Source: Mermis nigrescens (lineage: Eukaryota > Nematoda > Enoplea > Mermithida > Mermithidae). From it: 64,000 nucleotides of DNA. Of this stretch, positions 1 to 64,000 are shown in pieces. The notes beneath the pieces are model-generated. The model did no database searches. It was not told where the DNA came from and worked only from the letters and a program-made list of their open reading frames with translations. The stretch covers positions 3,613,893-3,677,892 of the forward strand of contig JAVLUZ010000223.1 of assembly GCA_036768485.1 (NCBI GenBank). Reading direction: 5' to 3'. How positions within the stretch are numbered: position 1 is the first letter of the stretch; every line of letters begins with the position of its first letter. The translations under genes were made by a program, and so were the position numbers.

Positions 1-1496
1 CTCTACAAGATATATATGTACACAATCTCAAAAAGCATGTTGGGTCAAGGGAAGAGGCGGCTGCTCCATCTTAAATCCGCCTCTGACTAATAAGCATTAG
101 CCCTGCTAATACCATGGGTTGAGCATATCTTAATCTCCCATGGGTTAGAACTCAGTTCATACTCAAATTATGCAATAAAAGTATACAATTCTGAAAGCTC
201 TCAGTACGCTGAGCACAAAAATATACCTTGTTTTTCATAATTTTTAGTTTTACTGCTAAAAATAAGGGATGAAAATCTTTGGAAATACAATATGGCAGCA
301 AGTCACGTGACTACAAATCAATAACATTGGCACCACAGACCCACTGAGTGGAATATTTTATCGCGACCGCTCCATCAGAGTTCTAGTATTGCATAGATGG
401 TACCTATGTAAACGTGCGTGCATAACTACCAATCTAGCAACACTGCTTACTTATTGTTTATAAAGCGCTACAGTAATTAGTTTAGGAACAAAAATATCAC
501 TACATGCGGATCAGCTCAATCAAAAGCAAAAAATATCGAAATTCTCAAAAACTGAATGGAATTGCTTTCCTGGCGCTTGAAAAAAACAATTCTACGGCCA
601 AAAAAATGGAATATTTTCAATTTCAGCTCATAAGACCCTAAATTCGCCAAGAAAACGTGAAAAAACTGCCGCACTAGAACGGCGTTACTACCCATAGTAT
701 TACTAGGGTTAATTGCATTCACAAATGTCGACACTTTGACAGAAGACTTTTTATCCAATAAGCCAGCCTTAACAATTGAACGCTGCAGAAACTCTAAGGT
801 CAGTGGCGCGGAATATTGGAGATCAAAAATGTAAAGGTAGGCTATCAAAAACATCATTGCTTCTGCGAATTCGCCTCATTCTCCATCAAGATTTCTTTTT
901 CGACGACAATGCAAAGGCGCGATTGTTCACCCTTTATGACTACAATGAATATGCCAACATCAGTGTCGTCTGTCGGAACAATCTGATTCAGCAGTGTGCC
1001 TTGCTGAAAAAAGCAATGCTAAATAAATGCCTTTATGGTTACTTAAATAAGCTTAAGAATTAATTCATTAGTCTCCTCAACAGAATGTGCTTGATTTGTA
1101 GTGTGTAACATTGCATGCTTATGAGAGAGTTGGTGTTTTCAGATCAACAGATAGGAAAAAACAAGATATGGCCGAAGATTGCTTAAAAATATATATGGTT
1201 CAACTAGTGAAAAAATTGAAAAAATAGCTTTTCTGCAAATTGACTGAAATTCACCGAAAAGTGTCAATTCATATCGCTTCAATTCTTATCATGCATTAAT
1301 TTCTAGACATTAGGTAAAGCAGACCGTATCACAGAATTTGATACTACTGAAAGTCAAGAAGCAAGTAACTTTGACAGGATATTAGCATTTGTAAGCTGTA
1401 TTCCCACCATTATACTCAAAAAGCAAAGCTCATTTCAGTATAAATTACAATAAAAAAGGCAGAAGGCACTTAAAAATGGGCATACCACAATGTATA
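1..1496. other. Intergenic DNA, no recognisable gene
   Basis: AT-rich sequence with scattered stops in all frames. The longest open stretch (776-1063, plus, 95 codons) has no recognisable domain, no clear splice partners and no homologue I can name, so I do not call it a gene. Confidence 0.5.
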
Positions 1497-1574
1497 AGGT
1501 CATTTTTTGACCCTCCAAAAATCTTGCACCCCCTCCCCAGAATTTTCTTTGCTGCCCACATATGCTCTCCTTGT

Positions 1575-1889
1575 CACACTTGGGCGTGGGGGTTTGAGAA
1601 GTATGCACCCCCTAGGCCACATATCCCTGCAGTGCTGCCGCGATGAGCACTGCTGGTGTTGGCTTGGGCAGCTGTTCGATAGCTGGGCTGTGTAAGGTTG
1701 GAATACCCCCCAGAATTCAATTTTTGAAATTTTTTGCTTTTTTAGCAATTTCTTGATGCCATTGGATAGTGCTCAACGAGAAACGTCGAAAAATTGTGTT
1801 GTTTTCACCATACGACCACTTTTAAGACCATTTTTTGACCTTTAAAAATTTTTTCACCCCCTCCAGAATTTTGGTGCTGCCCACCAATG
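1575..1889 (-). mobile_element. G-run MITE (hAT-like), copy 1
   Basis: This is a copy of a short interspersed family found at least eight times here. It has imperfect terminal inverted repeats of the type CAYACSTGGGCG and runs of G/C near one end. It has a recognisable core that includes the words GAAACGTCGAAAAA and GCCATTGGATAGTGCT. Flanks CTCCTTGT and CTCCTCAT match at 6 of 8 positions, consistent with a decayed 8-bp target duplication. A truncated second copy, the end with TGCTGCCCA, sits directly beside it at about 1497-1562. It has no coding capacity. Confidence 0.7.
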
Positions 1890-2071
1890 CTCCTCATCCC
1901 TTCTTAAAGGTGGAATTTTGTAATTCTGTGTATGTAGGCATGGTGTAGGGCTTAATTAGACCCCATAAGAATTCAAAAACCCTCTGAGGAATACGATAGA
2001 CCACAGAATTGAATTTAGTGTTTTTTAGCGATTTAGTTCCACCAGATACCCAGAATTTGGATGCTGCTTAT

Positions 2072-3183
2072 TAGTGATGTCCCGGTGCCACTTTTTTTAC
2101 CGGTGCCGGTGCCGGTGCTGGTACCCCTGTACAAGCGCTGGTGCCGGTGCTACATTAGCATATTATATAGTGTACTATGCTCCTTCATAAAGGGTTAAAT
2201 TTGTACATATTTTTCACTGGATATACATATTAAGGGCAAACTTTTAACGACTTCATCATTTTTAATTTATGAATACATATGAATTTTCTCACTTAAGCAT
2301 TAAACAAACAAAAAATTGTAATAAAATTGAAATTCAAAGAAAAATAAAAGTTAAATAGTGTACTATAAGTTTAAGTGTAGCGCAATCAAGATGCAGTAGT
2401 CGATTCTTTAGTCAAATCGAAATTTGGTTTTAGTGCATTAGTTAAATATTCAACTAGTAAGAAACAAACATGAAAATAGCCACAAAAACTTTTTGAGGTT
2501 AAATTATTTGAGTTTATCATTTCACATTTTCAAAAGCCTCTGAGGACAAACATGGGATATATTAGTAATGCAAAAAACTTGTATAGAAGTTCATTTACAA
2601 AATTTTAACAAGCTTTTTCTGGATAATTTGCAGGAAAAAGTTTTGCATAAAAACTATTTTAAAATTCTTGCTGCGTTTTATGGTCTTCTGCTTACGAAAT
2701 GGAAAAATAAAAATAGATTTGATGAAATTAAGTTGAAAACTACTCTGTAGTACTCATCCTTCTTGCCTACAGATGGTAGAATTAGGAAGAACTTTCCACT
2801 CTATATGTCAATGTTTTTAATTTTAATATACTTTATTTATCAGTGTCCACGCTTCTTGCTCTTAATTGGTGTTTTCAATAAGATGTGTTTCGTTAAATGA
2901 ATAATTCATTATTAAAGCTCAAAGACTTGTTCTGAAGTTCAGTCAAAATGCTCACTATGCTAATCAGAAGATTTTATGAACAAAATGCTACCTTTATTCA
3001 TTAAATTGATGATAAATGAGCTTCAATTATTCTTTTTACACTAATTTTTTCTCTTTTATCTAGCACGGGCACCAGCACCGGTACCAGCCTAGCACCGGCC
3101 CGGTGCCATGCTTAGGCACCGGCGCCAGTGCCGGTGCTGGTGCTTAGGCACTGGTGCCGGTGCTGGTGCCCAGGACATCACTA
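2072..3183. mobile_element. Non-autonomous hAT transposon, 8-bp target duplication
   Basis: The ends are inverted copies (TAGTGATGTCC inward on the left, GGACATCACTA on the right). They are flanked by a perfect 8-bp direct repeat CTGCTTAT at 2064-2071 and 3184-3191. Both subterminal regions carry many copies of GGTGCCGGTGC-type words in opposite orientations, which look like subterminal transposase-binding repeats. The 1.1 kb interior is AT-rich and has no transposase remnant. A longest open stretch of 60 codons (2568-2750) is not convincing. TIR and 8-bp duplication place it in the hAT superfamily; the family is unknown. Confidence 0.85.
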
Positions 3184-3191
3184 CTGCTTAT

Positions 3192-4067
3192 GTATGAAAA
3201 AGTATTCCCACAACAATAAAGGTCAAAAATACCATATAGATTGACAATGGTGGGAAATTTCTTCATATAAACCCAACAAAACCGAAAAGAATGCATGACA
3301 TCTCTTGCACTTCACCACTTTTATCTGATCAGCTATATAGTCTGTCACATTGTAAGAAGGAGTACATGTGCATTAAGTATAGAGGTGAGACAAACAAAAT
3401 GTTCACATGTGAAACGAGCTGTCACGGCTATTTGGTTTTTATTTGATGAATAGGAAATTTTACATTTTCAAAATAGTATTTGTGTACAAGAAAATCGCAA
3501 AAAAACAATATGGTTTTTTACCCAACAAATGTGGTTTTAACTATATGTTTGCAGTGGGTAAGGGGAGGGAAATGGGGATATTCCCCTCACCAAAAATGTT
3601 CATACTCCCATGAGGCCATTTTGAAACAAAACTTATTGCTGGAATCAAGGAAAAGTGTTAAATGACGTCTAAACGAATAATTTAAAGTGCATATACTAAT
3701 TTTTTAAGCAATAAATTGTTCATTCGTTTATTCAAAGTTTTCTTCCATTAATCTGTATATGTACATTTGATGTTATACATCATTTTAAACATATGTATCA
3801 CACATTCCCATAGGGGTTAGGGTGGTGTTACCCCCTCAGGGTCCAAGGCTCAAGTCAATGTCAGTTGACTTCTGGTGAACACGTTTTGAATTTTTTCGAA
3901 CTTAATTTTTAGTATGGCAAAAGTGCATCTATTAGAATTTCTCGAAGTTTTACAGTATTTTTGAATGTAAGCAAGGGTAAATAGACAAACTATCACTATA
4001 AAAGATGCATGTAACAGTTAAAATTTTGGGAGAGGGGCTTCACGGCATACATTCGACAGAGGGGTAG
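3192..4067. other. Intergenic DNA
   Basis: No gene is recognisable. The 61-codon open stretch at 3480-3665 contains G-rich repeat fragments and lacks coding character. Confidence 0.4.
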
Positions 4068-4331
4068 CATAGGTGGGCAGCTCTGAAGTTCTAAAGGGGT
4101 GAAAAAATTTCTGGGGGGGTTAAGGGCGAAAAAATTTACAAAGGTCAAAAAATGGTCTTAAAAATGTTTGTTTCGACGTTTCTCATCGAGCACTATCCAA
4201 ATTTATCAAAAAAAATCACTAAAGAAGCAGAAAAAATTTAGAAAAAAATTTCAAAAATTGATTTCTGGGGGGTAATCCAACTTCTATGGGGTGCATGCCC
4301 CCAAACCCCCCTTCCCCATGCCCACATGTGC
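4068..4331 (+). mobile_element. G-run MITE (hAT-like), copy 2
   Basis: The copy starts with a GGTGGGCAGC-type end and finishes near CCCATGCCCACATGTG. The core shows the conserved words GACGTTTCTCATC and GAGCACTATCC. Flanking 8-mers are not convincingly duplicated, so the copy is old or rearranged. Further degenerate fragments of the same G-rich ends lie at about 4480-4640, 5110-5250, 5640-5700 and 5870-6090. Confidence 0.6.
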
Positions 4332-6088
4332 TGAATAGGGGTCCCTGACCATTTTTAGAAGCAGAAGGGGGGTTAGCGACTCCAACTTCAGGCCGAAAAT
4401 AGTAAAAAACAACTAAAGATAGCCAAAAAAGCGTAAGATTTTGCCAAAATTGGGGGAGGGTTATCAAAAATCATCTGACTTTGGAGGGGGTTTGGGGCTT
4501 AAAAGTGTGGGTGAAGGATGGTCTAAACCCCCTGTTGCATGTATCATTCTGGACCATTTTCAGAGGGGGTAGTAAGCGGCTCTGATTTTTGGCCAAAAAG
4601 TGGCAAAAACACCTAAAAATAGTCAAAAAGCGCAAGTTATCGCCAAAAATGGGGAGGATGGGTCAAAATTTTCTGACATTAGAATAACAAGATACAACAG
4701 CTTAAGTATCAAAACTTGACATTAAATAAAAAGTGAATCACACATTTTCCGCAATGAAGCTCGATTTACCCCCTCCTAAAACGTGAATGCTGAACTACGA
4801 TACAATTGAAGTTTTGGATAGGATCTTGTGTTGCGAAAATGTAGTACTTGGAAAATCACATCATGCAATGGTTCTACAAGTAATTTAGCTCCGCATGAAG
4901 AAACGGGATAGAATTTTACCTTCGACCAACATGTTGTCTTGGTTTTGCATGCTGCTTATTTTATCCTCACTGAGAGAATAATCTGGTTCAAAATTCACTT
5001 TGACTCTTCTGGCTCCAATAATACCTTAACATATGTCTTGCATCCGCATTAGGATTTTCAGGACTACGTTTTCCTTTATTTGCCTATAGCCAAGGACGGA
5101 TATAGAGAGGGCAAGAAGATTGTGCAGCCGCCAGACATGCAGCATGGGTTGGGCATCCCATCCACCTCCCGAAGTCAGAAAACTTTTGACTCCCCCCCAA
5201 TTTTTGGAAAATAATTGAATTTTTTCGGCAGTTTTTAGGTGTTGTTTTTGTTGGTTCTGACCAAAAATTACAAATTTTCCTGAAAATTGGTAGGAAAAGT
5301 GCTTTTTTAAGCATTGGTAGCTATCTGTTTGCTCAAAAATGTCAAATTTTCGAGCATTGTGAGAAACGCTAAAAACGATGTTTTTGACCCGTATCCACCA
5401 TTCTCAGACTAAAAAAACACTTTGAACCACCCACCCGCCAATTCTCATGCTGCACATGTCTGATCGTATCTTTAGCATATTATCCTTTTAAGAAGGTGGA
5501 GACTTTAGTTTTCCGGTAGTTACATTCGATACTTTATCTTCTATTATGTTAATTTGCAGAGCGTCATTTCAGCATACTTTTTAGGACTAATGACATGCAC
5601 ATACATCTAACTGCTTTAAATTTAAGATTGGTTCCCCACCATACATGCACATAGGGGATGAGGGTGGACTTATTACCCCCCCCAACCGCTGAAGGGTTAG
5701 CTAAACAGGTACTATTTGGCGATTTCGAGCTAACAGAATGTTTTGCGTCATCTTTGAGATCAAAAGCAGTAACAATATCAAAAATTTTCCGGCGCCAAAT
5801 TAGTAATCTTATGTAATTTTTTACCCAAAAAAAGCCCCAAAAATTCATGTTTTGAATTTCTGAGATTTTACCCCCCACCTTCTGCCAAGCCGACCCTGAC
5901 CTTGTGCACCAATAGTCCCCAACACACCTATCATTTTTAGGCTGAGGGTTAAGGTAATATTTTTGGCTAGAAATAATAAAAAGATTCTAAAATGGCTAAA
6001 GCAAGCAAGTTTCTGAAAAAAATTATTAACAGTAAAGAATTTCTGTCTTTGGGAATAGGGGACTCCCAACTTTCAGTGGGGGTTCCCT
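4332..6088. repeat. Region of decayed G-run repeat fragments
   Basis: Several partial, diverged pieces resemble the G-rich end of the MITE family (tracts such as GGGGGGTTAG and CCCCCCCCAATTTT). Open stretches here (for example 5564-5878 and 5845-6069 on the minus strand) cover these repeats and are not genes. Confidence 0.45.
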
Positions 6089-8300
6089 CTAAGCTCCGTT
6101 ACATATTTGACTAAGCAGTATTTCTGACCGGGCCCATATCCAAGATTTTGTTTCAGAGGGACACACGACCAAAATTTGTTCAAAGCATAAAGGGGCCAAA
6201 AGATAAATCAAAAAAGACGCTTTATGACCACTGGACACGGTTTTTTGTACGTGACAAAGATATTGAGGCTTGTGCGAAGATTTTTGGAGCAACCTTTGTA
6301 CAACTTTGTACAAAAAGTATAGGCACTTTTTGGCCGATTTTTCATTTTAAAAAAATCGCCAAGTTTTTGTACAAACAAAAAACAGTGCCACTAGAGCTGT
6401 AAAATTTGTAAATTTTGCTAGCTAAATGCCTAAAATATGATGAGAATTCAAAACACACCCTCATCAACCAATCTCATTTTCCGCATCAACCTGTGCAGAA
6501 CAGAAGAAATAGATGCCAAACAAGCTTTGAGTTCTATAAAGACTAGAAATCGAGCGTTTAAACCACGCACTTGGAACTACCTAGACTGTAATTATAATTT
6601 TGAAATTTGGCGCCAAGTGCCAAAATTTTTAAGCGATTTTCACCTAAAAAAAGCAAAAGGGAAGTGAAGGAAAAAATCATTCTTATGTTTCATTTCAGGT
6701 GGCGCGTATCCCCAAACCCCCTGGTTACAGGCCTGTATCTGACTAATGTGAAAATAACCTTGACTTTATTAGGCAAGCCTAAATGCAAGCAATATTTACA
6801 TAAGAAAACGACTTGTAAATGAAAAGACAGCATCCCTTGCGTTCACCGTTTTTTCCACTTTTTGGTCTATTTGTCTACTAAAATTTTGAGAAAAGAAAAA
6901 ATTTACGGATTGATTGGCATTTGTGGAAAATCCAGTAATGTTAGAATGCGTTATAGAGAGGTAAAACTTCAAAAAACTTTTGGCGCTTCGCGCTGAATCG
7001 ATTTAATCCATACTTGTTATTATTTTTTAAGCCACGCCGCGCCAATTGCAGCATTTTTATCGACAATTCGGTCTAAAACTTCACTATGATTGAGAATTCT
7101 TGTCTTCTGCATGGCTTTGCTTAGCTTTTGTAATGCTAAAATGCGTTTTAGAACGCTAAAATTTCAAAATTTTCTGGCACATTGCGCCATTTGATAAATT
7201 ATAGTTTTTATTGTCAAAAGCGACTCCAGAATTGGCTAAAATGCTATACTAAAGGGAGGAAATTCAAGTTTGAACAGAAATAACATATACTGATTGTGAT
7301 ATTTCTAGTAGAGCGCAAAATTTTCATACAAAAAGTGCATCAAACACAGCTATTACATGTGCACATGGGATTTTCTACTTAAAAAACACTGATTTTACAA
7401 CACAGGCGATCTATTTTTAACGTTTTTAGGCTTCCAAAAAAACGTGGAAAAAGTGGAAACACTGTTTTTTGTAAGAGCCTCTTTGTACATGTACAAAGAT
7501 CTCCGGAAAAGTCTGTGTACGAGTGAAAATTTTTTTGTACATATAACATATAGCTATCGAATGTACACACATTTTAGCATACTTCTAGATTGTCATCTGT
7601 GACCCGCACGCTTTGCAAAAGGTGTAACTTTGTCCTAAATTCAGCTGGTTATATTAGTTCGGCCTAAAACGCCAAAATTTTCATGAGTCTTAGGTTGAAA
7701 TTACACATAAAATTCGACTCAGTAAGTTAAAATAACTTGTGTTACACAGTTACAAATAAAGCGATTGCAATGTGCTGAGTCAATCTCACGATAGACACCA
7801 ATTTGCTAATGAATTAAATGCAACGCAAAGATAAAAGAGTCAATTTATCTTCAAATGGCAGTAAAAAGTGTAAAGTTGTTTAATAGTGCTTTTTTCTGCA
7901 TAAAATCTTTATCGAACTGTACAAAAAGATGTAAAAGATGCTTGAATCTGTACAAAGATGCTTAAAGATGGATTTTGGAGTGTTTAATGCCAGCGCTTGG
8001 AGCTAAATACAATGTAATTATGATATTTGGCGCGAAGCGCCTGAAATTTTTGAAATTTTTTAAAAAATACTCAAAAAAGTGTTGGAATTACTATTAATTT
8101 GCCCCAAAAAGTCTTTGTATGTTGTACAAAGATGGCTTTAAAAATCTTTGTACAAGCCTCAAAATCTTTGTCTTGTACAAAAAGAAACAGTGAGTGGAAA
8201 GAAATTTTGGGTCTGGTCTATAATGTCAACCTAATTGCTGGGAAAAACGGTGCTTGCATTCCCGACAATGCTTTTTCCCAAAAATAAAAGCGAAAATTTT
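6089..8300. repeat. Degenerate repeat region with TTTGTACAAAG and GGCGC motifs
   Basis: The words TTTGTACAAAG and GTACAAAGAT recur in both orientations (for example around 6297, 7484, 7926, 8115 and 8172). They are mixed with GCGC palindromic words such as TTTGGCGCGAAGCGCC (near 8022) and GGCGCTTCGCGC (near 6981). The 84-codon open frame at 6148-6402 consists of these words. It looks like an old, inverted or multi-copy transposon remnant; I cannot name the family. Confidence 0.4.
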
Positions 8301-9028
8301 CTCAGAGATCTTACAAAATACTTAGATATTACTTAGACCGTTCCCAAACTGAACAAATCAAGTCATTACCGTGAGCCACATGTGGCATATTATGCTTGAA
8401 GTAAACATTCCAATGATATCCGGTACTCAGCAACTTAGTCCGGCCAGTAAAACTCAACAGCGGATCAAAAATATTACATTTGTTATAAATGTTAATACCT
8501 CAATTTCATAACTGATTGATCATATAAGTCACAGAAGACACTCAAAGAAAGTGTCAAACATATCTTGAATAGATGATTCTGGCACCTGCCAGATGACTTG
8601 CATTTTGCATTTTTAGAAAAAATAGGCCTAAAGCCTTTTCTGAAGCATCGCCTGATAATAAAAGGAAGGTAGTTTTCTTAACTACACGCTGGTCGACAGA
8701 TATCAGCGCACAACTTGCACTCTAGAGTCTAGGCTCATAGTTAGCTGCTATTCACAGAAAAATAAGTAGAAACTAGCAGCAGAAGCCAACTCTAGACGAT
8801 CAATATTATCAGTTTCATCTTATTCTATTACTGTAATTAAATCGCTACCTAAGTAGCTTGTGTCTCTAAATTTTTTAAGTTCATAAATAAAATTTTTAGG
8901 TTGATTCTACAAACCCACGAACCGCGCCCAAACCTTTTCAAGTGAATAAAAAAGTTAATCACTTACATAAGAATTTCAATCACCTCGACAATGCCCCGAA
9001 ATGAACATATAAATGTATATGTCAATCC
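8301..9028. other. Left flank of Polinton element 1, no gene seen
   Basis: AT-rich sequence without a recognisable ORF, exon or repeat of known type. It ends at the TACATA target duplication. Confidence 0.4.
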
Positions 9029-9034
9029 TACATA
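9029..9034. repeat. Target-site duplication TACATA (left)
   Basis: TACATA directly precedes the AGTAGTATACC end of element 1 and matches 20155-20160 exactly. Confidence 0.92.
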
Positions 9035-10484
9035 AGTAGTATACCGTGTCTCCCTAGACTCATATCTTATAGCGTTGTAGTGTTATAAGATAGGCAGATC
9101 TGCTCCCTGGCCCAAAATCGAGATTGCGCCAGGGAGAAAATGGGTTGGGGTCCTGCCCGAACGTGCCCGGGGAGGGGGCGCGCGCCAGCTTAGGGCCCAG
9201 GGCCAGGGGGGATACAATAACCCAGGGGGTTATTACCCAGGGGGTTATTATCCAGGGGTTATTTCTGAAAAGCGTAAGTCAAGAACCAGCTGTCGGATCG
9301 GGCTCAAATTTTCAGAGTATGATGTATATAGGCGAGGCATGCTAAGCATAGAAATTCAGCGCGCAGCCTACAGTATACCAATTTACTTTAAACTTTCTCG
9401 TATATCACTATATTTCGAGAACTATAGGGCGGATTTAGCTCAAATTTTCAGAGTAGGGTGAATACCCTATTTGTAAATTATTACAAAAATTTGGAGTAAG
9501 TACCTACCGTATATATTAATTTACTTTACACTTTCTCATATAGTACTATATTTCGAGAACTATAGGGCGTATTTAGCTCAAACTTTCAGGGTAAGATATA
9601 TAAGGTGTGCTATGTACAAAATTTTAGCGCGTAACCTAGAGTATGCCAATTATACTGCCTGATGGCGTCAAACGGATGGATGTAAAGTTCTCTATGGAGA
9701 TCTATTTTTTATAACTAGTAATCAATTATTATAAACATGCCCGGACCTACCCGTAAGCCTAAGGAGTGCCTGGGGACCACTAGTAAGGCTAGGGGGTCCT
9801 GAAAAGGGGGTCGCTTGGCATTTTATCGATTTTTTACACTAACAGTTGGTTCCAAAACAACTTGTTCCAAAACAGAGGCAATATAGGTTGTCCAGTCCTA
9901 GGGAGTATTGTTGTATTTTGTGGGGGGAGACTCAAGCTTAGGGAAAAAGTTTTTCCTAATTTTTAACCAATCTTTATGCATCAGCTTCAACAGCTTCATT
10001 TTTTCTTACAGTAACAGTTGGCACCGTAACAACTTGTTTCGAAACAACATTGTCAGTGTGTGTGTGTGTATGTGTGTTTGGGGGTAGCAGTCCTTGTGGG
10101 AGTCCACATGCGCCACCACCACAAGCGCCACCTCCACAAGCGCCATCAAGTTCCACAAGCGCTACTGTATTCACTGTATCCTTTATAGTTAGTTTATGAA
10201 AGTAGTCAGCTATTTTGTCATCAGGTCGTAGCGATTATTATCTACGCGCAAATTAATTATTTTGATGGCATTTGGCCCTTCATAAAACAGAATATTGTCC
10301 GAGTATACTTTAATTTGGTAGTCAGGTACCAGAATGTTTTGAATTTTTTCAACAGCTTCAAGACCGTATTTTTCTTTATCAGTGTTAAGATCAGCTTTGT
10401 GCATTAAATCTAAAGCTAGCTGCTTTTGTAGCGTGCAACGGCTTTTATTGCCTTTCCTAATAGACTCCCATTTAGGGCTATTGT
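9035..10484. repeat. Left terminal inverted repeat of element 1
   Basis: The repeat is about 1450 bp and is an inverted copy of 18659-20154. It contains a GC-rich subterminal block, a tandem ATAACCCAGGGGG-type repeat (about 9205-9265), three diverged ~150-bp modules that share AGCTCAAATTTTCAGAGTA-like words (about 9290-9660), and a GT/CA microsatellite near 10055. Its inner part holds the last ~90 codons of the PolB N-terminal ORF. TIRs above 1 kb are usual for Polintons. Confidence 0.92.
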
Positions 10485-10926
10485 CCAGCTTTGCTATTCC
10501 TGTAACAACAACTCGGGGTAGTGATAAATTATCATTTGATGCAATTTTAATGTACGCTCGTCTACCCAATTGTGATTTTTTATCTACTACGACTACCTTG
10601 AAGATCATATCTTCAACAAACCTAAGCTCCTTATTGGACTGTGCTATATTTTCAATAATACTAAAAACTTTGTTGGTGTTCAAATACTGACGCTGAGTAA
10701 ATGGAACTAATACAGGGAAGTCAAGGCATGAATGTTTGATTTCTAGACCTATTAGACTGTCTGCGGGGTAATGCTTGAGCATCTTTTGAATAGCTTGCTC
10801 AAACATCTCTTCAATATCAGGACAGTCATCAAGGTTTCGAAACTTTAGTCGGAATGTACTTGCAGCTGACTTGAACCTATGAACAGAAGTGAATGAGTGT
10901 TCGCTTACTTCAAAAAATTGATCCAT
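10210..10926 (-). CDS. N-terminal domain of Polinton protein-primed DNA polymerase B (truncated)
   Basis: The 238-codon ORF is complete and open. It resembles the N-terminal region of Polinton/adintovirus pPolB, including a conserved EIKH-x-LDFPVLVPF-like segment (residues ~62-77) and a terminal NNRYDLMTK block. In full-length pPolB that last block is followed by the Cys-rich, exonuclease and polymerase domains. Here a TAG stop follows immediately, and neither the exonuclease nor the palm domain exists anywhere in the element. The last ~90 codons lie in the left TIR and are repeated at 18659-18933. A TATAAATA box on the minus strand (10963-10970) lies 37-44 nt upstream of the ATG. The family assignment is from recognition only, and the function of a stand-alone N-domain is unknown. 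It may be a fossil fragment kept open by chance. Confidence 0.72.
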   Translation of the reverse strand: MDQFFEVSEHSFTSVHRFKSAASTFRLKFRNLDDCPDIEEMFEQAIQKMLKHYPADSLIGLEIKHSCLDFPVLVPFTQRQYLNTNKVFSIIENIAQSNKELRFVEDMIFKVVVVDKKSQLGRRAYIKIASNDNLSLPRVVVTGIAKLDNSPKWESIRKGNKSRCTLQKQLALDLMHKADLNTDKEKYGLEAVEKIQNILVPDYQIKVYSDNILFYEGPNAIKIINLRVDNNRYDLMTK

Positions 10927-10962
10927 CTTTGAGGAAAACTATAACATATACTGCTTGACCCT

Positions 10963-10970
10963 TATTTATA
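10963..10970 (-). promoter_or_regulatory. TATAAATA box upstream of PolB-N ORF
   Basis: An exact TATAAATA on the minus strand, 37-44 nt before the ATG at 10926. It sits head-to-head with the integrase box at 11022. Confidence 0.6.
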
Positions 10971-11021
10971 GACAAAATCATTGCATTAGATGGTAAGAAT
11001 CCAAAAAGTAGGAATGTTGTT

Positions 11022-11029
11022 TATAAATA
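11022..11029 (+). promoter_or_regulatory. TATAAATA box upstream of integrase
   Basis: An exact TATAAATA 27-34 nt before the ATG at 11056. It supports 11056 rather than the upstream ATG at 10990 as the start. Confidence 0.65.
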
Positions 11030-11055
11030 GATGGAATGCTAAAAATTGTTCAAGA

Positions 11056-12091
11056 ATGAATAAAATACTTAAGAAACTGTACTACAATCCACAAAGTGGA
11101 TACACTGGCGTTAATCAACTTTACACTCGCATCACAAAGATTTGCCCGATTGTTAAATTAGAACAAGTATGTGCCTGGCTAGAAAAGCAACCCACCTATA
11201 CTTTACACAAACCCATCCTCAAGCATTATTCACAAAATAGAGTATTAGTAAGCAGCATTGATGAACAATGGCAATGTGATATTGTAGATCTCTAGTCTTT
11301 AAGCAAGTTTAACAATAATTTTAAGTATCTCTTGAATTGCATAGACATATTTTCAAAATATGCATGGTCTCTTCCTCTAAAATCTAAAAGTTCAAAAGAT
11401 GTTCTGACCGCTTTTCAAAGCATTTTAAATTCATCTAATCGAAAACCGTACAAGCTGCAAACGGACGCAGGGACCGAATTTACAAACAAGGAGTTCCTGA
11501 AATTTCTAAAATCTGAATCTATCGATTTTTTCACGACCAGAAGCGAAACAAAAGCTAGCGTAGTTGAACGTTTTAATCGCACGCTTAAAGAAAGTATGTG
11601 GCGGTACTTCACAAAGAGTAATTCATATAAATATATTGACATATTACCCGACTTGATGAAAAATTATAATCACTCTAAGCATTGTACGATAGGTACATTG
11701 CCAGCTAATGTGACCATAAAAAATGAGACGGACATCTTGAATAGAGCATTTAGAATTGATAAACAGAACATTGTCTTTAAATTTGATATTGGTGATAAAG
11801 TCCGACTGAGTAAAGTTAAGCGCCCTTTTGAAAAAGGATTTTGGCCCAACTGGACAGAGGAGTTTTTCGTAATTAAAGAAAGATATGCTCGAAACCCATC
11901 CGTTTATGTTCTAGAAGGGTATTTTTTATGAGCCTGAATTGCAAAAAATTGAAACAAAAACTGACAATTTGTATGTAATTGAAAAGATTTTGAAAACACG
12001 TAAGAAAGGCAATAAAACTAATTATTTAGTACGGTAGTGAGGGTACCCAGAAAAGTTTGATTCCTGGGTCTCGAACGTAATAAAGTTATAA
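11056..12091 (+). pseudogene. Polinton integrase (retroviral-type DDE plus chromodomain), broken
   Basis: An rve-family integrase that would insert the linear element DNA with a 6-bp stagger. The start at 11056 gives the same N-terminus as the element 2 integrase (LKNLYYN-type). Catalytic residues are visible: Asp in QCDIVDL, Asp in QTDAGTEF and Glu in VVERFN. The C-terminus is chromodomain-like (VIEKILKTR...YPEKFDSWVS). There are three breaks: a TAG at 11293-11295 where element 2 has Gln, a one-base frameshift near 11925, and a TAG/TGA pair near 12033. The last stop TAA (12089-12091) overlaps the next gene's TATAAATA box. Divergent from the PolB-N ORF. No active protein is expected. Confidence 0.9.
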
Positions 12092-12094
12092 ATA
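12087..12094 (+). promoter_or_regulatory. TATAAATA box upstream of the 105-aa ORF
   Basis: An exact TATAAATA 35-42 nt before the ATG at 12129, overlapping the integrase stop codon. Confidence 0.6.
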
Positions 12095-12128
12095 GTAAGT
12101 ATTTCTGTATTTCCAATTAAAGGCAAAA

Positions 12129-12446
12129 ATGGAGATCAGCCGATGTTTTTTCAATCATATGTTGCATCGTTTGTCACAATACACTTACTTGTCTGATGAT
12201 GCAATTGGAGATTATTTTTGGCCAAAAATGAGCAAGCAATATAAGCAAACATTGCTGGAATTTGATGAGAATGCCATGTTGAGCTTCTCAAAGTATATCA
12301 GAAAACGAGTAAAAAAGGGCAATATTTACACATTATTTAAATTATGGGAATTTCTAAGTCCTGAGGCCAAATTTTATTTTGCAAACCTTTACATCATACA
12401 CATAGACGAGTACCTAATCTCATCCATGTCTAAGGTTTTAATATAA
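12129..12446 (+). CDS. Unknown 105-aa element protein
   Basis: An intact ORF preceded at the usual distance by a TATAAATA box (12087-12094), which supports it as a real gene. The product is rich in Lys, Tyr and Phe, has no signal peptide or zinc motif, and has a basic patch (RKRVKKG) in the middle. I recognise no family. Element 2 has no counterpart at this position. It is convergent with the TBP gene across a 240-bp tandem repeat. Possible roles are regulatory or accessory; nothing in the sequence decides. Confidence 0.55.
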   Translation: MEISRCFFNHMLHRLSQYTYLSDDAIGDYFWPKMSKQYKQTLLEFDENAMLSFSKYIRKRVKKGNIYTLFKLWEFLSPEAKFYFANLYIIHIDEYLISSMSKVLI

Positions 12447-12690
12447 AGTTTTGCGGAGTTTGTAAAATTTTTTGTAAAGTTTGGAAATTTTTTTGTAAAG
12501 TTTGGAAATTTTTTTGTAAAGTTTGGAAAATTTTTTTGCAGAGTTTGGAATTAATTTTGTGTGCTTAAGCATAGGAATTTTGCAGAGTTTGGAAATTTTT
12601 TTTGTAAAGTTCGGAAATTTTTTTGTAAAGTTTGGAAAATTATTTTGTAGAGTTTGGAAAATTTCTTGTAAAGTTTGGAAAATTATCATT
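12447..12690. repeat. Tandem repeat of ~20-25 bp, TTTTGTAAAGTTTGGAAATT type
   Basis: About ten diverged head-to-tail units fill the gap between the 105-aa ORF and the TBP gene, which converge here. A closely similar unit (TTTTGTAAAATTTGGAAATT) fills parts of both TIRs of element 2 (about 26160-26450 and 37100-37345). Open frames across it encode KKISKLYKK-like repeats and are not genes. Confidence 0.85.
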
Positions 12691-13201
12691 TAATTTGGCA
12701 TTGTTCAAGCATTGTTGAGACTATTTTATATGCTATATGCAACTCATGCTTGTGTTTTGCACCTGTGAGAATCATCTTTCCGCTTGTAAAGAGCAAAAAT
12801 GTTACATTTCGAAATTTGTATACTAAACCAGGAAACAATTCTACTTCGTACATGCATTTCTCATTTACCATCTCATAAAATTTACAAAGATCAATGCAAA
12901 ATCCCAAGTTAGCCGAGCCAACAAAAAGCTCAGGCTTTATTTTCAACATTGAATTCTCCATCTTTAGTATTTGGATGAATGCCTTTATCGTATTTTTGCC
13001 TTCTTGTATAGTTTTAGCTGCAACGCATACAATTTTACCCGATCTGAAAATCAGTAATGTTGCCTGAGGTAATCGAAATACAATACCTGGAAATCTTTGG
13101 TGATTGTATTGCGCTGTATTTGGCAATTTCAGATAGACATCATCTAGATTTAGCGTATTCGGCAGTGCTGTAGTTAGCACAATGTTCTGTATTGTGACCA
13201 T
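12686..13201 (-). CDS. TATA-binding protein (TBP) homologue carried by the Polinton element
   Basis: An intact, intronless 171-codon gene for a core-only TBP saddle. Repeat 1 (residues ~1-75) has IQNIV, an NTAQYNHQRFPG block matching the NAEYNPKRFA block of animal TBP, and LLIFRSGKIV. Repeat 2 (~85-165) has VGSANLGF, YEVELFPGLVYKF and FLLFTSGKMILTGAK. The four minor-groove phenylalanines are present: F37, F52, F123 and F138. Each pair is 15 residues apart, whereas cellular TBP has 17, so both hairpins are two residues shorter. The DNA-contacting Asn of repeat 1 (N6) is kept, but its partner in repeat 2 is replaced (PELFVG for IQNIVG). There is no N-terminal extension. It diverges from the ATPase gene, with a minus-strand TATAAATA 31-38 nt upstream. 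The likely role is transcription from element promoters. It could have been captured from a host or come from a giant-virus-like lineage. Confidence 0.9.
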   Translation of the reverse strand: MVTIQNIVLTTALPNTLNLDDVYLKLPNTAQYNHQRFPGIVFRLPQATLLIFRSGKIVCVAAKTIQEGKNTIKAFIQILKMENSMLKIKPELFVGSANLGFCIDLCKFYEMVNEKCMYEVELFPGLVYKFRNVTFLLFTSGKMILTGAKHKHELHIAYKIVSTMLEQCQIK

Positions 13202-13246
13202 TTTCTATAAACACCTGTATATATAAATCATTATTTATAAACAAAA
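13202..13246. promoter_or_regulatory. Bidirectional promoter between TBP and packaging ATPase
   Basis: The gap is 45 bp between two divergent starts. A minus-strand TATAAATA (13232-13239) serves TBP. TATAAATC (13222-13229) faces the ATPase, 18-25 nt before its ATG. The equivalent region of element 2 (27974-28058) also has opposed TATAAATA boxes. Confidence 0.65.
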
Positions 13247-13894
13247 ATGATTTTCCAACATCCTTTCACCTGCCTTGTCTCAGGGCCTACAAAATCTGGC
13301 AAAACAACGTTTGTTAGGCGACTGATTGAGAACAGAGAATATTTGATTGATACTAAAATTAAAAAGATTTTGTGGTGCTTCGCAGAAAACCAACCACTTC
13401 ATAAGAAAATCGATCATGTGTCATTTATAGAGGGGCTTCCTGATCTTAGTTACTTTAAGCAGTTCAGCCCTACACCACAACTTTTGATACTCGATGATTT
13501 AATGCAAGAGAGTAATGGTAATGCTCAAATTGTACAACTATTCACAAGGAGTTGTCATCATTGGAACATTAGCATTATACACATTGTTCAAAACGTTTTC
13601 TTTGATGGTCTAAGAACTTCACGTATAAACTCGGATTATATTGTTTTATTTAAAAATCCTGCTGATCAGCTACAAGCACAAATGCTGTCTAGGCAGCTTT
13701 ACCCTACCAATCCAAAATATTTTCTAGAAGCCTTTTCCAATGCTACTTCTCTTCCGCATGACTATCTTCTGATTGATCTCACTCAAAATTCTAGAGATGA
13801 GCTCAGGCTGAAAACAAATATTTTCAGTGATAGTCCCACTGTTTATATACAAAAATCTATAAATACTAAGAAAAACACTAATGAAATAATGTAA
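13247..13894 (+). CDS. Polinton genome-packaging ATPase
   Basis: An intact 215-aa P-loop ATPase of the type that pumps DNA into Polinton and adintovirus capsids. The Walker A motif GPTKSGKT is at residues 13-20 and the Walker B motif LLILDD at 79-84. The QNVFF/NSDYIVLFKNP region downstream is typical of the Polinton family. It aligns throughout with the interrupted copy at 28059-28688. It is the first of a run of plus-strand capsid genes. The length is about normal for the family and no key residue is missing. Confidence 0.9.
   Translation: MIFQHPFTCLVSGPTKSGKTTFVRRLIENREYLIDTKIKKILWCFAENQPLHKKIDHVSFIEGLPDLSYFKQFSPTPQLLILDDLMQESNGNAQIVQLFTRSCHHWNISIIHIVQNVFFDGLRTSRINSDYIVLFKNPADQLQAQMLSRQLYPTNPKYFLEAFSNATSLPHDYLLIDLTQNSRDELRLKTNIFSDSPTVYIQKSINTKKNTNEIM
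13858..13865 (+). promoter_or_regulatory. TATAAATA box upstream of pX-like gene
   Basis: An exact TATAAATA 32-39 nt before ATG 13897, inside the end of the ATPase gene. Element 2 has the same arrangement at 28684-28691. Confidence 0.65.
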
Positions 13895-13896
13895 AA

Positions 13897-14248
13897 ATGG
13901 GTAAAGAACGATTAAAACGCAATATTGTATGTCTACATCTCTTATGTAAAACAAAAAAAAGCTCAAAGAGACACTATTATAAATACTGCAACTAAAGATC
14001 AGATCCTTTGTCTCTGCGACTGTGCAAACAATTTCCTGAACAGTAATATTCATTTTTCTGAGAAAGATATCAACAAACTTCAAAGATACCAGAATCAAAT
14101 AAGATACTTAGCAAACAATAAACAGGCAAGTACAAAAGGAAGAAAAAATATCATAATACAAGACGGTGGTTTTCTTTCACTTCTACTTACTCCTATACTT
14201 ACAATTGCAGGCAGTTTACTAGCAGACGCAATTACAGGTAAAAAATGA
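13897..14248 (+). pseudogene. Small basic-hydrophobic Polinton core protein (pX-like), frameshifted
   Basis: A conserved Polinton protein of ~115 aa. A basic N-terminal half has a QIRYLANNK...KGRK block, followed by IIIQDGGFL and a hydrophobic tail LLLTPILTIAGSLLADAI. Such proteins are usually compared with adenovirus core/pX-type virion proteins. The ATG at 13897 reads only 33 codons before a stop. The rest continues in another frame after a frameshift in the A-rich run near 13950-13965. The terminal TGA (14246-14248) overlaps the next gene's ATG in an ATGA. A homologue is at 28699-29031. Confidence 0.75.
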
Positions 14249-14811
14249 AACACACTGAAAAAATGATTTTAATACCCACTGAAATAAGCGAGCGTTATAA
14301 GCCAGTGGATATTTGACCCGATTCTTTGGATAATGAGATGCAAAAAATCTTGAATAACAAAAATGTACCACCTGATGCAAAGCTCATGAAATATAATCAG
14401 ATACTTGTCAAATTTAAGCAATTGCAAGAGCAGAAACAGCAACCAAATAAAGCTGGCATTGTTGAAGATGTAAGTAATGCAATTAGTGATGAAGAAATAC
14501 TCTCTGGTATGCCAAAAACTCAAATTTCAAAGGCAAAGCTGCTTCTTCACCATACACGTACTAATCCATTTCTTGAAATTGAGCCGGGTGGTGAACTTGT
14601 AATAGATGGTCAAAAAATTGAAGACTCAAATGTTATGGATTCAGTTAATGATCTGGCATGCAAGCGCAAAAAAATCAGCAGATATCCTGGCACAAAGGAA
14701 CTGCTGAAAGTGTTCAATTGCATGAATGTTCCACTTGAAAGTGTGGGTAATAGGCAAGCTAGGGAGATTTTCGCCGCAGGCAATGAATTTGACTGGGATG
14801 AAAGTCTCTAA
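14245..14811 (+). pseudogene. Conserved Polinton core protein, one premature stop
   Basis: This belongs to a widely conserved Polinton family of unknown detailed function that lies between the pX-like and pVI-like genes. Features are a KMILIP start region, EMQKILNNK, an EEILSGMPK segment, the ELVIDGQKI...SNVMDSVNDL block and the C-terminal GTKELL...VPLESVGN region. The natural start at 14245 is followed in frame by TGA at 14314-14316. The frame stays open from 14326 to 14811, so a downstream start cannot be excluded. It has no TATAAATA box of its own and overlaps the preceding stop codon (ATGA), as in element 2. Confidence 0.78.
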
Positions 14812-14851
14812 ATACTTACTGTATTCAATTTAATCAAATAAAATTACAAAA

Positions 14852-15292
14852 ATGCAAGTACAATTTACTCCTGACGATTTAAGCATTTGGTTAGAATACA
14901 ACACTGGGCAGGCAGCCCAAACTGGCTACGGGTTAAAGGGGTTCAAAGGCATTCCATATCAGCGTGGCATAGGGCTTGGCAGCTTTTTTCGTTCCCTTTT
15001 CAGAATGGCCGTCCCAGTTTTGCAATCTATTGGTAAGCGAGTTGGAAAGCATGCTCTAGTTGCAGGTTCAAACATAGCGTCTGATTTGGCTTGGGGAAAA
15101 CCGCTTTTTGAGTCTAGTAAGGAACATTCAAAGCGAGAAGCTGCTCAATTGTGTGATGAGGCCTCTAAATCTCTACAGCAGCAGCAAGGAGAGGGTCTTG
15201 GTAGCCGCCCAAAGTCTATAAATACTAGCGTGATAGATGCTTTTTCTAAAAACAATGGCGCTCATAGACGTAAAATCTATCCCAAGTACTAA
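14852..15292 (+). CDS. pVI-like minor virion protein
   Basis: The 146-aa ORF has a TGYGLKGF...YQRGIGLGSFFRSLFR segment (residues ~24-51), then an amphipathic stretch MAVPVLQSIGKRVGKHALVAG and a Gln/Ser-rich tail. Gly-rich plus amphipathic regions of this kind are typical of the Polinton/adintovirus protein compared with adenovirus pVI, a membrane-lytic or cement protein cleaved by the viral protease. A weak box, TCTAAATA (14807-14814), lies 38-45 nt upstream. The 3' end overlaps the capsid gene by 38 nt in another frame. A homologue is at 29610-30041. Confidence 0.75.
   Translation: MQVQFTPDDLSIWLEYNTGQAAQTGYGLKGFKGIPYQRGIGLGSFFRSLFRMAVPVLQSIGKRVGKHALVAGSNIASDLAWGKPLFESSKEHSKREAAQLCDEASKSLQQQQGEGLGSRPKSINTSVIDAFSKNNGAHRRKIYPKY
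15217..15224 (+). promoter_or_regulatory. TATAAATA box upstream of the major capsid gene
   Basis: An exact TATAAATA 31-38 nt before ATG 15255, inside the end of the pVI-like ORF. The sequence GTCTATAAATACTAG is nearly the same as the pX-gene box context. Confidence 0.68.
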
Positions 15293-16547
15293 AACTGAAT
15301 CGGACCTTTTCACGGTCCCTCCTACTCAGGTTGTTATAAAGCAAGGCTTTTGGCATGAAATCCAGCCTACCCATCCAATTACCAATGAGGGGCCTTATGA
15401 ATTCAGAATACCCCCACACCCCCATTATCTACAGCTGAATAGAAATTATATTAATATGTTACTACGAATAAAAAAACCAACTGTTGCTGCTGGAGCAGCA
15501 GTACCCGACTATGCACCTATAAACCTTATTGATAAAACTTTCTTCAAGCAGGTAAAATGCTTTTTAGGAGGCAAATTAGTTTTTGACAGCTCTGATAAAT
15601 ATGCCTACAGAGCATACTTTGAAACTGAACTGAATTATGGAAATGATGCTAAGCATTCACACTTGCAAACAGCGTTATATTTTCATGAGGGTGGCAATAA
15701 TGTTGACACAAAAGGTAGTGAATCATTCAAAAAGCAAGCTGCTATGTTTAAAGATGAAAATGTTGTTGAAGTTGCGGCTCCACTACATATTGACATGTTC
15801 TTGCAAGACAGGTATCTGATTAATTTCACCAATTTTTGCTTAGAATTACATAGAAATAGTGATGCGTTTTTATTGCAATGCTTTAAGGATGTCGTGTTAG
15901 ACTTGAGAGTCTCACAAATGAAATTTTTTATTCGAAAAGTTGATGTATTAGACACTGTAAATTTAGCACTCAAGCAAACAATGCTTTCATACATGGCAAA
16001 ATATCCTATTAGACGCGTAGCTATGACTAATTTACACATCTCAAATCCTGCTAGAGAAACGCCCAATTATACATTGTTTACTGGTCAGCTGCCTAGGCGT
16101 ATATTATTTGCTTGTGTTGAAGGCAGTGCTTATTGAGGCAATCTAGCAAAATCACCATTTAATTTCAAATCGTTCAGCATACAAGATGTAAAAGTAACAA
16201 GCAGTGGCATAACATATCCTGCTTACCCACTCAACATTTCATTCAAATACGATAGGTACTTGCAAGCATATAATCAAATGTTTGATGCTTTAGACATAGA
16301 GCGAGAAGGTAATTTTATTAGCAGAGATGAGTTTAGAACGAGTCACTGTTTTTTTGTATTTGATTTGACACCTGATGCAGATGATGGAGGGCATTGGGAT
16401 CTTGTGCGTGGAGGAACAACAAGCATATCTGTAAGATTTGCCAATAATTTGCCTGATTCTGGTGTAGAAATTATTATATATGCTGAATTTGATAATTTTA
16501 TAATGATTGACAAAGACCAAAACAAGTTTCATGATTATAACGCATAA
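15255..16547 (+). pseudogene. Double jelly-roll major capsid protein, one in-frame stop
   Basis: The hexon-like capsid subunit of Polintons. Landmarks are the MALIDVKSIPS N-terminus, an LFTVPPTQVVI segment, VPDYAPINLIDKTFFKQVKCFLGG and ISRDEFRTSHC. The end is GVEIIIYAEFDNF. The frame is open for ~293 codons, then TGA at 16134-16136 interrupts it, where element 2 has an Arg codon. It resumes in the same frame to TAA 16547. A truncated product would lack the second jelly roll's end. The protease start follows the stop after 2 nt. A homologue is at 33914-35216. Confidence 0.9.
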
Positions 16548-16549
16548 AC

Positions 16550-16975
16550 ATGAACACTATTGAAATATTTAAAATTCTTAAACATAATATTAAAAATGAC
16601 ACATTTTTAGGAGTTTTTCCTTTAGATCGCTTACCACCTATAAGAGCATACCCCGCAGCGCTAGTGGTAAACTTTGACACAAGCAGCAAACCTGGCTCTT
16701 ACTGGGTAGCCATATATTTCCAGAGCAAGAAGAATTTTGACTATTTTGACAGCTATGGGCGAAAACCACTCAAACAGTTAAGGAATTACATTTCAAATAA
16801 TACAATTGCGTATAAATACAATAATGCACAAGTACAAGGAATTTTCTCAATTAGCTGTGGTCATATGTGTGTCTATTTCATTGTTTGTAGAAGTAGAGGT
16901 ATTCCATTTGAAAATATTGTTCTATCTATGTTCAGTGAGAAAATTTATAAATACTTTGATGACTTAGAATTATAA
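16550..16975 (+). CDS. Adenain-like cysteine protease, catalytic His replaced by Tyr
   Basis: This 141-aa protein matches the adenovirus-type maturation protease of Polintons. Visible are GVFPLDRLPP, the Asp-containing YFDSYG (D67), an oxyanion-type Gln in VQGIFSISCG (Q96) and the nucleophile Cys in SCGHMC (C103). The catalytic His should lie in a GS-H-W motif. Here it is GSYWVAIYF (Tyr51), while element 2 keeps GSHWVALYF, a CAC-to-TAC change. The reading frame is open but the enzyme is probably dead. It has no TATAAATA box and starts 2 nt after the capsid stop. Confidence 0.88.
   Translation: MNTIEIFKILKHNIKNDTFLGVFPLDRLPPIRAYPAALVVNFDTSSKPGSYWVAIYFQSKKNFDYFDSYGRKPLKQLRNYISNNTIAYKYNNAQVQGIFSISCGHMCVYFIVCRSRGIPFENIVLSMFSEKIYKYFDDLEL
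16946..16953 (+). promoter_or_regulatory. TATAAATA box upstream of penton
   Basis: An exact TATAAATA 25-32 nt before ATG 16978, inside the end of the protease gene. The same arrangement is at 35628-35635 in element 2. Confidence 0.65.
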
Positions 16976-16977
16976 AC

Positions 16978-18671
16978 ATGGATTCTAAACAGTTTTACAT
17001 AACGCTTCCAAGCAATTCACAGGAAACCAATACTGCGGCCATATTTGTAACTAGCCTACCTAGGCAAATCGTATTAACCGGCGACTGGGAGGTTGGAATG
17101 GTTGAAATAATTTATGCAAATACATGGCATAATTTTGCCAGAGACCAGAATATGATACAGTTTTATGACATCAAAAACAATGTGCGACAAAAATTGCTTA
17201 CTCCTCGAGCAAGGTATTTAAATATAGATGACTTGATTAAGACAATCACTAATGGGATAAAAACGATTAGCGTTAAAGAAAAATTTTAATACTTGCAATA
17301 CTTTGGCATAAGGTATGATGATAATAAGAAATTCTGTCACCTAAAAATTAATACAGGATACATTTGAAGTGTAAAGTTAACAAAACATTCACTATATATG
17401 CTTGAAATTCTGGAAAGCCAGCTTACGAGGGGTGTCCCATAAGTCCTTAGGTTTTTCTGCAAAAATGGACCATTGTTTGCCGTTTTTTGTCAGAATATTA
17501 GTTTGCTTATTTTAGCAAAACTTGCAAAATTTCAGTCAATTTCGCCATATATTCTATAAATTATTTAGATTTTTGATGAATTTTTAGCGACTTATTTTAC
17601 CCCAATTTTTGAAAATTGAACTTAGTGAAAAAACAACACTCTTCGTTTTGATGCCAAAATTTCAAAAAAAGATCGGCATGAATACTAACATACAAGAAGG
17701 TAGCCTGGTCAATGCTCTTCTTTTCAAACGGCATTCCACATAGAAACGCCATCTCTGTATGGAACAGGGTTTCCAGAATCAAAACAACCCATTTTCAGCG
17801 ACATTTGTGAGGTTAGGTGCACCTGATTAGTTAATATTAGCAGCCAATTAAAAAGCCATGGTGGTTTCCATAGAGAAAACACTCAGGACAGTTCATTTCA
17901 AAATTCAGTTAGCTGTGATCAACAGTTTGAAAACTGTAGGAACTTTTGTGAAACCAAAAAGCCAACTTTTTTGCAGTCGAAAAAAAACTGTTGAATGAGA
18001 CAATATTTTGCCTATTTTCTACCGATCAGAATGAGCCTAATTAAAACGGCTCCACAGTGAAGAACAGTAGACTCCCTGCTACCAATGTGTTCAATAAAAA
18101 TCTGTATACGATTACTGTAAACAAAGTGAGGAATGAAGAACCATTTTGAGACACCCTGTCTTATTAATATTTTTCTAAGCCCAATATTTCCTTCAAAAGG
18201 AAACGAATGGAAACAAAATTTTGTCAATATTCCTTAAAGATGTCAGGGTACATTCTAACCAAAAATGGCCTGACAGAATCAATTTCCCTGTAAAAAGCTA
18301 AGGACTTCTGGGACACCCCTCGTAGCAATATAAATAATTCTGTGGCGCAAGATTTGACCATAGTAGCACACCATTCTCCTGATATACTAGGTGGAATGCA
18401 TAATTTTTACGATTATTGTGATATAGTCGAGCCTCAAATTGTTGGAAATATTTTTGCGCCACTCTTGCAAGTCGTAAATATTGAAGGAAAGTATATGGAT
18501 ATCATTAATCATTCATATATTAGTCCACATTACATACCTGTACTCAAAATAGCATTCAACACTGTTGAAATAGATATTAAAAGCGATCAAGATCAACCTG
18601 TACCCTTTGAATTTGGCAAAACTATCGTAAAATTGCATTTTAGATGGCAAAATCAAAAACAATACCCCTAA
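16978..18671 (+). pseudogene. Minor capsid (penton, single jelly-roll) gene split by a MITE
   Basis: The N-terminal part (16978-17289) has the hallmark of Polinton penton proteins: FYITLPSNS, LPRQIVLTGDWEVGMVEI and a WHNF motif. Stops and at least one frameshift follow at 17287-17370. An 897-bp MITE then splits the gene after the ESQL codons at 17418. The C-terminal part resumes after 18324, with HHSPDILGGMHNFYDYCDIVEPQIVGN. It ends KTIVKLHFR directly at the right TIR, so the last few codons are TIR sequence. The homologue at 35669-36447 lacks the insertion. Confidence 0.88.
17426..18322. mobile_element. Mariner/Tc1-type MITE inside the penton gene
   Basis: An 897-bp insertion with TA on both sides (17424-17425, 18323-18324). 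The terminal inverted repeats are ~25 bp (CGAGGGGTGTCCCAKAAGTC, continuing CTTAG), with one T/G mismatch. TA duplication indicates a Tc1/mariner-superfamily transposase in trans. Internal open stretches (17597-17782, 18012-18227 minus) have no recognisable transposase domain. Confidence 0.88.
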
Positions 18672-20154
18672 ATGGGAGTCTATTAGGAAAGGCGATAAAA
18701 GCCATTGCACGCTACAAAAGCAGCTAGCTTTAGATTTAATGCACAAAGCTGATCTTAACACTGATAAAGAAAAATACGGTCTTGAAGCTGTTGAAAAAAT
18801 TCAAAACGTTCTGGTACCTGACTACCAAATTAAAGTATACTCGGACAATATTCTGTTTTATGAAGGGCCAAAGGCCATCAAAATAATTAATTTGCGCGTA
18901 GATAATAATCGCTACGACCTGATGACAAAATAGCTGACTACTTTCGTAAACTAACTATAAAGGATATAGTGAACGCAGTAGCGCTTGTGGAACTTGGTGG
19001 CGCTTGTGGAGGTAGCGCTTGTGGGGGTGGCGCATGTGGACTCCCACAGGGACTGCTACCCCCAAACACACACACACACACACACACACACTGACAATGT
19101 TGTTTCGAAACAAGTTGTTACGGGGCCAACTGTTACTGTAAGAAAAAATGAAGCTGTTGAAGCTGATGCATAAAGATTGGTTAAAAATTAGGAAAAAACT
19201 TTTTCCCTAAGCTTGCTTTACACTACTTTACACTTTACATTTTACACTAGTCTCTCCCCACAAAATACAACAATACTCCCTAGGACTGGGCAACTTATAT
19301 TGCCTCTGTTTCGGAACAAGTTGTTTCGGAACCAACTGTTACTGTAAAAAGTCAATAAAATGCCGAGGAACCCCCTTTTCAGGACCCTCTAGCCTTACTA
19401 GTGGTCCTCAGGCACTCCTTAGGCTTACGGGTAGGTCCGGGCATGTTTATTATAATTGATTACTAGTTATAAAAAATAGATCTCCATAGAGAACTCTACA
19501 TCCATCTGTTTGACGCCATCTGGCAGTGTAATTGGCCTACTCTAGGTGACGCGCTAAAATTTTGTACATAGCACACCTTATATATCTTACCCTGAAAGTT
19601 TGAGCTAAATACACCCTATAGTTCTTGAAATATAGTACTATATGAGAAAGTGTAAAGTAAATTGATATATACGGTAGGTACTTACGCCAAATTTTTGTAA
19701 TAATTTACAAAAGGTATCCACCCTACTCTGAAAATTTGAGCTAAATCCGCCCTATAGTTCTTGAAATATAGTGCTATACGAGAAAGTGTAAATTAAATTG
19801 GTATACTGTAGGCTGCGCGCTGAAATTCTATGCGTAGCATGCCTGGCCTATATACATCATACTCTGAAAATTTGAGCCCGATCCGACCGCTGGTTCTTGA
19901 CTTACGCTTTTCAGAAAAATAACCCCCTGGATAATAACCCCCTGGGTAATAACCCTCCTGGGTTGTTATTGTATCCCCTCCCCGTGGCCCTGGGCCCTAA
20001 GCTGGCGCGCCCCCCTCCCCGGGCAGGTTCGGGCAGGACCCCAACCCATTTGCTCCCTGGCGCAACCTCGATTTTGGGCCAGGGAGCAGATCGCCCTATC
20101 TTATAACACTACAACGCTATAAGATATGAGTCTAGGGAGACACGGTATACTACT
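18659..20154. repeat. Right terminal inverted repeat of element 1
   Basis: The repeat is about 1496 bp and is inverted relative to 9035-10484. Homology stops at ACAAT (18659-18663), exactly where the penton reading frame ends. It carries a second copy of the last ~85 codons of the PolB N-terminal ORF (to 18933), and a CA microsatellite (about 19068-19092) longer than the left copy. The arms differ by point changes and small indels, so they have diverged since insertion or the last gene conversion. Confidence 0.92.
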
Positions 20155-20160
20155 TACATA
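20155..20160. repeat. Target-site duplication TACATA (right)
   Basis: TACATA directly follows the GGTATACTACT end of element 1 and matches 9029-9034 exactly. Confidence 0.92.
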
Positions 20161-22128
20161 CAGCCGATATTTTTAAGTTGATATGACAAATTTTTTTTAC
20201 AGTGTACATATTGATTTTAAGTGGTGTTGTTTTGACTTTTGTCAAACTGCTGCAAATTTTATACCCGAGGAAGGTACTCTAGTTTCCTGTGAACGGAAAA
20301 ACCCTCACAAGTGACCTTGGTGATGTAGGTACTTGCCAACCTCACATTGGCTTTTGCACCAACACAGATGGCAGAATCCAGTGGGACAAAAAAGCCTTTA
20401 ATAAGCGTTGCCCCATAGTAGCTCAAGGGCAGCATGCTGCAACAATTAGTGGCATGTACTTCATTATCGAAGAGTTGCAAGGCACATTTAAGATTAAAAA
20501 CCAGTCTGACGAATGTCCTGAATTTGAAGTGCGCATTAAATACGTATCAAGGACCAGTTATTCAATTACATAATTATACATACCCTTATTTTAATGAGAC
20601 ATGGTCCTAAATTAATAAGCAATTTGCGGACGTTGTGGCAGAGTTCACAGGCAATGCACTTGTAACCAAAAGAGGTCAGGAAATCTAGTAATTTAAGACC
20701 TGCCCCTCTCAGACTACAATGTGGGGAATTGCTATGCTGTAGTACATACAACAATCCCTAACGCAGAGTATATATTAAATAAAAATAATAGCATTAGGTC
20801 CAAATAACAATATGCCAAATAAATACGTAAATAAATTGTGGTCAACACCGCCGCCCAACTCAGCTTCGCTGTCCTAACCATCAATTGACAAAAATCGGCC
20901 AAAAAAGGCAAAGAATGCTGACAATATGCCAAAATATTTAAATAGAATTCACGATGACCAAAAACGACGGTTTTGGAAAAGCGTTCAGAATTATTAACCA
21001 GAAATGAGCGTTAGGCAAGATAAATGCATGAGATACATAATAAATGAACAAATGTCTACAGACTGTACGTAATAAAGAAATTTGCACAATATCATTAGCA
21101 CAAGCATATGGGGAGAAGTCTCCCGAACCACGACAGCCAAACCAAGATGCGTTCTCAGTGTGGCCACCGTTGTTCCGACTGTCCACCCGCCCAAATGACT
21201 CCATAGCAAACCAACATCCAGGGATGCAAGTGCATCCCATGCAGCACTACACGACCATTGATGACTTAAAATTTTGAAGGTCCTTGTTCCAGTAGAACAT
21301 GATCCCTCGCTCCTCCTTGGACAGCTCGAGACCAAACCCGCATGCCACGAATGAAGCCCACCTTGTTTTCAGTGTAACACGGGAAATGATCTGTTAAACA
21401 TATTTCATCAAAAAGAGCATAAAATTTTATGTATGTCTATGTGTAAAAATTTGAACTGCATTAGATCAGTCAAAGATCAGAGATCAAAAAGCGCAAAAAT
21501 TGCATATTTTCCAATATGGCGGCCTACTTGGCAAGAATATAGATTTTTCTTAAAACTTGTGTACGGCATGCAAATGAATACTCAGTGCAAAGCGCTTTGT
21601 AAGCACATTCCAAAATGCTCTCAAACACGAAATAATATAAAGTAGGTCAAGAGATATAAACTAAAACGTCATTTTTCCAATATGGCTGCCTCCATGTTAA
21701 AAATTTGTATTGAGCAAATCTAAAGAACGAGAAACTTCTGTTTAAAAAAATTATTGTACAACAAAGCTTGTTCAAAGAGGCAACTATTTTGCTACTGTCG
21801 GGCATTCTGCCTACAATGTGTGCATAATGATAGCAGTAGCAATTTTTCGTCATTTTCATGCTACAAAAGTATAATATCTTGACATTTTTGAAATTTTTTT
21901 TCACAAAATAGTTGCGCCCTAAGTTTTTCTATCAGAAAAACTTTACTTTTTAAAAATAGTTCAATGGATCTTGAGATTTGCTCAAAAAACCTAAAAGGTA
22001 TGAACCACTTTTCTCAGGTGTCAACAATCACATACACTTTTATTTTGCACTGCAAGCGGATTACTGTATTCTCCGTGCTCAATTTGCATGTATTTGAAAG
22101 CTCTTTAAAAACTGATTCAAACGTGCAT
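20161..22128. other. Right flank of element 1; one env-like fragment, otherwise no gene seen
   Basis: One open frame at 20289-20573 (plus, 95 codons) has a Cys pattern (GTCQPHIGFC...RCP...ECPEFE) that faintly recalls retroelement envelope ectodomains. It lacks a signal peptide and transmembrane segment and may be a fragment. The rest of the region has only short shadow ORFs. Confidence 0.3.
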
Positions 22129-22835
22129 TTAATCATTACATATGACTTCCTGGGTCAAGCACAGTAGACCATAAAGAGCAAATTTTACATGTTTTGGTGA
22201 AAATGATGTGAGCCAGAGTGGCTTTCTTGGACGACCAAACTTCCGGAAAATCGTAGATGCGACCCTGCTGCTCAACCAGTCGATAGTGTTTGAGCAAATT
22301 GAGATACCCCCACTATTGATCCTCGATCCTCCAAACGTATTGCCCATGGCGCGAACGTCCTGGTCGAAGTCTTGCCCGAAACGCAGCACAGCCTTATCCA
22401 TGAACAATTGGGCCAGCAACTCGGGCACCTTTTCGAACTTATGCAAATCTAAGATGTAGGCACTTCCGTCAATCTTATAGATCTGCAGGATCCGGGCAAA
22501 GCAGCCCTTTTTTGTCTTGGCAGTTTTTGGCGCCAAAAATTTTTCTGGTTGGAAGGCCATTGTTTGTAGAGTTTGCTCCCATTGACGAACTCTGCATCAA
22601 CCCCCAACACCACTGGCACATTTTCCACCCATGGCTTCCTCAAATCCGCCACTACCTCATCACACTCGACAATCGACTGCACCGTCCAAACATTGCGGAT
22701 TTGCAGGGACTGACGTCCCAGAGCATGCAGCCGCACCAATTGCAAACACTCAAATTTTGGGCCATCAACCTCGGACAGGCCCTCATTAGTATTCTGAGGT
22801 CGACCAAACACTCCTCTGCTAAGCAATATACTCAT
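22129..22835 (-). pseudogene. RNase D/EXD-type 3'-5' exonuclease domain, frameshifted and truncated
   Basis: Two overlapping minus-strand frames together cover a DEDD exonuclease fold. The first (from 22835) has VQSIVECDEVVADL and the Exo I motif VLGVDAEFV (Asp and Glu). The second (22560-22129) has ILQIYKIDGSAYILDLHKF and the Exo II-like FGQDFDQDVRAMG. A one-base frameshift near 22590 separates them. No Exo III motif (YxxxD or HxxxD) is visible, so the 3' part is lost or lies in another exon. The closest family I can name is EXD3/Mut-7-like or RNase D-like. No introns are evident, so it may be a retrocopy. Confidence 0.62.
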
Positions 22836-22979
22836 GCTAAAGATAGCTCAAAACAAAAATCATTAACAATGTTCAATTCACTACAGGGCTTCAAGATTCT
22901 GAGGAGGGAAGGTATACAAAAAATTGTAAATAAATAAAAACTAAATCAAAAGTTTGATTAGTTAAATAAATTATTATTA

Positions 22980-25140
22980 AGCTTCAGAAAGTACTGAAGC
23001 ATTAGACTCAAATTAGTCTTTACGTGCTAAGTTGTGTGCTTCAGAAAATCCCCTCATGCGATTGTTACCAAACGAGTGAGTACGTGATTCAAACAAAAGC
23101 ACTTTTTCCGAATCACAAAGTCCAAAGCATTCCTTCAAAACGTAGAAGCATACTGGAATTTTCTCGTTATCATTCAGATTTAGTTTTACTGGAATGTCCA
23201 TGAAATTGATAATTTTAGCTGGCCAAAACGCGCCCGTACGCCATCAATGCTATTTTTACGTTTAAATCCGAAATTTTTTCGATTATTTTGAATGGTCCAT
23301 CCCATTTGAGAGCTAATTTGGGAGAAACTCCCTCGCCACAAATGGCAGCTCACCATTCGTGCTTATGTATGGTAGAGAACCTAGACATCATATCACCAAC
23401 ATTAAAGTTAATTTGAACAGAATGTTTGTCATACTGTTCTTTCTGGTGTTTTTGCACCTTTTCAATCGATTTTCGAGCATTTCCTTGCATTTTGGATAAA
23501 TTATTTTTCAGAAAATCTAGAAAGTTCTCTTCTGAAAATACAGAACGTTGATCTGGCGAAATTTGGACTTCTAATGGATATCTAGGTTCTCTACCATACA
23601 TAAGCATGAATGGTGAGTTGCCAGTAGATTCTTGGCAACATGCACAATACGCAAAAAGTACAAATGGCACATATAAATCCCACAAAAGTGGCTGTTGAGA
23701 GACCAGAGTAGATAAAGCTGATGCTAGAGTGCAATTAAACCGTTCTACCAAGCCGTCAGTCTGAGATGATGCGCCGAAGTTAAAATTTTTTTGTACTTCC
23801 AAAATTTTGCAAATTTCTCTCAATAATTTTGACAAAAAAATTCCCACCTTTGTCCGACAAAAGCTGTCTAGTGTGTACCATGCCGACAAACAATTTCTTT
23901 CACAAAAATATTAGCTATAGTAGAAGCTTTCAAACCACTAAAGGGGTATGCCTCCACCCATTTTTTAAATAATCTAGGAATACTAAAACATAGTGATTTC
24001 CACTTGAAGCAATAGGGAACTCCATACAGTCAACAGCTACTTTATCCCAAGGGCCTTCAACAGGAATATTTTACAATGGAGCACACAATTTTGTTACCGG
24101 TGACTTACGCTTAATGCATATCTCACACGTTTTGCACCATGCTGTAAAGTCTACCGTTATAGTAGGCCACCAAAAACATTGCAAAATTCGACCCATTGTT
24201 CTAGCTATCCCAAAATGGGCACCAAATTCGGAGTCGTGCAGTTCTTTAAGCACTGTGGGAATCCACTGGCACGGAACGACTGTTTGCCATATCATCGCGC
24301 TGCTCCTCTTCAGTCTGTACTGGCGAACTAAAATATTATTTAAAATATTGAATTCATTTTAATTTCCAATGAGCATTCATACGATTTAAGTTGTTCTTTA
24401 ATATTACAAATGAATTCGTCTTTTCCTGCCTCACTTTGAAATTCGTTTTCAGGTTCCTTTAAAATAACCGGCGCAACGTTTTGATTTTTAGAAAGCCAAT
24501 CAGAAGCTCCATTTTCTTTCCCAGGCGTGAATGAAATTTCAAAATCAAATCCTTGAAGCTTTAAAGCCCGAAGCATTAGCTTCCCACTATGATCTTTTAG
24601 ATTTAATAACCATTTTAAAGGTTCATGATCTGTCATAATTATGAATTTATTTCCATATGAATAATCTTTGAAATATTTAGTAGCCCATACAGTACAAAGA
24701 GTTTCACGTTCGATAGTAGTTCATGAACATTAAGAACACGAGAAGCATAGGCAAGCACCCATTTTTCTTCTCCTTGTTTCTGGCTCAAAACTGCCCCCAA
24801 TGCATTGCTGCTTGCATACAGTATTTAATACAAAAGTAGTACTCGAGTCAAAAACTGGAAATCTCAGAATCGGGGGATTAATAAAATCGCTTTTCAATTC
24901 TTCAAATATTTTTGTATATTTCTCTGTCCAAACAAATTTTATGCTTTTACTTGTTAATTTATATAACGGACCAACTTTCTTAGCTAGATTAGGTACAAAT
25001 TGTTTAAACCATTGCGCACTACCTAAGAACAATTGCAATTGTTTTACAGTCTTAGGAGGTTCTGCATTGATCATAGTAGAAACCTTCTTGGGATCAGGCT
25101 GGATACCTTTCTCAGATACCACATGACCCAAGTAGGTCAC
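22980..25140 (-). pseudogene. Ty3/gypsy pol gene, 3' part (RT end, RNase H, integrase)
   Basis: The gene reads leftward. 25140-24730 is the end of reverse transcriptase and its connection (YLGHVVSEKGIQPDPKKV, FVWTEKYTKIFEELK). 24636-24340 is RNase H (TDHEPLKWLLNLKD, NGASDWLSK). 24295-24071 is the integrase H2C2 zinc domain (H...H...CEICIKRK). 23889-23350 is the end of the integrase core (QTDGLVERFN). Further remnants run to about 23000. There are frameshifts and stops between blocks. At 25140 it is interrupted by Polinton element 2 and continues at 38592 on the far side. No LTR was identified. Confidence 0.88.
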
Positions 25141-25145
25141 TTTGG

Positions 25146-26611
25146 AGTAGTTAAGCGTGTCTCCCTGGTGTGCAACACAAAGTATAGCCCGTGCTTAAGC
25201 ATAGGCTATATACGTCATACATGATCTAGGAGGAGGTGACGTCGGACGATGACGTCACACCATGGGTAACCTCAAGTATGGGTATACTGTGAGTCTTTAT
25301 AAACTTGCGGATTCAAGTCAGACAGGTATACTTTACACTACAGCAAGAGTATCTATTTAATGCAGGGGGAGGGGGATAGCTATCAAAATTTTATTTTTTG
25401 GGGATAACTATGAACACCGTATACCATACTAAATGTATACAATATTCTAACTTGCGTATCACTTGACCACTTTACACTTTACACTTGACTAGTTTACACC
25501 ATATCATAAAACCGCAATAAATCATGAACCAATAGATGAATCAAGCTGAAATGTTCAGAATTAAAGAATACATGCCAAAAATAATGTATATGGAAATTTG
25601 TGCACTGGCTTACTGTAGCTATGTTATAACACGTATTTTTGAACCAATAGCCAGATTGAGCTTAAATTTGAGAAACAGCATATATGTGAAACACAAATTC
25701 TTTGTACATTGTCTTACTGTAGGTATACTGTGGCTTTCTGAATTTTCTATATCCCACAAACTAACAGTCGAATAAAGCTGAAATTCAATAAATTAGATGT
25801 ATATGAGTCAAAAATAACGTACGCAAAATATAGTGCATGGGGCTACTGTAGGTATGCTACAAGACGTATCTTTTAATTTGCCGAGCTGGAAATTTGAGAG
25901 ATTTAACAAATACGATAGAACAGCGCAACAGAACTACTATAGGCAACATTTAGTAACCCATAGTGTGGAAAAGGAGGTTGTGAAAAAGGTTACAGAGGGT
26001 CAACAGTCTTGCACAGATCTCCCCCAACTTAAAGCTAGAGGATCACTCTGTAGACTGCAGATCTTTTGTATGAACATACTTAAAACGTGCATAATACTTA
26101 ATAAGACTATGAGACAATAAAACATGAAGATACGGGTTTAACAAAAAAAAAATCAGACATATTTTGTAAGATTTGGAAATTTTTTTGTAAAATTTGGTGA
26201 CTTTTTGTAGAATTCGGAAATTATTTTGTAAAATTTGGAAATTATTTTGTAAAATTTGAAAACTTTTTGTAAGATTTGGAAACTTTTTTGTAAAATTTGG
26301 AAATAATTTTGTAAAATTTGGAAACTTTTTTATATGGTTAAGTATGAGTGTTTTGTAGAATTTGGAAACTTTTTTTAAAATTTTGAAATTATTTTGCAAA
26401 ATTTGGAAATTATTTTGTAAAATTTGGAAATTATTTTGTAAAGCTTGGAAATTCCAAAACAACAAAAGTATTAACAGTTTGACTATCGTGGAAACCCATG
26501 AGTCAAATTTTGATGGGTAACCCCGCCAGTGGACCAGATATTTGGTCATATTATTCCTCCCACGCGTATTTAGAATTTTATCAACAATCAAAAGCTCACT
26601 TTTCTTTACAT
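25146..26611. repeat. Left terminal inverted repeat of element 2
   Basis: About 1466 bp, inverted relative to 36937-38585. It holds three modules sharing CTTACTGTAGSTAT-like words (near 25610, 25715 and 25843), a tandem TTTTGTAAAATTTGG array (about 26160-26450), and the chromodomain end of the integrase gene. Confidence 0.9.
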
Positions 26612-27527
26612 GGATTTTTTGAAGTTCCGGCTCATAAAAGACACCCTCCGATGTCTCACCCATTTGATCTTGCAGAGTGTGAACAGGCGGTGTTCTTGCA
26701 TATTTTTTCTTTAATTGTGAACCACTCTTCTGTCCAATTGAGCCCAAAAGCCTTTTTCAAATGCGCGTTTTACTTTACTTATTTGTACGTTATCTCCAAC
26801 ATCAAATTTAAATATTATAGGTTGTCTAATGGTTCAAAATACTTTATTCAGAATTTCCTGCTCATTTTCTTCATCCACATTTGCCGGAAATGTCCCTATA
26901 GTTCGATGTTACGAATTATTAAAATTTTCCAACAAATCAGCCAAAACGTCAATGTACCTATATGTATTTTTGGCTGTAAAATATCTCCACATTTTCTCCT
27001 TTGAAGTGAGTTGAAACGTTCTACGACACTAGCTTTTAGTTCACTTTTGGTTGTGAAAAAATGGATATCCTGAGTTTTTAGAAAATTTTGAACTTCTCTG
27101 TTGATAAATTCTTTTCCTGCATCTGTCTGCAATTTATATAGCATTTAACCGGTTCTGAAAATTTCCTGGAATGCTTCTAGAACTGCTTTTGAAGTTTTGC
27201 TTCTGAGTGACAAAGACCATGCGTATTTTGAAAACAAATCAATACAATTTAGTAAAAATTTATACCGACCATTGAATTTGCTCAATGACTGCAAATCAAC
27301 AAGATCAGCCTGCCATTGCTCATCAATACCACTTACTAGAACTTTATTGTGTGTGAAATGCTTTTTGGCTGGTTTATGTAATGTATATTGGGCTGCTTAG
27401 CCAGCCATGCTTTCACTTGCAAAAGTTTTAAATTAGGTAACACTTCTTTGCTTATTTTGTATAACTGATTTCCCCCAGAATAACCAGTCTTGCTATTATA
27501 ATACAAGTTTTTCAATGTTCTATCCAT
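26460..27527 (-). pseudogene. Polinton integrase of element 2, heavily broken
   Basis: The N-terminal block (27527-27336) has LKNLYYNSKTGYSG and WLAKQPN. A middle block (27144-26896) has the catalytic Asp in QTDAGKEF and the Glu in VVERFN. The end (26747-26480) has the chromodomain-like VDKILNTR, YLVHWRGYPSKFDSWVS. Frameshifts and stops separate the blocks. The C-terminal segment lies in the TIR, and its frame runs on into the tandem repeats. The orientation is towards the near TIR, whereas the element 1 integrase points into the element. Confidence 0.88.
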
Positions 27528-27643
27528 TTTGGTTATATTAAATTAATGCAATGACAATACTTATAGATGAATGAGCAGGATTTTTTTGATTTTATATTTT
27601 ATTATTTTTTAAGGGTTTTATATTTTTTAATCATAAATAATAC

Positions 27644-27973
27644 TTAATAATTCAATTTTTCCTTCTCTTTCTCCAAATCTTGGGCTATATATCGCCTTAT
27701 AACGCTGTTTCCTGCATCCTGAGATGATCGGTTATATTCTATACATCTTGGACACATTTGTACAGTAAAATATGTACGCCCTGAATTTGTTTCAAAACAT
27801 CCTTCTTCCGAACTGGCTCTTTGACAATAAAAACATAATTGAATCATGAGAGGAAACATCGGCCATTCTAAGTTTTGCCCACAAAGAGCTATTGGCGGTC
27901 TAATTGACCTGCTATACAGCTTCCTTTCCTCATCATTAAAAGGATATTTCTTAATTTCATGCACTTCCTCCAT
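27644..27973 (-). CDS. Unknown 109-aa protein with CxxC-x23-CxxC motif
   Basis: An intact ORF occupying the position where element 1 has TBP: divergent from the packaging ATPase and preceded by a minus-strand TATAAATA (28011-28018), 38-45 nt before the ATG. The motif is CFYC, then CPRC 23 residues later (residues ~47-76), with a further Cys between. The spacing suits a zinc ribbon, as found in transcription factors such as TFIIS-like or viral late-transcription proteins. This is inference only. The charged tail (EKEKEK) is hydrophilic. No homologue is recognised. Confidence 0.6.
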   Translation of the reverse strand: MEEVHEIKKYPFNDEERKLYSRSIRPPIALCGQNLEWPMFPLMIQLCFYCQRASSEEGCFETNSGRTYFTVQMCPRCIEYNRSSQDAGNSVIRRYIAQDLEKEKEKLNY

Positions 27974-28058
27974 CTTTGAAAGGATTCCTAATATTTGGGA
28001 ACACTACTCATATTTATAGACTTAGTTTATAAATATTAAAACAAATTACAAAAAGTAA
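27974..28058. promoter_or_regulatory. Bidirectional promoter of element 2 with two TATAAATA boxes
   Basis: The minus-strand box at 28011-28018 serves the zinc-motif ORF. The plus-strand box at 28028-28035 lies 24-31 nt before the ATPase ATG at 28059. Confidence 0.68.
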
Positions 28059-28688
28059 ATGCAATCATTAAAAATGCTTTTTGAGCATCCTTTCACATGT
28101 ATAGTTTCTGGACCAACAAAGTCCGGGAAGACATCCTTCATTCAAAAACTAATTCAAAATAGAGAAAGGCTCATAAATACTAAAATATCAAAAATTTGGT
28201 GGTGTTATACAGAGAATCAACCACTCTACCAAAAAGTAAAAAACGTCACATTTGTAGAAGGTTTTCCAGATTTTAATTGCATTAAGCAATATAGTCCAAC
28301 ACCACAGTTAGTGGTGTTGGATGATTTGATGCAAGGAAGCAAAGGCAAACCACAGTTAATTCAGCTCTTCACTTGTGGTTGTCATCATTGGAATGTCAGC
28401 CTTATTCATGTTGTTCACAATTTATTTTTTGATTGTCTTCGAACTTTGTGAGTGAATTCAGATTATATAGTGCTGCTTAAAAATCCAAGTGATAAACTGC
28501 AAGCACAGGTTTTAGCATGCCAGCTTTATCCTTTGAATTCAAAATATTTCTTAGAAGCCTTTATTGATACAACTAGTCAGCCCCATGGTTATCTTTTGAT
28601 CGATTTGACACAGAATGCTAATGATCTATATAGGCTAAAACAGACATTTTCAGTACCCATCCAACTGTTTATATCCAAAAATCTATAA
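28059..28688 (+). pseudogene. Packaging ATPase of element 2, one in-frame stop
   Basis: A homologue of 13247-13894 with Walker A GPTKSGKT and Walker B VVLDD. TGA at 28449-28451 interrupts the frame where element 1 has an Arg codon. The frame then continues through NSDYIVLLKNPSDKLQAQ to 28688. The box for the next gene (TATAAATA, 28684-28691) lies at its end. Confidence 0.88.
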
Positions 28689-28698
28689 ATAATAATAA

Positions 28699-29031
28699 TG
28701 CAAGAGATTTGGCTGCTTACATCTATTAAATACAGCTAAGCAAGCTCAGAGGGATGCTATTATAAATACGGCTAGTAAGGATCAAATTTTATGTGTTTGT
28801 GACTGTGCGTGTAATTTTTTGAAGGGTAATATTCCATTTTCCAATCAAGAGATTAGAAAATTACTACAATATCAAAAGCAAATAAGGTACTTGGGTAATA
28901 ATAAAAAAACATCAACAAAAGAAAGGAAAAACGTCATCATTCAAAACTGTGGTTTTTTACCCTTCTTACTTACTCCGATTCTTTCAGTAGTTGGTAGTTT
29001 GATAGCAGATGCAATAATTGGGAAAAAATGA
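28699..29031 (+). pseudogene. pX-like core protein of element 2, broken
   Basis: It matches the 13897-14248 protein: QRDAIIN...KDQILCVCDC, QIRYLGNNKK, VIIQNCGFL and the hydrophobic tail LLTPILSVVGSLIADAI. The start region is frameshifted relative to the body. TGA 29029-29031 overlaps the next ATG (ATGA), as in element 1. Confidence 0.72.
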
Positions 29032-29569
29032 AGCATACTGAGAAAACAAAAAAGCCAATAGATGCAGTATTCAATTCACTGAACAATGAAATGGAAAAGA
29101 TTCTCAAGAGCAAAAATATACCAAGTGAAATAAAATTAGTCAAATATAATCAAGTTTAACAGACATTTAGTAGATTACAAGAGAAGAGACGGCAACCTTA
29201 TGAATTGAATATAGTAGAAAATACAGGCAAGGGAGTCAGTGATGACGAAATATTGGCAGATATTCCTAAATCGCATTTGCAAGTTGCAGAAAGATTTCTT
29301 ACTGATATGCGCAAAAATCCTAATATTGAAATAGAGTCCAATGGTGAACTGGTAATTAACAGACAAAAGATTTATGGCTCTAATGTTGTAGATTTGGTCA
29401 TCAGTTTTCTCGAGACCAAATAATTAGTGGACTTCCAGGTACAAAAGAGTTGTCAGTCATACTTGATCGTTCCAATATACCTCTAAAAAACATTGGCAAT
29501 AAAAAACTTAGTCACTTTTTTGCAACAGCACGGACTGATGCAAATTTCAATTGAGATGAAAGTCTATAA
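29028..29569 (+). pseudogene. Conserved Polinton core protein of element 2, broken
   Basis: A homologue of 14245-14811: EMEKILKSKNIP, DDEILADIP and ELVINRQKI...SNVVDLV. TAA at 29157-29159 and a frameshift near 29400 break it. The remaining C-terminal part can be followed to the TAA at 29567. It has no TATAAATA box of its own. Confidence 0.75.
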
Positions 29570-29609
29570 TTATTAATTAATACATCATAAAATAAGAAGA
29601 ATTATAAAA

Positions 29610-30041
29610 ATGCATGTTAAATTCAATCTGGACGATTTTAATCTGTGGTTAGAGTACTATAGTGGGCAGGCCGCCCAAACAGGCTATGGACTGGAAGGAT
29701 TTTGAGGGACTACATACCAAAGAGGTGGCGGCTTAGGCAGTTTTTTCCGGTCTTTGTTTAAAATGGCTGTTCCAGTTTTGAAATCTATAGGGAGAAATGT
29801 TGGAAAACACGCCCTAGTTGCAGGGGCAAATATTGCAATGGATGTTGCCCAAGGGAAACCGCTTTTTCGGTCAACTAAGGAACATTCAAAACGAGAAGCA
29901 TCACAACTTTTTGATGAAGCCTCTAAAGCTCTACAACAACAATCTGGTGAGGGTTTAGGTAGTTGGCTAAAGTCTATAAATATGAATACAAACAATTCAT
30001 TTATAGCAAAGAAAAATGCTCCGATGGAACAAAAAAGATGA
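29610..30041 (+). pseudogene. pVI-like protein of element 2, one stop
   Basis: A homologue of 14852-15292: LEYYSGQAAQTGYGLEGF, GGGLGSFFRSLFKMAVPVLKS and GKHALVAGANIA. In-frame TGA at 29703-29705. The tail (from 30005) forms the left arm of a 169-bp inverted duplication. A TATAAATA for the following capsid gene is retained at 29975-29982, but that gene is now ~3.9 kb away. Confidence 0.78.
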
Positions 30042-30173
30042 ATATACTTGGAATTGTGGATTATTATAGATGTAAAAGGAGGGGACTAGGAAAAATCTAC
30101 CTAAAGTCGGAAAATCTGCTAAAAATCACACTTTCTCTAAGCAACGCAAAAAATCGATGTATATTCTGCGGCC
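30005..30173. repeat. Inverted duplication, left arm (169 bp)
   Basis: It pairs with 30597-30765 at near identity, with a spacer of 423 bp. The arm includes the last codons of the pVI-like gene, so gene sequence was copied in inverted form. Confidence 0.9.
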
Positions 30174-30596
30174 AACAGATTAAAATAAATATTCAACCAT
30201 AACAATGATTGAAACAGCAGCACGTTAGCTATGCAGTAGCTATGGGAAATGATATTAAGTAAACTAACAGTCTTCCAAGCCAATTGAATGAAATAGCAAA
30301 CATCGAAGACAATTGAAGACATGGTTGGTTTAAAACAGTAGGAAACGCGTAAGTTGACTTGAAACAGACTAAATGTAGATACACTAGCATGCCCAAAACG
30401 ATTGTGTGCACTAATCAATCGGCTCCTGCTTTGCTTGCTATAATGCTCATAACAAAATAAAACAACTTTAAATACAATACGTCTTAGTTTTCTATCAATC
30501 AGGTGCCAGCAATTTAAAAAAGTAACCTTGATAGATTACGTTTATACACTCTTATCTGAAACTTCGAACATTATTTAAAAAAGACACTTTTTTAGA

Positions 30597-30765
30597 GGCC
30601 GCAGAATATACATCGATTTTTTGCATTGCTTAGAGAAAGTGTGATTTTTAGCAGATTTTCCGACTTTAGGTAGATTTTTCCTAGTCCCCTCCTTTTACAT
30701 CTATAATAATCCACAATTCCAAGTATATTCATCTTTTTTGTTCCATTGGAGCATTTTTCTTTGCT
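30597..30765. repeat. Inverted duplication, right arm (169 bp)
   Basis: Inverted copy of 30005-30173, marking one side of the extra DNA that separates the pVI-like and capsid genes. Confidence 0.9.
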
Positions 30766-31083
30766 AGTACACTACTTTTAATTAGCGTGATTTCAGTACA
30801 TCAGTCAGTAAACACAATCAGTAATATGCCACAATAATGAAAACAGTCCAGGAACGCGGAAAACAATATTGTTCTTAACATCAGCATTATCCTTTTTAAA
30901 CAAGACAACCTTATTGACACCATCCATTTTCAAATTAAAACTCCATTAAGTTATTTCTTCTTAATGTGCAGTTCACTTATAATCAAGCACAAATATTTAA
31001 CCAACGAATTCACATTGCAAATCCTCACTCAATCAATACACAAGCACAATGTGTTGTGACTTTTGAAATTGAAAACACCCAAT

Positions 31084-31190
31084 TTTCAATTTTCAAATTT
31101 AAAATTGGATCCATTTTCAAATTGAAAATTGGATCAATTTTCAAATTGAAAATTGGGTCAATTTTTAAATTGAAAATAGGGTGTTTGAAT
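31084..31190. repeat. Short tandem palindromic repeat
   Basis: About four head-to-tail copies of a ~24-bp unit with the self-complementary core TTTCAAATTGAAAATTGG. Translation gives FKLKIGSI repeats, which I regard as an accident of the repeat. Confidence 0.8.
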
Positions 31191-31829
31191 TTGCGATAAA
31201 GAAAATAATCAAAAGATAGTCACGTGGTTTATTTAAGCCGAGTAATAAAATAACGACCGTCCACCAATTCCAAACTAAACGCGACTAATCTGATCACTAT
31301 GAAAAAGTTTTGAAAAATGAGCTTGCTAAGCGAGAGTTGTAAACCAAGAGAAACTTAAAGTTAAAACCTACTATTAAATTATTAAGAGACTTATAGAAGA
31401 TTTTAAACTTTAAGAAAATGGAAAAGGCGGGATGTTGGTAAATTAGAAGGCAAAGTTTTTTGGCAAAAATCCAAAAACTTCACGCAAATATCAAATGTAA
31501 GGAACACTAACGCTTCGATTTGGTAGTAAAATAAATTTGTAGTATAGACTACATATTAACAACAAATGAATAGTGCAAACTTTACACAACTACTAGGTGT
31601 AGAGAATACTAACAGTTTATGGCTTATTAATGAACATGATTACAATAAAGCTGCATATCTTTGTCGACTTCTGTGCACAGTAGTGTGATTGCTGGTTCAT
31701 TTTAAACCATTTTTGCAGGCAATTTACATCAATTAAACGATAGCTCTCCATGTGCAAGATTTTGTGAAATATATTATAAACACGGCTAAGAAGGATTTAA
31801 CTTTAATGCAACCCATTTAAGACAAAATT

Positions 31830-33760
31830 ACATCTCTTCAATGATCTAAGGACACTTGAGCATAATTTTTAAATCACTTTAGATTACTTTTGAGGGTAAA
31901 CAAACTCACTTAATTGATGTCTCACATATGAATCCTTGAAAATTTTTTGACTTCAGTTACAAAGTCTCTGCAAGTCTATCGGATTAAGGTTAACACGTAA
32001 TGTAAACTTTACACAAACACATAGCGTAAAGAATATTTTAGTCGGATTCGTAATTTTGATATTGCTCCCATATTACTTTCAACATTTATTTAAAAATGAG
32101 TCCATAATGTTTTAAAGACAATAAACATTAGATTTAAACCACTTTGCAATACTGCTGAGTGTAAGCAAGCGCGCCCAACTGACGTATATATTTCATTCCC
32201 TGTAAATTTTTATATCTCAGGAAAAAATTTTGGATTTTGCAATGCTCTAGAACAAAGGCTAACATGCAGTGTAAAAAATTACTCGGATATTATGATCAAC
32301 ATTCATGAAAAAATTATGTCTCTACAATGGTCTGAGGACATATAAACAATGAGTGTAAACTACTTTACATCACTGTTGGATGTAAACAAACGCACCTACG
32401 TGACGTCTCACATATGATCCTTTGAAAACTTCTAGACTCCAGGAAAAAATTAGGTTTCTGGAATGCTCAAAAACGAAGATAAATACATATGTAGTGTAAA
32501 CTTCATGTAAACACCTAGTGTAAAGAAGATTTTAGTCAGATTCGTAATTTTGATATTGTTCCGATATTACGATTAATATTTATGAAAAAATTAAGTCTAC
32601 ATAATGTTCTATGGGCAAACTAACAATTGGTGTAAACTACTTTACAACACCGTAGAGTGTAAACATATGTGCCAGACTGGCATATCAAATTTGGTTCCTG
32701 GTCCATTTCTAGACTTGATAAACGTGTCCCTGACTCGTATCCGGAGAAGCAGGCAGAAAAAACAAGACAGAAACGCATTTTAGACTCCAAATTTTTGACT
32801 TTACACTCGCTAAATATTAATGTATAGACAATTTGCTTTGACATGCATCCGATATAAAGCACTTTATTTTTATTCTATTAGACTTATCCCGACTTCTGGA
32901 CGGAGAAAGTGGCGAACAAAAAACGCAACAAAAACGTATTTTCCATCATTTAGAACACTGTAAACTTTAAAATTCCGTACCGAACTCCCCTTTGAGTTTA
33001 AAGAAATTCGGTTTGGTACAATTTGTAGCTTTTAAATCGTAGTACATTCCTGTGTGCCAAAATTCTGTTGCAAAAATTATTTGGCATGATTTATCAATCA
33101 AACTTCGGAAAAAACGTGTTTTTTAGCCCATTTTTTACATCTGATTTCAAACTTTACACCCCCATAAATAACTCAATATTGCGTATTTTTAAATGCGGTT
33201 TGCTGCGATGTTTAGCCCCTGTAAGGCACTTTATTAATGCTGTCTTCGATTTGTACTGACTCATAAGCGGAAAAATTTGGCAGAGAAATCTTAGTTAAAA
33301 TCCGTTTTTTTACACCATCCACTAGAGTGTAAACTTTGAACCCCAGGATCTAACTCACCATAGAGCATAGAAGACTTTGCTTATATGCAGAATGTAGCCC
33401 TTGATCCGCTCTACATTTCTGTCAGAAAACATTTTAAAAACCTCATAACCGGAGTTAGTATCGGACATAGGAAGGTTGAAAACTCGACCAAAAAGTGCTT
33501 TTTCACCCCCAGATTTTCGCACTCTTTACACTGCCGTTCGATAAATAATGCGAATTTCAAAAACAAAAAAAGTGTCATCTGTAGAATTCATCCCTCTATT
33601 ATCCTATTCTGTTCAATCCTTCAAGTCATCAATACTCAGTTGTCCACATGCCGCAGTAAAAAGGTCCCAAAATTTGTCCTATGTTATAACGTTACACAAA
33701 AACTTTACACCTTCTTTACACAGTCAATTTTGAGTTTCAAGAAAAACAAAAAATTACGGG
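31830..33760. repeat. Degenerate tandem repeat with GTGTAAA/TTTACAC words
   Basis: Units of roughly 230-265 bp can be lined up by the phrase GTAAACAAACGCACC and its variants at about 31893, 32157, 32389 and 32655. Each is followed by CTCACATATGAT, an AGGAAAAAATT word and GTGTAAACTT. Further right the units decay. The GTGTAAAG/TTTACAC words also appear in the TIRs of both elements. No gene is recognised between 30766 and 33900. Confidence 0.55.
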
Positions 33761-33814
33761 CAGCGAATTTTTTTATTATCTTTCTTTTAAAAAAAACCGC
33801 ACCTTCCAGAAGTG

Positions 33815-33896
33815 TCCCGTTATAGCTGTAGGGGGTGCCCAGGTGTTGGGGGTACCCAAGTATATTATAGGTACGCGCTAACGCGCTACCTATGAA
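33815..33896. repeat. Repeat end with GC-rich hairpin, shared with 62465-62555
   Basis: The sequence from AGAAGTGTCCC through GTTGGGGGTACCC to the palindrome TAGGTACGCGCTAACGCGCTACCTA recurs at the distant site. A hairpin near a repeat boundary is reminiscent of Helitron 3' ends, but no CTRR end is clear. Confidence 0.55.
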
Positions 33897-33913
33897 TAGG
33901 TTAATGACAAAAC

Positions 33914-35216
33914 ATGGCTCTAATAGACGCCAAATCAATTCCGAGTACTAAAACTGAGTTGGATCTTTTTACAGTACCCCCAATTCAGGTTGTTATAAAG
34001 CGGGGATTTTGGGATGAAATTCAACCAATGCATCCGATCACAAATGAGGGATCATATGAATTTCGAATACCAGCCGATCCGAATTACCTACAATTGAATA
34101 AAAATTACATTTATATGACTTTTAGGATTAAAGAACCAGTTGTGGCGGCAGCGGCAACAGTACCCGACTATGCACCTATCAATTTGATTGAAAAAACGTT
34201 CTTTAGACAAGTTAAGTGTTTTTTGGGCGGGCAATTAGTATTTGACAGTTCTGATAAATACACATATAGGGCATATTTTGAAACAGAATTATATTATGGG
34301 TTTGATGCAAAAAAGTCTCATTTACAGTCAGCTTTATATTTTAACGAACATGGAAAAAATGTTGATACTAAAGAAAATGAGGGGTTTAAAGAGAGAGCGA
34401 CATATTTCAAAAGTGATAAAATTGTGGGAGTTTCGGCTCCTCTTCACACTAATTTTTTTCTCCAGGACAGATATTTGTTGAATTTTACCAACCAAAGGCT
34501 AGAATAAAATGGAAACAGTAATAACTTTGTTCTACAATGCTTTGAGGATGTTAATTTAGAGCTAGAAATCTTACAAATGAAGTTTTTCATACGCAAAGTA
34601 GAAGTTTTAGATAGTTTAAATTTAGCTCTAGAGCAAACCTTATTGTCATACACGGCAAAGTATCCTATACGACGGATATCAATGACGAACCTACACATTT
34701 CAAATCCATCCAGAGAAACTCCTAATTATACACTATTCACAGGACAACTTCCTCAACGTATTGTTTTTGCATGTGTTGAGGGTAGCGCCTATAGAGGCGT
34801 ATTCTCTAAATCACCCTTAAATTTCAAGCCTTTTGGTATTAATGATGTCAGAGTGACTTGTGGTGAACAAACATTCCCTACCCAGCCATTCAATATTTCT
34901 TTCAAAAATGATAAATATCTACAAGTTTTTAATAATATGTATGCAGCACTCAATATTGGAAAAGATAACAGAAGTAATTTTATTAGCAGGGAAGATTTTA
35001 GAACGAGTCATTGTCTTTTGTTTTCGATCTTACTCCAGACAAAGACAATAGCGGGCATTGGGATTTAGTTCGAGGAGGGACAACTAGTATTTATGTAAGA
35101 TTTGAAGGTAATTAACCCGATACAGGAGTGGAAATAATTGTTTATGCTGAATTTGACAATTTAATTTTGGTCGATAAAAATCGTAATACTTCTTATGATT
35201 ATAACGCTAAAGAGAT
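33914..35216 (+). pseudogene. Major capsid protein of element 2, broken
   Basis: A homologue of 15255-16547 with MALIDAKSIPS, VPDYAPINLIEKTFFRQVKCFLGG and the region after ISREDFRTSHC. Breaks are TAA at 34505-34507, a one-base frameshift near 35030, a further TAA near 35115, and loss of the normal stop so the frame runs into the protease gene. Its usual promoter box is stranded at 29975. Confidence 0.9.
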
Positions 35217-35629
35217 GAATACTATAGAAGTGTTAAAACATTTTGAAGTTTTACTTAAAGAATAGATTTTTTGGAGTTTTTCCTCTAGATCTTGTTCCAC
35301 CAATAACAAAATATCCCACTGCTTTAATAGTAAACCTAGATACTAGCAACAAGCCAGGCTCCCACTGGGTTGCATTGTATTTTGACATTGATGGGCACTG
35401 TGATTACTTTGATATTTATGGTTATGAACCGACTGAGCTCAAACAATATATGTAAAGAATAATTCAGGAACATATACATATAATAATGTACAGATTCAAA
35501 CATGTCTTATGACTAGCTGTGGCCATATGTGTATATATTTTTTTAGTATGGCGCGCCAAAGGCATATCATTCAAGAACATTGTACTGTCTATGTATCACA
35601 CAGAAATTTATGAAAATTTCAAAAATTTA
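35217..35629 (+). pseudogene. Adenain-like protease of element 2, broken
   Basis: GVFPLDLVPPI, the catalytic His in GSHWVALYF and the Asp in YFDIYG are readable in 35243-35455. Stops and shifts follow. A TSCGHMC-type nucleophile region remains near 35510-35535 in another frame. The catalytic His is kept, unlike element 1. Confidence 0.82.
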
Positions 35630-35635
35630 TAAATA
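35628..35635 (+). promoter_or_regulatory. TATAAATA box upstream of penton (element 2)
   Basis: An exact TATAAATA 34-41 nt before ATG 35669. Confidence 0.62.
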
Positions 35636-35668
35636 ATAGAATGTATTGTAATAATCAAAAATTGTAAA

Positions 35669-36447
35669 ATGGCAAAACTATTCTATATTATATTACCGAG
35701 CAATGCGGATCCACTTAATACAACATCTAGTTTTGTGACTAAACTACCTCGTCAAATAAATTTAACAGGCGAGTGGGAAGTTGGTCTAGCAGAAGTAATT
35801 TATGCGCAAATACTTGGCATAATGTTGCAAAAGAACAAAACTTTTTGCAATTTTTTGATTTGAAGAACAAAGTTAGGTCAAAAATGATTATCCCTCCTAG
35901 TAGATATCAAACAATTGATGAGCTATTGAAAATACTTAATAAAGCAATTGCAATGGCTGGTTCTGATGAAAAAAGTGATTATGTATCTCATTTGAAATTT
36001 CAATGAAGTGAAATAAGAAAGTATTGTTATATGGTGGTCAATACAAAATACATACAAAGTGTTTAATTAAGTCCACATTCATTATACATGTTAGGCTTCT
36101 CTGAAAGTCAATTCAATAACATAGACTATAATATTGAAGATGCAGAGAAAATTACAGTAGCTGATCATTCTCCAGACATGTTAGGTGGAATGCATAATTT
36201 TTACATTTACTGTGACATTGTAGAACCGCAAATAGTCGGTAATGTATTTGCACAGCTGCTACAGGTTGTAAATATTGAGGGAAAATATTTGGATATAATA
36301 AATCATGCATATATAAGTCCACATTATATACCCGTTTTGAAGAAATCTTTTAACACTATTGATATCAGTGTAAAAACGGATCAAGACCAGCTAGTCCCAT
36401 TTGAATTTGGAAAAACTATAACCAAACTGCATTTTAGAAAATTATAA
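35669..36447 (+). pseudogene. Penton (single jelly-roll) protein of element 2, frameshifted
   Basis: LPRQINLTGEWEVGLAEVIYA in the first frame is followed by a one-base shift near 35810. The frame continues as NTWHNVAKEQNF, then a gap with stops near 36000-36087. The C-terminal domain 36088-36447 is open, with SPDMLGGMHNFYIYCDIVEPQIVGN, and ends KLHFRKL. It has no MITE, so it shows the pre-insertion arrangement for element 1. Confidence 0.88.
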
Positions 36448-36450
36448 ATA
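36443..36450 (+). promoter_or_regulatory. TATAAATA box upstream of membrane glycoprotein gene
   Basis: An exact TATAAATA 31-38 nt before ATG 36481, overlapping the penton stop. Confidence 0.62.
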
Positions 36451-36480
36451 CTGATGTTCAAAGAAAAAATAAAACAATAA

Positions 36481-36880
36481 TGATTCTTCTAATATTTTTG
36501 ACAGTCTTACATACTGCTGTGGGGAAAATTGTACTTTTGATGGAAATGACACAGTTTGTGACAAAATTAATAATTATGGATATTTATCACAGAGTGTTGA
36601 ATCAGTTGTTCTTAGAGATAGCTGCAATCTCCAGGTTTCTGACTGGAAAGAGCTAACTGAAAAGTACCCCAAATTGGGATCAATGAAGTTTTTGCCTTAT
36701 TGTACTAATTGTTTGAAAATTGATGAAAACTTTACAGGCATCAAAATTGAGGGTATTATTACAAATGAAATAGCGGGTTGTATTGCACTGCTGATTACAT
36801 TCACTCTTCTGTATGTTATTTGTTTCATCAAAGCTGAAATATTGGAAAGGAAAAATCAAGGCATTTTGTCTCATGTATAG
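36481..36880 (+). pseudogene. Small type-I membrane glycoprotein next to the right TIR, frameshifted
   Basis: The ATG at 36481 begins a signal-peptide-like MILLIFLTVLHTAVG. After a frameshift near 36520 a Cys-rich ectodomain is open, with CGENC, several more Cys, and N-glycosylation sequons NCT, NDT and NFT. It is followed by a ~22-residue transmembrane segment (CIALLITFTLLYVICFI) and a short basic tail. The total is ~130 residues. It has its own TATAAATA box. I recognise no family. It could be an envelope/attachment-type or host-derived immune-type molecule; nothing decides. Element 1 has no counterpart, because its penton runs straight into the TIR. Confidence 0.62.
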
Positions 36881-36936
36881 TCTTGACCAATGAGAAAATA
36901 GTAGTAAGGGGGTTAAAATACAGTTATATAAGTGTG

Positions 36937-38585
36937 ATGTACAGAAAGGTGAGCTTTTGATTGTTGATAAAATTCTAAATATGCTTAGGAGGAATAATAA
37001 GACCAAATATCTGGTCCACTGGTGGGGGTACCCATCAAAATTTGACTCATGGGTTTACATGGGTAGTCAAACTGTAAATAGTTTTGTTTTTTTGAAATTT
37101 CCAATCTTTACAAAATAGTTTCCAAATTTTACAGAATAATTTCCAAATTCTGCAAAAAAAATTTTAAATTTTACAAAAATTTCCAAATTTTACAAAAAAT
37201 TTTCCAAATTCTACAAAACACCTATACTTAACCATATAAAAAAGTTTTCAAATTTTACAAAATAATTTGCAAATTTTACAAAATAATTTCCAAATTCTAC
37301 AAAAAAGTTTCCAAATTTTACAAAAAAATTTCCAAATCTTACAAAATATGTCTGATTTTTTTGTTAAACCCGTATCTTCATGTTTTATTGTCTCATAATC
37401 TTATTAAGTATCATGCACGTTTTCAGTATGTTCAAACAAAAGATCTGCAGTCTACAGAGTGATCCTCTAGCTTTAGGTTGGGGGAGATCTGTGCGAGACT
37501 CTGAACCCTTTGTAACCTTTTTCACAACTACCTTTTCCACACTATGGGTTACTAAATGTTGCCTATAGTAGTTCTGGTGCACTGTTCTATCGTATTTGTT
37601 AAATCTCTCAAATTTCCAGCTCGGTATAATTAAAAGATACATGTTGTAGCATACCTACAGTAATCCAATGCACTATATTTTGCGTACGTTATTTCTGACT
37701 CATATACATCTAATTTATTGAATTTCAGCTTTATTTGACTGTTTGTTTGTGAGATATAGAAAATCCAGAAAGCTACAGTATACCTACATAACTGACTTCT
37801 AAATGTTTGTGACTGGTTCATATCTAAAGAAGGTGTATTTTTGGCCTATTGGCAGTCACATAAAATAATAATAATGCTTTATTCAAACCCGTAGGTACAA
37901 TACAATGTTAAGATCTTAACATTATATTGTACCTACGGGTTTGAATAAAGCATTATTATTATTTTATGTGACTGCCAATAGGCCAAAAATACACCTTCTT
38001 TAGTATACCTACAGTAAGACAATGTACAAAGAATTTGTGTTCTCAGCGTATATGCTCTTTGTCAAATTTAAGCTCAATCCGGCCATTGGTTCAAAAAAAT
38101 ATGTGTAATAACATAGCTACAGTAAGCCGGTGCACAAATTTCCATTTACATTATTTTTGGCATGTATTCTTTAATTCTGAACATTTCAGCTTGATTCATC
38201 TATTGGTTCATGATTTATTGCGGTTTTTTGATATGGTGTAAACTAGTTGAGTGTAAAGTGTAAAGTAGTCAAGTGAAATGCAAGTTAGAATATTGTATAC
38301 ATTTAGTATGGTATGCGGTGTTCATAGTTATCCCCAAAAAATAAAATTTTGATAGCTTCCCCCTCCCCCTGCATTAAATAGGTACTCTTGCTGTAGTGTA
38401 AAGTATACCTGGCTGACTTGATCCGCAAGTTTATAAAGACTCACAGTATACCCATACTTGAGGTTACCCATGGTGTGACGTCATCGTCCGACATCACCTC
38501 CCCTAGATCATGTATGAAGTATATTGCCTATGCTTAAGCACGGGCTATACTTTGTGTTGCACACCGGAAGACACGCTTAACTACT
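36937..38585. repeat. Right terminal inverted repeat of element 2
   Basis: About 1649 bp, inverted relative to 25146-26611. It is longer mainly because of a palindromic insertion (37826-38001). It contains a second copy of the integrase C-terminal coding segment and the tandem TTTTACAAAA-type array (about 37100-37345). Confidence 0.9.
37826..38001. repeat. Near-perfect 176-bp palindrome inserted in the right TIR
   Basis: The two halves mirror each other around AGATCT (centre 37913/37914), with one mismatch seen. The opposite TIR lacks it. Copies of AGTATACCTACA flank the inserted block (about 37783 and 38001), so it looks like an insertion with a ~12-bp duplication. Confidence 0.9.
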
Positions 38586-38591
38586 CTTTGA

Positions 38592-38890
38592 CTGTAAAAA
38601 ATTGCATTTTTCCGGCTTTTTCTTTAAATTCACCTTTCTTAATGCCAAAAATACGTTTCTTAGATCTTTCAGATGTTTCTCGAATGATTCAGAGAATACC
38701 AAAATGTCATCTATATAAACAAGACATGAATGCCATTGTAGGCCAGATAAAGCAATTTCCATAATTCTTTGAAAATCTGCAGGGGCATTTTTAATTCCAA
38801 AAGGCATCACTGTAAATTTGTAGTAGGCAATGCATATGTCAAAGTTAAAACACATAAATTTCATGAAATAATCTCTGTTTTTATTAGCAA
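38592..38890 (-). pseudogene. Ty3/gypsy reverse transcriptase, 5' part of the split pol
   Basis: The minus-strand frame has FTVMPFGIKNAPADFQR and the catalytic YIDDILVFS, then KPEKCNFLQSK, where element 2 inserted. Beyond the insertion the gene continues at 25140. Upstream it is cut at about 38890, where an opposite-strand retroelement fragment begins. Confidence 0.9.
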
Positions 38891-39326
38891 AAGTAGTGAA
38901 ACTCCGCTGACACTTGGCTATGATTTTACTTCATGTTTTAAACAGATGTACATAGATTATAATGAGCCATATGATAAGCCGTGGCCAGTCAGGCATGATC
39001 AAAGCAAATTCAGATATACAAACCAACGAGCACAAGCATTGAATCAGAATAATGCATTTGGCAGAGGAGATTTAAGAAATTTACAGTATCCACATTCTGA
39101 TGATGATAATATACCAGATTGTAATGACCCAAATAGGAATTTCAAAATGGGCGATCTACATGACACTTATCAGGATGATATACCTCTATGTGGCTTTGTC
39201 CTTGGTTGTTTCGGACACCTTAGTGCTTGGAACCCAGACCAAGATGACATCCAACCAGATCAAGACCACCACAAACAAGATCAATGGAATGCCCTTCATG
39301 ATTTGAACAAGGACGTTCAATTTTAA
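38890..39326 (+). pseudogene. C-terminal fragment of a retroelement polyprotein
   Basis: An open plus-strand frame rich in Asp, Asn and Gln (for example NPDQDDIQPDQDHH), without a recognised domain. It ends TAA and is followed within 10 nt by a purine tract and a TGT, as expected for the 3' end of an LTR retrotransposon coding region. Confidence 0.45.
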
Positions 39327-39900
39327 TGAAGGAGGATGTCAACCAATCCAAAAGACACTATGTAAGTTTAGACCATTTTTTTGTAAACTTTTCCATAATT
39401 TTAGTTACAAAATTAAGGTACTCTTTGTTTATTCATTTGTCCAATCCGCATGTTTAAGACGTATCATTTTTAGTAACTTGTTTTGATAAAATGCTAGACA
39501 AAAGAGTCATAATTGCATGTCACATTATTCCGGTTTGTCGTACTTTGTGTATGCCGAGTCTTTTGTGATAAGTTACATGTCGCTTATCAGAATATTGTTT
39601 TTTAAAATAGTTTTGTCAATGTCTAGTTTTTGATCCATGATCTTGCGTCTATAAAAATGACATTTGTGTAAGAATTGGTCACTTCTCATCACTTCACTTC
39701 TTCTCAGGCACTTTGTACTTCTCACTCTTCCGTCTTATCACTCGTCACTCAGAGTCTACCTTTTACTTATTATACTTATTGTCTTTGGCGTTGATTAAAG
39801 AAGTTGAATGGAAAGTGAGTTGTTTTCTAAGTACGATTGTTAAGCCGCCTTGTGTGAAGATTATTTAGAGCAACTGCTACATGGAGAGAATAAACCAATG
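39325..39900 (+). mobile_element. Polypurine tract and putative 3' LTR
   Basis: AATGAAGGAGGA (39325-39336) precedes TGTCAACC (39337). A TATAAAAA box lies at 39650-39657, about 310 bp inside. No partner LTR is in the window, so the right boundary is arbitrary. It is inferred from order alone. Confidence 0.45.
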
Positions 39901-40194
39901 GCGTGATATTTACTTAGCTCTTAATTGAAGCTCATTTAAAAGTGAAACAGATTTAAATTTGGGACTTTATCCTTAAATCGAATTACAAGGTTATCCTTAA
40001 TTCATTTATAATAGACTGTGAAGTAAAAGATTAGCAAAGCTTCCTTCCTTAACCGCTGATAAAAAGAAGATAAGTCGTTATATGTATGCTATTCAAACAA
40101 TCCATAAGTTACGTTTTAGCTCAAACAACTTGAAGCAGATTTGACTAGACATAACAAGTATGCCACACACCACTTGTGTTCATGGCACATTATT

Positions 40195-40320
40195 GCAAAT
40201 CTTTGAACTTCAATGTTTGGACAGCTTTGTGTCTCAATTAAATAACATATTTCTGCCAAGGACAATTTTAGGTTCTTTGTTTCTTGCTGCCTGGTTACGC
40301 GTATATAGCTAGTTTAACCT
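40195..40320 (-). pseudogene. SET-domain exon A, truncated copy
   Basis: Only the first part of exon A remains (VTRQQET to EVQRFA). It is cut by the CACACACCACTTGTG word near 40160, which marks the end of the array. Confidence 0.65.
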
Positions 40321-41359
40321 GCTAAAAATACAAGTATTATAGTGACAAAGAAAGCATATTTGTTTTTTTTTCAATTATTGTCTATTTTTTCTGCAGAAAA
40401 TTATAATTTTGCATTTTATCGTTTAAAAATACAAAATTATTCACAATTTCCATAATTATTATTAGTTATTAGCCATTTTTGAACACTTTAAATGCTTAAT
40501 TCAAATTATTTGCATAGTATTTTTATAAAGAATGCCACACACCACTTCTGGTCATGGCACATAGCATATCCATGATGCAATTTTGGATGTACTGTAATGT
40601 CAAAATAATTAATAATAAATAATAGTAACGAGATGATTTATATTACAATAAAATAAGTTAAAAAAAGATAAAAATGGTTGGCTCTTAGTTATAAAAGCCC
40701 ATCCATTATCATCAAGGTGGCCAACCATTGGATAGGTACTTACCCTTCCATCTTCTTTTTCTACTTGATAACTGTTAGAAAACAAATTGACACTTTGCAC
40801 AATCATTTGGAACTTTAATAGATGTTCAAATAGAATAACCCTCTGGCTTACGACTAGCAACTCCCTGAGAAAAAGCAATCACCCTGTCATCTCAGACTTT
40901 TTATTGGATCATCAGTAGTTTCAGGAAATTTGATTGCTCATTAAAATCACTCAGTGTGTAATACTCTTTCTTTTCAAAGTCTCAAATAATGTCAAATGTT
41001 TAATTACATCATTGTAAGCTGTAGTTGTATGAAATTTTAATTCATAAGATGAAAATAGTAGATCTCATAACTTTTACATGCAACAACAAATTTGCAAATT
41101 GTGATCTACACAGTTTTGATAAAAAAAAGCTGGACAAAGTGGCAAATATTTAATCAAAGGACAAAATACAGTACACAAAAATATATATTACATGTGCATG
41201 CACAAAGGCACTTGGACCAAGCAGGTAAAGAAGATACAAAGGTATATAAAGCACACAAAAAATATATTGTACATGCATTAAGCACTGCACACAAATACAA
41301 TAGCACATGGGCCAAGCAGGTAAAGCATTTAGGCTTAATAAATCAGAACTGATTCACTG

Positions 41360-41950
41360 GATCCTGTTGCACATTGACAATCGACCATTGCCTCCACCTT
41401 GTACTCAGATGCATAGTCTCAAAGAATCTGTTCCTCTAGGTTTAAATCACACAGGCTTTGGAATAGCAAAATTGGCTCATTATCTATGAATATTATTTCA
41501 GGCCTTGAGTTTGGAAGCCTGGCACATTGATTAATTAATTTTCCAAATGATGGTGAATTGTTCTCTTCAGCTGTGTGAATGGACATCTACCTGAAATTGC
41601 CATCTAGCAATGGTAATTTAAAGTCACGACAGTAAGTAAAAATTCATGAAAACACTTTTTACAACAAATTTGTGCAAAGAAAATCATTAAAAAAACCTTA
41701 AGTGATGTAAAGTATCTTTGTTGGTCATTGTGGCCAATTGTTCTTCTAATTCAGAAGTGGTAGATAGGCGCCCATGGTAATCACAAATGATTTGTTTTTT
41801 CCTAATTTTATTTGTTGATACAATGCTTCTACCAATTATAGCAAATCTTTGGACTTCAATGTTTGGCCAGCTTTGTGTCTCAATTAAATCACAGACTTCT
41901 GCCAAAGACAATATCAGGCTTTTTGTTTCTTGCTGCCTGGTTACGCGCAT
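41360..41950 (-). pseudogene. SET-domain exons, second copy
   Basis: Exon A (41950-41687) is open, with VQRFAIIGRSIVSTNKI and IICDYHGRL. Exon B (about 41590-41360) is decayed by point changes and small indels. Confidence 0.68.
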
Positions 41951-42116
41951 ATGGCTAGTTTGACTTGCTAAAAATACAAGTATTATAGTAACAAAGAAAG
42001 CATATTTGTTTTTTTTAATTTTTGTCTATTCTTTCTGTAGGAAGTTATAATTTTGCATTTGATTGTTTAGAAATATAAAATTATGAACCATTTCCCCAAT
42101 TGTTATTAGTTACAAG

Positions 42117-42361
42117 CATACGTGGGCAGCAAAAAAATTCTGGGGGGGTGCAAGATTTTTTGAAAGTCAAAAAATGGCCTTAAAAATGGTGGTAGGGCAA
42201 TAAAAACACCATATTTGTGACGTTTCTCATCAAGCACTATCCATTGGCATCCAAAAATTGCGAAAAAAATGGAGAAAATTTTTCAAAAATTGAATTCTGG
42301 TGGGGGCATTTTGGTATCTGGGGGATGCATACCCCCCAAAACCCCACCACGCCCAGGTGTG
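42117..42361 (+). mobile_element. G-run MITE (hAT-like), copy 3, inside the SET array
   Basis: The ends are CATACGTGGGCAGC and GCCCAGGTGTG. The flanking 8-mers are GTTACAAG and CTTACAAG (7/8). Present in only one of the array units, so it inserted after the duplication. Confidence 0.85.
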
Positions 42362-43119
42362 CTTACAAGACATATTTGAACATTATAAATGCCCAATTTC
42401 AATTATTTGCAAAGTTTTTTTATAAAGTATGCCACACACCACTTGTGGTCATGGCACATAGCATATCTATGATGCAATTTTGAATGTACTGTAATGTTAA
42501 AATAATTAATAATGAATAATAGTAATGTGATTATTGATATTACAATAACATAAGTTAAAAAAATAGATAAAAATGGTTGGCTCTTAGTTATAAGAGCCCA
42601 TCCATTATTGTCAAGGTGACCAACTTTTAGATATGTACTTACCTTTCCATCTTCTTTTTCTAATTGATAACTGTTAAAAAACAAATTGACACTTGACTTA
42701 TGACCAGCAACTCACTGGGAAAAAGCAATCACCCTGTCACCTCAGATTTTTCATTAGATCATCATTGGCTTAAGGAAATTTGATTGCTCAATAAAATCAC
42801 TCAGTTTGTAATACCCTTTCTTTTCAAAGTCTCAAATAACATCAAATCTTTATTTAAATCATTGTAAGCTGTATTTGTTTGAAATTCCAATTCTTAAGAT
42901 GAAAATGATAGATCTTATGAATTTTTACATGCAACAACAAATTTGCAAATTGTGATATGCACAATTTTAATAAAAAAAGCTGGACAAAGTGGCAAATATT
43001 TAATCAAAGGACAAAACACAGTACACAAAAATATATATTGCATGAGCAATAAGTACTAAGCACAAATACAAAGACACTTGGACCAAGCAGGTAAAGAAGA
43101 TAGGCTAAATAAATCAAAT

Positions 43120-43740
43120 TGATCCACTGGATCCTGTTGCACATGGGCAATCAACCATCGCCGCAACCTTCTACTCAGATGCATAGTCCCAAACAATCTG
43201 TTCCTCTGGGTTTGAATCACGCAAGGCTCGGAATAGCAAAATTGGCTCATTATCTACAAATATAATTGCAGGCCTTGAGTTTGGGTGCCTGGTACAGTGA
43301 TCAATTAATCGTCAAAATGATGGTGGGTTGTCCTCTTCAGCTGTGTCAATGGACTGCTACCTGAAGTTGCCATTTGGCAATGGTAATTTAAAGTCACGAA
43401 AGTACCTAAAAATTCATCAAAAAATGTTTTACAACAACTTTGTGCAAAGGAAAGCATTAAACAAAAACCTTAAGTGATGTAAAGTATCTTCATTTGTCAT
43501 TGTGGCCAATTGTTCGTCAAATTCAGAAGTGGTAGATAGGCGCCCATGGTAATCACAAATGATTTGTGTTTTCCTAATTTCATTTGTTGTTACAATGCCT
43601 ATACTAATCATTGCAAATCTTTGAACTTCAATATTTTACTAGCTTTGTGTCTCAATTAAATCACGGATTTCTGCCAAAGAAAATTTCAGGCTTTTTGTTT
43701 CTTGATGCCTGGGTACGCGCAAATGGCTTGTTTGACTTGC
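43120..43740 (-). pseudogene. SET-domain exons, third copy
   Basis: Exon A (43740-43430) and exon B (about 43350-43120) of the same gene, with frame breaks. The GRLSTTSEF segment is readable in 43611-43429. Exon B has lost its frame (LRRWLIAHVQQ in the wrong frame). Confidence 0.65.
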
Positions 43741-44782
43741 TAAAAATACAAGTATTATAGTAACTAAGAAAGCATATTTGTTATTTTCTCAATTTTTGTC
43801 TATTTTTTCTGTAAAAAGTTATAATTTTGCATTTGATGGTTTAAAAATACAAAATTATTCACCATTTCCCTGATTATTATCAGTTATTAGCCATTTTTGA
43901 ACACTTTAAATGCTTAATTCAAACTATTTGCATAGTATTTTTATAAAGAATGCCACACACCACTTGTGGTCATGGCACATGGCATATCTATCATGCAATT
44001 TTTGATGTACTGTAATGTTAAAATAATTAATAACTAATAATAGTAATGTGATTATTGATATTACAATTACATAAGTTAAAAAAAAGAAAAAATGGTTGGC
44101 TCTTAGTTATAAAAGCCTATATATCATTGTCAAGGTGGCCAACCTTTGGATAGGTACCTACCTTTCCATCTTCTTTTTTCTACTTGATAAATGTTAGAAA
44201 ACAAATTGACACTTTGCAATATCAATTGGAAGTTTAATAGATGTTCAAATAGAATAACTCTCTGGCTTATGAGTAGAAACTCCCTGGGAAAAGCAACCAC
44301 CCTGACACCTCAGATTTTTTATTGGATCATCATTTGTTCCAGGAAATTTAATTGCTCAATAAAATCACTCAGTGTGTAATACCCTTTCTTTTAAAAGTCT
44401 CAAATAACATCAAATCTTTGATTAAATCATTGTAAGCTGTATTTGTATGAAATTTCAATTCATAAGATGAAAATGGTAGATCTCATGACTTTTTGCATGC
44501 AACAACAAATTTGCAAATTGTGATCTACACAATTTTGATAGAAAAGTTAGACAAAGTGGCGAATATTTAATCAATGGACAAAATACAGCACACAAAAAAA
44601 TATATTGCATGTGCACTAAGCACTGAACACAAATACAAAGGCACTTGGATCAAGCAGGTAAAGAAGATACAATGGTATATAAAGCACACAAAAAATATAT
44701 TGCACATGTATTAAGCACTGTGCACAAATATAATGGCACATGCGCCAAGCAGGTAAAGCAGATAGGCTAAATAAATCAAAAC

Positions 44783-45390
44783 TTATTCACTGGATCCTGT
44801 TGCACATGAGCACTCAACCTTCCCCTTAACCTTGTACTCTAATCCATAGTCCCAAAGAATCTGTTCTGCTGGGTTTAAATCACACAGGGCTCGGAATAGC
44901 AAAATTGGCTCATTATCTACAAATATAATTGCAGGCCTTGAGTTTGGGTGCCTGGTACAGTGATCAATTAATCGTCCAAATGATGGTGGGTTGTCCTCTT
45001 CAGCTGTGTCAATGGACATCTACCTGAAGTTGCCAATTGGCAATGGCAATTTAAAGTCACGACAGTACCTAAAAATTCATTAAAAAATGTTTTACAACAA
45101 ATTTGTGCAGAGAAAAACATTTAAAAAAATCTTAAGTGATGTAAAGTATCTTCATTGGTCATTGTGGCCAAGTGTTCTTCAAATTCAGAAGTGGTAGATA
45201 GGCGCCCATGGTAATCACAAATGATTTGTTTTTTCCTAATTTCATTTGTCGTTACAATGCTTCTAACATTTATTGCAAATCTTTGAACTTCAATGTTTGG
45301 CCAGCTTTGTGTCTCAATTGAATCACAGATTTCTGCAAAAGACAATTTCAGGCTTTTTGTTTCTCGCTGCCTGGTTACACAAAAATACAA
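44783..45390 (-). CDS. SET8/KMT5A-like SET-domain exons, best preserved copy
   Basis: Exon A (45390-45121) has VQRFAINVRSIVTTNEI and IICDYHGRL, matching the SET N-half of KMT5A-type lysine methyltransferases (GRGVFA...YHG). Exon B (45019-44783) has SFGRLIDHCTRHPN and ILWDYGLEY, matching RLINHS...PN and LLYDYGDRS, then ends in a stop soon after, as in KMT5A, which has no post-SET. In the active-site NHS motif the Asn is Asp here. A ~100-bp gap between A and B is a likely intron. An upstream exon X (about 45890-45800, minus) ends at a GTAAGT donor. Substrate would be histone H4K20 by family analogy, but a duplicated fragment may be non-functional. Confidence 0.68.
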
Positions 45391-46016
45391 GTATTATAGT
45401 AATAAAGAAAGCATATTTGTTTTTTTTCAATTTTTGTTTATTTTTTCTGCAGAAAGTTATAATTTTGCATTTGATTGTTTAAAAATAAAAATTATTCACC
45501 ATTTCCCTAATTATTATTAGTTACTAGCCATTTTTAAACATTATAAATGCCTAATTTCCATTATTTGCAAGGTTTTTTTCATAAAGTATGCCACACACAC
45601 TACTTGTGGTCATGGCACCTAGCATATCTATGATGCAATTCTTGATGCACTGTAATGTTGAAATAATTAATTATAATAATAGTAATGTGATTATTGATAT
45701 TATAATAACATAAGTCAAAAAATGATAAAAATGGTTGGCTCTTAGTTATAAAAGCTCATCCATTATCATCAAGGTGGCCAACCATTGGATAGGTACTTAC
45801 CTTTCCATCTTCTTTTTTCTACTTGATAAGTGTTAGAAAACAAATTGACCCTTTGCACAATGATTTGGAACTTTAATAGATGTTCAAACATGTTGCGTTG
45901 GGTAGTTTTCAATGGTGGAGATGCTACCCCAAGGTCCTTCAAATGGGTGAATGTTCATGCAATGTTAACTAAACGTGCCACAAAATTGATAACGGAAGTC
46001 CGCCGCACTCAAACGG

Positions 46017-46246
46017 TAGTATAAATAAACAACTCAGGTATAGTGCCACAGAAAATGTAACAAAAGCCAGACGCTCTTGAGAGGTAATATAAATGAACAA
46101 CTTGAGGTATAGCACCACAGAAACAGCAACAAAAGCCCAACGTTCTTGAACAATAATATAAATAGACAACTTGTGGTTATAATACCACAGAAACTACAAC
46201 AAAAGCCCAATGCTCTTGAACGATAATATAAATGGACGACTTCCCA
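46017..46246. repeat. 69-bp tandem repeat, ~3.4 copies
   Basis: Each unit runs from ATAATATAAATRRACAACTT through CCACAGAAAC to AAAAGCCCAA and GCTCTTGA. It abuts the direct repeat at 46247. Confidence 0.85.
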
Positions 46247-46463
46247 TAAACAGAAAATTGCTGGGTGATATCAAAAAATGAAGAGATGTAGTATTCAAAT
46301 TTCTTAGTCAGCCAATAGAAAAACGCATCACTAGACGTCAATCTTAATAACCACGCCCTATATGATATAACCTATTTGTACACACTTAAGAGACATTTCC
46401 ACTCGCTATAACTTTTAGGTAGATTTCTACGTTATCTACTCTATTAAACAGATTTCCACTACA
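46247..46463 (-). repeat. Putative 3' LTR of gypsy element 2
   Basis: A direct repeat of 51550-51768, ~215 bp. On the minus strand it starts TGTAGTGGAAATC and is preceded by a polypurine tract (AAAAAGGGGCG), as expected for a 3' LTR. Confidence 0.65.
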
Positions 46464-47531
46464 CGCCCCTTTTTAAAAAGCCGAGTTTCCACCAAGGCAG
46501 CAAATCGAATAATAAATAATCTGTTTAATTACCTTTAGTTATGACTCTAACAAGCACGTTATTACCTCACTACTTTTCTCAAAATACCTAGTTCGTAACA
46601 CTAATAACCCTAAACACTAATACCTCACTATTATGGTATCTCATAGTACAATTTATTTCAGATCACTACTATCTGTCTCAGAGCATCACATGCAAGCCAA
46701 GATTTCCTAAACTCTTACCTGATTTGAGCCCAATGATGTTCGTGGTCTACTACAAACAGAGTTCATGGTAGGTATCTTTACACCAGTTTACTTTGCCGTT
46801 TGGTAGGCAATATTAATAACCTTTGCAGCCAACAGCAACAGCTATATACTACTCATAATACCACATGTTCAGTGCTAACTCCACACTTCATTAGCTAAAT
46901 CAGTTAACTCATAACACTGAGTTGATAAAACAACCAGCTAATACTACTCTGCAGATTATCAACCAGTATTCACCTTGCTGCTAACTATAACTATAAACCA
47001 TAATAACCATTACATACCTATGTTGATACCATACACCTTGACCACAAAACATCGTGATAGTTCACCAACCCTAAATTTCTCAGCTTAGCTACATGTAATG
47101 CATGAGATAGATACAATTCTCAAACACATAGAAAATGTTGTGACAGAAATTCTCTGAGACTTAAAGTGACAGGAACTCAGCTACAAATTGGTAAGGCAAT
47201 GACTACATTGAAATTATGCTATAAAGTCAATAACACTAACTTATGTATCTACTCACCTTAGGTATATTACCTTAACACAACAATTAACAATAAGATTATG
47301 TAATAGTATTGAAGTTAATTGATAATTACAACAAAAATTGAAGATTAAGCAAAAAATGGGAAAATTTAAATTAAATGGAAATTCACCCATGCATTCTCAG
47401 CACGATACAAATTTTTAGTATGTGAGCAAAGTGAGTGCGAGTTGTAAATAATAATTATAAGGCACATAGCTCGTAAGCATAAATGTTTCAGGCAACCCAT
47501 CATTTATAAAGCAAAATTACATAAAATCTAG
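46464..47531. other. Non-coding 3' region of gypsy element 2
   Basis: AT-rich sequence without an ORF or recognisable repeat between ORF3 and the polypurine tract. Confidence 0.4.
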
Positions 47532-48687
47532 TCAGCAATTCGAGTCTTTGGTCCAACGACGCCATGCTTCTTTCCACAAACCAACGGATCGAAGATGTGA
47601 GGCTAATTCACGCCATTTTTTGCTTATTACTTGCAAAGATTCATTGTACCCGTCAATATCGACTGGATTAAGTGTCAGGTAGTTACCCGGCCTTGTGCTG
47701 ATACAACCACGGCACAACTTAGAATCGATTAATTGATCAAATAAATCATTATTAGCAACGACCTTAACAATTGGCATTAAATAAATTAATTCTCTTAATT
47801 CTTTAACCAAATTTAGCCAATCTTTGAAAAGTTTTATTTTTATTTCAATTTCAGTCGGATTTTCTAAACTAGAACATTTAGTTAAGAACTGTAAATGACT
47901 TTTAATTTCGCATTTAACGTAAAATAATATATCAAAGTTTTTATATGATAATTGTTGAACCATAGTTATATTTTGTTTAATATCCTTAGCACAATGAATT
48001 ACACTTAAATCTTTACAAACATGGTACTTATTACAATAATACCCAGATTTGTGTAACGTTTCATCGGAAGCTAACGATTTTATTCCAAAAACATTTTGCT
48101 GCTGCAAAATTCTTAACACACAAACTATGCTCAAACAATTTTTGTGTGCGCTCAATTTTGCGTAACATAATAGTACGAGATTTCATAGCCTTAATAAATG
48201 CATTGTTACCTGGATTTGGCACTAATACACGTTCATTACACTTTTTTACAGACACGATTACGCATTTATTTCATTTATCTATTTGACATTTTACAGGCTT
48301 AATTAACCGTTTTACCTGACGTTTACCACGTAAATTACACAATGTTATTAATCGTAAATCAATATGCTTAGCACCATTGAATAAATTACACTTAACCCTT
48401 TTACCTTTATTTTTACCAAGTCTCTTTACATTTTGTACACGTAATTTAACTAAGACTTTTAAGGTATACACTATAGTAATATAACGCTTATACAGCTGAT
48501 AAAGAACATATGGAAATGCACGTACCGACAACAATTCATTACGGGATGGGCACATTTGGTTACGCAGCATTACGTAAATAGATTCAATGCCTTCCGGACA
48601 AGCCAAAATAAATCCATTACTATTCAAACAGCATTTACTCAATAAGTTAATATGAGTCAAAAAATAGAAAAATTCAGGCATCAACAA
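47532..48687 (-). pseudogene. Third ORF of gypsy element 2, unknown, frameshifted
   Basis: Three minus-strand frames (48687-48271, 48255-48061 and 48155-47532) appear to form one decayed ORF in the env position between integrase and the 3' LTR. The last frame has scattered Cys (YYCNKYHVC, CRGC) and no clear transmembrane segment or signal peptide. The first is Lys/Arg-rich. The family is not recognised; env-like is only positional. Confidence 0.4.
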
Positions 48688-48899
48688 AAATTGATTAATG
48701 CTAAAATAAAAACAATATGCTTTCTTACTCGTCCATTGTCACATACATCACCTATTTGACCCATAGGCGCCATCCAGGTACTGACCCATGACCATCACTG
48801 TGATACGAACTCGATTTCCCAATCGCCCAATGACACCTTCACAAAAAAACTACAACATCAAAACAAACATATGTACATACAAATTTTATTGACTCTACT

Positions 48900-49949
48900 C
48901 TATTGTTTCAAAGCACGAGCTTCTTGCAGAGCTAGCTTAGCTAACCTTGTCCTAGCAACACATTCAAGTTCCATTTCGTTTCTTTCTGAAAACTCGAAAA
49001 CATGATCTCTATGGATTTTTCTCAAAAATTTACTCCCTAAAATAGTCACCAAAACTTCATTGTCCAATATTTTACCTTTTAAATACCGATTTTGTTCCAC
49101 TACAGCAGGACAAAAAGGCAAACCGCGACTTTTCACGATTACAAGCTTAGCTGGAAATAACTCGACCAATCCTTTCACCTCTTTTTTCTCCAACGGTTCC
49201 GAGTTCTCGTCAATTTTAGTTACACTTCTTGAGTTCAATTTAATCAACAAATTAATGTGAACAACTCTTTCAGGTCCTCTCACATGCAAAGGCCTGATAC
49301 AATAATTTAGCTTACCTTCACGATGCACTATTACATATGGTCCTATCCACTTTGGACTTAGCTTACCTTTTACCCTTTTATTTTGATAGATATTATAAAG
49401 CAACACATAGTCACCTAATTCAGATTTTCTGTTACAAGTTTTTCTGTTATAATAACTTGTTTGATGATTTTGAGATTTTTCGATATTTTTTAGAGCTAAT
49501 TGTCTAGTTTCAACTAATTGTTGAGAAACCACTGCAGGTTTAAATTGACCAAAAACATCTGGATCAACTTTTCGATTAGCAACTAAATCAATCGGAAAAC
49601 TCACAGGTCTACCATAAAGCAACTCAATAGGAGGAAATTCTGTAGATGCATGCAGAGCTGTATTATACGCTATAACCAAATAAGGTAGCAATACATCCCA
49701 TTCATCATTATATTCGACTCCATACAATGCTAACATTTGAAACATTGTCCAATTAAACCTTTCACACTGTCCATCGGACTGTGGATGAAAGATAGTAGTA
49801 AAACTCTGAGAAATTTGCATTAATTTACACAAATCAGTGATAACCTGGGATGTGAATTGAGTCCCTTGATCAATTAAGATCGTACCTGGTACTCTATGCT
49901 GACTCACAATGTCAAACAAAATAAGTTTTGAAACAATTTCAGCGTTCAT
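48900..49949 (-). pseudogene. Gypsy element 2 integrase (C-terminal two thirds)
   Basis: 349 open codons: TILIDQGTQFTSQVI (second catalytic Asp), HPQSDGQCERFN (catalytic Glu), WDVLLPYLVIAYN, then GPYVIVHREGKLNY in the C-terminal domain. The frame is joined upstream to 50486-49989 by a stop near 49990, so the pol is broken by a TAG. Confidence 0.88.
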
Positions 49950-49988
49950 ATCTGGAATCGCTTTAGCAATAACGCATTTTGTTAAATA

Positions 49989-50486
49989 CTATGTGCAAAC
50001 CAACACGTACTTATTACACTGTGTTGTTAATGGTAACTGTGCTATATCAATAGCTATTTGATCAAACACATCATCAACCGTGATGCTTTGCAACTCAGCC
50101 TTACTTGGAACCATTTTAATTTGTTGACAATTCAAGCAATTTTTAATCCATTCATGAACATCAGAGAGCATTCCAGGCCACCAGTACTTGGAGTTGATTT
50201 TACGATAAGTTTTCACAACTCCTAGATGACCAGAAAATAAGGAATTATGATAAAACCATAAAATTTCACGCTTTCTTGACTCAGGAACTACCAACTGATA
50301 ACTAAAGCATAGACCATTTTTCTCAATAAAACGATATAACTGATTTTCACTGATGACAAAATTATGAGATTGAATAGTAATGCTTCTCAACTCTTTTTCA
50401 TCTATTGGTAATTCATGTCTCAATAAGAACAGCAGAAACTTCTTACAAAAGTCATTGTTCCATTGAGACTCAGCCCATGACAGCAT
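49989..50486 (-). pseudogene. Gypsy element 2 integrase zinc domain and core start
   Basis: HHCC zinc domain (H-NSLFSGH, then CLNCQ), WWPGMLSDVHEWI and the first catalytic Asp region QIAIDIAQLPL. It ends at a stop just before the next block (49949). Confidence 0.85.
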
Positions 50487-50513
50487 ATGCTCATCAAAAT
50501 TAAATGTATTTTC

Positions 50514-51494
50514 TTAACTTTCAGCTAACAATGACACACTAGAAAAACCATTACTTGAAAAATCTTTCTGGCCATTTTTATCATCTTTTGGCATATTCAC
50601 AGTCATTAAATGATCACTGTTTTCACTACTATGCCTCGAAAGGCCATCAGCATTACCATGCGCTTGACTCTTTCGCTGATATACAATGAAGTCATACTGA
50701 TTTAACTCATTTTGCCAACGCATTAACCTGGGGCTTCCGTCCTTAACATTCTTAAACCAGAACACAGCCGAACTATCAGTGACTAAATCAAATGATCGAC
50801 CATACACATAAGGTCTAAACACTTTATGCACCGACCAGAAGACAGCTAGCATTTCTTTGTCATTAATATGATAACGAGTTTCAGCATCTAAGAGAACGCG
50901 GCTCGCATAAGCAATGACCCATTCACCTGTATCATCTTTCTGACCTAATACTGCACCAAGACCTTTTTCAGATGCATCAGTATAAATGATGAAGCACTTA
51001 GTAAAATCAGGTGATTGCAGAATAGGAAATTTAATTGCGTCAGTTTTGAGTCATTGAAAAGCTGACTCCTCTTCTGTTCCCCATTTAAACAATTTAGCTC
51101 TTGGCTTACTTATTTCTAAAAGCGGACTAGCTTTTTGTGAAAAGTTTTGCAAAAAATGACAATAATAGCCGCATAAAACGAGAAAAGAAAGAACATCATC
51201 CTAATTTTTGGAGTAGGCCAGTTTACAATTGCCTCCGTCTTTTTCGGATCAGGTCTAACACCATTCATAGAAACTATGTGACCTAAAATTGGCACTTTGC
51301 GCCGGCCAAAATGACACTTTGCGATTTTTAATGTAAGATTAGTATGACGAATACGATCAAAAACTTTCTACAAATTATCTAAATGCTCTTTGAACGTCTG
51401 TCTTAGAAAAAATAACGATGTCATCTAAGTACACTACACAGAAATCCAATTGATAGCCAGATAATACTAGATCCATGAGACGCTGAAAAGTACC
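50514..51494 (-). pseudogene. Gypsy element 2 RNase H and reverse transcriptase
   Basis: RNase H (50852-50514) has VTDSSAVFWFKN and NADGLSRH. Decayed RT connection lies at 50860-51360. RT fingers/palm at 51494-51400 has GTFQRLMDL and the catalytic VVYLDDIVIFS. The frame is disrupted several times. RT stops abruptly at 51494, where strand orientation flips. Confidence 0.85.
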
Positions 51495-51549
51495 CTATAC
51501 CTCGTGTAGATGAAACATTAGATTGTTTAGGTAAGACTCAGTTCTTTAC
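51494..51549 (+). pseudogene. Inverted fragment of gypsy reverse transcriptase
   Basis: Plus-strand codons read PIPRVDETLDCLGKTQFFT, the conserved RT segment that should lie upstream of GTFQRLMDL. It sits in opposite orientation next to it, directly before the 51550 repeat. Confidence 0.8.
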
Positions 51550-51768
51550 TAAACAGAAAATCGCTAGGTGATATCAAAAAATGATGAGATGTAGTATTCA
51601 AATTTCTTAGTCAGCCAATAGAAAAACGCGTCACTAGACGTCAATCGTAATAACCACGCCCTATATGATATAACCTATTTCGACACACTTAATGGACATT
51701 TCCACACGCTATAATTTTTAGGTAGATTTCTACAACCTTAGATACGCTATTAAAGAGATTTCCACTAC
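51550..51768 (-). repeat. Putative 5' LTR of gypsy element 2
   Basis: Direct repeat of 46247-46463. No primer-binding site, gag or protease follows it; the inverted RT fragment does instead. Confidence 0.6.
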
Positions 51769-52718
51769 AAATATCATCGGAGCGAGAACAATACTTACCG
51801 TTTCCTCATTTCCGCTCAGCTGCTGATAAGCTGGATTTCAGAAATGAAAATGATTTTCGAAATACAAAAAGTATGATAAGATTCATTTTATATTTTAGAA
51901 AGACCAGACGTTGATCTCATGTCTTCTAGCAATCACGAAACATGGTTTTAAGTGGATGAGTTGAAATGAATTTTCTACAATAGAGACGCTTTCTGGCCTT
52001 TTTGGCCTGAATTCGAAGAATATATTCATTTTCACACACTTCAATCAAATAGCAAAACACGGCAGCTTCCTAAAAATATGAATTAAAATTTAGATTTAAA
52101 TCATTATTATCGTACGTGAGCGTGGAGGTGTCAAGTGCAGCGGTTTATCTTCCAAATTATTTTTTGTTTATTTTTGTTTTGTTATTTCTTGAATTTTTTA
52201 TTTTATAATATTTTAAAGAAAGTCTTCATGCAAGCAAATACGTGTTCATTGTATCTAAAATCTTCTGTCAAACTAAGATTCAACAATATTCAGCGATCTA
52301 TGAATCAAAACCCGATACAGATGAGAGCGAACAATAAGATAGAGGCTTAACGTTGATGATAAAAATAGATAAGCTAATGCGAGTGAAAAGGACAATGCTG
52401 TGCAATTTCTTTGCTTTGCTGGCGGCTCAGTCGCTTTGAAGGTCAATCGTGGAGCTTCACTATCTGGAGTATGTGTAAGGCGCCATTTAATGGGACTTAA
52501 GCATACATTCAAATTTTAGTTAGCTCAAAATACTCATCTCATATGTAAGAGAGTTTACTGCGCCATACAATTCTGAAGCCTCTATCGTTTTCGTACAGAA
52601 AAGCACTGATTTGACAGTGTTAGCTAACATCCACAACTTACGGCTAGGCTTGCACATTTAAGCTTAAAAGAAAAAATTATTTTTATCTTCGCAGCCTCGC
52701 GTAGCTCAATGCAAACAT
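51769..52718. other. Intergenic DNA
   Basis: No gene recognised. An 80-codon minus-strand frame (52512-52273) has balanced composition (HTPDSEAPRLTFKATEPP) but no domain or splice context. Confidence 0.35.
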
Positions 52719-52726
52719 ATCAGGAG

Positions 52727-53018
52727 CAAAGGTGGGCAGCACCGAAATTCTGGGGGGGGTGAAAAAAATTTCTGGGGGGTGGGGTACAAAAATTTTTAAA
52801 GGTCAAAAAATGGTCTTAAAAGTGGTCGTATGGAAAAAAACACCATTTTTCGACGTTTATCATCAAGCTCTATCCAATGGCATCAAAAAATTGCTAAAAA
52901 AGCAAAAAAAATTAAAAAAATTTTCTGGGGGGGTATTTTGATTTTTTTTTTGGGGGGGGGGGGTATTTCAACTTCTGGGGGTGCATACCCCCCCAAACCA
53001 CCCCCACGCCCATGTGTG
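52727..53018 (+). mobile_element. G-run MITE (hAT-like), copy 4, perfect target duplication
   Basis: Ends CAAAGGTGGGCAGC and GCCCATGTGTG. Perfect 8-bp duplication ATCAGGAG at 52719-52726 and 53019-53026. It lies 140 bp upstream of the secreted-protein gene's start codon. Confidence 0.92.
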
Positions 53019-53158
53019 ATCAGGAGCATATTAAGCCTTGATTGTCATCGTCATATCATTTGATCCTACATATACGAGTAAGATCATTGGATCTGCTCCT
53101 CAGTTTCATTCAGATTGTAAGACTTTGAGCCCTAGGTAGCTATTCACATTTCGGTATC

Positions 53159-56100
53159 ATGTATTGCGCTTTATTGCTCGTTAGTCTCGTGTCCTCGTTT
53201 TCATTCACGTAAGTTCATTTGAATATTAAGTGTACTTGCTATATGATGGAACTTTTGAGGATACATAGACACAAATAAAAAATGCATGATAAATATATCG
53301 GAAAGGTTGTAAAAGAAACAGAATAAAAATTCAAAAAACGATGAAAATCTTCGATGAAAGTCTCCGTTTTTTCAAAACACGCTCAGAACTCGATGACGTG
53401 ATGAAATTCGTTTCATAATAAATAATAAATAAATGATAAATTAACAATCTAAATCAGCGTCTTACTATTGCATTCGAATATTGACGAGGCTGTCTGTTAT
53501 AATATAAAGAAATTACTTATATAATTATACTTCTTTAGCTAGATCGATATAATTTTTCAGATCGGCAGAGAACGCGACCGAAGTAAGTTGAAAAAGATTT
53601 ACGGACACACATTTCAAAGATACTATCTCTTAAATACATGGCAATTGCAGCCGAAAATAGAAAGGCCACAATTTGAGTATGGCATTCATATTTAATCTAT
53701 AGGATAGCCTCAAAAAGCGGTATGAACGTCGAAGTAGCCTAAAAAAGAGCTGGATTTATGGTTTGTAATTAATTTAAACCTCTTTTGTATCCCCTAATAT
53801 AAATATTTCCATCTTTTCCAAGGTTCATTCAAATCGCAGTTATTAATTTGAGGGCCGTCTGATGATTCCAAGAGGTTTTAAAATAAATTTTGATTTTTCT
53901 CAATTTTACGAGCTTCCATGCTTATTTTTCCCAAGAAACCTTCTATCTTCTCAGACCTCTAAATACCCCATACACATGGCTGGTCTATTCTCAGCTTACC
54001 CATATCAAAGTTTTAAACAAGCATGTGAAGACTCAATTGAGGGGGCGGCAGCTTCTCTAGAATCCAAAACTATTTGAGCTAAAAAAGTGCAGAAAAATGG
54101 TGGCTTTGGGGCAGAAAAACACATTTTTCGACAGTTCTGATCTAGCACTTTCTATTAGCGTAGACAAATGGCAGAAAAGGTAAATAATTTAAAAATTCAA
54201 TTTTGAAGTTGTTTCATTTTGGAGTGGTATTTAAAATTCTGGGATCAGGTCCAGACCATAGATGCCCAACATGGCTGATCTAGGGGTACAGTCGTTGTGG
54301 GGATTCAGTCGTTCCATTTTTGGCTTCTCTTTTGTCCAATTTTCTGGAGAAAATTTCCTATTTTCTACATTCTGGGGGTCTGTACACCTCAAGCTCCCGC
54401 GTGCATGTCTGGTCCAAAGAAATAGATAGTTAAAATGCAGTTGCGATTCCTCGGGTACCAATTCAATCCATGCTCAATTTCCAGCTAACATTTTTCAACA
54501 GCTGAAAATCAAGCCAAGATCGAGGCGCAGAGATAAATTATCCTTCCACCCTACTTCAAAATCAAACCTGCGAGGTATTTCGGAATTCCTCTGCTGACTA
54601 ATTTGCTGTTTTCCAAAATTGCACAATTTTTACTCGTACTTCAAACTATTAGTTGATATCCTTATGTGTTTTTATTTAAAATTTTTCAGGTTCTATCGCG
54701 TAATTTGGCCAAAGCCGCTGGAGTGGTGAATAATGATTATTGCATACTGCGAAATCAGCTTAATTTTCAAACCATTCTTATTTCAGCATTGCGATTCATG
54801 CAAAATGATCAAACGCATTTTCGACTTACTGAAACAAGAACCGTTGAATAAAAAACAAATTCAAGCATTGAAACGTACTTTAAGTGCAATCAAAGTGAGT
54901 TACATTCATTTGTAACTCCAAATTAATCTTGAAATATTTAAACCGCTAGCATGCACATATTTCCGAAAACCTCGAGAGTTTTTAACAGACCAGTGTTTTT
55001 TAGTGCCAAACCCATTTGCGCGGCCGCAAATGGGCAAAAAGAGCAGCTCTGTACACTGCTGATGAAAAATTTCGAAAAAAGTTTTAAAAAAATCTTCCAC
55101 TTCTTTCGACTCAAACAAAAAGTCTTATGTTCAAGCTATCTATAAATCTGCATGACTGATTTCTCGGTATCCTCCGCGCTTTACTCTGAGGATAAACTTT
55201 GTAGGAAAAGATGGAAGAAGCGAATGTGCCACCATCAACGACGATGCCTCCCCGAAATGTAAGATAACAATCAACATAGATAGCTAGTTTATGAATTTCT
55301 TACTCAAAAACAGATTTTTGAGCTGTTTTCATAATCAGAAAGTTGAATAAACCTTTCGATATCCCTAGTGCGAAAATCGAGTTTTAACCGACCACCTTAT
55401 GTAGAATCACATTTTTTATCTTACTGTTTGCGTGTTTGTGTGATAATCCTGAAAATATGCTAGCTTTTACATAAACTACTTTCTGCGCGTAAGTGTTTGT
55501 CGAAAAATTTGAATTCTTGTTTTGTTATACTTTTTAATATTTTATAAACTAACGGTTTTAAAGATTTTTCCATAAAATTATTTATTTCGTTTATTCGCTA
55601 GGCAAATCCAAAGACCAAACATGCGCCTAATAAAGTAAGATTAACTTCATTTATTTTATTGTATTACAACAATATCATTAATTTTACGTTTGTATCTATT
55701 ATTGTCAACTGTGATTTCAAAACAAAAAATTTGATCCTTCCACTTTAAGTTTGTGGATAGAACATGGCTTGTGAATGTGAGTTAGCTTCTACTCGTATAC
55801 CAAAAAGCAGTGAGAGTAATCAGATAAATACAGTGAGTAGTAAGTAAATTCTGGGGTCTGGATGAGACAACAATCACAAAAATCGCGAGAAAAACACTTT
55901 AAAATTCAATGCTGGGAGGTTGCCAGACTGCGAGGTAAGAGGAGGGTTCGGATTTAAGAGGTCCAAACTCCGAACTCCACCACATCTAAGGTGGATACGA
56001 TACGCTTACGCATTGGTATATACTTATTTTAAAATGTTCTCGTCAACTACGGTATTGAGTTGTTCGAGTAGTATTGGCGTTCTCTGAATGAATTTTATTA

Positions 56101-57986
56101 TTTCTTCAATTTCCGATTGCCTGGAAATTTTATCAAAATTTCATCAGCATTTTTGACAGAAAAAGGGCAAATAAATGATTAGTAAAAAATAAATAATACA
56201 TAAGCAAAAAAATATAAATAAATAATAAATATATGTATGATACTTACTTACGCACGCTCGATCATAATAATCATGAATTTTGTGTCGTGTAGGCTACTCT
56301 ATTGATTGCCGAACAATCTGAGCAAGTATGTGTGATTTCATACATGAAAACAACTTTTTTAATATTAACTTCGCCGCCAATTATACGTATCTCACTGTTT
56401 GCAGACTGCGGAGTCGGAAATATTACGCAAAATTCTGAAACTGTTGCCTGAAATTAAATGGAATGACGATCAAGTTAAAATTTGGAAGCAAGTGCACGTA
56501 AGCGATAAAGTAGTCATAATTTAATCGAATAGAAATTTCTAAAACTTTATACTCACAATAGCCCTTGAGCATGTCGTTTGCAGGACCGAAATTTCAAATA
56601 TATGAAAATTTAGTTAAAAATAGGCTAAGGAATATTCATCTCGTAGAAAGACGCCATAAGTTTCACTAAAGTTCCATTTGCCAATTTATCGGGAGTCTGC
56701 AGATGTGAGAGTGTCCGTCGAAGCTTGTGCAAGTCATTTGAAATCGTAGGAAAATTATTAAAATTTGAAACATTTCAAAGATTGAAATCACTATGATTAT
56801 TTGAGGAATTATAAAGAAATTAATCTGCGAAAAATGCAGCGACAATTTTTTATACGTGTTTCAATACGCGCTGTTTGAGAACAATTCGTACTAACGTAAG
56901 ACAATAGATATTTATTAGATAATAGAAGATTTTTATATGATATGAGATATGTGAGATATTAATAGATAATAGAAGATTTTTATATGATATGAGATATGTG
57001 AGATATTAATAATATAACATACTTCTTTGTCTTTCCAGGCTAATTTGTCAATTCGGCTGGCGGTAAGAGCCTTTTTTGCTAACTTTATCTATTCTAATAC
57101 TGGTGCAATATTTTCAAATAAATTTTATAGTTTAATTTTGAATTTTTGTTTTTAAATTAGCACCCAAGAATAGCCGAAAAATGTTTTTGTTTAAATAAAA
57201 CAGAAAGAGGAATAATAGCAGATAGGATAGAGGATAAAAGGAAGACATAAAAGTTTTAGCATTAGAACGGTAATAATGGGATTAAAGTTCCAATAATAGA
57301 TTTTTTAAGGAACCTTGCATCTACGTGAAAAGAATTGTATAATTACCAGTACCACAGACACATGAGCAATTGAAATGAATTATTTGCTCCGATTCATTTG
57401 ATCATAATCGTATATGCACGTTCGATCTATATATTTTTTGCACTCCATCAAATCCAAGCACTGATGCTAAAAAATTTCGGTTTTTTATCCCTGTAGGCCT
57501 TAGTTTTGCCTCATTTTCTCGAAAGAATTTTCCATTTGACTTCCTACTAGGGGTCTGCAGAATTCCTGGGCATTGGAGGGTTTGGGGTGATATGCAACCC
57601 CTGAAACCAAAATACCCTCAGAAATCAAAATACCCTCAGAATTCAATTTTTAAATTTTTTTTGTTTTTTTCGCAACTTTTTGATGCCAATAGATAGTGCT
57701 CGATGAGAAACGTTGAAAAATTGTGTTTTTCACCATAACACCGTTTTTAAGGCCAATTTTTGACCTTTTGAAAAAATCTTGCACTCCCCAGAGCTTTGGT
57801 GCCGCCCATCTATGGTCTGTGGGTCCCCAAACCCTTCTCATGTGTATTTTTATTTCTGCTAACTATTCGAACTACAAAGGAGAAAAATGATCCTTGCTGT
57901 CTTGATATTGTGCTTTGTTTATTGGCGCTTTGCCTATTTCTTTGCTTTTTCAGCAGCTAGAAATGCTAGAACGCAATCAGAAATAG
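53159..57986 (+). CDS. Host gene for a ~161-aa secreted helical protein, ten small exons
   Basis: Proposed exons: 53159-53208, 53561-53582, 54690-54725, 54787-54894, 55205-55258, 55602-55634, 56293-56325, 56405-56497, 57039-57062 and 57954-57986. All introns are GT-AG with good acceptors (TTTTTCAG, CTTTCCAG). Exon 1 encodes a signal peptide (MYCALLLVSLVSSFSF) and splits a Thr codon. Exon 2 completes it and restores phase 0. Every later exon is a multiple of three (8-36 codons) in phase 0. The mature protein has a CDSC motif, Lys-rich helices (LLKQEPLNKKQIQALKR), a Pro/Thr/Asn-rich middle, an amphipathic EILRKILKLLPEIKW segment and a C-terminal LEMLERNQK, then TAG. It resembles micro-exon genes in layout. 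The family is unknown, and exon 3's GTGAAT donor is the weakest call. Confidence 0.7.
56921..57011. repeat. ~47-bp tandem duplication in an intron
   Basis: Two near-identical copies of AGATAATAGAAGATTTTTAT plus GATATGAGATATGTGAG, in the intron before the 24-nt exon. Confidence 0.85.
57561..57814 (-). mobile_element. G-run MITE (hAT-like), copy 5, in the last intron
   Basis: Flanked by GTCTGCAG and GTCTGTGG (7/8). The core words match the family. It lies inside the last intron of the ten-exon gene. Confidence 0.82.
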
Positions 57987-58064
57987 CTGATGATACAAAA
58001 GATGTGATTATTCTTCAGACAGCAAGATTAATCAGTAATAATTCGTTACTATATCTAATAGATA

Positions 58065-58070
58065 AATAAA
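58065..58070 (+). promoter_or_regulatory. Polyadenylation signal of the ten-exon gene
   Basis: AATAAA 79 nt after the predicted TAG stop. Confidence 0.55.
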
Positions 58071-58169
58071 TACAACATATTTTTTACTTTTCTCGAGTAA
58101 AAACGTATTGTTTGACTGATTACATTGTGTTTAGCTAACAACTAGCAAGATTTTTACTGTGGTTGTAAT

Positions 58170-58430
58170 CATACGTGGGCAGCAAGAAAATTCTGGGAGG
58201 GGGGTGCAAGATTTTTTGAAAGTCAAAAAATGGTCTTAAAAATGGTGGTATGGCGATAAAAACACCATTTTTCGACGTTTCTCATCAAGCACTATCCATT
58301 GGCATCAAAAAATTGCGAAAAAAACGAAGAAAATTTTTCAAAAATTGAATTCTGGGAGGTATTTTGATTTCTGGGGAGGTATTTTGGTTTCTGGGGAAGT
58401 GTACCCCCAAACCCCCCACGCCCAGGTGTG
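58170..58430 (+). mobile_element. G-run MITE (hAT-like), copy 6
   Basis: Ends CATACGTGGGCAGC and GCCCAGGTGTG. Flanks GTTGTAAT and GTCGTAAT (7/8), just downstream of the ten-exon gene's 3' end. Confidence 0.88.
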
Positions 58431-61261
58431 GTCGTAATACGTAGTTGTATTACACTCCGCGATCTGAACACTCTTTTGTTCACTCGCTGTTTTATCATAT
58501 ATTTCTGTTTTACCGAATTTCGTGCATTATTTCTGGACAATAAATATTTTCTTGTCTTGTCTTCTTGTCCTAAGTGCTACCTGAAATTTATGTAATTTCA
58601 ATGCAAATGTATTGCCTGAATCACAAAATTTAAGAAACTTTAAGGAAGTTAGGGAATTTCCTTAATCTAGCTGAGATTCAGATGCGATAACTAGAGAGCT
58701 TTGTGTGAGGAAATGGCTTGGAAACTGGTACAAATGATAAAATATTATAAAAAAAGAATGTTAATCCACAGTTTGTGGTCCTTTTAGAGTAATTTTGTGC
58801 AAATATTTTGATTTTCATCACTTTTTACTTTTGTTCGTTTTTTCCTCCCCGAAAAATTCCAGTCAGGACTCCAGACTCCCTAAAATATTCCCCTGCATAC
58901 TTATCTAAGTTAGTAGTAAATTTTGTGAAATCAGTCATTTGTTTAAATGACAAATTGAAATTCACACCTACTTGTTGAGTAAAGATGCCGCCTCTTTGAG
59001 TCGAAACGAAAAATAACACCATCCGTCCAGCATGTATTAGAAGTCAGAGAGAAGAAAAATTCTCCGCGAAAATAGTGCCTAAGAATTAAGAATGTAAAAT
59101 ATGGTAATGAAATGCATGAAAATCAAAACTTTTCAACAGACGTGAATACTCACATTCATCAGGAACTGTGGATTATAGTAGTTTTCGTGTTATTTTAGCA
59201 CACACTAAATAAATAGGCGACGGATCTTTTGATTTAATCAGTTTATCACCGTGTTTTTATTTTTATTTGTCCGTCTTTATTTGTTCAATTTTTCTGAGGA
59301 TATTTTCTTGACGCAATCCATTGGAGCCATTATAGGTCTAACACGGATCCTACGCAACACAACGCATCTTTCAAGTACCTACCTATTTTTGTTCTTAGTA
59401 CGTTTAGTATTGAAACAGGGTCCATATTACATGGAGGATTCGGATGATAATATACAGCAGGAATACAAGGTAGATAAAGTTGAAAAATGTAAGATAATGT
59501 AAATTTTCCTGAGAAATTGCTTTTAACTGACCAGATTTTTATTCTCTTTTACGGCAGTCAATGTCAATTTTGAGGTCATTCTCGCATAAACTTTTCGAAT
59601 ACCTTCCACAACAGCTTTATCTTCTAAACTAGTCTGTGCCTGTCAGATTACATGCCTATGGTACCGATGGTCTCTCACCTACGCAATCTATTTTTGACTA
59701 TTTTTGTAGAGAGATCAGCTCACTTGAAGCACGTTTCGATATTTTCTCTCATCTCATCCAACACATATTCATCTAGCAACTTAAGCATGCCGGCATAATT
59801 TAGCACAGCTGATAATAAAGCAAGCATATAAATTTATCTGGATAATGCCGAACTCATGCAAAACAAGCGGCTGAATCGCTTCATATTATCTATCCTTTCA
59901 TGTGATTCGATACAAATTTGCCGTTTTATTCCATTCGAATCACCAGGCGCTTTTTGTTAGAGACGACTTGGCTATCTTGATCCTCTCGATACCGATTAAG
60001 TTCTCGTTGTTTTACTTTTTTCAAATAATTTTGCTCGTTGTCTTACTTTTTCAAAAAAATTTCAGGCATTATTCGTAAACGAAAATCTAAAACCTTGTAT
60101 GTAGAACTTTAGCGAAAATCAAAATAGGTGAAATTTAAGTGGGAGAGGGTTTTAAAATGAAATTATTAATATTACTTATCGTGCCTTCTATTTTCGTGCG
60201 AAACTTCAGTTTTGCTTTATTAGTCTTAAATATACGCATACACATTCGATATGCACATTGATCAATTAATTTTATTTTATATTTTAGATCAATAAGCCAT
60301 TATTTGTATGCCATTTCGATATTTCATGTTTTGAAATTAGTTTAATTTTTCTTTTTTCTATTATTCTTTACACAATAAAATGCTAGTTGCCTGTTTTTAG
60401 TTTTTATGTTGTATGACTTTATCCGCGAGTTGCTCATTCGCTAAATAAACCTTTAAAGACAAACTAAACGGCATGCACATTACATTATGAATATTAGGGC
60501 ATGCACGTGAAGTGAGAAGATATAAAGCCCCAGAATGGAAAATGGACTTTTTTCCTATAAAAATTTGATTAAATAAACTTACTGTTTAACGTGTCAATAT
60601 GTCCCAATTAGGGGTTCGGTACGGGAGGACTGGATAGTAAATTGAACTTTAAAGTCGGCTATCCTTCAGCCTGACACTACCAAATATTCATTTATGAATT
60701 TTATTCGTGCCTCCAGGAATAGAAAAGTCGTTCTTTACATAGGGTTCGAACCGTCAACCTTCTGCAATTTCCTACCAAAAATGGTAGAAAAATCAAATAT
60801 TTTTTTACAAATCGGCCAGGAACTGTTATCAATGTAGTTTTTAAGCTGTTTTAGCATTTATGCCAGTTTTTGAAAATATATTCTCCCAAAAACACATCGT
60901 CAGCGGATCTCTCCATACCGGCCTGCATCGCTTTTTTAATTATTTTTGTATTAATTTTCATTTCATTATCGATCGATTATTTTAGAAAGCTCGCGAAGAA
61001 ATGCCAAATTTTTTTTATTTATGCTTCTACTGAAATATATTTTAGAAGATTTGATTGCTAGACATCCATATGGGCCAAGCCAATGTTTCTGACAATATTT
61101 ACGCAATTAATAAGTCTATATTGTGTGTTTTTTACTTTTGTATTCATTATAATATAAAGGTTTGGAATTCAATGTTTAGATTGAGTTTTATGCAATCATA
61201 TGAATTTTCTAGCCTGCTGTTTCCATTTGAGAATCCTTTGACTCGAGTCGCAACTCGCAAT
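58431..61261. other. Intergenic DNA, no gene recognised
   Basis: Open stretches such as 59251-59502 begin with GTG, not ATG, and lack domains. A short signal-peptide-like frame near 60157 (MKLLILLIVPSIF) has no splice partner that I can support. Confidence 0.4.
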
Positions 61262-61507
61262 CACACATGGGCGTGAGGAGGGGGGTTGGGGGGTATGCAG
61301 CCCCTCAGAAGTTTAAATACCACCCCCAGAAATCAATTTTTGAAATTTTTTTGCTTTTCTAGCGATTTTCTGATGCCATTGGATAGTGCTCGATGAGAAA
61401 CGTCGAAAAATGGTGTTTGTTCGCCATACAACCTCTTTTAAGACCATTTATTGACCTTTGAACATTTTTTAACCCTCCCCCTAGAATTTTTGTGCTGCCC
61501 ACCTTTG
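61262..61507 (-). mobile_element. G-run MITE (hAT-like), copy 7
   Basis: Ends CACACATGGGCGTG and GCCCACCTTTG. Flanks CTCGCAAT and GTCGCAAT (7/8). Confidence 0.87.
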
Positions 61508-62464
61508 GTCGCAATCATACGCAGGATTTGAATAAAGGAGTACCTCAGAAATAGAGAAAACAAGCAAAGTTAAAACAGCCTAAAAAATTATGTTGACGGT
61601 CGTGTTGAGGTTAAGTAATTCACAAGGATTCTTCTAATTGAGTAAATATGAAACTTTGAGAACCATAGTCATTCGAATATACTATTACTTTATTCATTTA
61701 CTCCTGAATTTCGGTGCTGATTAGAATTTGCCTGATAAAGGATTGCATTGACAGCCATACGCTTAATGAGAAAATTGAGTGAAAAGGCGTGTTAGCCTGG
61801 GTGAAAGATAACTTGATTGATTGTAAAGATATGGAAAGTTGATTGTCTGTGAAGAATATAATTTTTAATTCGAGAATCCAAATTAAAGGACTTCATTTGA
61901 TTAGCGATTAGCGAGCATGCGTCATATTATTGAAAATAAGAATATGTAATTGGAAGGAGTGTCATTTTTAAGTGTAGAGAATGATCAACAAGTTTAATTA
62001 AGGTAGCTACGCCATCCAGAATGCATAATCAAAATCCAGAATCGACTAGCGCCTGAAGTGTGCATTTTGCTGGGCCTCTCTAGGTCACACCGACCCACCT
62101 TGAAGAATTAACCTCAAGAAAACCATCAAAGTCTTTAAGGTAAAGCCCAGCCACCCTACTTCCCTAAAAATCATTACACGCTTGGGAGCGGTTAGGTTTC
62201 AGTCGAGAAACCGGTCTTATGGTAGCCATAAAAAACCAAGCCTTAATAAAGGCTGCACTGAGGTCGAGTCCGGCAAACAAAATCAAAATCGACCATTCAA
62301 CTTCCCTTAAAGTCGAGAATGGTTGAGTAGAGTAACCCGATTTTTTAATGGTTCCGTTAAGGTGGAAATCGGACTCAACGCGACCATTAGCTAATGGTTG
62401 CGTTAAGGCGGCCATTAAAGTTAAGGTAAACCTTTATAATGGTCGAGTCGAGCAACTGGGACCA
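61508..62464. other. Intergenic DNA with GGTCGAGT-type low-complexity repeats
   Basis: Between about 62100 and 62460 words like AATGGTCGAGTC, GGTCGAGT and TTAAGGTGG recur at irregular spacing. No gene. Confidence 0.4.
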
Positions 62465-62555
62465 GAAGTGTCCCAGTGTTGCTGTAGGGGTGCAGATATG
62501 TTGGGGGTACCCGAGTAATATATTATAGGTACGCGCTAAAGCGCTACCTATGATT
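62465..62555. repeat. Second copy of the GC-hairpin repeat end
   Basis: Matches 33815-33896 (AGAAGTGTCCCAG, GTTGGGGGTACCC, hairpin TAGGTACGCGCTAAAGCGCTACCTA). Confidence 0.65.
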
Positions 62556-63344
62556 ACCTACTACTATAAGCGAAATGGAATGATCACCTTGTATTTATAG
62601 ATTTTTCTTTTGTACCTCTAAGTCGATTTTCATGAGGGATCAATTATCCGCTCTGGATAGACGGTATTTCTAACGCTATTCGCTGCGCACAATGATGCGA
62701 AGCTATGCATCGTGGACCATTCCAAGTTTATTTTAGCGCCTTTGCTAGCAGCAGCTTACGAAACTTTTGACAGCTGTTCAAACAATATATCTAACTCTTA
62801 AAGCCTTCCAATCGCTCATGAGTTTTAAAATAATGCTTTAGCATCGCTTCAGGTTGATCGTTCAATTTTATTAAGTCGCTCCGTTAGACTATGAGTTTCT
62901 TGAAGCTTTTTAGGCTGGTGAGTAAGCCAATAGAAGTAAACTTCATTTACGTCGGTTAATTCTTCAGATATCACACAGTTCTAATTAAAATCGAGCGTTT
63001 TAAATTAGAGCTGGTGCATAAAATTATGTTTTTAAAATAGCAATAAAACTTGCTGAGCTAACAGTTAATGTCATTGGACAAAAGATTAATTTTTAATTTT
63101 TACTGTGATGGTTAAATAAGGCTAATGTAAAGAGAAACAATCGCGCTAAGAAAACAAGTAACTATATAAATTTGTAGTGTTACCATCTTTGACACATCTT
63201 TTGACTTTTATATATAATTGAATGACAAATACATAAATTTCGGCTTTTTCAAGTTAGATACACCAATACGAGCAAAACTAATCATTTTTACTGATTTAAT
63301 CCTGACCGAAGTTATAAAGAAAGAAAATTAAGGAATTCTTTACC

Positions 63345-63377
<33 letters not shown>

Positions 63378-63457
63378 ACCTGTTTAAAATTTATATTTAA
63401 GTGATGATAAATTACGTTCTAATTTCTTAATTTATAACTTTACCTTACAGTGATATG
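62556..63457. other. Intergenic DNA with a GT microsatellite
   Basis: No gene is recognisable. A (GT)n run of about 14-15 units lies near 63348-63376. Confidence 0.5.
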
Positions 63458-63737
63458 CACACATGAGCATGGGAGGAGGGAAGTTTGTAGGTATTCCCCT
63501 CTAGAAGTCCGTATGCCCCCTCCCACACGCCAAAATACCCCCTCCCCAAAATTAAATTTGAATTTTTGTCTTTTTCGCGATTTTCTGATGCTTACGGATA
63601 GTGCTGTTTGAGAATTGTTGAATAATGGTATTTTTCCGAATAATGTTGTTCCGGTATATCGACATTTTTAAGACCGTTTTTTGACCTCTAAAAAACCTCG
63701 CCTCCTCTCCTCAGACCTTTGGTGCTGCCTGCCTATG
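63458..63737 (-). mobile_element. G-run MITE (hAT-like), copy 8
   Basis: Ends CACACATGAGCATG and TGCCTGCCTATG. Flanks GTGATATG and GTTATATG (7/8). Confidence 0.83.
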
Positions 63738-64000
63738 GTTATATGCGTTTTCGACTGAGCATCTTTTTGTTTTAGTGTTATTTGATCGTCGCAGGATGCA
63801 GTGCCTGCTGTCGAGGACATTCTACCTTGAATTTCGAGGAAATGCTCGACGGTAACATACATTATTATCGATAACTCAGTTCGTTCTGTTTTGGGCATGT
63901 GTAGATCTATAAAAAATATGTCAAAACTGATTTAATCACAAATATGGGTTCAAAGGAAACCTTATAAGTGCACTTAGAATAAAAGTATCCTCAGAATTAA

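Follow-up and report, generated by a model that had tools for sequence, protein, structure and literature searches.

Polintons are positioned close to the origin of many eukaryotic DNA viruses and are commonly assumed to rely on host transcription. A locus of the nematode Mermis nigrescens raises the question of whether such an element can carry a TATA-binding protein (TBP) of its own as a working component, and what that protein would do there. The window, that is, the whole 64-kb stretch of DNA that was analyzed, holds two Polintons, here called elements A and B, and a TBP reading frame lies inside element A. An earlier note on this DNA had read the TBP as part of the element; the observation itself is confirmed, and the reading is supported.

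The TBP gene and its element

Element A is bounded, as the note had it, by terminal inverted repeats (TIRs) and a perfect target site duplication (TSD). Its termini, AGTAGTAT...ATACTACT, are of the AG...CT type, and the TIR arms (9033-10484 and 18659-20156, ~1.45 kb) are ~93% identical with gaps and show 4.8% mismatches. From left to right the element contains a 238-aa ORF (minus strand), an integrase gene (plus), a 105-aa ORF, a 21-bp minisatellite, TBP (minus), an ATPase gene (plus), two ORFs, the pX-like, capsid and protease genes, and two further ORFs. TBP had been described as flanked by integrase and capsid genes, which is right as to order, but its direct neighbor is the ATPase gene and the capsid start lies ~2 kb beyond. 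The features of both elements are as follows (L numbers denote loci outside the window).

9035..20154, element A, Polinton, 11,120 bp, with TIRs and the 6-bp TSD TACATA on both sides
10210..10926, minus strand, ORF of 238 aa, its 3' part in the left TIR; no Pfam family above cut-off
10990..11931, plus strand, rve integrase (rve 6.9e-9, 36.3 bits against a cut-off of 32.6), in-frame TAG at 11293
12129..12446, plus strand, ORF of 105 aa, recurring in TBP-bearing copies (pieces mostly 66-90% identical, some 49-62%)
12438..12684, 21-bp minisatellite, 3' of the TBP stop codon, also in the TIR region of element B
12686..13201, minus strand, TBP gene (lineage I), 171 aa, ATG to TGA, frame open
13202..13246, putative divergent TBP/ATPase promoter, 45 bp, TATA-like boxes on both strands
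13247..13894, plus strand, A32/FtsK-like packaging ATPase, open (Pox_A32 3e-4, 20.8 bits against a cut-off of 22.8; AAA_14 2.8e-4; both below gathering)
13916..14248, plus strand, ORF kept in sister elements, 70% identical to element B, no ATG at the frame head
14326..14811, plus strand, ORF kept in sister elements, 50% identical to element B over 109 residues and 71% to L049
14852..15292, plus strand, pX-like protein, open, 69% identical to element B
15255..16547, plus strand, double jelly-roll major capsid protein, in-frame TGA at 16134, Sputnik-like predicted fold
16550..16975, plus strand, adenovirus-type protease, frame open (PF00770 0.0067, 16.6 bits, below the cut-off of 21.3)
16978..17289, plus strand, conserved capsid-module ORF, 45% identical to L012 over 60 columns
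18294..18671, plus strand, second conserved capsid-module ORF, 43% identical to L012
25146..38585, element B, second Polinton, 13,440 bp, TSD CTTTGG/CTTTGA agreeing at five of six positions
27644..27973, minus strand, CxxC..CxxC ORF of element B, with relatives (mostly ~90% identical) adjoining TBP lineage II elsewhere

Sister copies score higher in several of these families. The ATPase of L070 passes the Pox_A32 cut-off of 22.8 with 24.5 bits, the protease of L049 passes that of PF00770 (1.3e-5, 25.4 bits, cut-off 21.3), and the L049 integrase matches rve at 9.6e-15. The predicted capsid model (pLDDT 63.8) finds the Sputnik capsid as its best Foldseek match (6.4e-6); DJR-like Pfam families were found in 5 of 32 capsid relatives, and the L049 capsid scores 16.9 bits, below the cut-off of 27. 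The 238-aa ORF, which may resemble an N-terminal piece of PolB, has 41% identical relatives upstream of or beside TBP in L055 and L062, and against the PolB-bearing copies L069 and L070 its best match is no better than E 2.6. The 3' part of this ORF, which sits in the TIR, is duplicated in the other arm (18631-18930). Six PolB-region frames of L069 and L070 match nothing in the 64-kb window and the Pfam-scanned frames contain no PolB, so element A seems to be a PolB-lacking copy. Rfam and tRNA scans of the whole window gave no match.

The copy in the window is decayed. Stops interrupt integrase and capsid, and the protease has Tyr at the position that is His in element B, L049 and L070, presumably the catalytic His of adenovirus-type proteases. 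The earlier note had described an open TBP frame among broken neighbors, and this stands for the integrase (TAG at 11293) and the capsid gene (TGA at 16134), but not for the pX-like gene. Since three other frames, those of the ATPase, the pX-like protein and the protease, are also open, the open TBP frame of this copy says little alone. An argument for selection from that frame was therefore dropped, and the evidence on selection comes from other copies.

The protein itself is a TBP by several measures. A Pfam profile scan of the window protein matched PF00352 over two repeats (E=1.1e-40, 137.7 bits against a cut-off of 22.9), and the TBP saddle fold is predicted for the element TBP in full. 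On alignment with human TBP, the positions of the intercalating Phe residues (F37, F52, F123 and F138) are all Phe and the first central Asn is present as N6, all in agreement with what had been claimed from the sequence. The same alignment bears out the reported divergence: in both repeats the hairpin falls two residues short of its human TBP counterpart, and the second Asn position is L92, a loss limited to lineages I and III. In TBPs these Phe positions serve DNA intercalation and the Asn positions belong to the DNA-binding face, and E119, E121 and L122 correspond to the TFIIB-facing residues E186, E188 and L189 of yeast TBP. Compared with a set of up to 89 other TBPs, the window protein retains 19 of the 22 positions conserved at 90% or more, and matches the majority residue at just 20 of 106 variable positions. 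Position P120, which is 97% conserved in other TBPs, is Val, Ile or Ala in the element TBPs.

Element B encodes relatives of element A genes and has no TBP: tblastn with lineages I-IV (E <= 0.01) matched only the element A TBP in the window. TBP is thus not universal among Polintons, even within this window. The CxxC..CxxC protein of element B matches no Pfam family above cut-off. Its relatives stand beside TBP lineages II and III, in lineage II usually with an integrase, and it may be a second transcription-related factor. We rejected the idea that it replaces TBP, as L049 has both genes and lineage II TBP adjoins the CxxC ORF. Two repeats were also seen. The 21-bp minisatellite is common to both elements (12438-12684, 26141-26492 and 37064-37360); in both it lies toward the end that holds the integrase, within the TIR region in B but internally in A. 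Inverted repeats of 170 bp, 99% identical, lie within element B (30004-30173 and 30597-30766) and may mark a recent nested insertion.

Copies, linkage and lineages

The window's own assembly (524 Mb, 860 contigs) was searched for further copies. Window-type TBP is present in at least 150 copies (the best 150 of 2177 candidates were scored), which are 74-100% identical and spread over 88 contigs, with no internal stop in 135 of them; the ATPase gives the same picture (best 150 of 2034 candidates scored). Some copies are assembly or segmental duplicates, such as L014 and L015, which are identical over 3,513 bp, and independent insertions are therefore fewer than copies. Matching the two lists placed a scored ATPase 43-47 bp away, in divergent orientation, for 70 of the 150 scored TBPs. 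With 150 homologous copies, 70 of them next to the same listed neighbor, the TBP ORF is not a product of chance. Thirteen of the 80 unmatched ATPases were examined (L055-L067; L068, already matched, was taken along), and TBP adjoins every one of these 13 loci from outside the TBP list. It is whole in six of them (residues 1-170 in one stretch, identity down to 63%), in pieces in four (L060, L061, L064 and L067) and partial in three (residues 1-27 in L059, 1-39 in L065 and 1-139 in L066).

A different, second-type integrase adjoins TBP at five loci. Two of these, L069 and L070 (9.9 kb read), run from PolB through TBP (minus strand), the second-type integrase and the ATPase on to the capsid. PF03175 was matched at 7.6e-8 in one L069 frame, and the other three of four PolB-region frames from L069 and L070 gave no Pfam family; the two loci are 83% alike in this region, and PolB pieces recur at L042, L044, L048 and L099. 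L049, which belongs to the 74% group, keeps the gene order of element A from integrase to capsid module and has the CxxC ORF in addition. In many copies TBP thus accompanies the element, next to the ATPase or, where PolB is present, next to the second-type integrase. The two rve integrases are ~35% identical and occur with similar capsid modules (L069 and L070 versus L049), and L070 has both, the second type beside TBP and the element-A type ~5 kb downstream.

The presumed host TBP gene consists of two exons 2.7 kb apart on contig C73, which when joined are 87% identical to human TBP; lineage I TBP is only 32-36% identical to it. A genome search with the Pfam TBP profile, in which the best 150 of 2552 candidates were scored, led us to take up 30 loci, 28 of which are not host exons. 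All 28 have a Polinton-type neighbor (tblastn, E <= 1e-3) and uninterrupted TBP frames. In addition to the window type, lineage I, these loci include three lineages. Lineage II stands beside a CxxC ORF (mostly ~90% identical to that of element B), usually with an integrase too; lineage III stands beside a ~55% relative of the CxxC ORF; and lineage IV has as its neighbor an ORF 28% identical to the 105-aa ORF, with a PolB fragment match at L099. Neither ATPase nor capsid was found in the 4.9 kb upstream of one lineage II copy, a stretch that holds the minisatellite together with a chromodomain-like frame and some others. The four lineages are now 34-48% identical to one another. Sampled members of all four keep the first Asn; the second is Asn in lineages II and IV and Leu or Met in I and III, and the fourth Phe position is Tyr in lineage II.

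In the TBP tree, the 12 sequences from lineages I-IV group into a single clade (UFBoot 99) that joins the eukaryotic and large-virus-type TBPs (98), apart from archaeal TBPs. Branches are long (1.12 for the window TBP alone), so attraction is possible. At least four TBP lineages thus occur next to Polinton-type genes and, with this caution, group together outside the cellular eukaryotic TBPs that were sampled. The earlier description of a divergent paralogue that is no recent host copy was, if anything, understated. An archaeal origin was considered, as window-type TBP is 42% identical to Sulfolobus TBP versus 34% to human TBP, and is not supported: the trees instead group the element TBPs with eukaryote-type TBPs (UFBoot 97-99), long branches again advising caution.

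Selection, promoters and the role of the element TBP

Selection was assessed on the full-length, gapless TBPs among L014-L068 (48 copies, 42 distinct, broken copies left out). None of the 42 distinct copies contains a stop. Pooled dN/dS falls with distance, from 0.485 at dS<0.05 (134 pairs) and 0.324 at 0.05-0.15 (91 pairs) to 0.179 at 0.15-0.3 (2 pairs), 0.171 at both 0.3-0.6 (220 pairs) and 0.6-1 (216 pairs), and 0.144 at 1-3 (196 pairs); two pairs were saturated. The ATPase control (24 distinct copies, three with stops) gave 0.170, 0.265, 0.169, no pairs, 0.087 and 0.063 across the same bins. Ten subfamily representatives of TBP have a median dN/dS of 0.153 over 45 pairs, of which one very close pair reaches 1.82 and one is saturated, and lineage II has a pooled value of 0.207 (15 distinct of 17 copies, dS up to 0.14). 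A pooled value of 0.514 for lineage III was discarded, as its copies had been compared without gaps despite an indel difference.

By these ratios, ~0.15 between subfamilies, TBP has been under purifying selection while the elements were active. The signal is weaker in recent pairs, as judged from 0.485 for lineage I TBP against 0.170 for the ATPase, and between deep copies the relative rate of TBP is about double that of the ATPase (0.144 versus 0.063). The residues singled out above are kept nearly throughout lineage I: F123 and F138 in 42 of 42 distinct copies, N6, F37, F52, E121 and L122 each in 41, and E119 in 40. In some TBP pairs the two repeats differ in synonymous divergence (dS of 0.92 for repeat 1 versus 0.15 for repeat 2 in L042/L043; also L048/L049). 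This unequal divergence between subfamilies suggests recombination between elements, and the TBP copies look mosaic.

The motif TATAAATA occurs 11 times in element A, seven times in element B and five times in the other 39.3 kb of the window. We chose 29 gene starts in element A, L049, L069 and L070 at which the aligned start is an ATG. This choice omits four frames that lack such an ATG (two ORFs in element A, plus the L049 integrase and its 105-aa ORF), as well as further small ORFs of L069 and L070. Eighteen of these 29 have TATAAATA at -60 to -20 (observed, -32 to -58), compared with a mean of 1.1 and a maximum of 6 in 10,000 draws of random ATGs from the same stretches. The motif precedes the TBP start in four of four cases and the capsid start in four of four; the exact motif is absent at 11 of the 29 starts, including protease (3/3), integrase (3/3) and ATPase (3/4). 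The TBP/ATPase spacers are 43-52 bp long, and all 17 distinct versions have TATA[AT]A on both strands. In element B, TATAAATA lies at four of eight starts (random mean, 0.28).

We consider it probable, though well short of certain, that a large clade of Polintons carries TBP as a stable component that acts as an element-encoded initiation factor. The protein would be made early in the active phase of the element and would bind and bend TATAAATA TATA boxes; the kept TFIIB-facing stirrup (E119, E121, L122) could then recruit host TFIIB and RNA polymerase II, so that transcription of element genes could begin independently of the host TFIID pool and the way it is regulated. Only a few bases separate the TBP start codon from the TATA box in the ATPase direction, and a full complex on that box would therefore tend to block TBP transcription. 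Such negative feedback might let factor production give way to expression of the capsid module. Several findings count against an initiation factor: TATA boxes in the TBP-less element B, the 11 of 29 starts without TATAAATA, the altered Asn and P120, the Tyr of lineage II, the higher omega of lineage I TBP than of the ATPase, broken or partial TBP at 7 of the 13 extra ATPase loci, and the lack of ATPase and capsid in the 4.9 kb upstream of one lineage II copy.

The promoters of element B, which have TATA boxes without a TBP, mean that host TBP may suffice, and they favor a different role in which element promoters use host TBP and the element protein competes with host TBP, TFIIA or TFIID (by squelching or as a dominant negative), lowering host transcription or silencing. 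The great divergence of lineage I from host TBP (32-36% identity) and the absence of one central Asn in lineages I and III would fit as well. We nevertheless regard a host-directed factor as rather unlikely, as a decoy need not keep the DNA-intercalating and TFIIB-facing residues, yet these are kept, and the TATA boxes cluster where element genes begin. We give less credence still to an architectural function, with the saddle bending AT-rich DNA in integration, replication or packaging and not in transcription. Close linkage of TBP to the packaging ATPase, or to the integrase in L069 and L070, is what such a function might predict, but the start-to-start arrangement of TBP and ATPase across a 43-52-bp TATA-bearing spacer is as co-regulation predicts.

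That the host has taken over the TBP copies as a multigene family of its own, which their number and open frames might suggest, is very improbable given that TBP and ATPase are linked for 70 of the 150 TBPs listed and at all 13 extra ATPase loci, and given the raised omega in recent copies, which fits inserted and not domesticated copies. That the element captured a host gene or pseudogene which does nothing for it, a reading compatible with the decayed state of the window copy, can be set aside almost entirely in view of the 150 scored copies, omega of ~0.15 between subfamilies, uninterrupted frames and 32-36% identity to host TBP; a recent host pseudogene, in particular, is contradicted by the presence of TBP in sister copies (best 150 scored), the purifying selection and the distance from host TBP.

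Returning to an element-encoded initiation factor, we tentatively propose a broader history that is possible, if less than likely. TBP may have been acquired a single time, before the radiation of Polintons in this host lineage, from a source that branches outside the cellular eukaryotic TBPs sampled here, and kept in at least four lineages. These elements would hence have a promoter-recognition system of their own, made up of a private TBP, a recurring TATAAATA box ahead of most genes and a divergent TBP/ATPase promoter that regulates itself. If so, TBP Polintons would amount to small integrating viruses that supply the first step of Pol II transcription themselves.

Comparison with known systems

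We found no paper title on TBP in a Polinton, in a search on Polintons, Mavericks and virophages that covers subscription papers and preprints thinly and so does not prove absence from print, and the main text of a paper on Mavericks and their relatives contains neither 'TATA' nor 'TBP' (PMC10328495). A scan of IMG/VR for TBP-bearing Polintons with a TBP alignment gave 11 loci (L001-L011), three of them partly annotated: L001 has large-virus-like PolB and SNF2 genes, and L002 and L004 have a DNA polymerase small subunit and cellular-type enzymes. Polinton capsid and ATPase profiles matched none of the 11. A single TBP sequence and the lineage I, ATPase and capsid alignments found nothing in IMG/VR, in scans for short conserved peptides that can miss relatives. 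The protein collection contains 412 capsid relatives at E <= 0.01, up to 76% identical, and no TBP more than 38% identical to the window TBP (one search scored the best 7995 word-sharing candidates). A contig scan with the capsid alignment found two contigs from bacterial metagenome-assembled genomes, both carrying the Polinton capsid module and both without TBP. These, L012 (NZ_JASJAV010000039.1, Breoghania) and L013 (QGON01000009.1, Escarpia endosymbiont), are probably eukaryotic contamination.

The elements share with Polintons/Mavericks the AG...CT TIRs, 6-bp TSD, rve integrase, A32-like ATPase, adenain-type protease and double jelly-roll capsid, along with PolB in sister copies. They differ in the TBP gene, which appears in neither of two published gene lists (one in PMC4028283), in line with the earlier note, which had placed TBP outside the Polinton gene set. 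At 11.1 kb, element A is also shorter than the 15-20 kb given for Polintons in PMC4028283, and the PolB pieces of sister copies match nothing in it. In contrast to cellular TBP (host C73 and human), lineage I has shorter hairpins, no N-terminal extension and no introns, and is 32-36% identical to the host copy. A selected, element-encoded TBP means that some Polintons carry part of the general transcription machinery. It provides a compact system, open to experiment, in which a candidate private initiation factor evolves next to host TBP in one nucleus, along with numerous naturally occurring forms of the TBP saddle and their candidate target boxes.

Other virus-encoded TBPs provide the closest parallel. 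TBP genes are encoded by large eukaryotic DNA viruses and mirusviruses (PMC4602308, PMC10132985) and have been reported in elements of putative mirusvirus origin (PMC10675990). The TBP of L001 falls in the same wider clade as those of the Polintons. However, the viral genomes, at 171-178 kb and 431.5 kb in the texts consulted, are far above Polinton size, and the Polinton TBPs form a clade separate from large-virus TBPs (UFBoot 99) and are bare cores of ~165-185 aa. The haloarchaeal viruses HRTV-9 and HJTV-2 also carry TBP, but theirs is 28-35% identical, their hosts are prokaryotic and their genomes are ~75 kb. Apart from the Polintons described here, we thus met virus-encoded TBP only in viruses of 75 kb and more.
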